A DNA stretch of 64,000 bases from assembly GCA_029267445.1 (NCBI GenBank), contig JAJUIU010000012.1, positions 1-64,000 on the forward strand, in the 5' to 3' direction. The notes below the pieces were generated by a model. That model had not been told where the DNA came from. It was given only the letters and a program-made list of their open reading frames with translations, and searched no databases. This DNA is from Rhodospirillaceae bacterium (lineage in GTDB: Bacteria > Pseudomonadota > Alphaproteobacteria > Azospirillales > Azospirillaceae). Made by a program: the position numbers and the translations under genes. Positions 1-64,000 of this stretch are shown here, one piece after another (position 1 is the stretch's first letter; each line of letters opens with the position of its first letter).

Positions 1-496
1 CGGGATCGCCACCGCCGCCGGCGACCGGGCCGGATGGCCCGCCGCCGCCGCCCTGGCCCTGCTCCAGGCGGGTGAGGCGGAAATCGATGTCGGCGGCCAG
101 TTTCTCCAGCCGGTCGCGCAGCTGGCTGACGGCGAAGGCCGTCTCCTCATAGCGGCCGGTGAGCTGCTGCATGTCCGATTCCATGCGCTGCAGCCGGACC
201 TCGATATCGCCCGCGACGTTCGAGGGCAGGCCGCCCGTCCCCCCGCCGCCCCCGCCGGCCGCAGGGCGCCCGCCGCCGCGATAGACCTCGCGCGACAGGG
301 TCTGGATCTCGGCCTCCAGCCGCTGCATGCGGTTCAGCAGCTCCTGAGTGTCGTTCCGCTGGGCCAGGGCAGGCGCGGTCGCCAACCCGCCGACCAGCAT
401 CAGCGCGGCGCAGGACGCCGGCATCCAGCGGCGCAGCGCGCGCGGCTTGGGAAGGTTTCGCTGCGTCCGGGTCTGCGTCGGGAGGGGCATGGGCAT
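1..496 (-). CDS. cpoB: CpoB/YbgF, Tol-Pal cell division coordinator (3' part missing)
   Basis: This is the N-terminal part of the periplasmic Tol-Pal accessory protein that coordinates peptidoglycan synthesis with outer-membrane constriction. It runs off the left edge, so the C-terminal TPR domain is not visible. A basic N-terminus is followed by a hydrophobic segment ending in APALAQ, a plausible signal peptidase site. Next come a coiled-coil stretch (QELLNRMQRLEAEIQTL), a Gly-rich linker and a second coiled-coil block, the layout typical of the family. Two ATGs lie six bases apart (496 and 490) and either could be used. The gene follows pal on the same strand, 255 bases downstream and beyond a terminator, so it probably has its own promoter. 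Confidence 0.85.
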   Translation of the reverse strand, partial: MPMPLPTQTRTQRNLPKPRALRRWMPASCAALMLVGGLATAPALAQRNDTQELLNRMQRLEAEIQTLSREVYRGGGRPAAGGGGGGTGGLPSNVAGDIEVRLQRMESDMQQLTGRYEETAFAVSQLRDRLEKLAADIDFRLTRLEQGQGGGGGPSGPVAGGGGDP

Positions 497-695
497 CGGG
501 GCGGTCTTGTTCCGGGGGGCGGTCTTGTTCTGGCGATCGCGCGCGCCGGCGGATGACGGGCGGCGCTGAAGAAGCTAACGGCTCCCCATCCATTTCGGAA
601 GCCTCGGACGGGAAGTGTCGCCGACGTCCGGGGCGGAAATGGGGCGGGGCCGGGCACGGGACGGGGTGGTGCCGTCGTGCCGGTGCCGGAAACGA

Positions 696-726
696 AAACG
701 CCGCCCGGTTGTGCCGGGCGGCGTTT
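696..726 (-). terminator. Rho-independent terminator after pal
   Basis: A perfect 13-bp inverted repeat (696-708 and 714-726, arm AAACGCCGCCCGG) encloses a 5-base loop. Read on the minus strand it is followed by TTTTCGTTT. It lies about 25 bases beyond the pal stop codon and separates pal from cpoB. Confidence 0.85.
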
Positions 727-751
727 CGTCAGACGTCGTGTCGACGGGCGA

Positions 752-1240
752 TCAGTTGATCACCGTCACGCCACGGCGGTTCTGCGCCCAGGCGGCCTCG
801 TTGGAACCGAGGACGGCCGGACGCTCCTTGCCGTAGCTGATGGTCTGGACGCGGCCGGCGTCGATGCCCAGCGCGACCAGGTAGTTGCGCACGGCGGTGG
901 CGCGGCGCTCACCCAGGGCGAGGTTGTACTCGCGGGTGCCGCGCTCGTCGGCGTGGCCCTCGATCGTCACGGTGACGGCCGGGTACTGCTTCAGCCAGGC
1001 GGCCTGACGATCCAGGGTGGCGGTCGCCTCCGGGGTCAGGTCGAAACGGTCGAAGCCGAAGAAGACGCGGTCGCCGACATTGACGACGAAGTCCTCGGCC
1101 GTGCCCGGCGCCGGGCCGGAGCGGGTGGCGGGAGCGGTCGAACCACCGCCCGTCGACGCCGTGGACGTGGTCTCGGGCGCGGACTGGCAGGCAGCCACCA
1201 GCGTCAGCGCCGCAAACAGGCTCAGGAACTTAAAGCGCAT
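752..1240 (-). CDS. pal: Pal, peptidoglycan-associated outer-membrane lipoprotein
   Basis: Pal is the outer-membrane lipoprotein of the Tol-Pal system; it binds peptidoglycan and TolB. The 162-residue product starts with a lipoprotein signal peptide whose lipobox (LVAAC) puts the acylated cysteine at residue 18. A Thr/Ser/Gly/Pro-rich linker follows, then an OmpA-like domain from about residue 50. The peptidoglycan-binding signature (GHADERGTREYN, then GERRATAVRNYL) lies near residues 95-120. Length and architecture are normal for the family. The gene lies 152 bases downstream of tolB, enough room for its own promoter, and ends just before a strong terminator. Confidence 0.97.
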   Translation of the reverse strand: MRFKFLSLFAALTLVAACQSAPETTSTASTGGGSTAPATRSGPAPGTAEDFVVNVGDRVFFGFDRFDLTPEATATLDRQAAWLKQYPAVTVTIEGHADERGTREYNLALGERRATAVRNYLVALGIDAGRVQTISYGKERPAVLGSNEAAWAQNRRGVTVIN

Positions 1241-1392
1241 TGGAGAGACCCCCTACTTCGAGACTCTAGTTTGTTGATGATCGGAACTTTGCCCCTCGAG
1301 CGACGCTAACAGACGTCAGTTGCCGGTGAGTCCGATCTGTAGACTGATAAGTCTTGGCGTCGTTCTTGCGGTGCGAAAATAATGTGGCACCC

Positions 1393-2751
1393 TTAAGGAA
1401 TCAAGGGCGACCAAGCCGGATCGGACCCATCGGTCGGGGTGACGACCTGCCGTTCGTTGAACCCGGTCAAGTCGATCGAGAAGAGACGCGCCTGCCTCTG
1501 ACGGTTGCCTTCGCCCGTCGGACGCTCCTTGAAGTACATCAGCACCCGCCCGTTCGGGGCCCAGGTCGGGCCCTCCACATGGAAGGCTTCGGTCAGCAGG
1601 CGCTCTCCGGTGCCATCCGGGCGGATTACCCCGATGTAGAAACGCCCCTCGAAAAGACGGGTAAAGGCGATGAGATCGCCGCGCGGCGACCAGACGGGCG
1701 TGGCGTATCGCCCTTGCCCGAAAGTGATCCGCTTAACGTCTGAACCATCTGCATTCATCGTGTACAGCTGCTGTGTTCCGCCGCGATCGGATTCGAAGAC
1801 GATTCGACTTCCGTCGGGAGAGTATGAGGGCGCCGTGTCGATGCCCGGATGGTTCGTCAACTGTGTCTGGCGACGCGTCCGCAGGTCGAGCGTATAGATG
1901 TCCGTGTTCCCGCCCTGGGCGAGGGACATGATCACGCGGTTGCCGTCCGGCGAGAATCGCGGGGCGAATGTCATGCCCGGAAAGTCGCCGAGAACTTCCT
2001 GCCGACCGGTATCGATGTTGAAGAGGTAAACGCGAGGCCTGTTGTTAAAGTAACTCAGGTATGTGATTTCTTGGGCCGTCGGAGAGAAGCGCGGAGTGAG
2101 CACAAGGACCCGCCCGTCGGTCAGGAACCGGTGATTCTCGCCATCCTGGTCCATGATGGCCAGCCGCTTGACCCGCTGGTTGGCGGGACCCGACTCCGCG
2201 ATGTAGACGACTCGGGTGTCGAAGTACCCGTCCTCGCCCGTGATGCGCTTGTAGATCGCGTCGGAGATGATGTGCGCGATGCGGCGCCAGCCATCCGGCT
2301 GGGCGAAGTAGGCGAGGCCCGTCATCTGCTGTCCGGCCAGCACGTCGAACAGCCGGAACTCCACCCGCAGCCGCCCGTCCGGCTGGGCCTGGACCCCGCC
2401 GATCACCAGCGCCTGGGCGTTAACCACGCGCCAGTCGGCGAAGCGGGGACCGGCGCGGAGCTGGTCCGGCGTCTGGATGAAGGACCGCTTGTCGATCGGC
2501 CGGAACAGCCCGGACCGCTCCAGGTTGGCGGCGATCACGTTGCTGATCTGCTGGCCGATCTGCTGTTCCTGCGGCGTGGCGCCGAAGAAGTCGGTGACGG
2601 CCACGGGCATGGGTTCGACCACGCCCTTGGTGATGTCGATGGTCAGTTCGGCCCGAGCGCCCGCCGGCAGCGCGGCGAGGATCGCGACGACAAGGGCCGC
2701 CGCCAGGGCCGCGGCGATCCGGCGGAGCCGGTCGAGTGGCTGTCTCATCAT
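1393..2751 (-). CDS. tolB: TolB, periplasmic beta-propeller of the Tol-Pal system
   Basis: TolB is the periplasmic protein that links inner-membrane TolA to outer-membrane Pal. The 452-residue product has a signal peptide (hydrophobic core around residues 12-33, cut after GARA), the N-terminal ELTIDITKG segment typical of the family, and a C-terminal propeller with repeated SPDG/SPRG blades such as [16 protein letters not shown] and [16 protein letters not shown]. The start codon shares one base with the tolA stop (TGATG), so translation is probably coupled. A second ATG directly follows the first. Confidence 0.97.
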
Positions 2752-3656
2752 CAGAACATGTCCCTCGGGCTGAAATTGACGACGATGGTGCGGTTGTTCG
2801 CGTACTTCTCGGCGGGGATCGGCAGCCGTTCCAGCCGGTCCAGCGCGCGGCGGGCACTTTCGGCGAAGGCGCGGTAATGCGGGTCGCTGGTGGACCCGTT
2901 GCCACCGATCACGTCGATGCGGGTGATCCTCAGGGTCGTGTCGAAATGGACCCGGAACTGGATCACCATGTCCTCGACACCCTTGGCGCCGGCGGGCACG
3001 GCCCAGAGCCGGGCGATGGCGGCGCGCAGGGCGTCCTCCTCACCCACGGTCAGCCGGTCGCCGCTGGGCCCGATGGCTCCGGGCGGCGTCTCCGCCACCT
3101 CGCGCTGCGGTTCGGGCTTCGCCTCCGACGGCGGCGGCTTCTGCCGCTCCAGGTTCTTCAGCACGTCCGACAGGTTCCGCTTCGGCTCCTCCTTCTTGGG
3201 CTCGGGCTTCGGCGGTTCCTTCTTCGGTTCCGGCTTGGGCGGTTCCGGCTTGGGCGGTTCCGGCTTGGGCGGCTCGGGCTTTGGCGGCTCGGGCTTCGGC
3301 TCCTCCTTGGGAGGCTCCGGATTCGGCGGCTCGGGCTTGGGGGGCTCGGGCTTGGGGGGCTGGGGCTTGGGCGGCTCCGGCTCGCGCACGGGCGGCGGCG
3401 GTTCGGGACGCTCCTGGGCCTTCGGCGGCGGGGGCGGGGTTTCCTTCGGCGGGGTCGGCCGGGGCGGCTGCGGCCGGGGCCGCTCGGCGGGCTGGTCGTT
3501 CAGCCGCGAAATGGTCATCGGCCCGACCTCGACCACGTCCACCGGGATTTCCGCGAGCTGGATCATCTCCCTCTTCGGCAGGTACGGCAGGCCGACCAGC
3601 GCGATCAGCACGATCGCGATGTGCAGCACACCGGAGAGGATGAGGGCCGCGCGCAT
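2751..3656 (-). CDS. tolA: TolA/TonB-like energy-transducing protein with KPEPP repeats
   Basis: This is the inner-membrane protein that carries proton-motive force from TolQR to TolB/Pal. The 301-residue product has one N-terminal transmembrane helix (about residues 4-24) and a long extended Pro/Lys/Glu region (about 55-185) with a tandem KPEPP pentad. A C-terminal TonB/TolA-type domain (about 200-301) contains [17 protein letters not shown]. The Ala-rich helical domain of enterobacterial TolA is replaced by this Pro-rich spacer, so by sequence it looks like a TonB; its place between tolR and tolB identifies it as TolA. Its stop overlaps the tolB start by one base. Confidence 0.93.
3216..3368 (-). 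repeat. 15-bp tandem coding repeat (KPEPP pentads) in tolA
   Basis: About ten near-identical 15-bp units each encode Lys-Pro-Glu-Pro-Pro or a close variant, covering roughly tolA residues 97-147. On the plus strand they read as repeats of GGCGGTTCCGGCTTG. Such arrays can change length by slippage. The repeat is coding and is not a CRISPR array. Confidence 0.9.
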
Positions 3657-3668
3657 GGGGTGGCGGGA

Positions 3669-4130
3669 TCAGCGGGTACGTGGATCGGATTCGATGACCA
3701 GCTTCGCCTGCGTCAGACCGGCCCGGCGCGCCTCGCTCAGCACATCGATGATGGCGGCGTACTGCGCCGCGCGGTCGCCGCGGACGAAGACCTTGCGGTC
3801 GGGCGTGGCCTGCGCGACCGCGACCAGCCGGGGGCCGATCTCGCCCATGGCGTACATGTCGTCGTCGAAGACCTTTTTGTCCTTGAGGCTGACCTGGCCT
3901 TCGGCGGTGACCGTCAGCCACAGGGGATCGTCCTCCGTCTCCAGCGCCTGGGCGGCACCGCGCGGCAGGTTGACGGGGATGCCGGCGGTCAGCAGCGGCG
4001 CCGCCACCATGAACACGATCAGCAGCACCAGCATGACGTCCACGAAGGGCGTCACGTTGATGTCCGACATCGGCCGGAAGGACTTGCGGCGGCTGCGGCC
4101 GCCCTGCTTGCCCCCGAGCTGCGCCCCCAT
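3669..4130 (-). CDS. tolR: TolR, proton-channel subunit of the Tol motor
   Basis: TolR is an ExbD-family inner-membrane protein that forms the proton-driven motor with TolQ and energises TolA. The 153-residue product has one N-terminal membrane helix (about residues 28-47). The conserved, functionally critical Asp is at position 31 within INVTPFVDVMLVLLIVF. The rest is periplasmic. A Lys/Arg/Gly-rich cytoplasmic tail of 20 residues precedes the helix. The gene sits 4 bases after tolQ and 12 bases before tolA, as in the usual tolQRA operon. Confidence 0.97.
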   Translation of the reverse strand: MGAQLGGKQGGRSRRKSFRPMSDINVTPFVDVMLVLLIVFMVAAPLLTAGIPVNLPRGAAQALETEDDPLWLTVTAEGQVSLKDKKVFDDDMYAMGEIGPRLVAVAQATPDRKVFVRGDRAAQYAAIIDVLSEARRAGLTQAKLVIESDPRTR

Positions 4131-4134
4131 CGGA

Positions 4135-4854
4135 TTAACCCCGTTCTTCCAGGTGACGCTGCAGGATCGCCGAGAATTCTGTCACAAATGAGTCGAGCCG
4201 GTCGGCGAAGCGGCCGAGATCGGTCGAGAATTTGTTGTAGGCGACGACCGCCGGAATGGCGGCGACAAGGCCCAGCGCCGTGGCGAACAGCGCCTCCGCG
4301 ATGCCCGGCGCCACGACGGCGAGCGAGGTGTTCTGCTGGGCGGCGATGTTGGTGAAGGCGTTCATGATGCCCCAGACCGTGCCGAACAGCCCGACGAAGG
4401 GGGCGACGGAGCCGACCGAGGCCAGCACCGTCATGTAGCGCTCCGCCTGCTGCATCTCGCGGCCGATGGTCACCGACATCACCCGCTCCACGCGCTGGGC
4501 GAGGTTGGCCTTCATGGCGCCCGCCGCGGCGAGGCCACGCTCATTGGCGTGGCGCCACTCGCGCATGCCGGCGGCGAAGGTGGCGGACAGCGGGTCCGCC
4601 GGGTTCTGCGAGACTTCGTCATAAAGGTCGTCCAGCGAGCCGCCGGACCAGAACGCCTCCTCGAAGTCGGTGGCGGCCGCCTTCATCCGGCGCAGCTTCA
4701 TGGCCTTGTCGAAGATGATGGCCCAGCACCAGACCGAGGCGGCGACGAGGCCGATCATCACGCTCTTGACCACCCAGTCGGCCATCATGAAGAGGCCCCA
4801 GACCGAGAGATCCTGCGCCCCGGGGGCGCCCACTGCCAGCACGACGGGTTCCAT
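4135..4854 (-). CDS. tolQ: TolQ, MotA/ExbB-family motor subunit
   Basis: TolQ is the three-helix inner-membrane subunit of the Tol motor. The 239-residue product has an N-terminal helix (about 28-48), a cytoplasmic loop, and two C-terminal helices carrying the conserved channel threonines, Thr159 in FVGLFGTVWGIMNAF and Thr192 in ALFATALGLVAAIPAVV. Length is normal. It follows ybgC by 12 bases and precedes tolR by 4 bases, so ybgC-tolQRAB is read as one operon, probably continuous with ruvB upstream. Confidence 0.97.
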   Translation of the reverse strand: MEPVVLAVGAPGAQDLSVWGLFMMADWVVKSVMIGLVAASVWCWAIIFDKAMKLRRMKAAATDFEEAFWSGGSLDDLYDEVSQNPADPLSATFAAGMREWRHANERGLAAAGAMKANLAQRVERVMSVTIGREMQQAERYMTVLASVGSVAPFVGLFGTVWGIMNAFTNIAAQQNTSLAVVAPGIAEALFATALGLVAAIPAVVAYNKFSTDLGRFADRLDSFVTEFSAILQRHLEERG

Positions 4855-4866
4855 GATGTTCCTGCC

Positions 4867-5361
4867 TCAGCCCTGACTCTGTTTCATGTGCAATGTGTCG
4901 AGCGCCTTGCGCACCGGTGCCGGTAGGCGCACCGGCCGGCCATCCCGGGTCATGCAGGCCAGCTTCAGCCTGACGCGGACCAGTTCGGCGGGCCCGCCGG
5001 CGGCGGATTCCGCGGTGCCGTCGTCCGTCCGGAACACGCGCTGTTCGGCATCCAGGCTGGCGCCGCCGATGTCAGTGATGGTGGTAACGATTTCAAGGGC
5101 GTCATCAAGGCGGGCCGGGCGCATGAAGTCGATTTCGCACCTGCGTACCGCAAATGACACGCCGGTCTCGGCGACCATCCGCGAATGGCTGGCGCCGAGA
5201 AGCCGCATCATCTCGGTCCGGGCCCGCTCGCAGAAGCGCAGATAGTTGGCGTGATACACGATCCCGCCCGCGTCGGTGTCCTCGTAATAGACCCTGACCG
5301 GAAAATGATGCGAGCGGCCGTCGAGGCGGCCCATCGTGGGCTGTGACCGGACGTCAGCCAT
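4867..5361 (-). CDS. ybgC: YbgC, Tol-Pal-associated acyl-CoA thioesterase
   Basis: YbgC is a hotdog-fold 4-hydroxybenzoyl-CoA-type thioesterase usually encoded first in the tol-pal operon. The 164-residue product carries the family signature [19 protein letters not shown] at residues 25-43, which includes the catalytic acid region. The C-terminal third is typical of the fold but has a small Gly/Ala insert ([11 protein letters not shown]). Its start lies inside ruvB (8-base overlap), so it is translated from the same mRNA. Physiological substrates are unsettled; short-chain and malonyl-type acyl-CoAs have been proposed for the family. Confidence 0.95.
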
Positions 5362-6424
5362 CGTCGCCCTCCGGTTCCGCCCCCCCTGGCGGGGTGAGCA
5401 GGTCCAGCTGCCGGGCCGGGTTCGCGGGTGGTGTGAGGCCGAGATAGCGGTAGCCGCCGTCGGTCAGCATCCTGCCGCGCGGCGTGCGCTGCAGCAGCCC
5501 CTGCTGGATCAGGTAGGGCTCGATCACCTCCTCCAGCACGTCGCGCTGTTCGCCCAGTGCCGCGCCGATCGTCTCCACCCCCACGGGCCCGCCGCCGTAA
5601 TTGTCCGCGATGCAGCGCAGGTAGCGCCGGTCCATGGCGTCGAACCCCATGCGGTCGACCTCGAGGCGGGTCAGCGCCTTGTCGGCGGCCTTGGCGTCCA
5701 CCCGCTCGGTGCCCTCCACCGCGCAGATGTCGCGGACCCGGCGCAGCAGGCGGTTGGCCACGCGCGGCGTGCCGCGCGACCGGCGGGCCACCTCGAGGGC
5801 GCCGTCGTCCGACATCTCCATGTTCAGCAGCTTCGCCGCCCGGCCGACGATCAGCCGCAGCTCCTCGGGCTCGTAGAACTGCATGCGCAGCGGAATGCCG
5901 AAGCGCTCCCTGAGCGGCCGCGTGATCAGGCCGGACCGGGTCGTGGCGCCGACGAGGGTGAAGGGCGGCAGGTCGATGCGCACGCTGCGCGCGGCCGGCC
6001 CCTCCCCGATGATCAGGTCCAGCTGGAAATCCTCCATTGCGGGATAGAGGATTTCCTCCACCGCCGGGGACAGCCGGTGGATCTCGTCGATGAACAGCAC
6101 GTCGCGCGGCTGCAGGTTCGTCAGCAGCGCCGCCAAGTCGCCCGCCCGCGCGATCACCGGGCCGCTGGTGGCGCGGAAGCCGACGTTCAGCTCCTTCGCG
6201 ACGATCTGGGCCAACGTGGTCTTGCCCAGGCCCGGCGGCCCGAACAGCAGCACATGGTCCAGCGCCTCGCCCCGGCTGCGGGCCGCCTGGATGAAGACGG
6301 ACAGGTTCTCCCGAACCTGCCGCTGGCCCGTGAACTCCGCCAGCGACAGCGGCCGGATCGACGCCTCGACCGCGTCGCCGCCGATCCTGTCCTGGTCCAC
6401 CATACGTTCCGGCTTCTCGCTCAC
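5354..6424 (-). CDS. ruvB: RuvB, Holliday-junction branch-migration ATPase
   Basis: RuvB is the hexameric AAA+ motor that drives branch migration with RuvA. The 356-residue product has Walker A GPPGLGKT (62-69), Walker B VLFIDE (109-114), sensor-1 GATT (159-162) and the arginine-finger region RPLRERFG (169-176). A winged-helix DNA-binding domain with TPRGR and YRYLG ends the protein. The start is GTG at 6424, overlapping the ruvA stop in a GTGA arrangement that predicts translational coupling. The 3' end overlaps ybgC by 8 bases. Confidence 0.98.
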
Positions 6425-7044
6425 GGGGCAAGCTCCTTGAGGCCGGCGCGGATCAGGTCGGAGACGGTGGCGTCGGCACCCAGCTTCTGGGCGGCGGCAT
6501 GGACGGCGGTGAACGCCTCCACCCGCTTGTAGCCGAGGTTCACCAGGGCGGAGATGGCGTCGCCCGCGGCGTTGGACGGTGCGGCGGGCACGGCCGCGGC
6601 ATCATCTCCGCCGACGGCGGGCTTAGGCGCCATGGTGCCGAAGGCCGACACCTTGTCCTTCAGCTCGTTGGCGATGCGGGCGGCCAGCTTCGGCCCCACC
6701 CCGTCGGCGCGCGACAGGGCCGTCTTGTCCTGGGCGGCGATGGCGTTGGTGAGCTGGTCCGGCGTCAGCACCGACAGCAGCGACAGGGCGACCTTCGCCC
6801 CCACGCCCTGCACCGTCGTCAGCAGACGGAACCAGTCCCGCTCCAGCGTGTCGGCGAACCCGAAAAGCTGGATGTTGTCCTGGCTCACCCACATCTCGGT
6901 CAGGACCGACACCGCCTCCCCGCGCGCGCCGAGGCGGCGCAGCGTGCGGGTGGAGCACTGCACCAGATAGCCCACCCCGCCCACGTCGATGATGGCGCTG
7001 TCGAGGCCGGTGGAGTCCAACAGGCCGGTCAGCTTGGCGATCAT
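6421..7044 (-). CDS. ruvA: RuvA, Holliday-junction-binding protein
   Basis: RuvA is the tetrameric protein that holds Holliday junctions flat and loads RuvB. The 207-residue product begins [11 protein letters not shown], the standard RuvA N-terminus. It has two helix-hairpin-helix motifs ([18 protein letters not shown] and [20 protein letters not shown]), an acidic/Ala-rich linker and the C-terminal RuvB-binding domain ([13 protein letters not shown]). The ATG at 7044 overlaps the stop of the upstream PIN-domain gene by 4 bases (ATGA). RuvA translation is therefore probably coupled to the toxin gene rather than directly to ruvC. Confidence 0.97.
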
Positions 7045-7472
7045 GCCGTCCCTCCCGCCTCGGCCAGCAGCAGCGGCAGGGCCGGCGTCACGTCGGTCCG
7101 GGCGAAGTCGTCGCCCTTGAACAGCAACGGCAGGTCCAGCGCCTTGGCCAGGGCGTAGGAGGCGCAGTCCGCATAGTTCAGCTGTGCGGCATGCGCGGAC
7201 CCGCGCCCGAACTTCCGGTAGGCCGCGAACGCGAGCGGAACCATGTCGTCGTCGAAGGGCTGGACCGCGGCCTCGATGCCGGCCAGGAAGTCGTCCAGCC
7301 GGGCCGCCTTCTCCATCCCGAACCGGCGATAGAGCACGGTCTGCGCCTCGAACACCGACAGGGCGGAGATCAGGCACGCGTCCGCCGCGGCGATCGCGGT
7401 CTCGTAGGACAGCGAGTCCGGCTCATTCGTGAGGGCGGCATAGACGGCCGAGGTGTCCAGGACGACGCGCAT
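7041..7472 (-). CDS. vapC: VapC-type PIN-domain ribonuclease toxin inside the ruv operon
   Basis: This is a PIN-domain endoribonuclease of the VapC toxin class, 143 residues. The expected acidic metal-binding residues are visible: Asp6 (VVLDTSAV), Glu42 (SVFEAQTVL), Asp102 ([11 protein letters not shown]) and Asp121/122 ([10 protein letters not shown]), so it looks catalytically intact. It starts one base after the antitoxin stop and its own stop overlaps the ruvA ATG by 4 bases. VapC toxins of this family cut tRNA or rRNA; the target here is unknown. The position between ruvC and ruvA is not the usual arrangement. Confidence 0.93.
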
Positions 7473-7473
7473 G

Positions 7474-7734
7474 TCAGCGAAGCCCCTCCATCTCGTCGTA
7501 GCCGGTGATCTCGTCGATCGTTAGCTCTGCCTTGGGCGAGATCGCGCGGGCGGCCTCGCAGATGGCATGGATGCGGGCGGCGCGAGCCTTCCGGGCCAGC
7601 TTCGCGCCATCGCCCAGCCGCGCACGCTCCTTCTCCAGCGCGTCGATCACGACATCGGTGATGCTGCGCCCCGTCGCGCGCGCGATCTCGCGGGCCAGTT
7701 CGTCCGCCTTGTCCGACTTGATGTTCAAGGCCAT
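7474..7734 (-). CDS. vapB: VapB-type antitoxin
   Basis: This is an 86-residue antitoxin of the VapB/PSK-type transcription-factor family. The N-terminus (MALNIKSDKADELAREIA, then TGRSITDVVIDALEKE) looks like a ribbon-helix-helix DNA-binding module. The acidic C-terminus (ELTIDEITGYDEMEGLR) is the likely toxin-wrapping tail. The ATG at 7734 is preferred because AAGGAAG lies 6 bases upstream; a longer TTG-initiated form would cross the palindromic operator. It precedes the PIN toxin by one base, the classic antitoxin-first order. Confidence 0.92.
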   Translation of the reverse strand: MALNIKSDKADELAREIARATGRSITDVVIDALEKERARLGDGAKLARKARAARIHAICEAARAISPKAELTIDEITGYDEMEGLR

Positions 7735-7745
7735 GGCGTCTTCCT

Positions 7746-7771
7746 TTCTTCCTTGCAAGGAAGAATTCTAC
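7746..7771 (-). promoter_or_regulatory. Palindromic operator and -10 box of vapBC
   Basis: A 20-bp perfect palindrome (7746-7765, half-site TTCTTCCTTG) lies 11 bases upstream of the vapB ATG. It abuts a TAGAAT -10-like hexamer (7765-7770, minus strand). No good -35 is visible. VapB proteins usually repress their own operon by binding such dyads, so this is the probable autoregulatory site. It may also set expression of the downstream ruvAB genes. Confidence 0.6.
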
Positions 7772-7792
7772 ACCGCTGGGCCGGGGCGCGCA

Positions 7793-8344
7793 TCATCGGC
7801 GCCTCCCGCCGGCGGCCCGGACCGCCACCTTCGCCGCCATCCCGGCCACCCGCCGCCGCGTCTCCGCGTGGTGGGCGTGACAGATGGCGACGGCCAGCGC
7901 GTCCGCCGCGTCTGCCGTGGATGTCTGGAAGCCGGGCAGCAGCATCTTCACCATGTGCTGCACCTGGGTCTTCTCCGCATGCCCGGTGCCGACCACGGAC
8001 TTCTTCACCAGCATCGGCAGGTACTCGTCCACCGGCAGCCCGGCCTGGGCCGTCACCAGCAGCGCCACCCCGCGCGCCATGCCGAGCTTGAGCGTGGAGT
8101 GCGGGTTCTTGTTGGCCAGCGTCTCCTCCACCGCCGCCTCGTCCGGCGTCCAGGCGTCGATGACGCCCCGGATGCCCTCGTGCAGGGTGGTCAGGCGACG
8201 CGCCAGATCGTCCTGGTCGTTGGTGTGGATGGTCCCGTCGGCGACATGGCTCAGCCGGTTGCCGGCGACGTCGATGACGCCCCAGCCCGTATGCCGCAGA
8301 CCGGGGTCCAGCCCCAGGATGCGGATGACCCGCCCGTCGCCCAT
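7793..8344 (-). CDS. ruvC: RuvC, Holliday-junction resolvase
   Basis: RuvC is the dimeric endonuclease that resolves Holliday junctions. The 183-residue product has the RNase H-like fold signature [16 protein letters not shown] with Asp13, a glutamate in [11 protein letters not shown] (Glu73) and a C-terminal acidic pair in [16 protein letters not shown] (Asp145, Asp148); together these match the four catalytic acids. It lies 30 bases after yebC. The vapBC pair then separates it from ruvA. A few residues after MGDG could be the true start, but ATG 8344 fits the spacing. Confidence 0.97.
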
Positions 8345-8374
8345 CTGTCCCCCGAAACCCGCCCGGCGCCCCGC

Positions 8375-9130
8375 TCAGCCGCCGAGCTTCTCCATCAGGT
8401 CCTGCGGAATGTCGAAATTGCCCAGCACGGCCTGGACGTCGTCATTGTCCTCCAGCGCGTCCAGCAGCTTCAGCAGGCTCTGCGCCGCGTCCTCCGCCGT
8501 CACCGGCACGATGTTCAGCGGCTGCCAGGTCAGCTTGGCGCTCTCCGGCGGACCGAACTTCGCCTCCAGCGCGTCGCGCACCTCGCCCAACCCGTCCACG
8601 GCCGTGGTGATGAAGTGCCCGTTCTCGTCGGACTGCACGTCGTCCGCCCCCGCCTCGATCGCGGCCTCAAGCATGCCGTCGGCATCGGCCACGGCGGCCG
8701 GGTAGACCACCTGCCCGATGCGGTTGAACATGAAGCTGACGGAGTTCGTCTCCCCCAGGGTGCCGCCATGCTTGGTGAAGGCGGTGCGCACTTCCGAGGC
8801 CGTCCGGTTCCGGTTGTCGGTCAGCGCCTCCACGATCAGGGCCACACTGCCGGGGCCATAGCCCTCGTACCGGACCTCGTCATAGATCGCGTCGTCGCCG
8901 CCGCCCGGCGTGCCCTGCTTCACGGCCCGCTCGATGCGGTCCTTCGGCATGTTGGACGCCTTGGCCGCCTGGATGGCGGCGCGCAGGCGGGGGTTCGCGG
9001 CGGGGTCGGGCAGGCCCGACTTGGCCGCCACCGTGATCTCGCGCGCGAGCTTGTTGAAGATCTTCTGCCGCTTGGCGTCCTGCGCGCCCTTGCGGTGCAT
9101 GATGTTCTTGAACTGGCTGTGTCCGGCCAT
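8375..9130 (-). CDS. yebC: YebC/TACO1-family translation factor
   Basis: The 251-residue product begins [20 protein letters not shown], diagnostic of the YebC/TACO1 family. The family was long annotated as a transcriptional regulator. More recent work links it to the ribosome and to relief of stalling at proline-rich stretches; this is family knowledge, not shown here. The three-domain pattern is complete, including the central [17 protein letters not shown] block. The gene heads the yebC-ruvC unit, a common order in proteobacteria. The very proline-rich TolA encoded about 5 kb away is a plausible client. Confidence 0.96.
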
Positions 9131-9206
9131 GGGTCCTCGGGCACCCTGCTTGGAAAGTCTGGCGACCCCTGTCGCTCAGATATATGGACGGGGTCTGATG
9201 GTTTGT

Positions 9207-9221
9207 ACCACATCTTGTGGT
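9207..9221. promoter_or_regulatory. 15-bp dyad upstream of yebC
   Basis: A dyad ACCACA-TCT-TGTGGT lies about 77 bases upstream of the yebC ATG. An AT-rich stretch (minus strand CATATATC) lies nearer the gene and could be a -10. The dyad is placed where a regulator could control the yebC-ruvC unit. No regulator was identified. Confidence 0.35.
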
Positions 9222-9337
9222 GAATGACACCGACACGCGGCGGCGCGCCGCCATGCGCGGACGGCGGGCCTCCGCCGGTCCGGGTAGCCCCGCATTATGG
9301 CCGGATCAGGGCGCCGCCCCTTTCGGTCACGCGGCCG

Positions 9338-11341
<2,004 letters not shown>

Positions 11342-11442
11342 CTCAGGGCGCCCCTCCCGGACATGCGGGCTTCACGCGGCGGACTTGTCGTCCTTCTGGG
11401 CGCCCCTGTTATCCGACTCCGTGCCGCGCGTCACCTGTCCCG

Positions 11443-13146
11443 TTAGGCGCTCGCCCGTTCCACGGGCCGCTCAGGACTGGCGGTGGGGAAGCCCAGCACG
11501 TCGGACGCCTGCCCCGCCGCGTCGACGAATGGGCTCAGCACCATGTCCACCCCCGCCGACAGCATGCGCCGCCCGTCCCATGGGTCGTCGCAGCGCACGG
11601 CGATCCGGCCGCGATAGCCGGCGTCGCGCAGCCCCTGGATCAGGGCCAGCCGGTTGTCGTCATGGGTCAGGCCGGGTGCGAGCGGCGTGGTGGCGATCAC
11701 CACCCAGCGCACGTCGCGCAGCGGCAGGGAAGCCGGGAACTCCGGATCGCTCGCGTCGCCATAGGTGCCGTCATGGCCGCGCGTGCGCCAGCGCTCCACC
11801 ACGCGCGGGTCGAAATCCACGCCCAGGACGCGGGCCCCCCGGTCCGCCAGGATCTTGCCCAGCTCGAAGCCGTAGCGTCCGAGGCCGAACAGCACGATGT
11901 CGTGCGGGCGCTCGGCCTCCGCCTCCTGCTCGTGCGCGTTCTCGCGGTGGGGGACGGCCCGCTCCGCGAAGCCCAGCCAGGGCTCGAACCAGCGGTAGAG
12001 CGTCTGGGAATAGATGATCATGTAGGTGGACAGGGTGATGGTGATCAGCCCGACCAGGGTCACCAGCCCGACGCTGGCCGGCAGCACGTGCCCCAGGGTC
12101 AGGCCCATGGCCATGAAGATCAGCGAGAACTCGCTGATCTGCGCCACGGTCAGCCCGGCCAGGAAGCCCGTGCGCTTGCGATAGCCCATCGCCCCCATGA
12201 TCAGCAGCACGATCAGCGGATTGCCGATCAGCACGAACAGGGACAGGGCCAGCGCCTCCGGCACCATGTCGCCCAGCAGGCTGAGATCGAGGCGGGAGCC
12301 CAGGCCGATGAAGAAGAACAGCAGCAGGAAGTCGCGCAAGGACGACAGGCGCGAGGCGACCGCCTCCCGGAAGCTGGTGGAGGCGAGGCTGACACCGGCC
12401 AGAAGGCCGCCGATCTCCTTGCCCAGCCCCAGCCAGTCGGCCACGGCGGCGAACAGCACCGCCCAGGCGAGCGCGAAGGTCAGCATCAGCTCCGGCACGC
12501 GTGACACGCGGCGCATCAGCCGCTCCGCCACGTGCCGCACGAACAGCACGACGAAGCCCACCATGAGCAGGCCGCTCAACAGCACGCCGCCGACGCCGAG
12601 CCCGCTGCCCCCCTTCCCCTCGCCCACGCCATAGGCGGACAACAGGACCATCGCCACCACCACGACGATGTCCTGCACGATCAGGAAGCCCAGCGCGATG
12701 CGGCCGTGCAGCGAATCGACCTCCCGCTTGTCGCTCAGCAGCTTCACGATGATGATCGTGCTGGAGAAGGTCAGCGCCACGGCCACATAGGCGCTGGTCA
12801 CCCAGTCGAGACCGAGGGCGAGGCAGATCAGCAGGCCCACGCCCGCCGTGAACCCCACCTGCCCCAGGCCGGTCGCCACCGCCACGGGGCCCAGGCTGCG
12901 GACGATCTGCAGGTCCAGCTTCAGACCCACCAGGAACAGCAGGACGGCGATGCCGATCTCGGCCAGCACATTGATCTGCTCGGCCGAGTGGACCATGCCC
13001 AGCACGTCCGGCCCGGCCAGGATGCCCGTGGCGATGAAGGCGACGATCAGCGGCTGGCGCAGCATCAGCCCGACCAGCCCCACCGCCGCCGCCAGGGCCA
13101 GAAGGCCGGCCAGCTCGTAGAACGGGTTCTGGACAAGGAGTTCCAT
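11443..13146 (-). CDS. CPA2-family cation:proton antiporter with NAD-binding domain
   Basis: This is a 567-residue monovalent cation:H+ antiporter of the CPA2 (KefB/YbaL-like) family. Roughly twelve hydrophobic helices fill residues 1-385, including the GLKLDLQ and LGKEIGGLLAGVSLA segments typical of the exchanger. A cytoplasmic RCK/TrkA-N domain follows from about residue 415, with the Rossmann motif GLGRYG at 421-426 and GVDFD at its strand-2 end. K+ efflux is the likely activity, by homology. It is the last gene of a same-strand run with a second CPA2 antiporter and a K+ channel. Confidence 0.9.
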   Translation of the reverse strand: MELLVQNPFYELAGLLALAAAVGLVGLMLRQPLIVAFIATGILAGPDVLGMVHSAEQINVLAEIGIAVLLFLVGLKLDLQIVRSLGPVAVATGLGQVGFTAGVGLLICLALGLDWVTSAYVAVALTFSSTIIIVKLLSDKREVDSLHGRIALGFLIVQDIVVVVAMVLLSAYGVGEGKGGSGLGVGGVLLSGLLMVGFVVLFVRHVAERLMRRVSRVPELMLTFALAWAVLFAAVADWLGLGKEIGGLLAGVSLASTSFREAVASRLSSLRDFLLLFFFIGLGSRLDLSLLGDMVPEALALSLFVLIGNPLIVLLIMGAMGYRKRTGFLAGLTVAQISEFSLIFMAMGLTLGHVLPASVGLVTLVGLITITLSTYMIIYSQTLYRWFEPWLGFAERAVPHRENAHEQEAEAERPHDIVLFGLGRYGFELGKILADRGARVLGVDFDPRVVERWRTRGHDGTYGDASDPEFPASLPLRDVRWVVIATTPLAPGLTHDDNRLALIQGLRDAGYRGRIAVRCDDPWDGRRMLSAGVDMVLSPFVDAAGQASDVLGFPTASPERPVERASA

Positions 13147-13199
13147 GCGCGCGCCTTCGGTTCCGCGACCGAAGCATGATAGCCGGGCGGCGGCGCGAA

Positions 13200-13229
13200 C
13201 CCCAGCGAAACCGGCCCCAGCGAAACCGG
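13200..13229. repeat. Tandem duplication of 15 bp
   Basis: CCCCAGCGAAACCGG occurs twice with no gap in the 88-base interval between the two CPA2 antiporter genes. It is noncoding and probably a recent slippage duplication. Confidence 0.8.
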
Positions 13230-13234
13230 TGCTG

Positions 13235-14941
13235 TCAGGCGGTCTTTCCGTCGACGTCCCGGTGTTTCGCCACCAGCTCGTCCACCGCCGCCGTGGGCAC
13301 GCCCAGCGCCTCCAGCGCCCCCTTAGCCAGGGTCAGGCTGCTCTCGAAGGTTTCCGGAACGACGGCGACGCAGCCCTGGGCCAGCAGTTCGGCCGCATGC
13401 TCGCGGTCGCGGGAGCGGGCGAACACCTTCAGGGCCGGCCAGTTGTGGCGCACCGCCTCCACCGTGCGCGCGGCGGCCGCCGGCTGGTCCAGGGTCACCA
13501 CCACGGCCATGGCCTGGTCAGCGCCGAGCTGCTTCAGGATTTCCGGGCGGCTGCCGTCGCCGAAATGCACCGGCAGTCCCCGGCTCCGCATCGCCCGCAC
13601 CAGATCGGCGCCGAAGTCCACGGCGACGTAGGGCACCTGCTGTTCGGCGAACAGGCGCGCCACGGTCTGCCCCACCCGGCCGAACCCGGCGATGATGACA
13701 TGCCCCGACAGCCCGTCATGCGCATCCGGCGGTGCGGCATCGTCGCCGGCCGCCGTCGCGGTGGGGGCGAGGCGCATCACGATCCGGTCCGCCAGGGCCG
13801 GCAGGAACGGTGTGGCCACGATGGACAGGCCGACCACGGCGAACATGAACTGCGCCGTCTCCGCCGGCAGCAGGCCGCTGGCCAGGGCGCTGCCCACCAC
13901 GACGAAGGCGAACTCGCCCCCCTCGCCCAGCAGCAGGCCGCTGCGGATGGCCACGTCGCGGGGCGCTCCGAACGCGATGGCGAGGGCGCTGGCGATGGCC
14001 GCCTTGATGGCGATCAGCCCGACGACCGACAGGGCGATCAGGCCGATCCTGTCGACGATCAGGTTGACGTCGATGCCCATGCCGACCGCCAGGAAGAACA
14101 GGCCCAGCAGCAGGCCCTTGAAGGGCTGGATGTCGCTTTCGACCTGATGGCGGAACTCCGTCCCCGCCAGCACCAGCCCCGCCAGGAAGGCGCCCAGCGC
14201 CGCCGACAGGCCGCCCAGGTTGGTCGCCCACCCTGTTCCCAGCACGATCAGCAGGGCTGTGGCCGTGAACAGGTCGGTGCTGCGCGTGGCCGCCACCCGG
14301 CGCAGCAGCGGCCCCAGCGTGAACCGGCCCAGCAGCAGGATCACGCCCACCGCCACCGTCGCCTTCAGCAGCGACAGCAGCAGCACCATCGCCACGTCCT
14401 GCTCCGCCGGGCCGCCCAGCACGCCGACCAGCACCAGGATCGGCACCACGGCCAGATCCTGGAACAGCAGCACGGCGAAGGCGAGCCGCCCGGTCGGGCT
14501 CGCCACCTCGCCCCGCTCCACCAGCAGCTGGACCACCACGGCGGTGGACGACAGGGCGAGGCAGGTGCCCAGCACCACCGCCGCCTCCACGCTGTTGCCC
14601 CAGGCGAGGGCAACGCCGCCGATGACGGCGGAGGTCACCAGCACCTGCGCCGTCCCCAGGCCGAAGACCCAGCGCTTGAGCGCCCGCAGCCGCTCGATTG
14701 AGAGCTCCAGCCCGATGACGAACAGCAGGAACACCACCCCCAGCTCGGCGACGGCGCGCACCTCCTCCACCTCGCCGATCAGGCCGAGGCCCGACGGGCC
14801 GATCAGCAGCCCGGCCAGCAGATAGCCCAGCACCGGGCTCACCCGCACCCGGTGCAGCAGCAGCACGACGATCACCGCCGCCGCCAGGAACAGCAGCGCC
14901 TCCTGGACGAACGGAAGGGAATGGTGGGCGGCGTCTTCCAT
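13235..14941 (-). CDS. KefB/KefC-like K+:proton antiporter
   Basis: This is a 568-residue CPA2 antiporter of the Kef type. The membrane domain (about residues 10-395) includes the family pattern LGYLLAGLLIGPSGLGLI and VVFLLFVIGLELSIERL. The C-terminal TrkA-N domain has GFGRVG at 419-424 and a following acidic strand end (AVDFG), then a short regulatory tail. Kef proteins are glutathione-adduct-gated K+ efflux systems, but no KefF/KefG ancillary reductase is encoded nearby. Only about 20 bases separate it from the upstream K+ channel gene, so the two are probably co-transcribed. Confidence 0.9.
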   Translation of the reverse strand: MEDAAHHSLPFVQEALLFLAAAVIVVLLLHRVRVSPVLGYLLAGLLIGPSGLGLIGEVEEVRAVAELGVVFLLFVIGLELSIERLRALKRWVFGLGTAQVLVTSAVIGGVALAWGNSVEAAVVLGTCLALSSTAVVVQLLVERGEVASPTGRLAFAVLLFQDLAVVPILVLVGVLGGPAEQDVAMVLLLSLLKATVAVGVILLLGRFTLGPLLRRVAATRSTDLFTATALLIVLGTGWATNLGGLSAALGAFLAGLVLAGTEFRHQVESDIQPFKGLLLGLFFLAVGMGIDVNLIVDRIGLIALSVVGLIAIKAAIASALAIAFGAPRDVAIRSGLLLGEGGEFAFVVVGSALASGLLPAETAQFMFAVVGLSIVATPFLPALADRIVMRLAPTATAAGDDAAPPDAHDGLSGHVIIAGFGRVGQTVARLFAEQQVPYVAVDFGADLVRAMRSRGLPVHFGDGSRPEILKQLGADQAMAVVVTLDQPAAAARTVEAVRHNWPALKVFARSRDREHAAELLAQGCVAVVPETFESSLTLAKGALEALGVPTAAVDELVAKHRDVDGKTA

Positions 14942-14960
14942 GCGGGGTCCGAAGCGGGGA

Positions 14961-15908
14961 TCAGCCGGGCGGGCGGCGGCGGGCGGCGGCGAAGGTGAAG
15001 ATGCTGTTGAAGCCGAACAGCAGCAGCAGCACGCCCAGCACGACCTGCGAGGCCACGATCACCCGCACCACGTCGGTCATCGGGAAGATGTCGCCATAGC
15101 CCACTGTCGACAGCGTGATGACCGAGAAATACAGGCTTTCGGCGAAGGTGATGTCCTGGGCCGTGCCGTGGACCATGAAGTGATGGGCGGCGGAAAACCG
15201 GTCCAGCACCGTGTAGAGGGCCGCGTAGACGATCACCAGCAGGGAATAGAAGGTCAGGAAGGCGAAGGCCGGCTCCGCCAGCCGGGCGATCTGGTCCCAG
15301 AACTCCTCGAACAGCAGGCCGGAATCCAGCAGCAGCACGGTCACGTGCCGGCTGGCCGCCAGCACCACCAGGGCGATCGCCGCCATGGCGCCCAGGAACA
15401 GCCACTGCAGCGTGGCCGCCGGCATGGTGGCGGGGATCAGGAAGGTGGCGATGCCGATCGCGACCACCGGGATCAGCCACAGGGTCGCCGGGCCGAACTT
15501 CGCCATGCCGCGCAGTTCCTCCGTCTCGACGATGCGGCGGATCGCGTCGCGCTGGCGCAGCGCGCCGACCAGGAACGCGGCCAGCGGCAGCATGAAGCCC
15601 AGCGACGCCACCGTCGGCCCCACGCCCAGGAAGTTCGCCTCGATGAAGAAGATGAACACGCAGGCGTAGATGCCGATGTAGTTCGCCAGCGCGATGGTGA
15701 AGAAGCGGCTGTTCGGGAACAGGTAGTGGAAGGCGCCCACCACCAGGACGACCGCCCCCAGCACCCCCAGCACCAGCCACCCCGCCACCGCCTTCACCGA
15801 CAGGGCGATCAGGCTCAGCAGCGCCACCGTGAAGACGATGGCGCCCACCGTGTGGCGCCGGGAATGCCGGGCCACGGGCGGGGCGGAACGGAGGACGGGT
15901 TCGGTCAT
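14961..15908 (-). CDS. Voltage-insensitive-type K+ channel with TVGYGD filter
   Basis: This is a 315-residue inner-membrane ion channel. It ends in a two-helix pore module with selectivity filter STVGYGD (TVGYGD at residues 268-273) between hydrophobic segments. Four to five further hydrophobic helices lie upstream, but none has the Arg-rich pattern of a voltage sensor. The ATG at 15908 (MTEPVLRS) is chosen because the sequence upstream of it is not protein-like. It leads a three-gene K+ cluster with two CPA2 antiporters. No RCK domain is attached. Confidence 0.88.
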   Translation of the reverse strand: MTEPVLRSAPPVARHSRRHTVGAIVFTVALLSLIALSVKAVAGWLVLGVLGAVVLVVGAFHYLFPNSRFFTIALANYIGIYACVFIFFIEANFLGVGPTVASLGFMLPLAAFLVGALRQRDAIRRIVETEELRGMAKFGPATLWLIPVVAIGIATFLIPATMPAATLQWLFLGAMAAIALVVLAASRHVTVLLLDSGLLFEEFWDQIARLAEPAFAFLTFYSLLVIVYAALYTVLDRFSAAHHFMVHGTAQDITFAESLYFSVITLSTVGYGDIFPMTDVVRVIVASQVVLGVLLLLFGFNSIFTFAAARRRPPG

Positions 15909-16041
15909 GCGGTTCCGGCGGCGATCCGGCTGGCGGGCGTCAGGCTGACGACGGAACCGTTCTGCCCCGGAACGACCCGAACGGCCTTGAGGTAGATCAG
16001 GTTCCGGTTCGTCAGCACCGCACCGGCGGAGAGGAACCGGC

Positions 16042-16214
16042 CCCCTCACCCCCCTCGCTCACGCTCGGGACCCTCTCCCACGGGGGGAGAGGGGAAACTC
16101 GGCACCGCCGTTTCTGTAACAGCTGGCGTGTGGCGGCAGGATCGAGCGCGGCCCAGGTAAACCCTCTCCCCTTGCGGGAGAGGGTGGTGAGGCGAAGCCG
16201 AACCGGGTGAGGGG
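16042..16214. repeat. Composite inverted-repeat element (CCCTCTCCC type)
   Basis: This occupies most of the 328-base gap between the K+ channel and the hydratase gene, where no gene is seen. Outer arms CCCCTCACCC (16042-16051) and GGGTGAGGGG (16205-16214) enclose two small hairpins, CCCTCTCCC/GGGAGAGGG, at 16071-16093 and 16162-16184. It resembles REP/BIME-like elements of GC-rich proteobacteria, which are normally present in many copies. Confidence 0.8.
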
Positions 16215-16236
16215 TGACGGCGCGGGCGGGTGGCGG

Positions 16237-17025
16237 TCAGCCGCCCTTCACCCACCCCGGCTTCCGCTTCTCCAGGAAGCTGGCGACACCCTCCCGCCCC
16301 TCGGCGCTCGCGCGGGTCTCGGCGATGCGGGCGGCGGTGTCGGCCACCACGACGTCGTCCACCGCCCGGCCGTACAGATCGCGGATCAGGCGCTTGCTTT
16401 CGGCCTGGGCGCGCGGGCCCCCCTCCAGCAGGCGGCCGGCCACCTTCTCCACCGCCGTGTCCAGCGCGTGCCCGGGCACAACCTCGTGCACCAGCCCCAG
16501 CCGGTGCGCCTCCAGCGCGCTGAACCGCTCGGCGGTGAGGAAATAGCGGCGGCAGGCGCGCGGCCCGATGGCGGCGACGACATAGGGTCCGATGGTGGCC
16601 GGGATCAGGCCCAGCTTCACCTCCGTCAGGGCGAAGGCGGCCGTGTCGGCGGCGATGGCGATGTCGCAGGCGGCGACCAGCCCCACCCCGCCGCCGAAGG
16701 CCGGTCCCTGCACCACCGCCATGGTGGGCTTCGGCAGCTCGGCCAGGGTGCGCAGCATCGCCGCGAGGCCCAGCGCGTCCTCCCGGTTCTGCTCCAGGGA
16801 GTATCCCGCCATCCGCTTCATCCAGCCGAGGTCCGCCCCGGCGGAGAAGCTGGGACCGTTGCCCCGCAGCAGGACCAGCCGCACGGCCGGATCGGCGCCC
16901 AGCCGGCGGAACCCTTCCGTCAGCGTGGCGATCACGGTGTCGTTGAAGGCGTTGTGCACGTCCGGCCGGTTCAGGGTCACGGTCGCGATGCCGTCGTCTC
17001 GCACCGAAATCAGCACATCCGCCAT
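16237..17025 (-). CDS. liuC: Methylglutaconyl-CoA hydratase (enoyl-CoA hydratase family)
   Basis: This 262-residue crotonase-family protein probably hydrates 3-methylglutaconyl-CoA to HMG-CoA in leucine catabolism. It has the oxyanion-hole segment FSAGADLGWMKRM and the second signature VVQGPAFGGGVGLVAACDIAIA. It ends ASFLEKRKPGWVKG, a tail common in this subgroup. The specific substrate is inferred from family resemblance and from MCC and isovaleryl-CoA dehydrogenase genes in the same window. A generic enoyl-CoA hydratase remains possible. It is separated from mccB by a divergent hypothetical gene and repeats. Confidence 0.85.
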   Translation of the reverse strand: MADVLISVRDDGIATVTLNRPDVHNAFNDTVIATLTEGFRRLGADPAVRLVLLRGNGPSFSAGADLGWMKRMAGYSLEQNREDALGLAAMLRTLAELPKPTMAVVQGPAFGGGVGLVAACDIAIAADTAAFALTEVKLGLIPATIGPYVVAAIGPRACRRYFLTAERFSALEAHRLGLVHEVVPGHALDTAVEKVAGRLLEGGPRAQAESKRLIRDLYGRAVDDVVVADTAARIAETRASAEGREGVASFLEKRKPGWVKGG

Positions 17026-17174
17026 GATCCGTCCTTCCCCGCCCCGTTCCGTTGGCGCCCATTCCTACACGAAGTGCGGGGTCTTCCGGAACCGGCAACC
17101 AATTCCGGACGGGGGCTGTTGTCCGGGGAACGCCATCCAAGCCATTCCCAGCCCCCAGCCGGAGCCCCCTGCCC

Positions 17175-17903
17175 ATGAAGCCCATGATCTCCACCCGCAC
17201 CCACGGCATCGTCGATTACGCCGCCGCCGCGGCATTGGCGGCCGCGCCGCGCCTGCTGGGCTGGGACCGGCGGATGACCAGGGCCATGGATTTCGCAGCC
17301 CTCGGTACCGTGGCCTATGCGCATCTGACGGATTACGAGTTGGGCGCTTATCCGCTACTGTCGATGAAGCAGCACCTCGCCGTGGACGCGCTGGAGGGGG
17401 CGACCTTCCTGTCGGCCGCCTGGATGCTGGAGGACGAGCCGAGGCAGGTCCGCTGGGCGCTCGCCGGCTACGGGCTGTTCGCCCTGGCCGCCGCCGCCCT
17501 GACGGACAGGCAAGCCGGCGGTCATCCGCAGGACCGCCACAGCGGCGGCCACCGCACCGCCTCCGGCGCCTGGGTCATGGACGAGGTCGAACAAGAGAAC
17601 CGGGAGGATACCATGGACGCGCATTCTTCGATGGGGGACCGGGTGCACGCGGGCGAATGGGCCCGGGCGCGGGAGCCCGAGTTCCGCCGCCACATCGCCG
17701 AGGTTGGCCGCGACAGCCATGGCGGCCCCGGCGACGGCCGCGACAGCCTGGGCGGCCACGACTGGCGCCAGGCCCGCGACCAGCGCGGCTCCGCCCGCCT
17801 CAGCCGCACCCTGGGCAGCGCGGCCCCGCGCGAGACGGAGGAACTCCGCCGCGTCCAGTACACCGACGCCCGCCAGGGCTACCTGCACGGCCAGGGGATC
17901 TGA
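17175..17903 (+). CDS. Hypothetical membrane protein with hydrophilic C-terminal half
   Basis: I do not recognise a family for this 242-residue protein. Residues 1-115 hold two to four hydrophobic helices (VDYAAAAALAAAPRLLG, ALAGYGLFALAAAAL). After about residue 115 it becomes strongly hydrophilic and rich in Gly, His, Arg and Asp, with no membrane segment. The start ATG 17175 precedes MKPMISTRTHGIVDYA. A good ribosome-binding site (GGGAGGA) sits 5 bases before an in-frame ATG at 17613, so the hydrophilic 96-residue half could also be made alone. It is divergent from the hydratase gene. Confidence 0.7.
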   Translation: MKPMISTRTHGIVDYAAAAALAAAPRLLGWDRRMTRAMDFAALGTVAYAHLTDYELGAYPLLSMKQHLAVDALEGATFLSAAWMLEDEPRQVRWALAGYGLFALAAAALTDRQAGGHPQDRHSGGHRTASGAWVMDEVEQENREDTMDAHSSMGDRVHAGEWARAREPEFRRHIAEVGRDSHGGPGDGRDSLGGHDWRQARDQRGSARLSRTLGSAAPRETEELRRVQYTDARQGYLHGQGI

Positions 17904-17920
17904 GGGGGGCGCAGGCCCGC

Positions 17921-18010
17921 GTCGCATTCCGCTGCGCTGCATGCGACCTACGGGTGCCTGCATCGTACGGGCATCGTAGGTCGCATGGAGGGCGCAGCCC
18001 GCAATGCGAC
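17921..18010. repeat. Inverted repeat element (CATGCGACCTACG type)
   Basis: Perfect 13-bp arms CATGCGACCTACG (17940-17952) and CGTAGGTCGCATG (17975-17987) are nested in imperfect outer arms (GTCGCATTCCGCTGCGC and GGCGCAGCCCGCAATGCGAC). It follows the hypothetical membrane gene. It looks like a mobile REP-type palindrome; no protein is encoded. Confidence 0.8.
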
Positions 18011-18033
18011 GCACGCCTCTCCGCTTCCCCCAC

Positions 18034-18133
18034 CGTCATCCCGGCGAAAGCCGGGACCCACGGCCCCGCCATCACGGTGCGCACGGCATGGGCGCGGGCG
18101 GCTGAATGGGTCCCGGCTTCCGCCGGGATGACG
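18034..18133. repeat. Long inverted repeat (CGTCATCCCGGC type)
   Basis: Two 27-bp arms (18034-18060 and 18107-18133) match in 26 of 27 positions as an inverted repeat, starting CGTCATCCCGGCGAAAGC. They enclose 46 bases. This is a widespread type of noncoding palindromic repeat in GC-rich alphaproteobacteria. It lies just past the 3' end of mccB and could act as a transcription or mRNA-stability boundary. Confidence 0.85.
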
Positions 18134-18159
18134 CACTAAGGTGGAAGGGCGGAGCCCCC

Positions 18160-19767
18160 CTACATCCGGAACACGCCGAACCGCGTCTGCGGGATCGGGG
18201 CGTTCAGGCTCGCGCTCAGGCCCAGCCCCAGCACGGTGCGGGTTTCCGCCGGGTCGATGATGCCGTCGTCCCACAGGCGGGCACTGGCGTAGTAGGGGTG
18301 GCCCTGGGCCTCGTACTGGGCGCGGATGGGGGCCTTGAAGGCCTCCTCCTCCTCCGGCGTCCAGGCCTTGCCCTGCGCCTCCAGCCCGTCGCGCCGCACG
18401 GTGGCCAGCACGCTGGCCGCCTGCTCGCCGCCCATCACGCTGATGCGGGCGTTCGGCCACATCCACAGGAAGCGGGGGGAGTAGGCGCGCCCGCACATGC
18501 CGTAGTTCCCGGCCCCGAAGCTGCCGCCGATGATGACGGTGAATTTCGGCACGGCCGCACAGGCGACCGCCGTCACCAGCTTCGCCCCGTCCTTGGCGAT
18601 GCCCGCGTTCTCGTATTTCCGGCCGACCATGAAGCCGGTGATGTTCTGCAGGAACACCAACGGGATGCCCCGCTGGCAGCACAGTTCCACGAAGTGCGCG
18701 CCCTTGAGCGCACTCTCGCTGAACAGGATGCCGTTGTTGGCGACGATGCCCACGGGATAGCCCCAGATGTGGGCGAAGCCGCAGACCAGCGTGGTCCCGT
18801 ACAGCGCCTTGAACTCATCGAACTCGCTGCAGTCCACCACGCGGGCGATCACCTCCCGCACGTCGTAGGGCTTGCGCGTGTCGCTGGGGATGACGCCGTA
18901 AAGCTCCGCCGGGTCGTACTTGGGCTCCACCGGCTCGCGGGTGGCGAGCTGGGCCGGCTTGCGGCGGTTCAGGTTGCCAACGATGGACCGCGCGATGGCC
19001 AGCGCGTGCCGGTCGTCCTGGGCGTAATGGTCGGTGACACCGGAGCTGCGGGAATGCACGTCCGCCCCGCCCAGATCCTCCGCACTCACCACCTCCCCCG
19101 TGGCGGCCTTCACCAGCGGCGGGCCGCCCAGGAAGATGGTACCCTGGTTCTTCACGATCACGCTCTCGTCCGCCATGGCGGGGACATAGGCGCCACCGGC
19201 CGTGCAGCTTCCCATCACCACGGCGATCTGCGGGATGCCGGCCGCCGACATGGTCGCCTGGTTGTAGAAGATGCGGCCGAAATGGTCCCGGTCGGGGAAG
19301 ACCTCGTCCTGGTTCGGCAGGTTGGCCCCGCCGCTGTCCACAAGGTAGATGCAGGGCAGGTTGTTCTGCGCCGCGATCTCCTGCGCGCGCAGGTGCTTCT
19401 TCACGGTCAGCGGATAGTACGTGCCGCCCTTCACCGTGGCGTCGTTGGCGACGACCACGCATTCCTGGCCCGCCACCCGGCCGATGCCGGTCAGGATGCC
19501 GGCCGCCGGCACGTCGTCCGGATACACGCCGTGCGCCGCGAGCTGGGAGAACTCCAGGTAAGGCGTGCCCGGGTCCAGCAGGTTGCGCACCCGGTCCCGG
19601 GGCAGCAGCTTGCCGCGCGCCAGATGCTTCTCCCGCGCCTTCTCGCCCCCGCCCAGCTTGATGCGCGCCACGGTCGCCTTCAGGTCCTCCACCTGGGCGG
19701 CCATCGCCGCCGCGTTCTCGGCGAAGGCGGGGTCGCGCGGGTCGATGGCGCTGGTCAGCACGGGCAT
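18160..19767 (-). CDS. mccB: Methylcrotonyl-CoA carboxylase beta (carboxyltransferase) subunit
   Basis: This 535-residue carboxyltransferase moves CO2 from biotin to 3-methylcrotonyl-CoA with the mccA product. N- and C-terminal crotonase-like carboxyltransferase halves are visible: [17 protein letters not shown] and [17 protein letters not shown] in the first, [19 protein letters not shown] and [16 protein letters not shown] in the second. The last motifs are characteristic of MCC rather than PCC beta subunits. ATG 19767 ([12 protein letters not shown]) is chosen over upstream low-complexity sequence. It lies 6.8 kb from its partner subunit. Confidence 0.93.
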
Positions 19768-19934
19768 GGGCGGGGTCCCTCCTGGCGCCGGCGTTGGGCT
19801 TCCCGCCGCCGGTCTGTCCGGCCTGGGATATCCGACGGCGCGGGCCGGGCGCAAGCCGCATGCCTCGAGCGGCCGGGCTGATCGGCGCCGCCGGGTGTTG
19901 GCAAGGGGACCGCCCCCATCGCCGGACCTCCCGC

Positions 19935-20822
19935 ATGCCCGATCAGGCCGAACCCTTCCGCCGCGACCTCTACACCGACGATCACAACGTCCCGGAGCCG
20001 GAGCCCTCCCCCCGCCTGCGCCAGACGGAGAAGAAGGAGGTGCGGCGGATGGCGGCCCCCCGCGCCGCCGTCATCCACGAGGCCATCCGCAAGGAGGGGG
20101 AGGAGCAGCTGGGCCGCCCCACCTCCTCCCTCGTCTGGTCGGCCCTGGCGGCGGGCCTCTCCATGGGTTTCTCCATGGTCGGGCTGGCGGTGATGCGGGC
20201 GGGGATGCCGGAGGGGGCGGACTGGACCAAGCTGGTGGCCAGCTTCGGCTACGCCTTCGGGTTCCTGATCGTCATCCTGGGCCGCCAGCAGCTGTTCACC
20301 GAGAACACGCTGACCGTGATGCTGCCGCTGCTGCACCACCGCTCCTGGTCGGCGCTCAGGGCCATGCTGCGGCTCTGGGGCATCGTCTTCGCCATGAACG
20401 TGGTGGGCACGCTGATCTTCGCCCTGGTCGCCTACCGCACCGCCGTGTTCGAGCCGCCCCTGAAGGCGGAGTTCCTGGAACTGGGCCGCCACGTCGCCGG
20501 CTTCGGCTGGTGGACCACCTTCGGCAAGGCCATCGTGGCCGGCTGGCTGATCGCGCTGCTGGTCTGGCTGCAGCCCCTGTCGGGCAGTGCCCGGCCCTTC
20601 GTCATCATCCTGATCACCTACCTGATCGCCTTGCTGGACCTCGCCCACATCATCGCCGGATCGGTGGAGGTCTCGTACGCCGCCTTCGCCGGGGCCATCG
20701 GCTGGGGCGATTACGCCTGGGGCTTCATGGCGCCCACCCTGCTGGGCAACATCACCGGCGGCGTCGTCCTGGTCGCCCTCGTCCACCACGCGCAGATCCG
20801 GGCGGAGATGTATGAGGATTGA
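19935..20822 (+). CDS. Formate/nitrite-transporter-family inner-membrane protein (YfdC-like)
   Basis: This 295-residue protein is of the FNT family. A charged N-terminal tail of about 70 residues ([18 protein letters not shown]) precedes about six membrane helices. FNT-like features include [40 protein letters not shown] and the late segment [20 protein letters not shown]. The long charged N-terminus and the [10 protein letters not shown] motif favour the YfdC-like branch, whose substrate is unknown, over the formate channel FocA. The start at 19935 ([11 protein letters not shown]) follows poor-quality upstream sequence. It is monocistronic and divergent from mccB. Confidence 0.85.
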
Positions 20823-20832
20823 ACTCTTGACT

Positions 20833-21231
20833 TCAAAGCCGTCGGATCGGACCAGGGTAACGGGCGATCAACCCGTCCGCCGTGACCAGGGTAATGCCCT
20901 CGATGGTCGCCTGGGCCACCAGCAGCCGATCAAACGGGTCCTTGTGGATCGGCGGCAAGACGGCCACGGCGGCCGCGTGCCGGCCGGTGACTGGCAGTTC
21001 CTCCCAGCCATTCTCGATCAGTCCGCGACGAAGGTCCTGCGGGTTCACGGCGAAATCGGGACGGCCCAGCCCCGACTTGATGGCCACCTCCAGGATGGAG
21101 ATCGCGCTGAACACCGGGATGGTCACCGTGTCCAGCAGCAGCCTCGACAGCGCGACCGGCAGCTCGCCTCCCGTACCGGTCCGGCCTTCGGCAGCCCATA
21201 GGAGGAGATGTGTGTCGAGGAGAACCCTCAT
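20833..21231 (-). CDS. PIN-domain toxin of a Phd/VapC-type module
   Basis: This 132-residue PIN-domain ribonuclease toxin has acidic residues Asp6 (LLDTHLLLWA), Glu48 (ISILEVAIK), Asp98/Asp101 (HKDPFDRLLVAQA) and Asp119 (VTADGLI), all in place. The THLLLWA start and DPFDRLLVAQA block belong to the COG3744-like VapC branch that pairs with Phd/YefM antitoxins, as here. It overlaps the antitoxin gene by 4 bases. The FNT gene ends 10 bases away on the opposite strand. Confidence 0.93.
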   Translation of the reverse strand: MRVLLDTHLLLWAAEGRTGTGGELPVALSRLLLDTVTIPVFSAISILEVAIKSGLGRPDFAVNPQDLRRGLIENGWEELPVTGRHAAAVAVLPPIHKDPFDRLLVAQATIEGITLVTADGLIARYPGPIRRL

Positions 21232-21473
21232 TCGTCGCCGTAGAACATCGCCGCGATCTCGTCCTGGAACGGCGTCTTGATGTCGTCAGGCGCCTTGATC
21301 TGCCCCGCCAGAAACCCGATCCGGCGCCGCACGGGATGCTCACCGGAGTCGAGCGGCACGACCTTCACCAGCGGGCGACCGGCCTTCGCGATGATGAACG
21401 CCTCCCCCTGGGCGGCCTCGTCGACGAGGCGCGACAGGTTGGTCGTGGCATCGTGGATGTTGACCTTGCGCAT
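21228..21473 (-). CDS. Phd/YefM-family antitoxin
   Basis: This 81-residue antitoxin has the typical Phd/YefM N-terminus (MRKVNIHDATTNLSRLVDEA, then GEAFIIAKAGRPLVKVVPLD). The C-terminus (PDDIKTPFQDEIAAMFYGDE) is the toxin-binding tail usual in this subgroup. It lies upstream of the PIN toxin and overlaps it by 4 bases (ATGA). Upstream are two copies of a repressor-like site and, beyond them, the terminator of the S9 peptidase gene. Confidence 0.93.
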   Translation of the reverse strand: MRKVNIHDATTNLSRLVDEAAQGEAFIIAKAGRPLVKVVPLDSGEHPVRRRIGFLAGQIKAPDDIKTPFQDEIAAMFYGDE

Positions 21474-21484
21474 CGCGGCACCTC

Positions 21485-21510
21485 GGACTTAGTCCGCTGA
21501 ACTTAGTCCA
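21485..21510 (-). promoter_or_regulatory. Direct-repeat operator of the Phd/PIN module
   Basis: ACTTAGTCC occurs at 21487-21495 and again at 21501-21509, 14 bp apart; the first copy extends to the palindrome GGACT-T-AGTCC. It lies 12-37 bases upstream of the antitoxin ATG. Phd-family proteins autorepress through such paired sites, so this is the probable operator. Confidence 0.6.
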
Positions 21511-21526
21511 CCAGCCACCAAAAGAA

Positions 21527-21556
21527 AAGGGGCGGGACCCTCCGGCCCCGCCCCTT
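21527..21556 (-). terminator. Rho-independent terminator of the S9 peptidase gene
   Basis: Ten-base arms AAGGGGCGGG (21527-21536) and CCCGCCCCTT (21547-21556) enclose a 10-base loop. On the minus strand they are followed by TTTTCTTTT. It lies 25 bases beyond the peptidase stop and insulates the Phd/PIN module downstream. Confidence 0.85.
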
Positions 21557-21580
21557 CCCTCCTACACCCGGCGCGCGGGG

Positions 21581-23575
21581 TCAGCCGCCGGCGCCGAACA
21601 CCTTGCGGAAGAACATCGCCTCCGCCATGTCGCCGTAGAAGCGGTTGGTCCGCTTGCGGAAGCCGTGACCCTCGTCCATGGCCAGCACGTACCAGACGTC
21701 GCCGCCGTTCTTGCGGATCTGGGCCACCATCTGCTCCGCCTCGCCGCGCGGCACGCGGGGGTCGTTCGCCCCCTGGGTGATCAGCATCGGCTTGGTGATC
21801 TTCGCCGCGTTGGTCAGCGGGCTGATCTTCATCAGGTGCTCCCGCATCTTGGGATCGCGCTCGTCGCCGTATTCGGGGCGGCGCAGGTCGCGGCGGTACT
21901 CGGCCGTGCTCTCCAGGAAGGTGACGAAGTTGGAGATGCCGACCGTGGAGGACCCGCCGGCCAGCCGGTCGTTGTAGTGGACCATGCTGGCATAGACCAT
22001 GTAGCCGCCGTAGGAGCCGCCGGTCACCACCACGCGCTTGGGGTCGAGGTCGGGCTGCGTCCCGATCCAGTCCAGCAGCGCTCCCACATCCTTGACCGAA
22101 TCCTCGCGCTTGAATCCGTTGTCCAGGCTGACGAACGTCTTCCCGTAGCCGGTGGAGCCGCGCACGTTCGGCCGGATCACGGCCGCACCCAGCTCATTCA
22201 CCCAGAACTGGATGATCGAGCTGAAGCTCGGCCGCCACTGGCCCTCCGGCCCGCCGTGCAGGTCGATGATGACCGGCAGCCGGCCCTTGGCCTCGCGCGG
22301 CTTGTACATGAAGGCCGGGATCTGGCGCGGCTTGCCGTCCACCTGGTCGAAGGTGGGGTACTGGATCAGCTGTGCTTCGGCGAAGCGGTCGGTGTTCAGC
22401 CCGCCCACCTCGCTCTTCGTCCATTGCGTCACCGCGCGGGTGGCGAGGTCGATGACGAAGGCGTCGCTGGGTGCCGACGAGCGCGACACGCTGACGGCCA
22501 GCTTCTTGCCGTCCGGGCTGAAGCGCAGGCCGCCGACCGTGCCCTTCGGCAGCGTGGCCGCCGGCACCGGCTTCAGTGTGGCCGTGTCCAGCATGTGCAG
22601 GGTGGAATAGCCGCCCTCGTTCATGGTGTAGGCGATCAGCGACCCGTCGCGGGACATGGCGGCACTCTCCACATCCCAGGGCGCCTCCACCGACACCCAG
22701 CGGGTCTGCCCGGACTTGAGGTCGTACAGGCCCAGGCGCGCGAACTCCCCGGATTCGTCGGACACCAGGAACACGCCGGACCCGTCGCGGGTGAAGCCGA
22801 CGCCGTCTAGGGCCACGTTGTCCAGGTCCGGCTTGATCCGGGTCATCTGGCCGGTCTTGACGTCGACCACGTTCAGGAAGGACCGGGTGACGGAGACGAA
22901 GCGCCCTACCAGCAGCTTGGAATCGTCCGGCGACCATGCCCCGGCGCTCCACGCCCCCTCCTCCGTCGTCAGCGGCTTCGCGGTGGCGGCGTCGTTCAGC
23001 CCGGCGACATAGACATCCGTGTTCTTGCCGTCGCGCCGGGTGCTGGAGAAGGCGATGCGGTCGCCGGCGTTGGACCACAGGATGCCCTGGTTGCGCGACT
23101 TGCCGTCGGTGATCATCCGCACAGCCCCGGTCGCGAGGTCCATGTGGAAGAACTGGAACTGCTCGTTCCCGCCGACATCCCAGCTGTAGACCAGATCGTT
23201 CGTGCCCGCCTTCGGGGAGAAGCGGCCGAAGGTGATCGGCTCCTCCTTGAAGGTGATCTGGGTGCGGGCGCCTAAGGGCTGCGTCACCAGATGCAGCTGG
23301 TTGGTCTCCCCGAAGCGGGTGGTGATCAGCAGGCCCTTGCCGTCGGCCGTCCAGTCCACCACGCCGGCGGACCGCGCGTTCAGATAGGCCCGGTACTTCT
23401 CCGCCAGCGCCTGATCCACCTCCGGCACGTTCTCGGTGATCAGGTTCCCGCGCTCGACCCGGTTCACCGGCGCCTGGGCGGCGGCTTCGGTCGCCAGCGG
23501 CGGCGCCATGGTCAGCGCGAGGGCGCCCAGCGTCAGCGTGAACACGCCGGCGCGCAGCAACGGCTTCAGTCGCAT
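21581..23575 (-). CDS. Secreted S9-family prolyl-oligopeptidase-like peptidase
   Basis: This is a 664-residue serine peptidase/acyl-peptide hydrolase of family S9. A signal peptide (about residues 1-34, hydrophobic core LLRAGVFTLTLGALAL) sends it to the periplasm. A beta-propeller region with WD40-like blades (FSPDGKKLAVSVSRSS) covers roughly residues 40-380. The C-terminal alpha/beta-hydrolase domain has the nucleophile elbow GGSYGGYM with Ser521, Asp605 in QGANDPRVP and His637 in DEGHGF, a complete triad. The start at 23575 (MRLKPLLRAG) is set by the signal peptide. It is followed by a strong terminator. Confidence 0.93.
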   Translation of the reverse strand: MRLKPLLRAGVFTLTLGALALTMAPPLATEAAAQAPVNRVERGNLITENVPEVDQALAEKYRAYLNARSAGVVDWTADGKGLLITTRFGETNQLHLVTQPLGARTQITFKEEPITFGRFSPKAGTNDLVYSWDVGGNEQFQFFHMDLATGAVRMITDGKSRNQGILWSNAGDRIAFSSTRRDGKNTDVYVAGLNDAATAKPLTTEEGAWSAGAWSPDDSKLLVGRFVSVTRSFLNVVDVKTGQMTRIKPDLDNVALDGVGFTRDGSGVFLVSDESGEFARLGLYDLKSGQTRWVSVEAPWDVESAAMSRDGSLIAYTMNEGGYSTLHMLDTATLKPVPAATLPKGTVGGLRFSPDGKKLAVSVSRSSAPSDAFVIDLATRAVTQWTKSEVGGLNTDRFAEAQLIQYPTFDQVDGKPRQIPAFMYKPREAKGRLPVIIDLHGGPEGQWRPSFSSIIQFWVNELGAAVIRPNVRGSTGYGKTFVSLDNGFKREDSVKDVGALLDWIGTQPDLDPKRVVVTGGSYGGYMVYASMVHYNDRLAGGSSTVGISNFVTFLESTAEYRRDLRRPEYGDERDPKMREHLMKISPLTNAAKITKPMLITQGANDPRVPRGEAEQMVAQIRKNGGDVWYVLAMDEGHGFRKRTNRFYGDMAEAMFFRKVFGAGG

Positions 23576-23692
23576 GTTCTCCCCGTTCCCTGTCTGGAGT
23601 CTCCGCCGCCGCTTCGCTCGACGGGCGATTTCGCGCCACACCCTACCCGACGGGGTAGCCGCCACCAACGGTGATCGGGTTACGGGATTGTT

Positions 23693-24757
23693 TCAATCCG
23701 GCAATGGACCGTTCACGCCGGCGCCCGCCGCCCGCACCTTCGGGTCCATCACCCGGAACCAGAGCGGCGGCAGCATCGCCAGCAGCACCATGCCCGGATA
23801 GCCCAGCGGCATGCGCATGGCGTCGCCATCGTCCACCAGCTCCGGGAACGGCTTGGCGGGCCAGGTGTGGTGCTCCGCGTGGAGGCCCAGGTTGAAGGTC
23901 ATCCAGTTCGTCAGCCGGTGGGCGGAGTTCCAGGAGTGCCGGGGCCCCATGCGGGTCCATCCGCCGCGCCCGTTGGGCTGCCGCGTCAGCCCGTAATGCT
24001 CGATGTAGCCGGTGGACTGCAGCAGCTGCACGGCCACCAGCGCCTGGGCGACGAACACCAGCAGGGCGAACGGCCCGAACAGGACCCACACGGCCAGGAC
24101 CGAGGCCAGATGGATCGCCGCGTAGTGCAGCATGCGGTTGCCGGCGCCGAACAGGGGCTTCCCCTGCTTCGCCAACCGCTCCGCCTCGATCGCCCAGGCC
24201 TCCCGGATGGAGCCGAGGATCGAGCGCGGGAGATAGGCGTAGAGGCTTTCGCCCAGCTTCGCCGTGGTCGGGTCGTCGGGCGTGCCCACCGTCCGGTGGT
24301 GGCCATGCACATGCTCGATCCGGAACAGCGCCCAGAGGACGAGGGAGGACAGGGCGACCCCCAGCCCCCGCTCCCACGCCGCACGACGGTGGATCAGCTC
24401 GTGCGCCGCCGTCAGCCCGATGCCCCCGTTGACGAGGCCGAGGGCGAGGACGACACCCACGACCTCCCACCACAGCAGCCCGCCGGCGGAGACGCGATGC
24501 AGGCCGTACAGCAGCAGCGCCAGCAGCGGCGGGAACACGAACCAGACGAGGCCCCGGTGCCCCAGCCCGCCATCGGGCACGGCGAACCGGCGGTCCTCCG
24601 GCACCGCCGCGTCCAGCAGGGCCGCGATCAGGCTGAACCACAGCACCGGCAGGAACAGCCACGGTCCGCCAAGCCACAGTCCGATCAGCGCCAGTGCGGG
24701 CATGCTGCCCGCGAACAGGGCGTGGAGCAGCGTCGCGCGGGCGGACCCTGCCGCCAT
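23693..24757 (-). CDS. AlkB-family membrane alkane monooxygenase
   Basis: This 354-residue membrane diiron hydroxylase of the AlkB/fatty-acid-desaturase superfamily should oxidise terminal methyl groups of alkanes or similar chains using O2 and rubredoxin. The histidine boxes are complete: HELIH (119-123), EHVHGHH (149-154 region) and LGLHAEHH (291-297). The AlkB-type GYIEHYGL block is at 251-256. At least four hydrophobic helices are present. The ATG at 24757 shares one base with the upstream isomerase-like stop (TGATG). No rubredoxin or alcohol dehydrogenase lies beside it. Substrate range cannot be read from the sequence. Confidence 0.88.
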   Translation of the reverse strand: MAAGSARATLLHALFAGSMPALALIGLWLGGPWLFLPVLWFSLIAALLDAAVPEDRRFAVPDGGLGHRGLVWFVFPPLLALLLYGLHRVSAGGLLWWEVVGVVLALGLVNGGIGLTAAHELIHRRAAWERGLGVALSSLVLWALFRIEHVHGHHRTVGTPDDPTTAKLGESLYAYLPRSILGSIREAWAIEAERLAKQGKPLFGAGNRMLHYAAIHLASVLAVWVLFGPFALLVFVAQALVAVQLLQSTGYIEHYGLTRQPNGRGGWTRMGPRHSWNSAHRLTNWMTFNLGLHAEHHTWPAKPFPELVDDGDAMRMPLGYPGMVLLAMLPPLWFRVMDPKVRAAGAGVNGPLPD

Positions 24758-25359
24758 CACCAGCCCCCCGTCTCCAGCCAGCGCGCCACCTGGTCCAGCC
24801 GGTCGGCACCCCAGAAGGGCTCCCCGTCCACGACGATGAAGGGCGATCCGAACACCCCGGCCGCCTGCGCCTCCTCGTTCACGGCGCGCAGCCTGTCCTT
24901 CACCTCCGGCCGCTGCACCGCCTCGGTCAGTTCGGCGGGATCGACGCCCACGCCGACGGCCACACCCGCCACGGCCTCCACCGGCCCCATGTCGCGGCCC
25001 ATGCCCCAATGGGCGTGGTAGACGGCCTGAGCGAAGCGCTTCGCCTGCTCCGGGTCGCGGCCCTCAAGCCAGTAGAAAGCGCGGCAGGCGGCCAAGGCAC
25101 CGATGGGGGCCACCTCCGGCCATGTCAGGGGTGCCCCGATCAGCCGGGCGAAGCGGGGCACGTCGCGGCGCAGATAATCGCCATGCAGCGGCTTCCGCAT
25201 CAGGGGCACGGCGCCGGTGGTCTTGAACACCACCCCCAGCAGCATGGGCCGCCAGCGTACCGCGCGGTTCCCCCGTGCGGCCACCTGCTCCACCTGGAGG
25301 GAGGCGAGATAGCCGTAGGGCGAGGCGAAATCGAACCAGAAATCGATGGGTGCGGCCAC
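24757..25359 (-). CDS. 2-hydroxychromene-2-carboxylate isomerase-like DsbA-family protein
   Basis: This 200-residue protein has the thioredoxin/DsbA fold of the HCCA isomerase (NahD) and kappa-class GST family. The N-terminus IDFWFDFASPYGYLAS carries Ser13 in place of a redox cysteine, and the C-terminus has AAGVFGSPFIVVDGEPFWG, the cis-Pro region typical of the family. The start is GTG at 25359. Its stop overlaps the alkB-like start, so the two are translationally coupled. Actual substrate is unknown; many members are not involved in naphthalene degradation. Confidence 0.88.
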   Translation of the reverse strand: MAAPIDFWFDFASPYGYLASLQVEQVAARGNRAVRWRPMLLGVVFKTTGAVPLMRKPLHGDYLRRDVPRFARLIGAPLTWPEVAPIGALAACRAFYWLEGRDPEQAKRFAQAVYHAHWGMGRDMGPVEAVAGVAVGVGVDPAELTEAVQRPEVKDRLRAVNEEAQAAGVFGSPFIVVDGEPFWGADRLDQVARWLETGGW

Positions 25360-25461
25360 GCGCGTCCTCCCCGGAACCGGCCCTTGGTGGGCCTTGTCGT
25401 TCAGGGGGGCAGCCTATCGCCCCGCACCCAGGCGGACAACCGGCGCATCGGGACCGGCGGC

Positions 25462-26253
25462 TCAGTCGAAGGCGTAGGCGTCCATCGCCAGCACGCCATA
25501 GGTGTGGCTGCTGTGAAGGCGCCGGCCGGCCGCACCGGGCGTACCCACCCCCATCGCGACGAACAGGGGCAGCAGATGCTCCTCCGTCGGGTGGTTGCGC
25601 GCCGCGTGCGGCGCCTTGGCACGGTAGGCCAGCGCATCCTCCGTCCGGCCGCCCGTCACGGCATCGTGCATCCAGTCGCCGAACTCGACCACCCAGTCCG
25701 GCGCATCGGCGTCCAGGTCGCGGCCCCAGAACTCGCCCAGATTATGGGTCAGGGCGCCGGAGGCGACGATCAGCACCCCCTCCCCCCGCAGCGGCCGCAG
25801 CGCCTCGCCCAGACGGCGATGCCACTCCGGCCCCAGATGCGGCTGGATCGAAAGCTGCGTCATCGGCACGTCCGCCTCCGGCCAGGCCAGACCCAGCGGC
25901 ACCCAGGCGCCATGGTCCAGGCCCCGGTCCGGATGCACGGTCACCGGCAGGCCGGCCGCCGTCAGCAATGCCGCCACGCGTGCGGCGAGGCCGGGCGCCC
26001 CCGGTGCCGGATAGCGGATGTCGAACAGGGCCTGGGGGAAGCCCCGGCCGAAATCATGGATCGTCGCAGGCTCAGGCGCCGCCGACACGACCGGCGCCCG
26101 CGTCTCCCAGTGGGCGGAGACGACGAGGATCGCCTTCGGCCGGGGCAGCTCCGCCGCCAGCCCGGTCAGGAACCGGCGGGCGGGTCCGTCCTCCAGCGCC
26201 AGCATGGGCGAACCGTGGGACACGAACAGGGCGGGCAGGCGTGCGGTGCTCAT
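25462..26253 (-). CDS. Class III extradiol ring-cleavage dioxygenase (YgiD/DODA type)
   Basis: This 263-residue metal-dependent dioxygenase is related to YgiD and plant DOPA 4,5-dioxygenase. Conserved metal-ligand histidines are visible in FVSHGSPML (His13) and VSAHWET (His48), with further ones in GLDHGAWVPL and GALTHNLGEF. Length is normal. It lies 102 bases upstream of the isomerase/AlkB pair on the same strand, so a joint role in aromatic chemistry is possible but unproven. Bacterial YgiD has DOPA-cleaving activity in vitro and an unclear physiological role. Confidence 0.9.
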   Translation of the reverse strand: MSTARLPALFVSHGSPMLALEDGPARRFLTGLAAELPRPKAILVVSAHWETRAPVVSAAPEPATIHDFGRGFPQALFDIRYPAPGAPGLAARVAALLTAAGLPVTVHPDRGLDHGAWVPLGLAWPEADVPMTQLSIQPHLGPEWHRRLGEALRPLRGEGVLIVASGALTHNLGEFWGRDLDADAPDWVVEFGDWMHDAVTGGRTEDALAYRAKAPHAARNHPTEEHLLPLFVAMGVGTPGAAGRRLHSSHTYGVLAMDAYAFD

Positions 26254-26369
26254 GGTCGGGGTCCTTGGAAATCAGACCCGTCACAGGTTTGCACGGCCCG
26301 CCCGCTGCACCAGTCCGCCCGCTGGCGACACATTGGTGCGGCCAGGGCAACAATGAGCGCTGGCGACAC

Positions 26370-27023
26370 TCAACGGCCGGAGCTGCCGTACCGCTCCTCC
26401 CGCCAGGGGTCGCCGCGCCGGTGGTATCCCCGCGCCTCCCAGGTGCCCTTCACGTCCGTGTCGGTGAACCAGAGCTGGCGCAGCCATTTCGCGCTCTTCC
26501 ACAGGTACAGGTGCGGCACCAGCAGCCGCACCGGCCCGCCATGGGCGCGGGTCAGGGGCGCGCCCTCCCAATGGGTCGCCAGCAGCACGCCGTCGCGCCG
26601 CAGATCCTCCACAGGCAGGCAGGTGGTATAGCCGTCGAACCCCTTGATGATGACGAACCGCGCCTCCGCGCGCGGCTGCACCGCCGCCAGCAGATCGGTC
26701 CCCGCCACGCCCTGCCAGCGGTTGTCGTAGCGCGACCAGCCGGTGACGCAGTGGATGTCCGTCACCGGCGTCGACTGCCGCTGGCGGCCAAGGTCCGCAT
26801 AGCTCCAACGCAGGGCCTTGCGCACCATCCCGCCGACGGTCAGCGACCAGTCGCGCGGCACAATCACCGGCTGGTTGCCCAGGTCCAGCACCGGCCAGCC
26901 GCCGGTCAGCTCCTGCCCCGGCGGCAGCCGCTCCGTCGCCGGATCGGCGCTGCGCCCGGTCAGAAGGCGCCCCTGGCGGGCCCAGTCGGCCTTGGCGGCG
27001 GCGAGTTTCTCCCAGTTCGGCAT
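26370..27023 (-). CDS. Sulfite-oxidase-family molybdopterin oxidoreductase
   Basis: This 217-residue molybdopterin-binding oxidoreductase is of the sulfite oxidase/YedY superfamily. The Mo-coordinating cysteine is Cys92 in DIHCVTGWSRYDNRW, and KGFDGYTTCLP lies at the expected place. The C-terminus has LLVPHLYLWKSAKWLRQL, normal for this small family. There is no twin-arginine signal, so the protein looks cytoplasmic. It lacks the dimerisation domain of full sulfite oxidases. No heme-containing MsrQ/YedZ partner is encoded next to it. The substrate is unknown. Confidence 0.88.
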   Translation of the reverse strand: MPNWEKLAAAKADWARQGRLLTGRSADPATERLPPGQELTGGWPVLDLGNQPVIVPRDWSLTVGGMVRKALRWSYADLGRQRQSTPVTDIHCVTGWSRYDNRWQGVAGTDLLAAVQPRAEARFVIIKGFDGYTTCLPVEDLRRDGVLLATHWEGAPLTRAHGGPVRLLVPHLYLWKSAKWLRQLWFTDTDVKGTWEARGYHRRGDPWREERYGSSGR

Positions 27024-27115
27024 GGCGGCGGTCTCCTTCAGGCCGGGACCATACCCCGTCCGCGCCGCCTCCGCCCGTCACACCCGATCACGCTGCGGTG
27101 AGGCTGGCGGCTTTC

Positions 27116-27185
27116 GTCCTTCGACAGGCTCAGGACGAGGGAGGAGCTGGTCCTTGCTCTCAAGCCCCTCACCCTGAGCCTGTCG
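27116..27185. repeat. Inverted repeat element (CGACAGGCTCAGG type)
   Basis: Thirteen-base arms CGACAGGCTCAGG (27122-27134) and CCTGAGCCTGTCG (27173-27185) lie in the 213-base gap between the oxidoreductase and SDR genes. The left arm is preceded by GTCCTT. It is a common type of dispersed palindrome in alphaproteobacteria. No gene is seen in this gap. Confidence 0.8.
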
Positions 27186-27236
27186 TCGCTTTAGCGGACG
27201 CCGAAGGCGACTAGGGGGAGGGGCCGCCGCGCCCCA

Positions 27237-27923
27237 TCACCAGGGCAGTGCCGCACCCGTATAGTCGAAGAACCGCCCGGTCTTCGCCATGTCCACCCCG
27301 GCCAGCACCTTGCGCATCCCGGCCACGCTGTCCACGGGCTTCACTGGCGCCTGGGACCCGCCCATGGCCGTCTGCACCCAGCCGGGATGCATCACCACCA
27401 CGGCGATGTTCTTGTCGGCGAGGTCCAGCGACAGGGTCTTCGCCCCCATGTTCACCGCCGCCTTGGACATGCGGTAGGCGTAGTAGCCGCCGGAGCTGTT
27501 ATCCCCGATGCTGCCCATCTTGCTGGTGACGATGCCGGCCACGGGCTTCGCCGCCTTGGCGAGGTTGGGCACAAGCGCCAGGGTGGTCAGCACGGGGCCC
27601 AGCGCGTTCACCCGCTGCACCTCCATCCAGCCCTCCACGTCGATGCTGTCCCGGTTCTGCCGTTGCGGGTCGGGGCCCATGACGCCGGCATTGTTGATCA
27701 GCAGGTCCACCGCCTCCCCGTCCAGCCCGACGGCGAAGGCGCGGATGGAGGCCGCGTCGCCCGTGTCCAGGTCCCGCACATCCACCCCGCCCACGGCCTT
27801 CAGGTCGGTCGCGGTGCCCGGATTGCGCACCCCGGCGATCACCCGCCAGCCGTCCGCCGCGTATTGCCGCGCGAACTCCAGCCCGATGCCCCGGTTGGCC
27901 CCGGTGATGACGACGGTCGGCAT
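27237..27923 (-). CDS. Short-chain dehydrogenase/reductase
   Basis: This is a 228-residue classical SDR. The dinucleotide-binding motif TGANRGIG lies at 7-14, NNAG at 77-80 and the catalytic Tyr150-xxx-Lys154 in YYAYRMSKAAVN, with Ser134 or Ser138 as the third residue. The C-terminus (VVVMHPGWVQTAMGG) resembles C-factor/carbonyl-reductase-like SDRs. ATG 27923 (MPTVVITGA) is the natural start. Cofactor preference and substrate are not readable; an Arg in GVRNPG suggests NADPH. Confidence 0.9.
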   Translation of the reverse strand: MPTVVITGANRGIGLEFARQYAADGWRVIAGVRNPGTATDLKAVGGVDVRDLDTGDAASIRAFAVGLDGEAVDLLINNAGVMGPDPQRQNRDSIDVEGWMEVQRVNALGPVLTTLALVPNLAKAAKPVAGIVTSKMGSIGDNSSGGYYAYRMSKAAVNMGAKTLSLDLADKNIAVVVMHPGWVQTAMGGSQAPVKPVDSVAGMRKVLAGVDMAKTGRFFDYTGAALPW

Positions 27924-28066
27924 GGTTCGCTTCCTCCAGGCTGGTCTGCTCAAGCCCAAGGTAAAGCCTTCGGCGGCGATTTACAGGGGGCTTGTAGGGC
28001 GGGGCGCAGCGTTCCGCCCGCCACCCTGTTTCTCCCGACGGGACGATCCGATCGGAGGAGACCACG

Positions 28067-28393
28067 ATGGCCGGTCAGAACAAGGCGCAGCAGGAGACGG
28101 TCGGGCGCGTCATGCACGAGTTCAAGCATGGCGAGCTGGAGACGAGCCACGGGCGCAAGGTGAGAAACCCCAAGCAGGCCATCGCCATGGCGCTGAGCGA
28201 GGCCGGCGCCTCCAACCAGCGGACGGAGGAGCAGAACCGCGAGCGCCTGCGCAGGACCAGGCGCAAGGAGCGCCAAGCCGACGGGCGCCAAGGCGAGACC
28301 CGGGCCGAACTCTACGCGCAGGCCAAGCGCCGCGACATCCCCGGCCGCTCGAAGATGAGCAAGGCGGAGCTGTCGCGGGCGCTTCGGTCGTAG
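28067..28393 (+). CDS. DUF6496-family small basic protein
   Basis: This 108-residue, very basic protein has the DUF6496 core (ETVGRVMHEFKHGELETS, then KQAIAMALSEAGAS). The C-terminus (ELYAQAKRRDIPGRSKMSKAELSRAL) resembles the Rho-N/SAP-like nucleic-acid-binding helical motif. It is soluble with no signal peptide. The start is supported by GGAGGAG 7 bases upstream. Function is unknown; the composition suggests nucleic-acid binding. It ends 4 bases before the thiolase stop, convergent with it. Confidence 0.85.
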   Translation: MAGQNKAQQETVGRVMHEFKHGELETSHGRKVRNPKQAIAMALSEAGASNQRTEEQNRERLRRTRRKERQADGRQGETRAELYAQAKRRDIPGRSKMSKAELSRALRS

Positions 28394-28397
28394 CCGC

Positions 28398-29585
28398 TCA
28401 ATTCACCCGCCGCACCGCCACCGCCGTCGCCTCGCCGCCGCCGATGCACAGGCTGGCCACACCGCGCTCCAGCCCGTGGCGCTTGAGCGCGTTCAGCAGC
28501 GTGGCCAGGATGCGGGCACCCGAGGCGCCGATCGGGTGGCCCAGCGCGCAGGCGCCGCCATGGACGTTCACCTTGTCGCGCGGGATGTCGAACTCCCGCA
28601 TGGCCGCCATGGGCACCACGGCAAACGCCTCGTTGATCTCGAAAAGGTCCACGTCCTTCGCCTGCCAGCCGGTCTTGGCGAACAGGGTCTGCAGCGCACC
28701 CACCGGGGCGGTGGTGAACCACGCCGGTTCGCGGGCATGGCTGGCATGGCCGACGATCTCCGCCAGCGGTGTCAGGCCGCGCTTCTCCGCCTCGCTCCGC
28801 CGCATCAGCACCAATGCGGCCGCCCCGTCGGAGATGGCGGACGAGCTTGCGGCCGTCACCGTGCCGTCCTTGCGGAAGGCGGGCTTCAGGGTTGGGATCT
28901 TCTCCGGCTTCGCCTTGCCGGGCAGCTCGTCGGTGGCGATCACCGCCTCCCCCGCCCGGCTGGCCACCGTCACCGGCACGATCTCGGCCGCGAAGGCGCC
29001 GCTCTCCGTCGCCGCCTTGGCGAGGCGCAGGCTCTCGATGGCGTATTCGTCCTGCGCCTCGCGGGTGAACTGGTAGTGGGTGGCCGTGTCCTCCGCATAG
29101 GTGCCCATGGACCGGCCGCGCTCATAGGCGTCCTCCAGCCCGTCCAGCGCCATGTGATCGTACATGGTGGCGTGGCCGTAGCGGTACCCGCCGCGCGCCC
29201 GGTCCAAGAGGTAGGGCGCGTTCGACATGCTCTCCATCCCGCCGGCGAGGCCGATGCCGATGGAGCCGACCGCGATCGCGTCGTGGATCTGCATCACGGC
29301 CTTCATGCCGCTGCCGCACATCTTGTTGATGGTGGTGCAGGGCACCGACATGGGCAGCCCGCCGCCCAGGGCCGCCTGCCGGCCGGGCGCCTGGCCCTGG
29401 CCCGCCTGCAGCACGTTGCCCATGACCACCTCCTCGATGGCGTCCGGCGCGATGCCGGCGCGCTCCACGGCGGCCTTGATGGCGGCGGCTCCCAGCTTGG
29501 CGGCGGGAAGGGCCGAAAGGTCGCCCATCATGCCGCCCATGGCGGTCCGGGCGGCGGAGACGATCACGACGGGGTCATGGGACAT
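28398..29585 (-). CDS. Acetyl-CoA C-acetyltransferase (thiolase)
   Basis: This 395-residue thiolase condenses or cleaves acetoacetyl-CoA. The acyl-enzyme cysteine is Cys90 in NKMCGSGMKAV, the histidine is His350 in GHPIGASG and the second cysteine is Cys380 in LCIGGGEA. ATG 29585 (MSHDPVVIVSAA) is the family-like start. It is a candidate for the last steps of leucine/ketone-body breakdown or for polyhydroxyalkanoate metabolism. The position between the scattered leucine genes favours the former. The substrate chain length is not determinable. Confidence 0.92.
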   Translation of the reverse strand: MSHDPVVIVSAARTAMGGMMGDLSALPAAKLGAAAIKAAVERAGIAPDAIEEVVMGNVLQAGQGQAPGRQAALGGGLPMSVPCTTINKMCGSGMKAVMQIHDAIAVGSIGIGLAGGMESMSNAPYLLDRARGGYRYGHATMYDHMALDGLEDAYERGRSMGTYAEDTATHYQFTREAQDEYAIESLRLAKAATESGAFAAEIVPVTVASRAGEAVIATDELPGKAKPEKIPTLKPAFRKDGTVTAASSSAISDGAAALVLMRRSEAEKRGLTPLAEIVGHASHAREPAWFTTAPVGALQTLFAKTGWQAKDVDLFEINEAFAVVPMAAMREFDIPRDKVNVHGGACALGHPIGASGARILATLLNALKRHGLERGVASLCIGGGEATAVAVRRVN

Positions 29586-29626
29586 GGTGGATTCTCCCGG
29601 TTTATTGCGTGTCGTTGCGGCCCGCG

Positions 29627-30025
29627 TCAGCGCAGCGCGAAGCCGACGATCAGGTTCAGGGACGCGATCAGGATCACGATCCAGGTCAGCAGGATGCCCG
29701 CCATGCGTCCGAAGCTCTTGCCGCCGGGCCGGGTGCTGAGGCCGTAGGCGTGAAGCGCCCGCCCGACCACCAGCGCCACGCCCAGCGCGTGGACCTGCCA
29801 TTGGCCCTGTCCCGACAGCTCCGTCAACAGGATCAGAAGCAGGGCCAGCGGCACGTACTCGACGAAATTGGCCTGGGCGCGGATCGCCCCGGTCAGAGCC
29901 GGAATGCCGCCGTCGCCGGTCGAAACCTTGTGCCGCAGCCGCTGGCGGGAGACGAGATAGCTCAACACCAGCAGCATCAGGCCCAGGATTCCCGCGTATA
30001 GCGGGGTGGCGGCGACGGCGGACAT
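29627..30025 (-). CDS. MAPEG-family membrane protein
   Basis: This 132-residue integral membrane protein of the MAPEG superfamily (membrane-associated proteins in eicosanoid and glutathione metabolism) has four hydrophobic helices. The family pattern lies in GAIRAQANFVEYVPLALLLI and GRALHAYGL. Its glutathione or lipid substrate is unknown. It lies 43 bases from the upstream alpha/beta-hydrolase and 41 bases from the downstream thiolase on the same strand, so it could belong to their transcript. Confidence 0.9.
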   Translation of the reverse strand: MSAVAATPLYAGILGLMLLVLSYLVSRQRLRHKVSTGDGGIPALTGAIRAQANFVEYVPLALLLILLTELSGQGQWQVHALGVALVVGRALHAYGLSTRPGGKSFGRMAGILLTWIVILIASLNLIVGFALR

Positions 30026-30068
30026 GCGGGCTCCCTGGCTTCGTTATGGTTTCCGATCGGGCGGGACA

Positions 30069-30968
30069 CTAGCCGACCGGATTGCCCCGGTCGATTCCGG
30101 CGGCCAGGAATCCCACCGCCTCCGCCACCACCTGCGGCGCCTTCAGCAGGCGGCGGTGGCCCAGCCCGTCCTCCAGATGCACGCGTGCGCCCTTCCATAG
30201 GGCCGCGACGTGCAGGGCGGCCCCCACCTGGGCGATGCGATCGTCGGTCGCGTGCAGGAACAGCGCCGGGGTCGAAAGGCCGCCCGCGATCCTCGCCAGC
30301 GACAGGCCGGTGATCGGGCGCGGCAATTCCGCGTCCAGGCGGCGCAGCATCTCCGCCGTCTCGTCGGCGTCCAGCCGGTGCGCCTTGGCGCAGAGCAGGG
30401 CGTAGTCCATCGGCTCCGCCGGGGTGGCGGCCAGCACCACCCGCCCGATCCGCAGCCCCTCCTCCAGCGCCAGCATCAGGGCGGCGGCCCCCAGGCTGTG
30501 CCCGATGGCGCCGTGCAGCGGCCCGGCGGCCCTGGCGACCGCGCGGACGGCCTTCGCCATCTCCGGCAGGCTGCTGCGGTCGCCGAAGGACCGGCCATGC
30601 GCCGGCGCGTCGAAGGCGACCACGCGGAACCCGGCCGCCAGCAGCGGCTCCACGAAGGGGCCCAGGTCGTACATCTGCCCCTCCCAGCCATGGACCAGCA
30701 GGACCGTGGGTGCCGTCCCGGCGCCGCTGCGGTCCCAGACCCGGGCGTTGATGTGCGCGGGCCAGTCCGGCACGGCCAGGGGCAGCGAGAGGCCGCCCGG
30801 TTCCGGCAGCATCGGCGGCGTCACCACCCGCTCCGGCGACAGGAAGTCGTCGACCGCCCGGCTCACCGCGTCCGGTATGTGGAGCAGGCCGGAGAGGCCG
30901 CCGAGGGCCTCGCCGAGACCACGCAGATAACGAACGTTCGTGCTTTTTTCAGTCCAAGCCATGGCCAT
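30069..30968 (-). CDS. Alpha/beta hydrolase
   Basis: This is a 299-residue alpha/beta hydrolase. It has the oxyanion region LLVHGWEGQMYDLGPF, the nucleophile elbow GHSLGAAALM, an aspartate in FLHATDDRIA and a late histidine in DGLGHRRLL. There is no signal peptide. ATG 30968 is chosen because GGAGG lies 6 bases upstream; a second ATG two codons on is possible. It lies downstream of a TetR gene by 42 bases and carries a copy of the TetR-type operator within its first codons. Substrate is unknown. Confidence 0.85.
   Translation of the reverse strand: MAMAWTEKSTNVRYLRGLGEALGGLSGLLHIPDAVSRAVDDFLSPERVVTPPMLPEPGGLSLPLAVPDWPAHINARVWDRSGAGTAPTVLLVHGWEGQMYDLGPFVEPLLAAGFRVVAFDAPAHGRSFGDRSSLPEMAKAVRAVARAAGPLHGAIGHSLGAAALMLALEEGLRIGRVVLAATPAEPMDYALLCAKAHRLDADETAEMLRRLDAELPRPITGLSLARIAGGLSTPALFLHATDDRIAQVGAALHVAALWKGARVHLEDGLGHRRLLKAPQVVAEAVGFLAAGIDRGNPVG
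30929..30947 (-). promoter_or_regulatory. Second TetR-type operator copy, inside the hydrolase CDS
   Basis: Read on the minus strand, AAAAGCACGAACGTTCGTT matches the operator sequence in the TetR promoter (31623-31641) in 17 of 19 positions. The core is a 12-bp perfect palindrome (30930-30941). It falls within codons 8-14 of the hydrolase. It could serve as a roadblock or auxiliary site for the TetR protein. Confidence 0.55.
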
Positions 30969-31010
30969 GTCAGCCTCCGTTCGGTGGCGGCCCTTGCCGC
31001 CGGCAAGACG

Positions 31011-31610
31011 TCAGTGGGTGTTGGTGCTCGATCGGGAAACAAGCCCCTCGAACGCCGTGCGCGCCCAGCGCTCGGCCTCCGGGTGGCGGTGCAGCTTGTG
31101 CATCAGGGTGAAACTTTCCAGGATCCCGCGCGCCTCGAAGACGAATAGCTCCGGCTCCAGGTCGGCGCGGAGGTGCCCCTCCGCCATGGCCCGGCGGACC
31201 ATGTCCACCATGAAGGCTCGCATCTTCGTCTGCTCCGCGACCAGGAAGTCGCGCAGCGGGCCGGGCCGGTCGTCCATCTCGACGATCGCGGCGTCCAGCG
31301 GGCAGCCGCCGGGCTCCACATGCTTGGACACCCAGTTCAGCCAGCCCTCGAACAGGGCGCGGATGCGTGGCAGGCCACGCGGGCGCGCCAGCGCCGGGTG
31401 GATGACCCCCTGGATGAAGGCCTCCGTCGCGCGCTCCAGCACCGCCTGCTGCAACTGCTCCTTGGAGCCGAAGTGGGCGAACAGCCCGCTCTTGGACATG
31501 CCGGTCGCGTTGGCCAGCCGGCCGATGGTGAGGCCGGACAGCCCGTCGATGCGGCTGATGGCCATCGCCTGATCCAGGATCGTGGCCCGTGTGCGTTCAC
31601 CCTTACTCAT
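31011..31610 (-). CDS. TetR-family transcriptional regulator
   Basis: This 199-residue TetR repressor has an N-terminal helix-turn-helix (ERTRATILDQAMAI, then GLTIGRLANATGMSKSGLFAHFGSKEQL) and a C-terminal ligand/dimer domain. The promoter has a perfect -35 TTGACA at the correct 17-bp distance from a TTTTAT -10, and a palindrome fills the spacer, so autorepression is likely. The ATG (31610) falls at about the predicted transcription start, so the mRNA may be leaderless. It is divergent from a cyclic-nucleotide-binding protein and upstream of the alpha/beta hydrolase. Confidence 0.92.
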   Translation of the reverse strand: MSKGERTRATILDQAMAISRIDGLSGLTIGRLANATGMSKSGLFAHFGSKEQLQQAVLERATEAFIQGVIHPALARPRGLPRIRALFEGWLNWVSKHVEPGGCPLDAAIVEMDDRPGPLRDFLVAEQTKMRAFMVDMVRRAMAEGHLRADLEPELFVFEARGILESFTLMHKLHRHPEAERWARTAFEGLVSRSSTNTH

Positions 31611-31617
31611 GGACACG

Positions 31618-31646
31618 ATAAAAACGAACGATCGTTCTTTTGTCAA
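31618..31646 (-). promoter_or_regulatory. TetR promoter with operator in the spacer
   Basis: On the minus strand TTGACA (31641-31646) and TTTTAT (31618-31623) are separated by exactly 17 bases. The spacer contains the perfect palindrome GAACGATCGTTC (31626-31637). The operator placement is typical of autorepressing TetR proteins. The start codon begins 8 bases after the -10. Confidence 0.75.
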
Positions 31647-31710
31647 GCGGACTTTGCGTGGCTCCCCCGGCCGGTGTAGTTGTGGGCGCCGCATCCGAGG
31701 GGAACCGCCC

Positions 31711-32094
31711 ATGTCCGCCGCCTTCCAGCGCCGCACCTATGCCCCGGGCGAGATCATCTTCCGCGACGGCGATCCCGGCGACAGCCTGTTCGTCGTGGAG
31801 AAGGGCCGGGTCCACATCTGGAAGGGCGACGGCAGCCATGAGACGCCGCTCGGCGTGATCGACGAGGGCGGGGTGTTCGGCGAGATGGCGATCTTCGACA
31901 AGCAGCCGCGCATGGCGAACGCCAGTGCGGCCGTGGAATCCGTGATCATGCGGATGCCGGCGACCGTCCTTCGGGAAGGGTTGTGGGGTGCCGATCCCCT
32001 GCTCCGCCAGCTGGTGCAGATCCTGATCAACAACGTCCGCACCATGGCCCGGCGCATCGACGATCTGGAAGGCCGCTGCAAGCCGCCGGCGTGA
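31711..32094 (+). CDS. Stand-alone cyclic-nucleotide-binding-domain protein
   Basis: This 127-residue protein is made almost entirely of a cNMP-binding (CRP-like) beta-roll domain: YAPGEIIFRDGDPGDSLFVVEKG, then GEMAIFDKQPRMANASA around residues 63-79, the phosphate-binding cassette region. A C-terminal helix follows (LLRQLVQILINNVRTMARRI). It lacks a DNA-binding domain and any other effector domain. The start at 31711 is 9 bases after GAGGGGAA. It is divergent from the TetR gene and shares its promoter interval. Confidence 0.85.
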   Translation: MSAAFQRRTYAPGEIIFRDGDPGDSLFVVEKGRVHIWKGDGSHETPLGVIDEGGVFGEMAIFDKQPRMANASAAVESVIMRMPATVLREGLWGADPLLRQLVQILINNVRTMARRIDDLEGRCKPPA

Positions 32095-32181
32095 CCCGGG
32101 GTCGTCCGCGCCGGGAACGTCCCTGGCCGGAACCGGTTGGACCGGGGCAGTGATTCCGCCCGTCGACCGGGAGGACCCCCG

Positions 32182-33336
32182 ATGTCTTCAGCCCAGGCCC
32201 ACCGGCCGGCCGGCGCGCCGCCGCCGGCGACCGCGCCCGCCCCTCCGACCACCGGCGACCGGGACTTCGTCCGGCGCGTCCTGATCGCCCTGCTCCTGGT
32301 CGGCATCGCGGCTGCGCTGTGGATGGCGTCCGACGCGCTGATGCTGCTGTTCGGGGCCATCCTGTTCGCGGTCATCCTTCGCGGGCTGGCGGGATTGCTG
32401 ATGAAGCTCGTCCCCCGGCTGCCGGACAAGGCCGCCGTCGGGATCGTGCTGGTCGTCCTGCTGGCGGCCTTCGCCGGCGCCGTCCTGCTGTTCGGTGCGC
32501 AGATTTCCCAGCAGTTCGGCAAGGTCGCGCAGCAGCTCCCCACCGGCGTTGGCGAGATCGAGGAATGGCTGCGGGGGACGGAATGGGGAAAGCGGCTCCT
32601 CCAGTCCGCGGGCGGCAGCATCCCGATGATGGGCGCCGGACCGGAGGCGTCCGACGGCGGCGGTCAGAACGGCAGCGCCCCGGACGCGGTCGGCTGGCTG
32701 ATCCGCCGGGCCGGAGAGGCGCTGATGGCGCTGGCGAACGGGCTGGCGGGGCTGGTGGTGGTGCTTTTCGGGGCGATCTTCCTGGCGCTCCAGCCCGGCC
32801 TCTACCGCACGGGGTTCGAGAAGCTGCTGCCGAAGGACCGCCAGCAGCAGGTGGACCGGGCGCTCGGCCGGACCGGCGACGCCCTGTGGCTCTGGGCCGC
32901 CGGACAGCTGGCGGAGATGGTGATCATCGGCGTCGTCACCGGCGTCGGCCTCTGGATGCTGGGCGTGCCCGCACCCCTGGCGCTCGGCATCATCGCCGGC
33001 CTGCTGGAGTTCATCCCCTTCGCCGGGCCGATCCTGGCCGCCATCCCGGGCGTGCTGCTGGCACTGACGGTCAGCCCCACCCTCGCCCTCTGGACGGCGC
33101 TGTTCTACCTCGTGCTCCAGCAGTTGGAGGGCAACCTGATCCTGCCGCTGGTGCAGCGCCGGGCCGTGTCCCTGCCCCCGGTGCTGGCCATCTTCGCCAT
33201 CCTGGTGGCGGGCGCCCTGTTCGGCGCCATCGGCGTGCTGTTCGCCGTGCCGCTCGCCGTCGCCGTGCTCACGCTGGTGCAGGACCTGTACGTGAAGGAC
33301 GGGCTGGACCGTCAGGTGCGCGTCGCCGGCACCTGA
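32182..33336 (+). CDS. AI-2E-family transporter (PerM-like)
   Basis: This 384-residue polytopic membrane protein is of the AI-2 exporter/PerM family. Seven to eight hydrophobic helices surround a soluble region at about residues 120-190. The characteristic late segment GIIAGLLEFIPFAGPILAAI and the end motif LFGAIGVLFAVPLAV are present. Several members are Na+/H+ or solute exporters, so the autoinducer name is not proof of function. The start at 32182 is supported by GGGAGGA upstream. It ends 20 bases before the convergent isovaleryl-CoA dehydrogenase gene. Confidence 0.88.
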   Translation: MSSAQAHRPAGAPPPATAPAPPTTGDRDFVRRVLIALLLVGIAAALWMASDALMLLFGAILFAVILRGLAGLLMKLVPRLPDKAAVGIVLVVLLAAFAGAVLLFGAQISQQFGKVAQQLPTGVGEIEEWLRGTEWGKRLLQSAGGSIPMMGAGPEASDGGGQNGSAPDAVGWLIRRAGEALMALANGLAGLVVVLFGAIFLALQPGLYRTGFEKLLPKDRQQQVDRALGRTGDALWLWAAGQLAEMVIIGVVTGVGLWMLGVPAPLALGIIAGLLEFIPFAGPILAAIPGVLLALTVSPTLALWTALFYLVLQQLEGNLILPLVQRRAVSLPPVLAIFAILVAGALFGAIGVLFAVPLAVAVLTLVQDLYVKDGLDRQVRVAGT

Positions 33337-33356
33337 CCAGCCCGTTCCCGGCCCGC

Positions 33357-34529
33357 TCAGACGGTCTCGCGGAACAGCTCCCGGCCGATCAGCATGCGCC
33401 GGATTTCGGACGTGCCGGCACCGATCTCGTACAGCTTGGCGTCCCGCAGCAGCCGGCCGGTGGGATAATCGTTGATATAGCCGTTCCCGCCCAGGATCTG
33501 GATCGCTTCCAGCGCCACCTGCGTCGCCTTCTCCGCCGCCAGCAGGATGGCGCCGGCCGCGTCCTTGCGGGTGATGCGCTTGGCGTCCGCCGCGCGGCCG
33601 ACGGCGTACACGTACGCCCGGCAGGAGTTCAGGGCCACGTACATGTCGGCGACCTTGCCCTGGATGAACTGGAATTCGCCGATGGGCTGGCCGAACTGCT
33701 CGCGCTCGTGGATGTAGGGCACCACCACGTCCAGCGCCGCCTGCATGATGCCCAGCGGCCCGGCCGCCAGCACCGCGCGCTCATAGTCCAGCCCGCTCAT
33801 CAGCACGCGGACGCCGCCATTGAGCTGGCCCAGGATGTTCTCCTCCGGCACCTCGCAGTCCTGGAAGACGAGCTCGCCCGTGTGGCTGCCGCGCATGCCG
33901 AGCTTGTCCAGCTTCTGGGCGCAGGAGAAACCCTTCATCCCCTTCTCGATCAGGAAGGCGGTGATGCCCTTCGGCCCGGCCGACGGGTCGGTCTTGGCGT
34001 AGACCACTAGCGTGTCGGCGTCCGGGCCGTTGGTGATCCACATCTTGCTGCCGTTCAGCACGTAGCGGTCGCCGCGCTTCTCCGCCTTCAGCTTCATGGA
34101 GACGACGTCGGACCCCGCCCCCGGCTCGGACATGGCGAGTGCCCCCACATGCTCGCCGCTGATCAGCTTCGGCAGGTAGCGGCGGCGCTGTTCGTCGGTG
34201 CCGTTCAGGCGGATCTGGTTGACGCAGAGGTTGGAGTGCGCGCCGTAGCTGAGGCCGACGGAGGCGCTGGCGCGGCTGATCTCCTCCATCGCCACCATGT
34301 GCTCGACATAGCCCATGGCGGCCCCGCCCCACTCCTCCTCCACCGTGATGCCGAGCACGCCCAGGTCGCCCATCTTGCGCCAGAGGTCCATGGGGAACTG
34401 GTCGGTGCGGTCGATCTCGGCGGCGCGCGGCGCGATCTCGTCGGAGGCGAAGGTGCGCACGCTGTCGCGCAGCATGTCGGCCGTCTCACCCAGGCCGAAA
34501 TCGAACATGGGCAAGCTGTTGGGGATCAT
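33357..34529 (-). CDS. liuA: Isovaleryl-CoA dehydrogenase
   Basis: This FAD-dependent acyl-CoA dehydrogenase oxidises isovaleryl-CoA to 3-methylcrotonyl-CoA, the first committed step of leucine catabolism. The 390-residue product has the ACAD signature [16 protein letters not shown] and the C-terminal [23 protein letters not shown]. The isovaleryl-CoA-specific catalytic glutamate appears as Glu250 in [16 protein letters not shown], which separates it from short-chain dehydrogenases with the base near residue 370. The ATG is preceded by GGGAGAG. No mcc gene lies next to it; they are 15-23 kb away. Confidence 0.94.
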
Positions 34530-34590
34530 CGGATCGTCTCTCCCGGAACGGATTTTGGCCGCACACTAGCGGCCCGGACCGGCAAAGAAA

Positions 34591-34618
34591 ATGGGGCCGG
34601 CGTTTCCGCCGGCCCCAT
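34591..34618 (-). terminator. Terminator of the first TonB-dependent receptor gene
   Basis: Perfect 12-bp arms (34591-34602 and 34607-34618, arm ATGGGGCCGGCG) enclose a 4-base loop. On the minus strand they are followed by TTTTCTTT. It lies 22 bases after the receptor stop codon. Confidence 0.88.
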
Positions 34619-34639
34619 CCATCGTCCGATCACGAAGGA

Positions 34640-37600
34640 TCAGAACGTGTAGCGCACGCCGCCGTAGAAGTAGCGGCCGACGTTGTCGAACGGCGACTCG
34701 CCTTCGGTGCCCAGGTCGCCCAGCGGCGGCAGGCGGTCGAACGCGTTGTCAACGCCGACATACAAGTTCAGCTGGTCGTTGAAGTCATACCCGAGACGGA
34801 AGTCGTGGTACCACATGATCGGGTAGTACTTGTTCTCGATGGAGTCCGGGTTCGTCGGCGGGCGACCCTGCACGGAGTGCTGCCGCTCCCATTCAAAGTA
34901 GGACTGCTTGCCGATGTACCGGACGCTGTGGCTGAAGGTGAAGCCCCTGTAATCCAGGTCGGTGCTGAAGTTCGCCGCCCAGATCGGATCGCCCAGCGTG
35001 CCCTTGGTCTGGGTGCGGAAGTCCGGCAGGTTGATGTCCCGGTACTCGTCGCGATTGACGAGGTAGGACAGGATCAGCCGGAAATCGAGGCCCAGCTCGT
35101 CGAACACCTCCGTCGTGTACTGGATGTCCGCATCGACGCCAGAGGTCTCCTGACGGGCGAAGTTGAACGGACCCTGCAGGAACGACGGGCCGATCACCGG
35201 GAAGGAGATGGTCGTGCCGCCGACGAGGCGGTTCGACTGGCCGGCGAAGGTGCCGTCCGGACGCCGGAAGACGGCAGCGCAGTACTGGTTGCTGATGCCG
35301 CCCGGAGCGTCATAGCACTGGTCGATGATGGTCTGGGCCGGCAGCGAGAAGATCGCGTCGGTGATCTCGATCCGGTACCAGTCCAACGACACGGTCAGAC
35401 CGTCGATGAAGTCCGGCTGGGCGACGATGCCGACCGTCCAGCTCTTGCCCTTCTCCTCGGTGAGGTTCGGGTTGCCGGCCGACACGCCCTGGATGCCCGA
35501 TGCGGGCGTGTTGGTCCACGGCACGGTCACGCCGTTGACGATCTCCGTCGTCGGCACGCCTGCGGCCGCGCAGTTCGCCCGACGGTTCGGGTTGTTGTTG
35601 ATGTTCTGCTGGCTGCAGGGGTCGATCAAGCCGTTCAGGAACGTCGTGGTCGGAGCGCCGAACAGGTTGATCAGTGTCGGCGCGCGGACCGATTCGGCGT
35701 AGCCGACGCGGAAGCGCAGGTCCTCCACCGGGGCGTAGACGCCGCCGACGTTGTAGGCGAACACGGTGCCGACACTGCCGCCATAATCCGACCACCGGCC
35801 GGCCGCCTCGAGGGTCAGCTCGTCGACCAGGGTGAGGTCGGCCAGCAGCGGCACGCGCAGCTCACCGAAGGCTTCCTTCACCTCCGAATCGGGCGGCTGG
35901 AACGGTTCGAACGCGTTCAGGAAGGTCACGCCGCTGCGCGACACCTCGTCATAGACGGACTCCGCGGTGTCGCGGCGGAACTCGCCGCCCACGGCGAAGC
36001 CGACCGGGCCACCCGGCAGCTCGAAGAGCTGCGACAGGTCGCCGCTGACGAAGCCGCTGGCGACGAACTGCGTCGCCTCTTCATCGCGGGACGAGGTGAC
36101 GACGAAGTAGTTCAGCGCCTCGCGGCTCGGCGCGCCGAGGCCGAACAGGTTCACCGGAACGCAGGCGGGATCGTCGTTGGCCGTGCTGGCGTCGGCGTTG
36201 ATGGCGCAGACGATCTGACCGGCGGCGTTCCGGACCGCGTTGATGGAGTTGTTGTACCGGCCGACATGGACGTTGCCCTTCGTCTCGTAATAGGTGTCGA
36301 CACGGCCGTAGTTCAGGGCGATCTCATAGCGCCAGTCATCGTTGAACGTGCCCTCGATGCCGGCGACGGCACGGAAGGTCTCACGCTCGTGGTCTTCGCC
36401 GCGGCCACCGAAGTCGGTGTTGAAGCGGAAGGCGCTGAACGTGGTCGCCCCCGGTGCCAGGCTGCGGACCAGCAGGTCGCGGTTGGCGGCCGACAGGAAC
36501 GGGTTGTTGATGCTGAAGGTGTTGTTGAAGAAGGTCGGCTGACCTTCCTGCAGCGCCTCGATCCGGACGAACTTCGCCTCGAAGAACGGCCGGAACGCCT
36601 CGCTGAACTCGTAGCTTCCGAGGATGTTGGCCGACTTGCGGTCCAGACCCGGCTGAAGCATGCCGGTCAGACGGAGCGTGGACCCCAGACCGCCGATCGA
36701 GTTCGAGCTGCCGAACGGACGGAAATCGAACACGATCGGGTTGGCGATGAGGTTGCCCGCCTCGTCGAACACGAAGGTCCGGCCGAGCTCGGCGCCCGTG
36801 TTGCTGCGCTGGCCCGTGCAGTTCAGGGCGCGGCGCGCCTCGACGGCGGCGAAGTTGGGATTGGTGGACGGGACGGCGGCCGGGCAGAAGGAGGTGTAAA
36901 GGCCGCCCTCGGAGATGTTGTTGTTCCGCACGCCGCGGAAGAACAGGTTGTCCGGACGGCCGTTGCCGGTCGACGGTTCGCCGATCGTGTTCTCCGCCAG
37001 GTTGAATTGAGTGCGGCCGGAGAAGGCGCCGGTCAGACCGTCACGGTCCGTGAAGAACAGCACGCGGGCCTTGGAGTACTCGAACGAAGCGGCGATGTTG
37101 CCGCGGTCGTTGTCGAAATTCTGGCCGGCGGTGACGCTCGCGAAGTAGGACTGACGGTCCCCGCGCGAGGAGATGCCGCCCTGGGCGCGGGCTTCGACAC
37201 CCTCATAGTCCCGCTTCAGGATGAAGTTGACCACGCCGGCGACGGCGTCGGAGCCGTAGATGGCGGAGTTGCCGCCCGTCACCACGTCCACGCGCTCGAG
37301 CAGGTCGGCCGGGATGGTGTTGGTGTCGACCGTCAGCTGGCCCGGCTGCGCCGTCACGTGGCGGCGGCCATTCACCAGCACCAGCGTACGGGCCGTGCCC
37401 TGGCCGCGCAGGTCGAGGGTGTTCAGGCCGGCGGTGCCGATGAAGCGGGTGGAGTTCGCCTGGCTGAAGGTGGACCGCAGGGCCGGCAGCTCGTTCAGCG
37501 CGTCGCCGAGCGAGACGTTGCCCTGAAGGGTGAGGTCCTCGGCCGAGACCGAGGTGATCGGAATCGACGACAGCACGTTCGGCTGCGCGATGCGCGAGCC

Positions 37601-37834
37601 GGTGACCACGATCTCGTCGATCCGCGGCGGCGCCGGCGGAGTCGGAGTCTGGGCCTGCTGCGTCGGCTGCTGGGCCTGCTGCGTCGTCGCCTGCGCGACC
37701 TGCCGCTGCTCGGTCACCACCGTGTCGGTGGTCTGCGTCTGCGCCTGGGCGGACGCGATCGGGAACACGACGGTGGCGACGCCGCACAGCAGCGCCGCAC
37801 GCATCGCGCGCGTCGGATATGCACTCAACTTCAT
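34640..37834 (-). CDS. TonB-dependent outer-membrane receptor, 1064 residues
   Basis: This is an outer-membrane receptor that imports a ligand with TonB energy. It has a signal peptide (residues 1-about 32, ending ASAQAQ), a Gln/Thr/Pro-rich linker, then RIDEIVVTGSRI, the TonB-box/plug start. The plug (about 75-230) includes DLRGQGTARTLVLVNGRRH and YGSDAVAGVVNFILK; a 22-strand-type beta-barrel ends in RYTF with a terminal aromatic. Several Cys pairs in presumed extracellular loops (for example CSQQNINNNPNRRANC) are notable. Start ATG 37834 is set by the signal peptide. Ligand unknown. Confidence 0.9.
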   Translation of the reverse strand: MKLSAYPTRAMRAALLCGVATVVFPIASAQAQTQTTDTVVTEQRQVAQATTQQAQQPTQQAQTPTPPAPPRIDEIVVTGSRIAQPNVLSSIPITSVSAEDLTLQGNVSLGDALNELPALRSTFSQANSTRFIGTAGLNTLDLRGQGTARTLVLVNGRRHVTAQPGQLTVDTNTIPADLLERVDVVTGGNSAIYGSDAVAGVVNFILKRDYEGVEARAQGGISSRGDRQSYFASVTAGQNFDNDRGNIAASFEYSKARVLFFTDRDGLTGAFSGRTQFNLAENTIGEPSTGNGRPDNLFFRGVRNNNISEGGLYTSFCPAAVPSTNPNFAAVEARRALNCTGQRSNTGAELGRTFVFDEAGNLIANPIVFDFRPFGSSNSIGGLGSTLRLTGMLQPGLDRKSANILGSYEFSEAFRPFFEAKFVRIEALQEGQPTFFNNTFSINNPFLSAANRDLLVRSLAPGATTFSAFRFNTDFGGRGEDHERETFRAVAGIEGTFNDDWRYEIALNYGRVDTYYETKGNVHVGRYNNSINAVRNAAGQIVCAINADASTANDDPACVPVNLFGLGAPSREALNYFVVTSSRDEEATQFVASGFVSGDLSQLFELPGGPVGFAVGGEFRRDTAESVYDEVSRSGVTFLNAFEPFQPPDSEVKEAFGELRVPLLADLTLVDELTLEAAGRWSDYGGSVGTVFAYNVGGVYAPVEDLRFRVGYAESVRAPTLINLFGAPTTTFLNGLIDPCSQQNINNNPNRRANCAAAGVPTTEIVNGVTVPWTNTPASGIQGVSAGNPNLTEEKGKSWTVGIVAQPDFIDGLTVSLDWYRIEITDAIFSLPAQTIIDQCYDAPGGISNQYCAAVFRRPDGTFAGQSNRLVGGTTISFPVIGPSFLQGPFNFARQETSGVDADIQYTTEVFDELGLDFRLILSYLVNRDEYRDINLPDFRTQTKGTLGDPIWAANFSTDLDYRGFTFSHSVRYIGKQSYFEWERQHSVQGRPPTNPDSIENKYYPIMWYHDFRLGYDFNDQLNLYVGVDNAFDRLPPLGDLGTEGESPFDNVGRYFYGGVRYTF

Positions 37835-38074
37835 GAGGCCCTGCCCCTTTCCCTGTTTGTTATCCAGACATTCGTCTGACCCTCGGTCCGGATTGGCCCC
37901 GAAGATGGGGGAACCGGACCACCGGCTCGCACCGGAGATCATGGCTGGAGATTTAATTCGGTATGGTAACCGGCAACAATCCCCGTTACGGCTGGATTAC
38001 AGCGAATTCGGCAGGTGTTGCGGATTTGCAATGTTTCAGGGCGATAGCGGTAAGGAAGTTGCTGAAATAGAAGA

Positions 38075-38100
38075 GGGCCCGGCACTTTCGTACCGGGCCC
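38075..38100 (-). terminator. Terminator of the second TonB-dependent receptor gene
   Basis: On the minus strand, arms GGGCCCGGTAC and GTGCCGGGCCC (one G-U pair) enclose a GAAA tetraloop. They are followed by TCTTCTATTTC. It lies 28 bases after the receptor stop. Confidence 0.85.
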
Positions 38101-38128
38101 GGCAGTTTCACGGCTGCAATCCCCGCGT

Positions 38129-40945
38129 TTAGAACCGGACGGACGCGTTGACGAAGAAGTAGCGCCCGAGCACGTCGTACGTGCTGGTGTCGGTGTTGGC
38201 CGAGATCGTGTCCGGCAGGATCGGCGGCTGGCGGTCGAACACGTTGTTGACGCCCGCCGTGAGCACCGTCGACTCGCCCACCCGGAACTGGCCGGCGAAG
38301 TCGTGGTACCAGACGGCACCGACCTCCGGCACCGCCAGTTCCGGCGCCGGATCGCCGACGGCGGCGGCGTCGGCGATCTGCCGGTTGGCCACGCTGTCGA
38401 TCCAGCGCACCCGGTAGGAGGCCGTCCACGGACCCGCGTCATAGGTGAGGCGGGCGTTGACCTTCCATTCCGGGATGGCCGCGCTGTCGGAGGAGAAGCC
38501 GACGGTGCCGCCATACTCGTAGACGAAGGGCAGATCCGGGTTCGGGATGAACTCGTAGCTGTTCACCCAGGTGACCAGCACGTTCGCCCCGACGGAGTGC
38601 CCGTTCGCCAGGTCGTAGCTGCCGTTCGCCTGGACGTCGACGCCGTCCGTCGTCAGCTCGCCGATGTTCTGGTTGGGAATGGCGAACGGGATGATCTCGC
38701 CCGTGGCGTCGCGCGTGATCGGCGTGCCGCCCGGCGAGCATTCCGGGCTGTTGGCGTTGCCGGTGGCGAAGCAGGCGGCCAGCAACGGTGCCAGCCCGCC
38801 GCCGAAGGGCGCGATGGCGTCCTCGATCTTGATCCGGTACCAGTCGACGGAGATGTCCACCCAGTCCGTCGGCGAGAACACCGCACCCACGGTCCAGGTG
38901 TCGGACTTCTCCTCCTCCAGCTCGGCGTTGCCGGTGAAGGTCACCTCGATCTGGCCGTCATCCTCGAACAGGCCGATCGCGGCCGGCGGCAGGCCCTGCT
39001 GGGCGCAGACGGCCGCGACGGCGGCGCTCGGGTTGGAACTGGCGGAGCAGGGATCCGACTCCGGCTCGAACGACTGCTGGGCCGCCGCGAACAGCTCGGA
39101 GATCGAGGGCGCGCGGATGGCCTTCTGGTAGATGCCGCGCACCCGCACCTGATCGATCGGCGTCCAGGTGGCGCCGGCCTTCCAGGTGGTCACGCCGCCG
39201 ATGTTCGAATAGTCGGAGTAGCGGATGCCCGCCTCGGCCGACAGCTCCTGGGCGAAGGGCATGTCCGACAGGATCGGCACGACCAGCTCGCCGAAGAACT
39301 CGGTCACGTCGAAGCCGCCGTTCACCGGGCCGGCGTTGGTGCCGCCCTGGAGGTCGCCCGTGCCGGAGAAGAAGTCCGGACGGAAGTCGCTCTCCTCCTC
39401 CCGGTACTCGAAGCCGACGGCCACGCCCAGCGGGCCGGCGGGCAGCTCGAACACGTCGCCGGAGACGCTGCCCGAGATGATGCGCTGCTGCACCTCGGTC
39501 GCGTTCAACGACGGCACCGTGACATAGTCGGCGGCCGCGTCGGTGATGGTGCCGGGGCCGAACGGGTTCAGCGGCACGCAGCCGGGCGTGGCGCCGGGGC
39601 CGTAGCAGTCGACCGCGTCCTGGAAGCGCTGGGTGGAGATCAGGCCGAGGTTCAGCTCGTCCCGGGTCACCCGGCCGTAGTTGCCGTAAAGATCCCAGTT
39701 CCAGTCACGCCCGGCGAAGCTGAAGTCGCCGCGCAGACCGCCGGTGATGCGGAATGTCTGGCTCTCATACTCGCTGACGCGCGGGCCGACCTCCAGCGTG
39801 CGGCGGCGGATGGTGAATGGCGCCGTCGGGTCCGGACGCCCGTTCAGGAGGGCGCGCAGGCCGGGCGAGATGAAGGGATTGTCCGCCTGCACCGCGATGC
39901 CGGTGACCGGCGTCGGGGCCAGCTGCGTGTCCACCTGGCTGTTGATGTAGAAGCCTTCGACGAAGGCCTCGACCCCCTCGAGGATCTCGTAGCTGGCCAG
40001 GGCGGCGATGTTGAACCGCTCCTGCGGCACCTGGAGGTAGTTCGCCGGGGCGAAGTTGTAGGTGTCGCCGTAGCCCGTGGCCGTGCCGCTCAGGAAGGGC
40101 CTCACGACCCCGCCCGGATCGAAGACGTAGTTGGTGCCGCCCGGGAACGGATTGCCCAGAAGGTTGTCGGCGCGGCCGGCCGGCGTGGTGGTGGAGCCGA
40201 CCAGGGTGATCTCGCCGCCACCGGCGTCGGTGAAGGTGTCGCGCGAGAAGTCCCGCTCACCCTGCAGCAGCGCCTTGCGCTCCAGATAGCCCGCGGACAC
40301 GACGGCGTTGCCGCGGCCGTCGGCGAAGTTGCCGCCGAGCGTCAGGTTGATGTCGTAGGTCTCGGCGTCGCCCTCGCCGGAAATGCCGTAGTTGGCGTCG
40401 AGCTGGATGCCCTCGAAATCGTCCTTCAGGATGAAGTTGACGACACCGGCCACGGCATCGGAGCCGTAGACGGCGGAGGCGCCGCCCGTCACCACCTCGA
40501 CCCGTTCGATCAGGGCGGCGGGGATGTTGTTGATGTCGACGGTGCCGTCCTGGCTCGAGCCGACGAAGCGCCGGCCGTTCACCAGCACCAGGGTGCGGTT
40601 GGTGCCGAGGCCGCGCAGGTCGACCGTGGCGGTACCGTTGTTGCCGTTGTTGGTGGCGGCGGTCAGGCCTGCCACGACCTGCGGCAGGTCGTTGAGCAGG
40701 TCCTCGACGTTGACCGTGCCGGTGAACTGCAGCTCGGCCGCGTCGACCTGTGTCACCGGGCTGGGGCTGACCAGATTGGTGCGCGCGATGCGCGAACCGG
40801 TGACGACGATCTCCTCCGGCACCTGCTGCTGCTGCTGCGCCTGGGCGGGCAGTGCGGTCGGAACGAGCGCCAGGGCGGCGCCCGCCAGCAGCCAGCCCCT
40901 CAGCCGGCCTCGGCGGGACTGGAGGCGGATAGGCGGTTGGGTCAC
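38129..40945 (-). CDS. TonB-dependent outer-membrane receptor, 938 residues
   Basis: This second TonB-dependent receptor is in tandem with the first. The preferred start is GTG 40945, with GAGGGAG about 6 bases upstream; a TTG ten codons earlier is a weaker alternative. A basic N-terminus and signal peptide (ending AQAQ) are followed by EEIVVTGSRIARTN, a plug with DLRGLGTNRTLVLVNGRRF and YGSDAVAGVVNFILKDDF, and a barrel ending FVNASVRF. It shares layout but limited sequence with the first receptor. Cys pairs occur in loop-like segments (CYGPGATPGC, CFATGNANSPEC). No sigma/anti-sigma genes flank it. Ligand unknown. Confidence 0.9.
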   Translation of the reverse strand: MTQPPIRLQSRRGRLRGWLLAGAALALVPTALPAQAQQQQQVPEEIVVTGSRIARTNLVSPSPVTQVDAAELQFTGTVNVEDLLNDLPQVVAGLTAATNNGNNGTATVDLRGLGTNRTLVLVNGRRFVGSSQDGTVDINNIPAALIERVEVVTGGASAVYGSDAVAGVVNFILKDDFEGIQLDANYGISGEGDAETYDINLTLGGNFADGRGNAVVSAGYLERKALLQGERDFSRDTFTDAGGGEITLVGSTTTPAGRADNLLGNPFPGGTNYVFDPGGVVRPFLSGTATGYGDTYNFAPANYLQVPQERFNIAALASYEILEGVEAFVEGFYINSQVDTQLAPTPVTGIAVQADNPFISPGLRALLNGRPDPTAPFTIRRRTLEVGPRVSEYESQTFRITGGLRGDFSFAGRDWNWDLYGNYGRVTRDELNLGLISTQRFQDAVDCYGPGATPGCVPLNPFGPGTITDAAADYVTVPSLNATEVQQRIISGSVSGDVFELPAGPLGVAVGFEYREEESDFRPDFFSGTGDLQGGTNAGPVNGGFDVTEFFGELVVPILSDMPFAQELSAEAGIRYSDYSNIGGVTTWKAGATWTPIDQVRVRGIYQKAIRAPSISELFAAAQQSFEPESDPCSASSNPSAAVAAVCAQQGLPPAAIGLFEDDGQIEVTFTGNAELEEEKSDTWTVGAVFSPTDWVDISVDWYRIKIEDAIAPFGGGLAPLLAACFATGNANSPECSPGGTPITRDATGEIIPFAIPNQNIGELTTDGVDVQANGSYDLANGHSVGANVLVTWVNSYEFIPNPDLPFVYEYGGTVGFSSDSAAIPEWKVNARLTYDAGPWTASYRVRWIDSVANRQIADAAAVGDPAPELAVPEVGAVWYHDFAGQFRVGESTVLTAGVNNVFDRQPPILPDTISANTDTSTYDVLGRYFFVNASVRF

Positions 40946-40984
40946 GCTGTTCTCCCTCGATTGCTTTGACGCCAAAGTGTCGGA

Positions 40985-41000
40985 GCCTGTCCGGACAGGC
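40985..41000. promoter_or_regulatory. 16-bp palindrome upstream of the second receptor
   Basis: GCCTGTCCGGACAGGC is a perfect palindrome 40 bases upstream of the GTG start. It lies in the 291-base interval before mgtE, which otherwise shows only AT-rich promoter-like sequence and no gene. It could be an operator or a leader hairpin. No regulator is identified. Confidence 0.45.
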
Positions 41001-41236
41001 GTTGACCGCAGCCCTAGCAGGGAGATTCACGAAGTCGCAACAAGCCTTATTAATGGTCGCCCAATAAATCAGAATTTGTGACAGTTTTGCTTCGCCCCGA
41101 TTACTTAACACTATCGATCTGATTTGGCGGAAAGTACTAGGCGTGTATCGGGCCGTTCACATCCTGTATTTCGGCGCAATATGTGCGCGCGACCACACCG
41201 ACGCTATCCGGTCGGCTTACCCGGCCGGCGAACGGG

Positions 41237-42658
41237 TCAAAGCAGGACGACGCTGGCGAGGCCCAGGAAGGCGAGGAAGCCGACCACGTCGGTGACGGTG
41301 GTCAGGAACACGCTGGACGCCACCGCCGGGTCGATCTTCAGGCGGCTGAGCGCCAGCGGGATGACGGCGCCGAACAGTCCGGCGCAGATCAGGTTCACGA
41401 TCATGGCGGCGGCGATGACCATGCCGATCAGCGGGTCGCGGAACCAGGCGATGGCCACCCCGCCCGCGATGACGGCGAACAGCAGGCCGTTCACGGTCCC
41501 GACCAGGACCTCCTTGCCGATCACCCGCATGGCGTTCGCCTCGTTCAGCTCCCGCGTGGCCAGGGCGCGCACGGCCACGGTCAGGGTCTGGGTCCCGGCG
41601 TTGCCGCCCATGCTGGCGACGATGGGCATCAGCACCGCCAGCGCCACCACCTGCTCGATCGTCGCCTCGAAGAAGCCGATCACCACGCTGGCGATGATGG
41701 CCGTGACGAGGTTGACCGCCAGCCAGGAGAAGCGGGACTTGGTCGTGTCCAGCACGGCGCGGTAGAGGTCGCCCTCGCCGACGCCGCCCAGCGCCAGCAG
41801 GTCCTCCGCCGCCTCCTCCGCGATGACGTCCACCACGTCGTCCACGGTGATGACGCCCAGAAGGCGGTTGGTCCCGTCCACCACGGGGGCGGAGACGAGG
41901 CCGTATTTGCGGAACATCCGCGCCACCTCCTCCTGGTCCATGGTGGCGGGGATGACGCGGATGTCCTCGGTCAGGATCTCGTTCAGCTTGACCGAGCGCC
42001 GCGCCCGCATCACGCGGGAGAGCGGTACAGCCCCCCGCACCTTCAGCATCGGGTCGACGATGAAGACGTCGTAGAACTGCTCCGGCAGGTCGCTCTCATC
42101 GGCCGACGCGGCGGCGCGCAGGTAATCCAGCAGGCGCCCCACCGTCCAGAACTCCGGCACCGAGACGAACTCCCGGCTCATCAGGCGGCCGGCGGAGTAT
42201 TCCGGGAAGGTCAGGCCCTGTTCGACCAGCGCCCGGGTCTCCGGCGGCAGGTTCTCCAGGATCGCCCGCTGGGCGTCCTCGTCCAGATCCTGGATGACGT
42301 CGACGGCGTCGTCGGTGTCCAGCTCCGCGACGGCGGCGGCGATCTCCTTTGGCTCCAGAAGGTCGACCACGTCCTCGCGCAGGTCGACGGGCAGGTAGGC
42401 CAGCACCTCCGCGTCGAAACCGGGCCGCAGCAGCTCGACCAGGGCCGCGCGCTGCTCGGCGTCCACACTCTCCAGGATGTTGGAGATGTCGGAGGGATGC
42501 AGATCCTCCAGCAGGGCGTGGACCTCCGCCGCCCTATCCTCCTCGAGCAGGTCGCGGATATGGCGCAGGCGCTCGGCCTGCGGATCGGCCGCCTCGCGCT
42601 CGTCCTGGATGGCGTCCCCGGTCTCGCGGCCCGGGCGATCCTGGCGCAGATCGTCCAT
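41237..42658 (-). CDS. mgtE: MgtE magnesium transporter
   Basis: This 473-residue Mg2+ channel/transporter has the full MgtE layout: a cytosolic helical N domain (about 30-165, with DLHPSDISNILESVD), two CBS domains (about 165-290, including VVDGTNRLLGVITVDDVVDV), the plug helix and a five-helix membrane domain (about 300-473). The pore signature PIVASMGGNAGTQTL is intact. It lies 14 bases after the malic enzyme gene on the same strand. Mg2+ sensing by the CBS/N domains gates the channel, by family knowledge. Confidence 0.95.
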   Translation of the reverse strand: MDDLRQDRPGRETGDAIQDEREAADPQAERLRHIRDLLEEDRAAEVHALLEDLHPSDISNILESVDAEQRAALVELLRPGFDAEVLAYLPVDLREDVVDLLEPKEIAAAVAELDTDDAVDVIQDLDEDAQRAILENLPPETRALVEQGLTFPEYSAGRLMSREFVSVPEFWTVGRLLDYLRAAASADESDLPEQFYDVFIVDPMLKVRGAVPLSRVMRARRSVKLNEILTEDIRVIPATMDQEEVARMFRKYGLVSAPVVDGTNRLLGVITVDDVVDVIAEEAAEDLLALGGVGEGDLYRAVLDTTKSRFSWLAVNLVTAIIASVVIGFFEATIEQVVALAVLMPIVASMGGNAGTQTLTVAVRALATRELNEANAMRVIGKEVLVGTVNGLLFAVIAGGVAIAWFRDPLIGMVIAAAMIVNLICAGLFGAVIPLALSRLKIDPAVASSVFLTTVTDVVGFLAFLGLASVVLL

Positions 42659-42672
42659 GGCCGCCCCCTGAC

Positions 42673-44985
42673 CTAGACGCCGCCCGCGGACACGTCGCCG
42701 GCTGACATGTCGCCCGCCGCGTGCATCTGCGCGTCCACCACGGCCAGCGCGGTCATGTTGACGATGCCGCGCACGGTGACGCTGGGCGTCAGGATGTGCG
42801 CCGGCCGCGCCGCCCCCAGCAGCACCGGCCCCACCGCCAGCCCATCGCCCAGCACCTTCACCATGTTGAAGGCGATGTTCGCGCTGTCGCGCGTCGGCAT
42901 GATCAGCAGGTTGGCGGTGCCCTTGAGCTGCGAATGCGGGAAGATGCGCAGCCTGATCTCCTCCGATATGGCGGCGTCGGCGTGCATCTCGCCCTCCACC
43001 TCCAGGTCCGGGATGCGGGCGCGGATTGCCTCCAGCGCCTGCCGCATCTTCGCGGCCCCCGGATGGTCGTGGCTGCCGAAGCTGGAATGGGACAGCAGCG
43101 CCACCTTCGGCGTCAGGCCGAAGCGCCGCACCTCCTCCGCCGCCAGTTCGGTGGTCTCGGCGATGTCGTCCGGCGTGGGGTCCGGGTTCACATAGGTGTC
43201 GGCCAGGAAGAAGGTGCCCCGCCCCAGGATCAGCACCGACAGGGCCGACGCCTTGCGCACACCGGACTTCAGCCCGATCACGTCCATCACGTGCTTCAGG
43301 TGCCAGTCATACTGGCCGACCGTGCCGCAGATCAGCGCGTCGCCCTCCCCCTTGCGCACCATCAGCGCGCCGATGACCGACGTGTTGGTGCGCAGGATCT
43401 GGCGCGCCCGGTCCGGGCTCACGCCCCGCCGTTCCATGATGCGGTGATAGCTCTGCCAGTAATCCTGGTAGCGCTGGTCGTTCTCGGGATCGACCAGATC
43501 GAAATGCTCGCCCTGGCGGATGCGCAGGCCCAGCTTGGCGATGCGGCGCGCCACCACCTCGCGCCGGCCGATCAGGATGGGGCGGGCGAGGCCGTCGTCC
43601 ACCGCCACCTGCACCGCACCCAGCACCCGCTCCTCCTCGCCCTCGGCGAAGACGACGCGCTTGGGCTCCGCCTTGGCCCGGCCGAACACCGGCTTCATGA
43701 CGAGGCCTGAGCGGAAGACGAACTGGCTCAGCCGCTCCCGGTAGGCCGCGAAATCCCCGATCGGCCGGGTGGCGACACCCGTCTCCATGGCGGCTTCCGC
43801 CACCGCCGGTGCGATCTCCAGGATCAGGCGCGGGTCGAACGGGCGCGGGATCAGGTAGTCCGGCCCGAAGGCGGGCGGCTGCTCCCCATAGGCGGTGGCG
43901 ACGAGGTCGTGCGCCTCCGCCTGGGCCAGCCGCGCGATGGCGCGCACGGCCGCTACCTTCATCGCCTCGTTGATCGTGGTCGCGCCGGCGTCAAGGGCGC
44001 CGCGGAAGATGAAGGGGAAGCAGAGGACGTTGTTGACCTGGTTCGGATAGTCGCTGCGCCCGGTGGCGATGATGGCGTCGGGGCGGACCGCCCGCACCTC
44101 CTCCGGCATGATCTCCGGCGTGGGGTTGGCCAGCGCCATCACGATGGGCCGCTCGCCCATGCGCTTCACCATTTCCTGGGTCAGCACCCTGGGTGCGGAC
44201 AGCCCAAGGAACACGTCCGCCCCGCCGATGATGTCGCCCAGCGTGCGCGCGTTCGTCTTCTTGGCGTAGCGGGCCTTGCGCTCGTCCATCAGCTCGGTGC
44301 GGCCTTCGTAGACCACGCCCTTGATGTCGCTGACCCAGATGTTCTCGACCGGCAGCCCCATGTCCACCAGCAGGTCCAGGCAGGCCAGCGCCGCCGCCCC
44401 CGCCCCGCTGACCACCAGCTTCACGGTGGCGATGTCGCGGCCGGTCAGGCTCAGCGCGTTGGTGATGGCCGCCGCGACGATGATCGCCGTGCCGTGCTGG
44501 TCGTCATGGAAGACGGGGATCTTCAGCCGCTCGCGCAGCTTGCGTTCGACCAGGAAGCATTCCGGCGCCTTGATGTCCTCCAGGTTGATGCCCCCGAAGG
44601 TCGGCTCCAAGGCCGCGATCACCTCCACCAGCCGATCCGGGTCCTTCTCGTTGATCTCGATGTCGAAAACGTCGATGCCGGCGACCTTCTTGAACAGAAC
44701 GCCCTTGCCCTCCATCACCGGCTTGGACGCCAGCGGCCCGATGTCGCCCAGGCCCAGCACGGCCGTGCCGTTGGTGATGACGGCCACCAGGTTGCCCCGC
44801 GCCGTGACCCGGCTGGCCTCGTTCGGATCGGCCACGATGGCCTCGCACGCGGCGGCCACGCCCGGCGAATAGGCCAGCGCCAAGTCCCGCTGGGTGGCCA
44901 GCGGCTTGGTCGGGGTGACGGAGATCTTTCCCGGAGGATTCGCCCGGTGATAGTCGAGAGCGGCGTCGCGGAGGCTGTCGGACAC
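42673..44985 (-). CDS. maeB: NADP-dependent malic enzyme with phosphotransacetylase-like C-domain
   Basis: This 770-residue hybrid malic enzyme decarboxylates malate to pyruvate. The N-terminal malic enzyme domain (about 1-430) has [36 protein letters not shown] and [19 protein letters not shown]. The C-terminal third (about 440-770) is a phosphate acetyltransferase-like domain, usually allosteric rather than catalytic, ending with [20 protein letters not shown]. The chosen start is GTG 44985, preceded by AGAGGTG and giving the usual N-terminus [14 protein letters not shown]. An ATG at 45039 is an alternative. Confidence 0.92.
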
Positions 44986-45124
44986 GGGGCCAGCACCTCT
45001 TCTTACGGGGCCATGCGGGCTGGCTCCGGTCGATTTCATCGACGCCCGGAATGCCTTGCGGTCGCGGGACCTGCTTAGGCCCTGCCCCGCCCGCTTGTCC
45101 AGGATCGATTGATCCCCAAGGGGT

Positions 45125-45391
45125 TCACCGGCCGGGCGTCCAGCCTTCGGGCAACCCGTCGCCGGGCCGTGGTGGCTTCGTTCCGGCCCGTCCCAGGATC
45201 TCGCGGGCGCGCTCGACCGACCCCTGACGCGCACGGTCAGCGAAGAAGTCGTGCACCCGCCGGCGCTCCATCTCCGACGCGAGGGCCCGGGTGACGAACT
45301 CGTCGAGGCCGATGCCTTCGGCGGACGCGGCCCGTTCCAGGTCGGCCTTCAGCTTTCCGTCGACCTTCACCGTCAATCCGACGTCGCTCAT
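45125..45391 (-). CDS. Ribbon-helix-helix-like antitoxin partner of a PIN toxin
   Basis: This 88-residue protein has an Arc/RHH-type N-terminus (MSDVGLTVKVDGKLKADLER, then GIGLDEFVTRALASEMERRR) and a flexible C-terminus (PRPGDGLPEGW). It overlaps the upstream PIN gene by 4 bases. The family resembles HicB/RHH-type DNA-binding antitoxins. The antitoxin role is inferred from this fold and the linkage. It lies after the toxin, an order opposite to most VapBC operons. Confidence 0.78.
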   Translation of the reverse strand: MSDVGLTVKVDGKLKADLERAASAEGIGLDEFVTRALASEMERRRVHDFFADRARQGSVERAREILGRAGTKPPRPGDGLPEGWTPGR

Positions 45392-45810
45392 CCCAGCCTC
45401 CGCAGCGCCTCAAACGGCAGGATCGGCTCGATCCCGAAAAGTCGGGCCCCTTCAAGATAGTCGCGACGGTTAAACGTAACCAGCGCATCCGCGCGACCGT
45501 TCAGAGCGGTCTCCATGACCATGTCGTCATCCGGGTCACGCATCATCGGACGCCATCGGAAGTGCATCGTGACCGGCTCGAAGATGTTCGCCAGACCGTT
45601 GAGGACTCCGATCACCTCAAGTTCATTCAGACCGGCCGCAAGCAGGTGCGGCCTTCGGGTCAGTACCGCTTCGTATTCGAGGAACAGCGGAACGCTGACC
45701 GGGATGGTGAAGCGACCGTCAAGAGCCGCGATCACGAGCGCGCGGGAGGCGCCGGACGGACTGCGCAGCGCCGCCACGACGACATCGGTATCGAGCACGA
45801 GCCGCAGCAT
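45388..45810 (-). CDS. PIN-domain toxin (COG1569-like), toxin-first module
   Basis: This 140-residue PIN protein of the 'putative toxin-antitoxin component, PIN family' has acidic residues Asp7/Asp9 (LVLDTDVVVAAL), Glu45 (FLEYEAVL), Asp93-Asp96 (RDPDDDMVMETAL) and Asp117 (FNRRDYLEG). The start ATG 45810 gives MLRLVLDTDVV; the sequence upstream is a noncoding gap and the tRNA. It precedes its RHH partner with a 4-base overlap. Nuclease activity and target are unproven. Confidence 0.85.
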   Translation of the reverse strand: MLRLVLDTDVVVAALRSPSGASRALVIAALDGRFTIPVSVPLFLEYEAVLTRRPHLLAAGLNELEVIGVLNGLANIFEPVTMHFRWRPMMRDPDDDMVMETALNGRADALVTFNRRDYLEGARLFGIEPILPFEALRRLG

Positions 45811-45943
45811 TCCCGCCAGACTGGCAGTAAAGGCCGCGTCGCGCAACCGACGGACGCTGCTCCGCCGCGACACCGCGCTACAGACGGCGCGTCGGTCGAA
45901 GGCTGATTTGTCAGGATCGGCCGTCTGGTATCCGGCCGGAGGA

Positions 45944-46028
45944 TGGTGCGGTCGAGAAGACTCGAACTTCCACGGGTTGCCCCACAGCGACCTCAACGCT
46001 GCGCGTCTACCAGTTCCGCCACGACCGC
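45944..46028 (-). tRNA. tRNA-Leu (anticodon GAG)
   Basis: An 85-base class II tRNA is read on the minus strand from 46028 to 45944. The acceptor stem GCGGTCG pairs with CGACCGC and is followed by discriminator A and an encoded CCA. The D arm, an anticodon stem CAGCG/CGCTG with loop TTGAGGT (anticodon GAG), a long variable arm and the T loop (GTTCGAGTC) are all present. It decodes CUC/CUU leucine codons. A PIN toxin gene begins 134 bases downstream. Confidence 0.95.
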
Positions 46029-46172
46029 ATCGCACCGTGCAGAACGCCGACAGGCTGGTAGGGCTTGCCGACGGGTGCCGGGGGAGATAGCAAATCCGTC
46101 CGGTGTGTTCAAGCCATTCCCGAGTTGGCCGCCGCGACACATTTATAGAGCGTCGCGGAAAAGGAAGCGTCC

Positions 46173-46847
46173 ATGTCCGGCATCGAGTGGAAGATCAGCG
46201 ACGAGGCGGTGGCCTACCCCGACGCCCTCGCCTTCATGGAGCGGCGCGTCGCGGAGATCCGTGCCGCCGCCGCGCCGGAGACTGTGTGGCTGCTGGAGCA
46301 TCCGCCCCTCTACACCGCCGGCACCAGCGCCAAGCCGTCCGACCTCGTGCAGCCGGGCCGCTTCCCCGTCCACGCGGCCGGGCGCGGCGGGCAGTACACC
46401 TACCACGGCCCCGGCCAGCGCATCGCCTATGTGATGCTGGACCTGCAGGCGCGCGGCGGCGACCTGCGCGACTATGTCTGGCGGCTGGAGGAGTGGCTGA
46501 TCCGCACGCTCGCCCTGTTCGCGGTGAAGGGGGAGCGGCGCTGCGGCCGGGTCGGTGTCTGGGTCGACCTGTCGGCCCACGGCCGGCCGGGACGGGAGGC
46601 GAAGATCGCGGCCCTCGGCGTGCGGGTCCGGCGCGGCGTCAGCTATCATGGGATCGCCCTGAACGTGGAGCCGGACCTGTCCCACTTCAACGGGATCGTC
46701 CCCTGCGGCATCGCCGAGCATGGCGTCACCTCGCTGGCCGATCTCGGCCACATCGTCACCCTGCCGGAGGTCGATTCCGCGCTTATGGCGACCTTCGGCG
46801 AGCTGTTCGGGCCCGAGGCCACGGCCCGCGAAAGCTGTGCCGCATGA
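46173..46847 (+). CDS. lipB: LipB, octanoyl-[acyl carrier protein] transferase
   Basis: LipB moves octanoate from ACP to lipoyl domains of 2-oxo-acid dehydrogenases and GcvH, the first step of lipoate synthesis. The 224-residue product has [20 protein letters not shown] (72-91), the catalytic Lys144 in [19 protein letters not shown], and Cys178 in [10 protein letters not shown], the acyl-accepting residue. The start is supported by AAGGAAG 5-6 bases upstream. Its stop overlaps the next small membrane gene by 4 bases. The lipoyl synthase gene lipA is not in this window. Confidence 0.96.
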
Positions 46848-47059
46848 AGGAACGCCGTTCCATCACCGCCTTCGTCTTCTACCTCGCGGGCGGTGTGACG
46901 ATCTTCATCAGCCTGCTGCTGCTGAACGCCCCGACGGAGGAGTCGTTCGGCCCGGGCCTGATCGGCCTGCTGCTGGGCTTCATCATGCTGGGTGTCGGCC
47001 GCATCAACGCCCACCTGTCGCGCATCCGCGACCTGCTGGAGGGCAAGGGCGGGCCCTGA
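46844..47059 (+). CDS. Small two-helix membrane protein coupled to lipB
   Basis: This 71-residue protein has two hydrophobic helices (about residues 8-27 and 36-52), a basic N-terminus (MKERRS) and an amphipathic C-terminal tail ([16 protein letters not shown]). Its ATG overlaps the lipB stop (ATGA), so the pair is translationally coupled. I do not recognise a family. Both ends look complete and the codon pattern is normal. A role linked to lipoylation is only guilt by association. Confidence 0.7.
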
Positions 47060-47083
47060 CGGCCGCCCTGGCGCTAGACCCCC

Positions 47084-47521
47084 TCACTCCGCCGGCACGC
47101 CCGCCTTGGTCTGCGCCTTAAGCAGGTCCCGGATTTCCGCCAGCAGCAGCTCCTGCGGCGGGGTCGGCGTCGGCTTCGCCTCCTCCTTGGCGCGGAACCG
47201 GTTCACCTGCTTGACCAGGATGAAGATGGCGAAGCCCACGATCAGGAACTTGATCACGGCGTTGATGAACAGGCCGTAGTTGATGGTCGCCACCCCGGCC
47301 TTCTTCGCCTCCTCCAGCGTCGTGTACTGCTCCAGCGACAGCGCGACGAAGTAGTTGCTGAAGTCCAGCCCGCCCATGAGGAAGCCCAGCGGCGGCATCA
47401 GGATGTCGTTCACCAGCGAATTCACGATGGCGGTGAAGGCCGCCCCGATGATGATGCCGACCGCGAGGTCGATCACGTTGCCCCGGCTGATGAAGGCCCG
47501 GAATTCCTGCAACACGGTCAT
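47084..47521 (-). CDS. mscL: MscL, large-conductance mechanosensitive channel
   Basis: MscL is the pore that opens under membrane tension to release solutes on hypo-osmotic shock. The preferred 145-residue form begins MTVLQEFRAFISRGNVIDLAVG, the family N-terminus with its amphipathic S1 helix and TM1. TM2 (INAVIKFLIVGFAIFILVKQ) and a C-terminal coiled helix (ELLLAEIRDLLKA) follow. An upstream ATG (47572) would add 17 residues, but a TATAAT hexamer overlaps it, so transcription probably begins inside that extension. A GGGGGCGGGA sequence precedes the 47521 ATG. Confidence 0.93.
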   Translation of the reverse strand: MTVLQEFRAFISRGNVIDLAVGIIIGAAFTAIVNSLVNDILMPPLGFLMGGLDFSNYFVALSLEQYTTLEEAKKAGVATINYGLFINAVIKFLIVGFAIFILVKQVNRFRAKEEAKPTPTPPQELLLAEIRDLLKAQTKAGVPAE

Positions 47522-47570
47522 TTGTCCCGCCCCCTGCGCTGCCACGGCGTTCGCCGTTGTCTCCGCGGAC

Positions 47571-47576
47571 ATTATA
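47571..47576 (-). promoter_or_regulatory. Consensus -10 TATAAT before mscL
   Basis: A perfect TATAAT on the minus strand overlaps the upstream in-frame ATG of mscL. No consensus -35 is seen at 16-18 bp. It argues for translation from the second ATG (47521). Confidence 0.45.
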
Positions 47577-47731
47577 AATCGACCCCGCCGCCATGCGGCC
47601 AAGCCAAAAGACGTAGCCAGGAGAGGGGGGGCGCGCCCGGCGGGCGGCGCTGGCGGGGCGGTTCCGCTTGGACTAGGCTGATCGGAACGCGCGGCCCATG
47701 GAGGCCTGGACGCAAGCGGGGGGACACCGTC

Positions 47732-48817
47732 ATGCCGACCCAGATCAATTACGTGCTGCCCGTGGAGCAGACCGACTGGCACGTGCCGGGCGGTGCCGAC
47801 GCCGTCTTCACCTGGGCCTACGACGACATGCGGGACGGGCTGCTGGGCCTCTACGACAAGGGCAAGCGCCAGCAGTGGAACGCGGCCGACCGGATCGACT
47901 GGTCCCAGGACCTCGATCCCGAGAACCCCATGATGCTACCGGACGAGTCCATGCCGATCCGCTGGACCAGCATGTGGGACCGCTTCACGGAGGCGGAGAA
48001 GCGGGCGCTGCGCCACCACACCCAGGCCTGGCAGCTCTCCCAGTTCCTGCATGGCGAACAGGGCGCCCTCATCTGCACCGCCCGCATCGTGCAGTCGGTG
48101 CCCGACATCGACAGCAAGTTCTATGCGGCCACCCAGGTGGCCGACGAGGCGCGGCACGTGGAGGCCTATTCCCGCCTGCTGCGGGAGAAGTTCGAGCTGG
48201 CCTACCCGATCAACAAGCACCTGAAGACGCTGCTGAACCAGGCGATCGACGACAGCCGCTGGGACTTCACCTATCTCGGCATGCAGGTGCTGATCGAGGG
48301 GCTGGCGCTCGCCGCCTTCCAGCGCATCCGCGACATGGCCGGCAACAGGCTTTGCGCCCAGGTGAACGCCTACGTCATGCAGGACGAGGCCCGCCATGTC
48401 GCCTTCGGGCGCCTCGCCCTGCGCGACTACTATCCGCAGCTGACCCAGAAGGAGCGCGACGAGCGGGAGGAGTTCGTGGTGGAGGCCTGCCACCTGATGC
48501 GCGACCGCTTCAACGGGGAGGAGATCCTGGAGCGGCTGGACATCCCCACCGCCCAGTACATGGCGGAGGTGGAGCACACGCCCGCCATGAAGCAGTTCCG
48601 CACCTTCCTGTTCAGCCGCATCGTGCCCACCATCCGCGACATCGGCCTGTGGGGCCCGCGCGTGCAGAAGGCCTACGAGGACATGGGCGTCATCATGTTC
48701 GCCGGCGTGGACAGCGAGGAGCTGTCGGCCCACGACCAGCAGGTGGCCGACCAGTTCGACGCGGAGAAGCGGATGGCGGACCTGGAGAAGATGGCCGTGC
48801 GCGGGGCGGCGGAGTAG
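47732..48817 (+). CDS. Ferritin-like diiron carboxylate protein (R2/AurF-type fold)
   Basis: This 361-residue soluble protein has the two-fold diiron carboxylate motif: Glu109 (HGEQGAL), Glu139xxHis142 (ADEARHVEAY), Glu189 (LIEGLAL) and Glu219xxHis222 (QDEARHVAFG). The two motif halves have equal spacings of 30 residues, giving a full set of iron ligands. No radical-bearing Tyr or partner R1 gene is evident, so it is not a standard ribonucleotide reductase. It may be an oxygenase or ligand-binding oxidase; the substrate is unknown. The gene stands alone, divergent from mscL. Confidence 0.85.
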   Translation: MPTQINYVLPVEQTDWHVPGGADAVFTWAYDDMRDGLLGLYDKGKRQQWNAADRIDWSQDLDPENPMMLPDESMPIRWTSMWDRFTEAEKRALRHHTQAWQLSQFLHGEQGALICTARIVQSVPDIDSKFYAATQVADEARHVEAYSRLLREKFELAYPINKHLKTLLNQAIDDSRWDFTYLGMQVLIEGLALAAFQRIRDMAGNRLCAQVNAYVMQDEARHVAFGRLALRDYYPQLTQKERDEREEFVVEACHLMRDRFNGEEILERLDIPTAQYMAEVEHTPAMKQFRTFLFSRIVPTIRDIGLWGPRVQKAYEDMGVIMFAGVDSEELSAHDQQVADQFDAEKRMADLEKMAVRGAAE

Positions 48818-48922
48818 GCGGCCCCTCACCCTGGCTGGGCTTGACAATATTCCTATAATCGGGCAGCCTGTCGGCGAAACTGCCCCGGACCCCGCTTGAC
48901 CGTCGGCTGCACTCCCCGGTTC

Positions 48923-49051
48923 CCGTGAAACGAAACGCGGCACCAGCGCGAAAGACGTTTCATGGCGTTTCATGGCGTTTCACATCGCCCGCGTTACGTG
49001 ACGCCCCGAACGGCGGAAAAACGTATCACGGCGTAACACGGCGTATCACAG
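48923..49051. repeat. Phased 10-bp repeat array between convergent genes
   Basis: Three adjacent units CGTTTCATGG, CGTTTCATGG, CGTTTCACAT (48956-48985) are followed 66 bp later by CGTATCACGG, CGTAACACGG, CGTATCACAG (49022-49051). An inverted copy CCGTGAAACG lies at 48923-48932. The two three-unit blocks agree in about 27 of 35 positions. The interval (48818-49055) lies between the 3' ends of two convergent genes and holds no other gene. The sites are in phase with about one helical turn. Confidence 0.75.
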
Positions 49052-49055
49052 GCCT

Positions 49056-49334
49056 TCACCGCTGCGCGAAGCCGATGCCGCCCGGATCGGCCGTCTCCTC
49101 CACCTGCACGCCGATCACCTTGGCGGCGGGCGGCCCCTTCCAGCACGCGTCCAGCATGGCGTCCACGTCCGCCGGGTCGCCTGCGAACACCGCCTCCACC
49201 GCCCCGTCCGCCCGGTTGCGCACCCAGCCGTCCAGCCCGCGCAGCCCCGCCTGCTCCACGGTCCAGCCCCGGTACCAGACCCCCTGGACCCGGCCGGTGA
49301 TGGTGACGCGCACGGCGCGGCGGCTGTCGGACAT
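49056..49334 (-). CDS. acyP: Acylphosphatase
   Basis: This 92-residue acylphosphatase hydrolyses acyl phosphates such as carbamoyl phosphate. It has the phosphate-binding loop VTITGRVQGVWYRGWTV with the catalytic arginine in WYRG, and GWVRNRADGAVEAVFAG with the catalytic Asn. The start at 49334 (MSDSRRAVRV) is chosen over a longer upstream form. It lies 85 bases downstream of the pccA stop side on the same strand. The family is small and of uncertain physiological role. Confidence 0.93.
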   Translation of the reverse strand: MSDSRRAVRVTITGRVQGVWYRGWTVEQAGLRGLDGWVRNRADGAVEAVFAGDPADVDAMLDACWKGPPAAKVIGVQVEETADPGGIGFAQR

Positions 49335-49419
49335 GGGCGGGGCTCTCATGCGGGGGCGGGCGGGATGATTATGCCAACAGCCGGGCACCTGACCAGTCGG
49401 CGGGATGGCTACCCCGCCC

Positions 49420-51420
<2,001 letters not shown>

Positions 51421-51614
51421 GGGCGGCGGGATTCCTGTGGCGGTGTTTCGGTCCCCTCCCGATGGCTGCATGAGGGGTTGCTGGAAATGCACCCAATCCG
51501 CGCGCCCCTGTCAACGGCGCGGGCGCCGGGGCGGATTGACCGGCGGGGATCGCAGGCCCCACTCTGTCGTATCGAAAGGGTGTGCCCCATGTGGCGGGCC
51601 GAGGGAGGAACGCG

Positions 51615-52373
51615 ATGCGGACGGAATGGCGGCCGGGCTGGCGGCCGGTATTGCGGACGGTGCGGGAGTGGGCGGGTTTCGCCCTGACGCTGGGCACCGT
51701 CGTCTTCGGCTTCAACACCCTCGCCTTCGCGGCCTTCCACGTCCCGTCGGAAAGCATGCTGCCGACCATCCGGGTCGGCGACCATTTCCACGCGGCCAAG
51801 TACGCCTACGGCTACAGCCGCTGGTCGACCCCGCTGGTCACCCTGCCTCTCGGCGAAGGGCGCCTGTTCGGCCGGCTGCCGGAGCGGGGCGACATCGTCG
51901 TCTACAGCCGCCCGGACATGGAGGAGGCGCTGGTCAAGCGCGTCATCGGCCTGCCCGGCGACACGGTGCGGGTGCGCGGCGGGCGCCTCGTCATCAACGG
52001 TGAGGTGGTGCCCCGCCGCGAGGTCGCCCGCTACGCCTACCGGGAGCATGGCGGTGCCGTCGCCACCGTGACGGAGTATGAGGAGACGCTGCCCGGCGGG
52101 CGCACCCACCGCATCCTGGAACAGACGGACACGGCCTTCGGCGACGACACGCCGCTGTTCCGGGTGCCGGACGGGCACCTGTTCATGATGGGCGACAATC
52201 GCGACAACTCGTTGGACAGCCGCTTCGCGGAGGGCGGCGGGCCGATCCCGGCGGATCAGCTGCTGGGCCGGGTCGGGCTGGTGAACTTCACGATGAATCC
52301 CTGCCGGGAGGAACCGGGCCTCGCCTGCCCCGGCGGCGGCTTCGCCGACCGGCTGCTGCTGCGGATCGACTGA
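51615..52373 (+). CDS. lepB: Signal peptidase I (LepB)
   Basis: This 252-residue serine/lysine membrane peptidase removes signal peptides at the inner membrane. An N-terminal membrane helix (about 18-42) is followed by the catalytic Ser47 in PSESMLPTI, Lys108 in LVKRVIGLPGD and the box-E motif MGDNRDNSLDSR. The start ATG 51615 is preceded by GAGGGAGGA. Usual alphaproteobacterial lepB is beside rnc and era; here it is with carboxylase and GFA genes, so it may be an additional copy. Its stop overlaps the next gene start by one base. Confidence 0.92.
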   Translation: MRTEWRPGWRPVLRTVREWAGFALTLGTVVFGFNTLAFAAFHVPSESMLPTIRVGDHFHAAKYAYGYSRWSTPLVTLPLGEGRLFGRLPERGDIVVYSRPDMEEALVKRVIGLPGDTVRVRGGRLVINGEVVPRREVARYAYREHGGAVATVTEYEETLPGGRTHRILEQTDTAFGDDTPLFRVPDGHLFMMGDNRDNSLDSRFAEGGGPIPADQLLGRVGLVNFTMNPCREEPGLACPGGGFADRLLLRID

Positions 52374-52795
52374 TGCCCGCTGAAGTCTTGGCCGACGAAA
52401 CCTGGGCGGGCGGCTGCCTCTGCGGGCGGGTGCGCTATCGCTGCCGGACCAAGCCCCGGAACGCGGGCTACTGCCACTGCCGCATCTGCCAACGCAACGC
52501 CGGCGCGCCGGTCATCGCCTGCGCCTATGTCGGGCTGGAGGATTTCGCCTACACGGCAGGCGAACCGACCGTCTACCAGTCGACCGAGCAGGGCGAGCGC
52601 CGATTCTGCCCCACCTGCGGAACCCCACTGGAATACCGGGAGCGTGGGGGTGACTTCGTCTCGGTCAACGTGGCGACGCTGGACCGGCCGGAGGAGGTCA
52701 AGCCCGCCTTCCACATCTGGACGGCGAGCCGCATCCCCTGGTTCGACACCAGGGACGACCTGCCGCGCCACCCCGGCCCCCACCCGGAGTTCTGA
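52373..52795 (+). CDS. GFA-family zinc protein
   Basis: This 140-residue protein is of the GFA (glutathione-dependent formaldehyde-activating enzyme-like) family. Zinc-binding cysteines are seen at Cys15/Cys17 (GGCLCGRVRY), Cys34/Cys36/Cys39 (YCHCRICQ) and Cys79/Cys82 (FCPTCGTPL), the full family set. Most members have no shown formaldehyde activity, so the substrate is open. Its ATG overlaps the lepB stop (TGATG), and the next gene starts 3 bases after its stop. Confidence 0.92.
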   Translation: MPAEVLADETWAGGCLCGRVRYRCRTKPRNAGYCHCRICQRNAGAPVIACAYVGLEDFAYTAGEPTVYQSTEQGERRFCPTCGTPLEYRERGGDFVSVNVATLDRPEEVKPAFHIWTASRIPWFDTRDDLPRHPGPHPEF

Positions 52796-52798
52796 ACG

Positions 52799-53551
52799 AT
52801 GGACCCGATCCCGCTTCGCATCGACCGCCTCGCCGCCATCGCCCGGTCCGTCGCCGACAGCGGCCGGGGCCTGGCATTGCTGGCCCTGGGTTCGGCGGCG
52901 GAGACGGCGCGGCTGGACCGCTGGTCCGACCTGGATTTCTTCGCCATCGTCCAGCCGGGCGCCAAGCGGGACTTCGTCGAGAACCTGGACTGGCTGTCCC
53001 GCCCGCGTCCGCTCGCCTGGGGGTTCCGGAACACGGCCGACGGCTGGAAGGCGCTGTACGACGACGGCGTCTTCGTGGAGTTCGCCGTGTTCGAACCGCG
53101 GGAGCTTTCGACCATCCCCTTCGCCCCCGGCCGCGTCATCTGGGCGGCGGACGGTTTCGACACCGGCCTCTGCGTTCCGGCCGAACGCCACCTGCCCCGC
53201 CCGGCCGACGAGGACTGGCTGATGGGGGAGGCGCTGTCGAACCTGTTCGTCGGGCTGGGCCGCTGGCGACGCGGCGAACGGCTGGCCGGGTTCAAGATGG
53301 TGCAGGTCTACGCGCTCGACCATGTGCTGAAGCTGGCGGACCGGCGCTTCCCGGGCCCCGGCGCCGACTTGTTCAATTCCGACCGCCGGTTCGAGGCGCG
53401 GCACCCCGCCTTCGCGGCCGAAAGCGCCGGCTGGGCGCCCGGCGTGGACCGCACGCCCGAGGCGGCGCGCGCCATGCTGGCCTTCCTGGAACGGCACTTC
53501 ACGGTGAACCCCGCCATGGCGGCCGCGATCCGGGACCTGGCCGCGGACTGA
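52799..53551 (+). CDS. Nucleotidyltransferase-fold protein
   Basis: This 250-residue protein has a DNA-polymerase-beta-like nucleotidyltransferase N-domain: LLALGSAAETARLDRWSDLDFF provides the GS motif (31-32) and the metal-binding DxD pair (Asp44, Asp46). A helical C-domain follows. It resembles the aminoglycoside/lincosamide adenylyltransferase superfamily only at fold level, so antibiotic resistance is not implied. It is tightly linked to the GFA gene (3-base gap) and lepB. Substrate is unknown. Confidence 0.75.
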   Translation: MDPIPLRIDRLAAIARSVADSGRGLALLALGSAAETARLDRWSDLDFFAIVQPGAKRDFVENLDWLSRPRPLAWGFRNTADGWKALYDDGVFVEFAVFEPRELSTIPFAPGRVIWAADGFDTGLCVPAERHLPRPADEDWLMGEALSNLFVGLGRWRRGERLAGFKMVQVYALDHVLKLADRRFPGPGADLFNSDRRFEARHPAFAAESAGWAPGVDRTPEAARAMLAFLERHFTVNPAMAAAIRDLAAD

Positions 53552-53561
53552 CCCCGCCGCC

Positions 53562-53777
53562 CTAGCCCCGCCGGTCGAACAGCCCCATCGCCCAGGCCAC
53601 GTGCAGCGCCAGGGGCGCGAACCAGAGGACCATGGGGAAGACGAACCACGGATAATCCGGGGTGGTCAGGAAGTTCACGGGCACCAGCACCACCATCACC
53701 GCGAAGAACAGGATCAGGTGGTTCAGCAGGCCGCCGCGCCGCCGGCGCGCGCGGAGGCCGTGTTCCGTGTCGGGCAT
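53562..53777 (-). CDS. Small 2TM-domain membrane protein
   Basis: This 71-residue protein has two hydrophobic helices (LILFFAVMVVLVPVNFL and FVFPMVLWFAPLALHVAWAM), a basic N-terminus (RARRRRGG) and a short FDRRG tail, the form of the 2TM (PF13239-like) family. The start at 53777 has GGGAG 8 bases upstream; an ATG at 53792 is an alternative. It converges with the nucleotidyltransferase gene 10 bases away. Function unknown. Confidence 0.72.
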   Translation of the reverse strand: MPDTEHGLRARRRRGGLLNHLILFFAVMVVLVPVNFLTTPDYPWFVFPMVLWFAPLALHVAWAMGLFDRRG

Positions 53778-53985
53778 CGGGTCGTCTCCCATGCCCCCCA
53801 GATGGGATCGCCCGGCCCCCGGTTCGATGGTCGCGACCCGGCCAGTGGCGAAAAAGTGGCGCGACATTTCCTCACCTCGCGTGAGGTTTCTCGCGGACTA
53901 GCTGTTTCGACGGGTGGCAAGAAGACGGAAACCGCCGGCCACAGCCCCGCGCACGCCGTCGCCGCAATCCGGGAGCCCCCGCGTC

Positions 53986-55419
53986 ATGGACCTCGATCCG
54001 CTGACCCTGGCCAGGATCCAGTTCGCCTTCACCATCTCCTTCCACATCCTGTTCCCGGCCTTCACCATCGGGCTCGCCTGCTGGATCGCCGTGCTGGAGG
54101 GACGCTGGCTGCTGACGGGGCGGGACATCTTCCGCCAGCTGTCGGAGTACTGGACGAAGATCTTCGCCGTGTCCTTCGGCCTCGGCGTCGTCTCCGGCAT
54201 CGTCATGTCCTACCAGTTCGGCACGAACTGGAGCCGGTTTTCGGACATCGGCGGCTACATCCTGGGCCCCCTGATCAATTATGAGGTCGTGACCGCCTTC
54301 TTCCTGGAGGCGACGTTCCTGGGCGTGCTGCTGTTCGGGCGCGACCGGGTGCCGCGCGGCATGCATTTCTTCGCCGCCTGCATGGTGGCGCTGGGCACCC
54401 TGATCAGCGCCTTCTGGATCCTGTCGTCCAACAGCTTCATGCAGACGCCGGCCGGGTACGAGCTGCGCGACGGGCGGCTGTTCCCGGTCGACTGGTGGCA
54501 GATCGTCTTCAACCCCAGCTTCCCCTACCGCTACTTCCACATGGTCATGGCCTGTTTCCTGACCACGGCCTTCGTCGTGGCGGGGGTCAGCGCCTGGCAT
54601 CTCGTGAAGCGCCGCTTCGTCGACCACGCCAAGATCGGCCTGTCGATGTCGCTGTGGCTGATCGCCGTGCTGGCGCCGGCGCAGGTGTTCGTGGGCGACC
54701 TCACCGGCCTCAACACGCTGGAGCACCAGCCGACCAAGCTTGCCGCACTGGAGGGGCACTGGGAGACGTACGAGGGCGCGCCCCTAATCCTCTTCGCCAT
54801 CCCAGACCAGGAGGCGGAGATGAACCATTTCGAAATCTCCATTCCCAAGCTGGGCAGCATCATTCTGACCCACGATCCCGACGGCGTGATCCGGGGCCTG
54901 AAGGAATGGCCGGCGGAGGATCGCCCGCCGGTGCTGCCCGTCTTCTTCGCCTTCCGCGCCATGGTGGGGCTGGGTCTGCTGATGGTCGCCATCGGCTTCG
55001 TCAGCCTGTGGCTGCGGTGGAAGGGGCGGCTCTACGACACGGGCTGGTTCCTGCAGACGCTGCGCTTCACCTCCCCCATCGGGTTCCTGGCCATCATGTT
55101 CGGCTGGATCACGACGGAGCTCGGCCGCCAGCCCTGGACCGTCTACGGCATCCTGCGGACGGAGGACAGCGTCACCCCGGCGCTGACGGCGGCGGGGGTT
55201 TTGACCTCGCTCACCATCTTCTTCCTCGCCTACACCACGGTCTTCAGCGCGGGCATCTACTTCCTGGTGCGGCTGTTCCAGCGCGGGCCCGAGGGCGGGG
55301 TCAGGGCGCCAGACCTGACGGCCAACCGGCCGAAGCGGCCCTTCTCCGCCGCACCCGAGGCGATCGAGCCGGGCCCGTCCGGCCGCCCCACCCGGATCAG
55401 CCCGTCCGCCGCCGAATAG
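53986..55419 (+). CDS. cioA: Cyanide-insensitive bd-type quinol oxidase subunit I
   Basis: This 477-residue subunit I of a bd-type quinol oxidase reduces O2 to water with electrons from quinol. Nine or so membrane helices are present. Heme ligands are seen as His20 (TISFHILFP) and His185 (RYFHMVMAC), with proton-path glutamates Glu100 and Glu108 and the late signature GWITTELGRQPW. The Q-loop (about residues 230-320) is short, as in CioA-type oxidases. The start at 53986 gives MDLDPLTLARIQFAF. The Pro/Arg-rich C-terminal tail is not conserved. Confidence 0.92.
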   Translation: MDLDPLTLARIQFAFTISFHILFPAFTIGLACWIAVLEGRWLLTGRDIFRQLSEYWTKIFAVSFGLGVVSGIVMSYQFGTNWSRFSDIGGYILGPLINYEVVTAFFLEATFLGVLLFGRDRVPRGMHFFAACMVALGTLISAFWILSSNSFMQTPAGYELRDGRLFPVDWWQIVFNPSFPYRYFHMVMACFLTTAFVVAGVSAWHLVKRRFVDHAKIGLSMSLWLIAVLAPAQVFVGDLTGLNTLEHQPTKLAALEGHWETYEGAPLILFAIPDQEAEMNHFEISIPKLGSIILTHDPDGVIRGLKEWPAEDRPPVLPVFFAFRAMVGLGLLMVAIGFVSLWLRWKGRLYDTGWFLQTLRFTSPIGFLAIMFGWITTELGRQPWTVYGILRTEDSVTPALTAAGVLTSLTIFFLAYTTVFSAGIYFLVRLFQRGPEGGVRAPDLTANRPKRPFSAAPEAIEPGPSGRPTRISPSAAE

Positions 55420-55441
55420 CCCCAGCGCAGGAGCGACCGCC

Positions 55442-56455
55442 ATGCTGGACTGGATCGACCTCACCCTCGCCTTCGCCTTCATCGGCGGCCTCGCCATCTT
55501 CATGTACGTGCTGATGGACGGGTTCGACCTGGGGGTCGGCATCCTGTTCCCCTTCCTGCCGGGCGGGGAGGACGACCGGGACATCGCCATGAACACGGTC
55601 GCCCCCATCTGGGACGGGAACGAGACCTGGCTGATCCTGGGCGGGGCCGCGCTGTTCGCCGGCTTCCCGCTGGCCTATTCGGTGATCCTGCCGGCCCTCT
55701 ACCTGCCGCTGCTGCTGATGCTGATCGCGCTGATCTTCCGGGGGGTCGCGTTCGAGTTCCGCTTCAAGGCGGTGACCAGCCGGGGCGCCTGGGGCTACAG
55801 CTTCTTCTTCGGCTCCCTGTTCGCCACCTTCGCCCAGGGCGTCATCCTGGGCGCCTTCATCCAGGGCTTCGAGGTGGAGGGCCGGGACTTCGTCGGCGGC
55901 CTGCTGGACTGGCTGACCCCCTTCAGCCTGATGACCGGCGTGGCGCTCGTCTGCGGCTACGCCCTGCTGGGCTGCACCTGGCTGATCCTGAAGACGGAGG
56001 ACGGGCTGCGCGACTGGTGCTACCGGCTGGCGCCGAAGCTGCTGCTGGGCGTGCTGATCTTCATCGGGTTGGTCAGCCTGATCACGCCGCTCTGGAACGA
56101 GGCGGTGCGGGACCGCTGGTTCACCTTCCCGAACCTGCTCTATCTGGCGCCGGTGCCGGTGCTGACCCTGCTGGTGGCGGCCATGCTGCTGACGACCGTG
56201 CGCCAGCGCCGCGACGGGCCGCCCTTCGTGCTGACCATGCTGCTGTTCCTGCTGGCCTACGGTGGCCTCGCCATCAGCCTGTGGCCGCTGGCGATCCCCC
56301 CGGACATCACGATCTGGGACGCGGCCTCCCCGCCGGAAAGCCAGGTCTTCCTGTTCGTCGGGCTGGTCTTCCTGGTGCCGACGATCCTGGCCTACACGGC
56401 CTACACCTACTGGGTGTTCCGGGGGAAGATCCGGGCCGGCGAGGGGTATCACTGA
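55442..56455 (+). CDS. cioB: Cyanide-insensitive bd-type quinol oxidase subunit II
   Basis: This 337-residue subunit II is the polytopic partner of the subunit I gene 22 bases upstream, with AGGAGCGACCGCC before the ATG. About eight hydrophobic helices are present. Typical segments are VLMDGFDLGVGILFPF, WDGNETWLILGGAALFAGFP and the late LFVGLVFLVPTILAYTAYTYW. No CydX-like small subunit is found after it. A terminator-like hairpin follows before the convergent SCP2 gene. Confidence 0.93.
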   Translation: MLDWIDLTLAFAFIGGLAIFMYVLMDGFDLGVGILFPFLPGGEDDRDIAMNTVAPIWDGNETWLILGGAALFAGFPLAYSVILPALYLPLLLMLIALIFRGVAFEFRFKAVTSRGAWGYSFFFGSLFATFAQGVILGAFIQGFEVEGRDFVGGLLDWLTPFSLMTGVALVCGYALLGCTWLILKTEDGLRDWCYRLAPKLLLGVLIFIGLVSLITPLWNEAVRDRWFTFPNLLYLAPVPVLTLLVAAMLLTTVRQRRDGPPFVLTMLLFLLAYGGLAISLWPLAIPPDITIWDAASPPESQVFLFVGLVFLVPTILAYTAYTYWVFRGKIRAGEGYH

Positions 56456-56477
56456 GCGGGCGGACCGCCCGAAACAA

Positions 56478-56504
56478 GGACGGCGCCCCCTGCGGGCGCC
56501 GTCC
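56478..56504. terminator. Bidirectional terminator-like hairpin after cioB
   Basis: Eleven-base perfect arms GGACGGCGCCC (56478-56488) and GGGCGCCGTCC (56494-56504) enclose a 5-base loop, between convergent cioB and the SCP2 gene. The flanking T/A runs are weak, so it may act only partly. Confidence 0.55.
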
Positions 56505-56528
56505 GTCATGTCCGCGGCTGGGCAGCCC

Positions 56529-56831
56529 TCAGTCGTCCAGCATGGAGCTGAGCTTCATGGCGAGGCCCATATCGCCCTGGACCTTCAGCTTGCCGGTGGA
56601 GAAGGCCATCATGGGGGACAGCTGGCCCTGGTTCATCTTCACGAAGTTGTCCAGCGTCATCTGGATGGTCGTGCGCGGGTCGGCCCCCTTCTGGCTGACC
56701 GCCGGCGGGGCCTGGTTGCCGTCCACATAGATGGCGCCGTCCTGCCCGAAATCGAACTTCACCACGGCCCCCAGCCCGGCGAACCGGTTGGCGTTGGCGC
56801 GCATCTCCTTCTCAAGCTCGTCGACGGTCAT
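56529..56831 (-). CDS. SCP2 sterol-binding-domain protein
   Basis: This 100-residue single SCP2 domain contains VKFDFGQDGAIYVDG and the segment TTIQMTLDNFVKMNQGQLSPMMAF, then GKLKVQGDMGLAMKL at the end, which forms the hydrophobic tunnel in this family. It binds acyl chains or lipids. It lies 39 bases after pccB on the same strand, so it is probably in the same transcript and might shuttle acyl-CoA, which is only inferred. Length is normal. Confidence 0.92.
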   Translation of the reverse strand: MTVDELEKEMRANANRFAGLGAVVKFDFGQDGAIYVDGNQAPPAVSQKGADPRTTIQMTLDNFVKMNQGQLSPMMAFSTGKLKVQGDMGLAMKLSSMLDD

Positions 56832-56870
56832 CGGGCGTTCCTTCCTCGTCTCGTTGTTCTGTCGGGAATC

Positions 56871-58403
56871 TCAGAGCGGCAGGTTGTCGTGCTTCTTCCA
56901 CGGGTTCTCGAGCTGCTTGTTCCGCAGCATGCCGAGCGCCCGGCACAGCCGCTTGCGGGTGTTGTGCGGCATGATCACGTCGTCGATGTAGCCGCGGGAA
57001 GCGGCGACGAAGGGGTTGGCGAACTTCTGCCGGTACTCCTCCGTCCGCGCCTCGATCTTGGCGGTGTCGCCGATGTCCTGGCGGAAGATGATCTCCACCG
57101 CCCCCTTCGGCCCCATCACCGCGATCTCCGCCTGCGGCCACGCGTAGTTCACGTCGCCGCGCAGATGCTTGGAGGCCATCACGTCGTAGGCGCCGCCATA
57201 GGCCTTGCGGGTGATCACGGTGACCTTGGGCACGGTGCACTCCGCATAGGCGAACAGCAGCTTCGCCCCGTGCTTGATGATGCCGCCATACTCCTGCGCC
57301 GTTCCCGGCAGGAAACCGGGGACGTCGACGAAGGTCACGATCGGGATGTTGAAGGCGTCGCAGAAGCGCACGAACCGCGCCGCCTTGCGGCTGCTGTCGA
57401 TGTCCAGGCAGCCGGCCAGCACCATCGGCTGGTTCGCCACGAACCCGACGGTGCTGCCGTTCATCCGGCCGAAGCCCGTGATGATGTTGCGGGCGTAGTC
57501 CGGCTGCACCTCGAAGAAGTCGCCCTCGTCCACGACCTTCAGGATCAGCTCCTTCATGTCGTAGGGCTTGTTCGGGTTGGCCGGCACCAGCGTGTCCAGG
57601 CTCGGCTCCTGCCGGTCGATCGGGTCGGCGGTCGGCCGCACCGGCGGCTTCTCCCGGTTGTTCAGCGGCAGGAAGTCGAAGAAGCGCCGGGTCTGGAGGA
57701 TCGCCTCCACGTCGTTCTCGAAGGCGAGGTCGGCCACACCGGACTTCGCCGTGTGGGTCACGGCCCCGCCCAGCTCCTCCGCCGTCACCACCTCGTGCGT
57801 CACCGTCTTCACCACGTCGGGGCCGGTGACGAACATGTAGCTGCTGTCCTTCACCATAAAGATGAAGTCGGTCATGGCCGGGCTGTAGACCGCACCGCCG
57901 GCGCAGGGGCCCATGATCAGGCTGATCTGCGGCACCACGCCGGAAGCCAGCACGTTGCGCTGGAACACCTCGGCATAGCCGCCCAGGCTCGCAACCCCCT
58001 CCTGGATGCGGGCCCCGCCCGAATCGTTCAAGCCGATGACGGGCGCGCCCACCTTCATCGCCTGATCCATGACCTTGCAGATCTTCTCCGCGTGCGCCTC
58101 CGACAGGCTGCCGCCGAACACGGTGAAATCCTGGCTGAAGACGAAGACGAGGCGGCCGTTGATCGTGCCGTGGCCGGTCACCACGCCGTCGCCCGGCACC
58201 TTCTGGTCGGCCATGCCGAAGTCGGTGCAGCGATGCTCGACGAACATGTCCCACTCTTCGAAGGACCCCTCGTCCAGCAGCACGTCGATGCGCTCGCGGG
58301 CCGTCAGCTTGCCCTTGGCGTGCTGGGCCTCCACGCGCTTGGCGCCGCCGCCCTGCCGCGCGCCGGCCCGCTTGGCTTCCAGCTTCGCCACGATCTCCTG
58401 CAT
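56871..58403 (-). CDS. pccB: Propionyl-CoA carboxylase beta (carboxyltransferase) subunit
   Basis: This 510-residue carboxyltransferase carboxylates propionyl-CoA with the pccA product. The N-half has [23 protein letters not shown]... and [16 protein letters not shown], and the C-half has [20 protein letters not shown] and [20 protein letters not shown]; these are PccB-type rather than MccB-type signatures. It ends HDNLPL, the family C-terminus. The start is ATG 58403 ([14 protein letters not shown]). It is followed by SCP2 on the same strand, and pccA lies 5.5 kb away. Confidence 0.94.
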
Positions 58404-58504
58404 GCCCGCCTCCCCGGTTCGGGACCTTTCCGGCCCGCGCTGATAACGCACATAGCATCCGCGCGGGGCGTGCGCCAAGCCGGGTGTCGGGATGGCCGTC
58501 CGGG

Positions 58505-59203
58505 TCAGCCCGCCTGGAGTGCGGCGATGAACCGTCCCGTCGCCTCCAGGTCGGCCAGGATCGCCGCGCGGCGCTTCGCCGCCTCCGCGTCCTCGCCCCA
58601 CTGCTCGGCCTGGAACAGCTCGTCGAGCTGCGCCAGGGTGAACGCCTCGGCCGGGGCCACCCGCCCTTCCAGCAGGGCCAGCCCGATGACCAGCGATCCG
58701 GAAGCGCCGACGGCGCTCTGCAGGGCCGCGAGCCGCCAAGGGTCGAGCGCGTCGACCGCCGCGCGCAAGGCGGCCAGCGCGCCCTCCGACTGCGGGCGGT
58801 GGACGACGCCGACGGTCGGCACCAGCAGCGCGTCATAGCGCAGGGCGCACCAGTCCAGCAGCGGCTGCCAGCCCTGCCGCTGCCGCTCCGCCAGCGCCGG
58901 CGGATGGTCCGCCCGGTAGCAGAGCAGGTCGGTGCCTGCATAGGCGAACACGGCCTGGACCATCTGCGGATGCTGGTCCCGCGCGCGGTCCACGGCCACG
59001 TTCGAAAGCTGGGTCAGCGGCACCATATGGGGCCGGATCTCGTCCGCCTGGGCGTCCCACTCGGCGGCGACGGCGTCGGCCAGCGCCCGGGTCGGCAGGT
59101 GCAGCGGCTGGCGCGCGGGCGTGCGCACGGGCCTCCCGTCCAGCCGAACCTCCCAGCCGCCATCCACCGGTTCCACGGCGACCTGCTTGTAGACGCGCTT
59201 CAT
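58505..59203 (-). CDS. ATP12 family F1-ATPase assembly chaperone
   Basis: This 232-residue protein is of the ATP12 family, the alphaproteobacterial/mitochondrial chaperone for the F1 alpha subunit. It begins [29 protein letters not shown], with [22 protein letters not shown] next, and [16 protein letters not shown] in the middle, which is diagnostic. The helical C-half has [13 protein letters not shown]. Length is normal. It lies 48 bases after the HAD gene and 101 bases before pccB, in a block common in alphaproteobacteria. Confidence 0.93.
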
Positions 59204-59251
59204 TCCGATTCCGCGATCGTTGTCGGGCCCGTCTCGTCGGGCGGCGAACCT

Positions 59252-59926
59252 CTACCCCGCCGCCGGCATCAGGCCAAGCACGGCGGCGGGAACTTCGCCG
59301 AATGCGTCCACCAGCCGCACGGCCCCGCTGGCCATCAGCTCGTCCGGCGCGTGATAGCCCCAGGAGACGCCGACGCAGGGCACGCCCGCGTTCCTGGCCA
59401 TCAGCACGTCGAACGTCGTGTCCCCGATCACCACCGTCCCGGCGCGGTCGGACCCCGCCTCCGCCATGGCGTGGTGGACCATGTCGGGGTGCGGCTTGCC
59501 CGGCAGCAGGTCGCTGGTCTGCAGGGTGACGAACCGTTCCAGCAGGCCGTGGTGCTGCAGGGTGGCCAGCAGTCCCCGGCGGGACTTGCCGGTGGCGATG
59601 CCGAGCAGCAGTCCCCCCGCCTCCAGCGCGTCCAGCGCGGCGCGCACGCCGGGGTACAGCGGTTCGGGGTGGCGGCCCTTCAGGCGGTTGTCGTGGAAGG
59701 CCGCCTTGTAGGCCTCCGCGATCTCCCCATGCAGGCGCGGCTCCCCCTGCGGCAGCAGCCGGGCCACGCCTTCGACCAGCGGCAGGCCGACGACGCGGCG
59801 CACGGCGTTGGCCGGTGGTGCCGACAGGCCGACGGCCGCGAAGCCCGCATCCATGGCGGCGAGGATGGCGTGCTGGCTGTCGACCAGCGTTCCGTCGCAG
59901 TCGAAAAGCGCGAGCCGTGTCGGCAC
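59252..59926 (-). CDS. HAD-superfamily phosphoglycolate-phosphatase-like hydrolase
   Basis: This 224-residue HAD hydrolase begins VPTRLALFDCDGTLVDS, with the nucleophile Asp9 and Asp11. Further motifs are IATGKSRRG (motif II/III region), GKPHPDM and VVIGDTTFDVLMARNAG (motif IV). It is closest in layout to Gph-type phosphatases, but substrate is not proven. The start is GTG 59926. It lies between the RluC-like and ATP12 genes, all on the same strand. Confidence 0.9.
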   Translation of the reverse strand: MPTRLALFDCDGTLVDSQHAILAAMDAGFAAVGLSAPPANAVRRVVGLPLVEGVARLLPQGEPRLHGEIAEAYKAAFHDNRLKGRHPEPLYPGVRAALDALEAGGLLLGIATGKSRRGLLATLQHHGLLERFVTLQTSDLLPGKPHPDMVHHAMAEAGSDRAGTVVIGDTTFDVLMARNAGVPCVGVSWGYHAPDELMASGAVRLVDAFGEVPAAVLGLMPAAG

Positions 59927-60006
59927 GGGATCACCGGTCTGGCGGGAGTGGGCGTAAATCCGGGCCCCACATGTAGCCCCGCGTCCCCGCCGGCGAAAGG
60001 GGCGGC

Positions 60007-61026
60007 TCAGCCGAAATCGAGTTCGGCGAACGGGTCGGCCTTCATCCGGGCGTCGAAGCCGAAATACTCCCACGCCGGCTTCATGTGGGCGGGCAGCGGC
60101 GCCGTGACGTCGATGGTGCCGCCCTTGGGATGGGGCATCACGATCCGGCGGGCGTGCAGGTGCAGCTGGCGCGGCACCTCCACCCCGCCGCCCAGGAAGG
60201 CGCCCTGCCCGGCATACTTCCCGTCGCCCAGGATCGGCGTGCCGATCGCCGCCATGTGGACGCGGAGCTGATGGGTGCGGCCGGTGCGCGGCCACAGCGC
60301 CACGAAGGCCGCCTGCCGGTGCGCATGCTCCACCACCGTGTAGTAGGTGATGGCGTGCACCCCCTCCTCCTCGTCCACGGCCATGCGCTCGCCCTTGGTC
60401 CCGGCCTCCTTGGCGACGGGCAGGTCGATGCGGCCCTGGTGCGGGTTGGGCACGCCCACCGTGCAGGCCCAGTAGATCTTGCGGGCGTCGCGGGACCGGA
60501 AGGCCGCCGTCAGCTTCGCCGCCGCCGCCGCACTCCGGGCCAGCACGAGGCAGCCCGACGTGTCCTTGTCCAGCCGGTGCACCAGCTTCGGCCGCTGCGC
60601 GGCGTCGAAGGTCAGGGCGTCCAGCATGGCGTCCAGGTTCTTCGGCTGGTTGGTGCCGCCCTGGGTGGCGAGGCCGGCCGGCTTGTCCAGCACGATCACG
60701 TCGGCGTCGCGGTAGAGCACGCGGCGGCGCAGCGCCTCGGCCTCCTGCTCCGTATAGGCGGGCTTGGCCTTGGCCGGTTTGCCCGCCGCGTCGGGCGGCG
60801 GGGCGTCGGGCAGCGGCGGAACACGCACCTGCTGTCCGGGGGAAAGGCGCGTGTTCGCCTCCGCCCGCTTGCCGTCCACCCGCACTTGGCCCGTGCGCAG
60901 CAGTTTCTGGAGCTGGATATGGCTCAGGCCGGGATAGTGCCGCTTGAACCAGCGGTCCAGCCGCGCGTCGGCGTCGTCCTGCGACACCGTCACCGTCTCC
61001 ACCCGCTTTCCCGTTCCCTCGCTCAT
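60007..61026 (-). CDS. rluC: RluC/RluD-family 23S rRNA pseudouridine synthase
   Basis: This 339-residue pseudouridine synthase has an N-terminal S4 domain (about 18-75, ARLDRWFKRHYPGLSHIQLQKLL) and a catalytic domain with HRLDKDTSGCLVL (150 onward), in which Asp153 is catalytic. RTGRTHQLRVHMAAIGTPILGD is at the expected later place. The family member could be RluC or RluD; the S4 domain and neighbour crcB favour RluC. ATG 61026 overlaps the crcB stop by 4 bases. Confidence 0.92.
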   Translation of the reverse strand: MSEGTGKRVETVTVSQDDADARLDRWFKRHYPGLSHIQLQKLLRTGQVRVDGKRAEANTRLSPGQQVRVPPLPDAPPPDAAGKPAKAKPAYTEQEAEALRRRVLYRDADVIVLDKPAGLATQGGTNQPKNLDAMLDALTFDAAQRPKLVHRLDKDTSGCLVLARSAAAAAKLTAAFRSRDARKIYWACTVGVPNPHQGRIDLPVAKEAGTKGERMAVDEEEGVHAITYYTVVEHAHRQAAFVALWPRTGRTHQLRVHMAAIGTPILGDGKYAGQGAFLGGGVEVPRQLHLHARRIVMPHPKGGTIDVTAPLPAHMKPAWEYFGFDARMKADPFAELDFG

Positions 61027-61403
61027 GCCGTCACCATCCGCGCCGCCCACAGGCCGGCGAACAGGGCGCCGACCGAACACACGACCGAGGCCAGCGCATA
61101 GGCCAGCGCCGTCCCCGCCTCCCCCCGCTCCCACAGCAGCGCCACGTCGAGGGAGAAGGCGGAGAAGGTGGTGAACCCGCCCAGCACCCCCGTCAACAGG
61201 AAGGCGCGCAGTTCCGGGGATGGCTGCCACGCGTGGGCGCCGAGCCCGGCCAGGAAGCCCATGGCGAGGCCGCCCGTCACGTTCACCGTCAAGGTGCCCC
61301 AGGGAAAGTCCGCCCCCAGCCAGCGGCCGACCGCCAGCACGGTCAGGTACCGTCCGACCGCCCCCAGCGCCCCGCCGGCTGCGATGGCGAGGATGGTGTT
61401 CAT
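61023..61403 (-). CDS. crcB: CrcB/Fluc fluoride channel
   Basis: This 126-residue dual-topology fluoride channel has four hydrophobic helices. Typical segments are GGALGAVGRYLTV and VNVTGGLAMGFLAGL, then TGVLGGFTTFSAFSLDVALL, which includes the Phe/Thr/Ser track lining the pore. It protects cytoplasmic enzymes from fluoride. The ATG overlaps the upstream DUF429-like stop by 4 bases and its stop overlaps rluC by 4 bases. No fluoride riboswitch was seen upstream. Confidence 0.95.
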   Translation of the reverse strand: MNTILAIAAGGALGAVGRYLTVLAVGRWLGADFPWGTLTVNVTGGLAMGFLAGLGAHAWQPSPELRAFLLTGVLGGFTTFSAFSLDVALLWERGEAGTALAYALASVVCSVGALFAGLWAARMVTA

Positions 61404-62317
61404 GGCAGGCTGTCCTTCACGCCGAAGATCCATCCCTCCCGCCGGGCGGTGTCCGCGTCCAGCCCCGGCGGGGACCAGACGGTCGGATCGGCCGCCAGCA
61501 GCCGCAGCCCGGCGGCTGAGATCATGGCGTCGCCCGCATGGTCGTCGAAACGCTCCGGCACCTCCGGCGCCAGACGGCCGCCCAGTGCCGCGACCCCTTC
61601 CGCCAGCACGGGCCTTGCGGTAATCTTGGCGGTGGAGCCGATCGCCCGGAGGCGGAACAGCGTCGGGTAGATCTCCATAATGACTGACCGGTCAGTCATT
61701 AATTCGGCGGGCCAGACGGCGACCGCCCCTTCCCCCTCCGCCCGCAGCCGCCGCAGCGTGCGCATCCCCGCCAGGGACGCTTTGCCAACCTGCTTGGACG
61801 CCGCCGCCAGCTTGAAGACCGAGACCGGTGTGCCGAGGCCGGCGCGGGCCGCCGCCACCTCCGTCCGCCGCCGCTTGGTCGACCCGTCGCCCCAATGCGC
61901 CGGGGTCGGGCCGCTGACCCAGAAGCTGGGCCCGAGGCGCGGATCGTCGACGGCCGGCCCGGCGAAATCGTCCGGCGCGCCCGCCGAGGCCCGCTCCACC
62001 AGGTCCCAGACGTCGAACAGGCCGTCGAGACCGGGCACCCGCCCGTCCAGGTAGCCGACGCCGGGGACCCAGGGCAGGCCGAAGGCGAAGTCGAAGCCCG
62101 CCATCACCCGCAGCCCTTCCCGAACGCGGGCCAGCACCCAGTCGCCAGCCTCCCGCCGCGACCACGCCCGGCCCGGCGCCGGGACCGGGCGCACCATCCC
62201 GTCCGGCGTGGCGACGGCGATGGCGATCCCCTTGGGCGGCGCGGTGCCGGTGGGCTTTGCGCCGGTCCAGTCGATCCCGATATAAAGGTCGAAGCGGTGC
62301 GGATCGGGTCTGGACAT
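61400..62317 (-). CDS. DUF429-like RNase-H-fold protein
   Basis: This 305-residue protein resembles DUF429-type predicted nucleases of RNase-H-like fold. The N-terminus FDLYIGIDWTGAKP supplies the first Asp, with GFDFAFGLPW, EIYPTLFRLRA and DDHAGDAMISAAGLRLLA (late acidic pair) as further family marks. It overlaps crcB by 4 bases. Between AVAVWPAEL and IMEIYP it contains a 24-bp perfect palindrome that encodes about eight residues not obviously needed by the fold. Function is unknown. Confidence 0.72.
   Translation of the reverse strand: MSRPDPHRFDLYIGIDWTGAKPTGTAPPKGIAIAVATPDGMVRPVPAPGRAWSRREAGDWVLARVREGLRVMAGFDFAFGLPWVPGVGYLDGRVPGLDGLFDVWDLVERASAGAPDDFAGPAVDDPRLGPSFWVSGPTPAHWGDGSTKRRRTEVAAARAGLGTPVSVFKLAAASKQVGKASLAGMRTLRRLRAEGEGAVAVWPAELMTDRSVIMEIYPTLFRLRAIGSTAKITARPVLAEGVAALGGRLAPEVPERFDDHAGDAMISAAGLRLLAADPTVWSPPGLDADTARREGWIFGVKDSLP
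61678..61701. promoter_or_regulatory. 24-bp perfect palindrome inside the DUF429-like gene
   Basis: The half-site TAATGACTGACC is followed by its exact inverted copy, giving 24 bp with no mismatch. It encodes about LMTDRSVI. The core TGACTGACCGGTCAGTCA has the form of TetR-family operators, but here it is inside coding sequence. A hairpin, an internal operator or an inserted element are the options. Confidence 0.6.
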
Positions 62318-62406
62318 GCGGGGGACGGCCGTGGGCGGGACGGCCGCGACCCTACGCCGGGCCCGCCGAGACGCGCAAGATCGGTGGAACGGACGCCCCC
62401 TTGTCC

Positions 62407-62748
62407 ATGACCAGCACCCTGTCCCGCCTTCTGCCGCCGCTCGCCGCGGCGCTGATCCTGGCGGCCCCCGCGCAAGCCCAGCAGCCCGCCCCGTCGCAGT
62501 CGCCGCAGCGGCCTGCCGAGGCGCGACCCCAGCCTGAGGAGGAGATCGTCGTCACCGGGCGCAGGCGGGAACTGCCGTCCTTCCAGGAGGAGTACGAGTT
62601 CCACAAGGCGGAGTACGAGCGCCTGCGCCAGAAGTTCGAACGGGCGGAGGCGCCGCGCTACAGCCCCGCCGAGCGCAAGATCCGCGCCCCCGAACTGCTG
62701 ACCGGCACCCTGCCCGGCAAGCCGACGATCACGGAGAGGCTGGATTGA
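62407..62748 (+). CDS. Small exported protein with a TonB-receptor-like N-terminal motif
   Basis: This 113-residue protein has a signal peptide (about 1-24, LAAALILAAPAQAQ) followed by a Pro/Gln/Ser-rich linker and EEEIVVTGRRRELPS. That motif is the same one that begins the plug of both TonB-dependent receptors in this window (EIVVTGSRI). No plug or barrel follows. The rest (about 60-113) is a charged, helical segment (FQEEYEFHKAEYERLRQKFE) and a C-terminal TLPGKPTITERLD. I do not recognise a family. It is divergent from the DUF429-like gene and converges with rarA. Confidence 0.72.
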   Translation: MTSTLSRLLPPLAAALILAAPAQAQQPAPSQSPQRPAEARPQPEEEIVVTGRRRELPSFQEEYEFHKAEYERLRQKFERAEAPRYSPAERKIRAPELLTGTLPGKPTITERLD

Positions 62749-62767
62749 GGGAGGCCCAGCAGAGCGC

Positions 62768-64000
62768 CTACGGTTCCGGCGATTTCTCCGCCCGCAGCCG
62801 GGCCCAGTAGTCGAGCCGCTTCTTCACCTCCCGCTCGAAGCCGCGTTCGACGGGGCGGTAGAACTCCCGCCGGTTCATGCCGTCGGGGAAGTAGTTCTGG
62901 CCGCTGAAGCCTTCGGCCGTGTCGTGGTCGTAGGCGTAGTCCTTGCCATAGCCCAGCTGCTTCATCAGCTTGGTCGGCGCGTTCAGGATGTGCTTGGGCG
63001 GCATCAGGCTGCCCGTCTCCTTCGCCGCCGCCATCGCCGCCTTGTAGGCGGTGTAGGCCGCGTTCGACTTCGGCGCCGTGCCCAGATAGATCACGAGCTG
63101 TGCTATGGCGAGTTCGCCCTCCGGACTGCCCAGCCGCTCGTACGCCTCCCACGCGGCGATGGCCTGGGTCAGGGCCTGCGGGTCGGCCATGCCGATATCC
63201 TCCACCGCGAAGCGGCAGAGCCGGCGGGCGATGTAACGCGGGTCCTCGCCCCCGGCCAGCATGCGGGCGAGCCAGTAGAGGGCCGCGTCCGTGTCCGACC
63301 CGCGCAGCGACTTGTGCAGGGCGGAGATCAGGTTGAAGTGCCCCTCCTGCGCCTTGTCGTAGAGGGGCATGCGCCGCTGCACCGCCTGGGCCAGCCCGGC
63401 CGTGTCCAGCACGGTGCCGTCCGGCAGGGCGAACAGCTCCTCGCACAGGTTCAGGCAGTACCGCCCGTCCCCGTCCGCCATGGCCTTGAGCGCCGTGCGC
63501 GCGTCGGCGTCCAGCGGCAGGGGCCGCCCTTCCTCCGCCTCCGCCCGGGCGAGGAGCTGCTCCAGCGCCGCCTCGTCCAGCCGGTTCAGCACGAAGACCT
63601 GGGCGCGGGAGAGCAGGGCCGCGTTCAGCTCGAAGCTGGGGTTCTCCGTCGTCGCCCCCACCAGCGTCACCGTCCCGTCCTCGACATAGGGCAGGAAGCC
63701 GTCCTGCTGGGACCGGTTGAAGCGGTGGATCTCGTCGATGAACAGCAGCGTGCCATGCCCGGCCGCCCGCCGCGCCTTCGCCGCCTCGAACACCTTGCGC
63801 AGGTCGGCGACACCGCTGAACACCGCCGACAGCGGCTCGAAATGGAGGTCGCTGGCCTGGGCCAGCAGCCGGGCGATGGTGGTCTTGCCCACCCCCGGCG
63901 GCCCCCACAGGACCATGCTGGTCAGCCGCCGCGCCGCGACCATCCGGCCGACCGGCCCCTCCGGGTTCAGCAGATGGTCCTGCCCCACCACCTCCGCCAG
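62768..64000 (-). CDS. rarA: RarA/MgsA replication-associated recombination ATPase (5' end missing)
   Basis: RarA is an AAA+ protein of the clamp-loader-like family that acts at stalled replication forks. It enters the window from the right; about 410 residues are visible and the real N-terminus is beyond position 64000. It has VVGQDHLL, Walker A WGPPGVGKTT, Walker [12 protein letters not shown], sensor-1 GATTENPSF and the C-terminal NAPTKLMKQLGYGKDYAYDHD. It converges with the small exported protein, leaving a 19-base gap. The usual order rarA-crcB-rluC has here gained two genes. Confidence 0.95.
   Translation of the reverse strand: MAEVVGQDHLLNPEGPVGRMVAARRLTSMVLWGPPGVGKTTIARLLAQASDLHFEPLSAVFSGVADLRKVFEAAKARRAAGHGTLLFIDEIHRFNRSQQDGFLPYVEDGTVTLVGATTENPSFELNAALLSRAQVFVLNRLDEAALEQLLARAEAEEGRPLPLDADARTALKAMADGDGRYCLNLCEELFALPDGTVLDTAGLAQAVQRRMPLYDKAQEGHFNLISALHKSLRGSDTDAALYWLARMLAGGEDPRYIARRLCRFAVEDIGMADPQALTQAIAAWEAYERLGSPEGELAIAQLVIYLGTAPKSNAAYTAYKAAMAAAKETGSLMPPKHILNAPTKLMKQLGYGKDYAYDHDTAEGFSGQNYFPDGMNRREFYRPVERGFEREVKKRLDYWARLRAEKSPEP

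Follow-up and report, generated by a model that had tools for sequence, protein, structure and literature searches.

A phased decamer array between convergent genes belongs to a family of small, apparently undescribed intergenic elements in Azospirillaceae

Results

The window analyzed here, a stretch of 64,000 nucleotides at the start of contig JAJUIU010000012.1 (assembly GCA_029267445.1, a Rhodospirillaceae bacterium of the Azospirillaceae), contains an array of ten-base words between a gene for an AurF-like diiron oxygenase family protein and a convergent acylphosphatase gene (Table 1). A previous reading of the sequence alone had described two three-unit decamer blocks 66 bp apart, with an inverted copy at 48923, between convergent genes, and each of these features was confirmed. 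The blocks had been said to agree in about 27 of 35 positions; the similarity holds, and the best 35-base agreement found was 28 of 35, starting at 48950. The inverted arm at 48923-48932 is 90% complementary to block A and to block B, and a further inverted arm, absent from that reading, precedes block B. The element also reaches 5′ beyond the reported start at 48923, to a promoter-like sequence at 48841, and as a whole (48841-49051) it takes up nearly all of the 238-bp convergent gap, with the acylphosphatase stop codon about 5 bp from the array end. A two-unit pattern allowing at most two mismatches matched 4 times in the window against a mean of 0.28 in shuffled sequence, and none of 100 shuffles reached 4.

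Table 1. Features of the element in the window and its flanking genes.
Feature	Position	Strand	Sequence or basis
AurF-like diiron oxygenase family protein, upstream gene	47732-48817	+	Pfam PF11583, E 7e-17
Promoter-like sequence	48841-48869	+	-35 TTGACA 48841-48846; -10 CAGCCT 48864-48869; 17-bp spacer
Conserved ATATTCCTAT within promoter spacer	48847-48856	+	comparison of copies
Leader	48870-48922	+	inverted half-word GCGAAAC at 48874-48880; comparison of copies
Left inverted arm, block A	48923-48937	-	CCGTGAAACG (48923-48932) plus AAACG, units 5 bp apart
Block A, three CGTTTCAY units	48956-48985	+	CGTTTCATGG/CGTTTCATGG/CGTTTCACAT, period 10
Left inverted arm, block B	48993-49003	-	GTTACGTGACG
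A5 run	49017-49021	+	immediately 5′ of block B; T5 run on minus strand
Block B, three CGTWWCAC units	49022-49051	+	CGTATCACGG/CGTAACACGG/CGTATCACAG, period 10
Acylphosphatase, convergent downstream gene	49056-49334	-	Pfam PF00708, E 1.5e-22

Pattern searches indicate that this bacterium has about 29 related copies, of which the array is one. In the 4.23-Mb genome the three-unit pattern gave 25 matches, which correspond to 24 arrays (two matches overlap) at about 19 loci, while the reversed pattern, used as a control, gave 0; a second word, GTCACCTT (class C), accounted for 9 further arrays. With the 221-bp region 48840-49060 as query, 14 places in the same genome matched at E below 0.001, and one place besides the query itself matched over almost the full length. 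Among 82 genomes of the family, three-unit arrays were found in four species of one sister genus, G048 (5 arrays), G064 (17), G065 (2), and G068 (13); G095 had one weak three-unit match and the remainder had no arrays. Class C was represented in a second genus, with dozens of overlapping matches in G088 and eight in G087, and in no other genome of the family except for one match in G009. In a sample of 385 genomes from across the class, class C had only five isolated, differently spaced matches, in three other genomes. These counts show many copies in a few species and none in most. A scan of 84,980 species, which may omit the record of this genome and those near it, returned unrelated decamer runs only, with a stricter pattern that the T/Y-variant arrays of the sister species would escape. 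Pattern matches in viral and other genomes were rejected as relatives because their flanks differ and they do not combine a left arm with a promoter. Several viral contigs that are related to one another (L076, L079-L081, L083, L084, L087) have CCGTAACACGCCGTAACACGGCGTAACATGTTACGG arrays, made of GTAACA/TGTTAC words, in a different setting.

A genome-wide search for the decamer and block had been proposed as a check, with a lack of further copies among the refuting conditions. Further copies were found both in this genome (24 A/B and 9 class-C arrays) and in six relatives, an outcome clearly opposed to refutation, and the idea of a new repeat family is supported; as far as sequence comparison goes, the existence of the family is solid. 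A literature search found no paper describing such a repeat, and the keyword-matched parts of a study of small RNAs in A. brasilense (PMC7685610) do not mention one, so that the copies apparently make up an undescribed family of small intergenic elements.

Comparison of the copies shows that most form a small module resembling a transcription unit, in which a conserved promoter motif, TKGACAAWATTCCTA, is followed by a leader and one or more inverted words, after which come at least three direct words in helical phase. All 13 occurrences of the motif in this genome lie upstream of an array, with two of the loci (L095 and L100), both missed by the final pattern script, assigned by comparison of copies. 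The -35 is TTGACA or TGGACA, with a conserved TTCCTA in the spacer and a -10 (YANNNT) about 17 bp on, and because this -10 is weak a generic sigma-70 scan called no promoter at the element. The first direct unit lies 94-154 bp downstream of the -35, and wherever a promoter was found it was upstream of the array on the same strand. There were several B-only copies, some of them directly downstream of a gene end, that had no recognisable promoter of their own. The sequence-only reading had contrasted the location between two gene ends with one at a promoter; this contrast does not hold, since the element has a promoter-like sequence of its own, 82 bp 5′ of the first arm, and similar arrays in the sister species are mostly upstream of start codons.

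The same motif also heads the GTCACCTT arrays of class C, here and in the second genus. Words have the form GTNNCAY in classes A, B, D, and E and GTCWCSTT in class C; the class D word, GTTCCAY, was found in G068, and at one locus in this genome the words are GTCGCAC and the arm, GTGCGAC, matches them. From class to class the left arm changes together with the word. The left arms carry the word inverted; in class B they consist of two half-words that overlap, set 5 bp from each other, and the units of the 18 class-B arrays are invariant save for the central W position and two single changes, the W patterns over the three units being only AAT, ATA, and TAT. The leader is barely conserved from copy to copy in classes A and B. 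Complement-type unit changes were favoured in G088 and not in G087, and were left out of the evidence.

Spacing was exactly 10 bp at all 46 intervals between units of the A/B arrays, and in class C it alternated between 9 and 12 bp here and ranged from 9 to 12 bp in G088, with an average of about 10.5; both are as expected, on sequence grounds, for helical phasing on DNA, and the units are thus in helical phase as in a phased DNA-binding array. There was no arm-to-unit covariation within classes (class C, 9 sequences, P 0.99 and 1.0; class B, 18 sequences, P 0.43-0.91), which, for these few sequences, speaks against RNA or cruciform pairing; pairing of the arms in either form was rejected because arms matched units no better than shuffled ones. 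Because of the exact phasing and the lack of within-class covariation, the arrays look like DNA sites.

Other folding results concern RNA. A hairpin is strongly predicted in the class-C leader (mean z -2.18 over 24 copies; three control positions gave -0.01 to -0.49), directly 5′ of an almost invariant GGKTCTTG (GGGTCTTGGACA in most), and this predicted fold points to a real transcript. Plus-strand left-arm hairpins folded better than shuffles in some copies, with z of -2.0 for block A in the window and of -3 to -4 for L037, L038, L042, and L046. On the minus strand, block B may form a weak three-unit hairpin with G-U pairs that runs into T5 (49040-49022) and could act as terminator of the acylphosphatase gene, and AAT-type B arrays fold to a single hairpin ending at the T run, at about -9.5 kcal/mol in most. 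An intrinsic terminator common to all classes was rejected, as only class B can form the hairpin and classes A and C cannot. The T run was present in about 9 of 13 convergent copies and 3 of 6 other copies. No consistent terminator was found downstream of the arrays, and Rfam 15 covariance models gave sub-threshold hits and no gathering-score match for the window region and 15 class-C loci. A coding function was also rejected: an ATG before the sister-genus arrays opens reading frames, but unit variation, judged by eye, ignores codon phase and there is no conserved stop.

With flanking genes called by a home-made codon-usage finder, so that distances are approximate, most arrays in this genome and in G088 end no more than a few dozen bp from the stop codon of a convergent gene. 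The distance was 2-51 bp at 12 of the 13 A/B loci with a convergent gene in this genome, and 1-23 bp at 11 of the 16 convergent loci of G088; most arrays in the sister genus were 12-240 bp upstream of a start codon. The neighbours that could be named are unrelated metabolic or housekeeping genes, among them phosphoglycerate kinase, trpS, prfB, dapB, glucokinase, glcF, and ribokinase. At one locus the element is present in G064 and G048 where at least six congeners have a gap of about 70 bp, and this comparison shows that the element can be gained, with at least one site gained in one lineage. What was inserted exceeds the element in length and differs in part between the two species, so the element ends are undefined at this site. 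Some sites are common to several species, and by this measure copies therefore also persist by descent. No terminal inverted repeats were seen in the copies; a target-site duplication was looked for at one empty site, where the boundaries are unclear. The Y1 transposase domain PF01797 had zero matches in this genome (G000) and in G064, G065, G068, G087, and G088 and one in G048, and an origin from REP/RAYT or IS200 elements was rejected because Y1 transposase is absent from nearly all array-bearing genomes. Origin from a plasmid, phage, or virus was likewise rejected, as plasmids and phages gave no element-wide match and only two short plasmid matches of 45-52 bases were seen.

Discussion

The patterns detected are tentatively explained, at somewhat less than an even chance, by a dispersed, non-autonomous, probably transcribed intergenic repeat in which the array serves as a cluster of protein-binding sites in helical phase, with the array in the window as the 3′ part of one copy. 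In this reading a protein would bind the words as double-stranded DNA, cooperatively and head to tail. Once occupied, the array would control or block RNA polymerase coming from the convergent gene as well as from the promoter of the element itself, and the element would spread as a unit; transcription, protein binding, the effect on neighbours, and the mode of spread are all steps that we infer. We counted in favour of a binding array the number of copies against a control of zero, their patchy presence, the promoter motif that in this genome is exclusive to the elements, and the helical spacing, and in addition the class-B columns invariant except at W, the lack of covariation, the class-C hairpin, the placement at convergent stops, and the gained site. 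Counted against it were the undefined element boundaries, the lack of a promoter in some B-only copies, the few sequences in the covariation test, and the conserved promoter and leader hairpin, which a pure binding site would not need and which hint at an RNA product. Cooperative binding on one helix face, as first suggested for this array, agrees with the 10-bp spacing and the absence of arm-unit covariation, while no binding protein was found, which also counts against this reading. The candidate examined, a ParB-like gene sharing the promoter, was rejected as the array binder because its close copies are mainly in array-free genomes and no close copy is present here. ParB-family genes preceded by this TTGACAATATTCCTAT promoter without an array were seen in several sister-genus genomes, at L103 (G021), L109 and L101 (G057), and L105 (G076).

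Alternatively, the elements could be a multicopy family of small-RNA genes in which the direct words are repeated protein-binding or base-pairing motifs in the RNA and the phasing on DNA is incidental. We consider this somewhat unlikely. The same-strand promoter upstream of the array, the class-C leader hairpin followed by its almost invariant motif, and the left-arm hairpins that beat shuffles in some copies all fit a small RNA, which the sequence-only reading had proposed among other roles, but there was no Rfam match, arms and units do not covary inside classes, no consistent terminator follows, the promoter is missing from some copies, and an RNA would not need an exact 10-bp spacing. Another, unlikely possibility is that the copies represent a new class of duplicating non-coding RNA/binding-site module, with one promoter type joined to different word arrays (GTTTCAY, GTWWCAC, GTTCCAY, GTCGCAC, and GTCACCTT) and arm and array changing together; if true, this would suggest recognition proteins or guides that switch word specificity while the architecture is kept.

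It is also conceivable, and we think rather improbable, that the arrays are terminators or insulators at gene ends, with block B an intrinsic minus-strand terminator and the other classes blocking polymerase through a bound protein. An array that abuts a convergent stop codon leaves little room for another terminator, and both the terminator-like match on the minus strand of block B and the single hairpin of AAT-type arrays are consistent with this role, but the hairpin is weak and impossible for classes A and C, the T run is not clearly linked to convergent placement, and many arrays of relatives are upstream of start codons. Sites that organise the chromosome in the manner of ParB, Noc, SlmA, or MatP seem very improbable: class A words resemble parS half-sites (GTTTCAC is the parS half-site), and the arrays are dispersed on the chromosome, with all five G048 arrays on one 3.1-Mb contig, but words differ between classes within one genome, the repeats are direct where parS is palindromic, and most relatives have no arrays although all have ParB-family proteins.

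Palindromes and transposon remnants are the usual kinds of dispersed intergenic repeat in bacteria. The BOX elements of Streptococcus pneumoniae are modular, orientation-specific, transcribed intergenic repeats in which the number of internal units varies and whose route of spread is unknown. The present elements are likewise modular, dispersed, intergenic, variable in unit number, and orientation-specific, but BOX is known from another phylum, and its description sets it apart by a different sequence and by units of about 45-60 bp in place of promoter-led, class-changing 10-bp words. Correia elements of Neisseria, which are MITEs, are also small non-autonomous repeats that bring promoter and protein-binding sequences to many loci, but they have terminal inverted repeats and TA duplications, neither of which was seen here. 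REP/BIME sequences with their RAYT, as generally known, share the high copy number and the frequent position at gene 3′ ends, but here there is no REP hairpin and, in the six genomes with zero PF01797 matches, no Y1 transposase. Direct-repeat operators and centromeres with units of about 10-11 bp, such as TorR/OmpR-type boxes and the ParR/parC system of plasmid R1, resemble the arrays in their short head-to-tail words in helical phase with a linked promoter. Here, however, the arrays are dispersed on the chromosome, with several word classes under one promoter type and no linked regulator or partition operon; a plasmid-borne parM/parR operon was not found, as the flanks examined are unrelated genes and there is no element-wide plasmid match. 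What is unusual is thus a promoter-led phased array of ten-base words, switching words between classes, set against gene ends, and present in few species while missing from close relatives. Such copies offer an unusual natural series in which to study the spread of a repeat that has no evident transposase, and the way in which a head-to-tail recognition code in DNA (or RNA) changes, and they would affect gene-end annotation and small-RNA maps in Azospirillaceae.

Several individual loci bring the elements close to other sequences. A ParA-type partition ATPase gene (NF041546; L033:1578-2213, G000 C13) is convergent with one element, and a gene for an HD-CE domain protein with atypical codon usage (L055:1653-2975, G000 C32) is beside another. 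Next to one element in G064 is a dispersed repeat unrelated to it, about 140 bp long (L143:1238-1379) and of the CCCTCTCCCG...GGGAGAGGG type, which has many copies in the sister genus g11. A 15-base stretch of the leader matches another dispersed repeat, GGACCCCCGGATCGGGGTCCGGGGCAGGCTCTCTCCC-like, found in L029, L030, and other G000 contigs.
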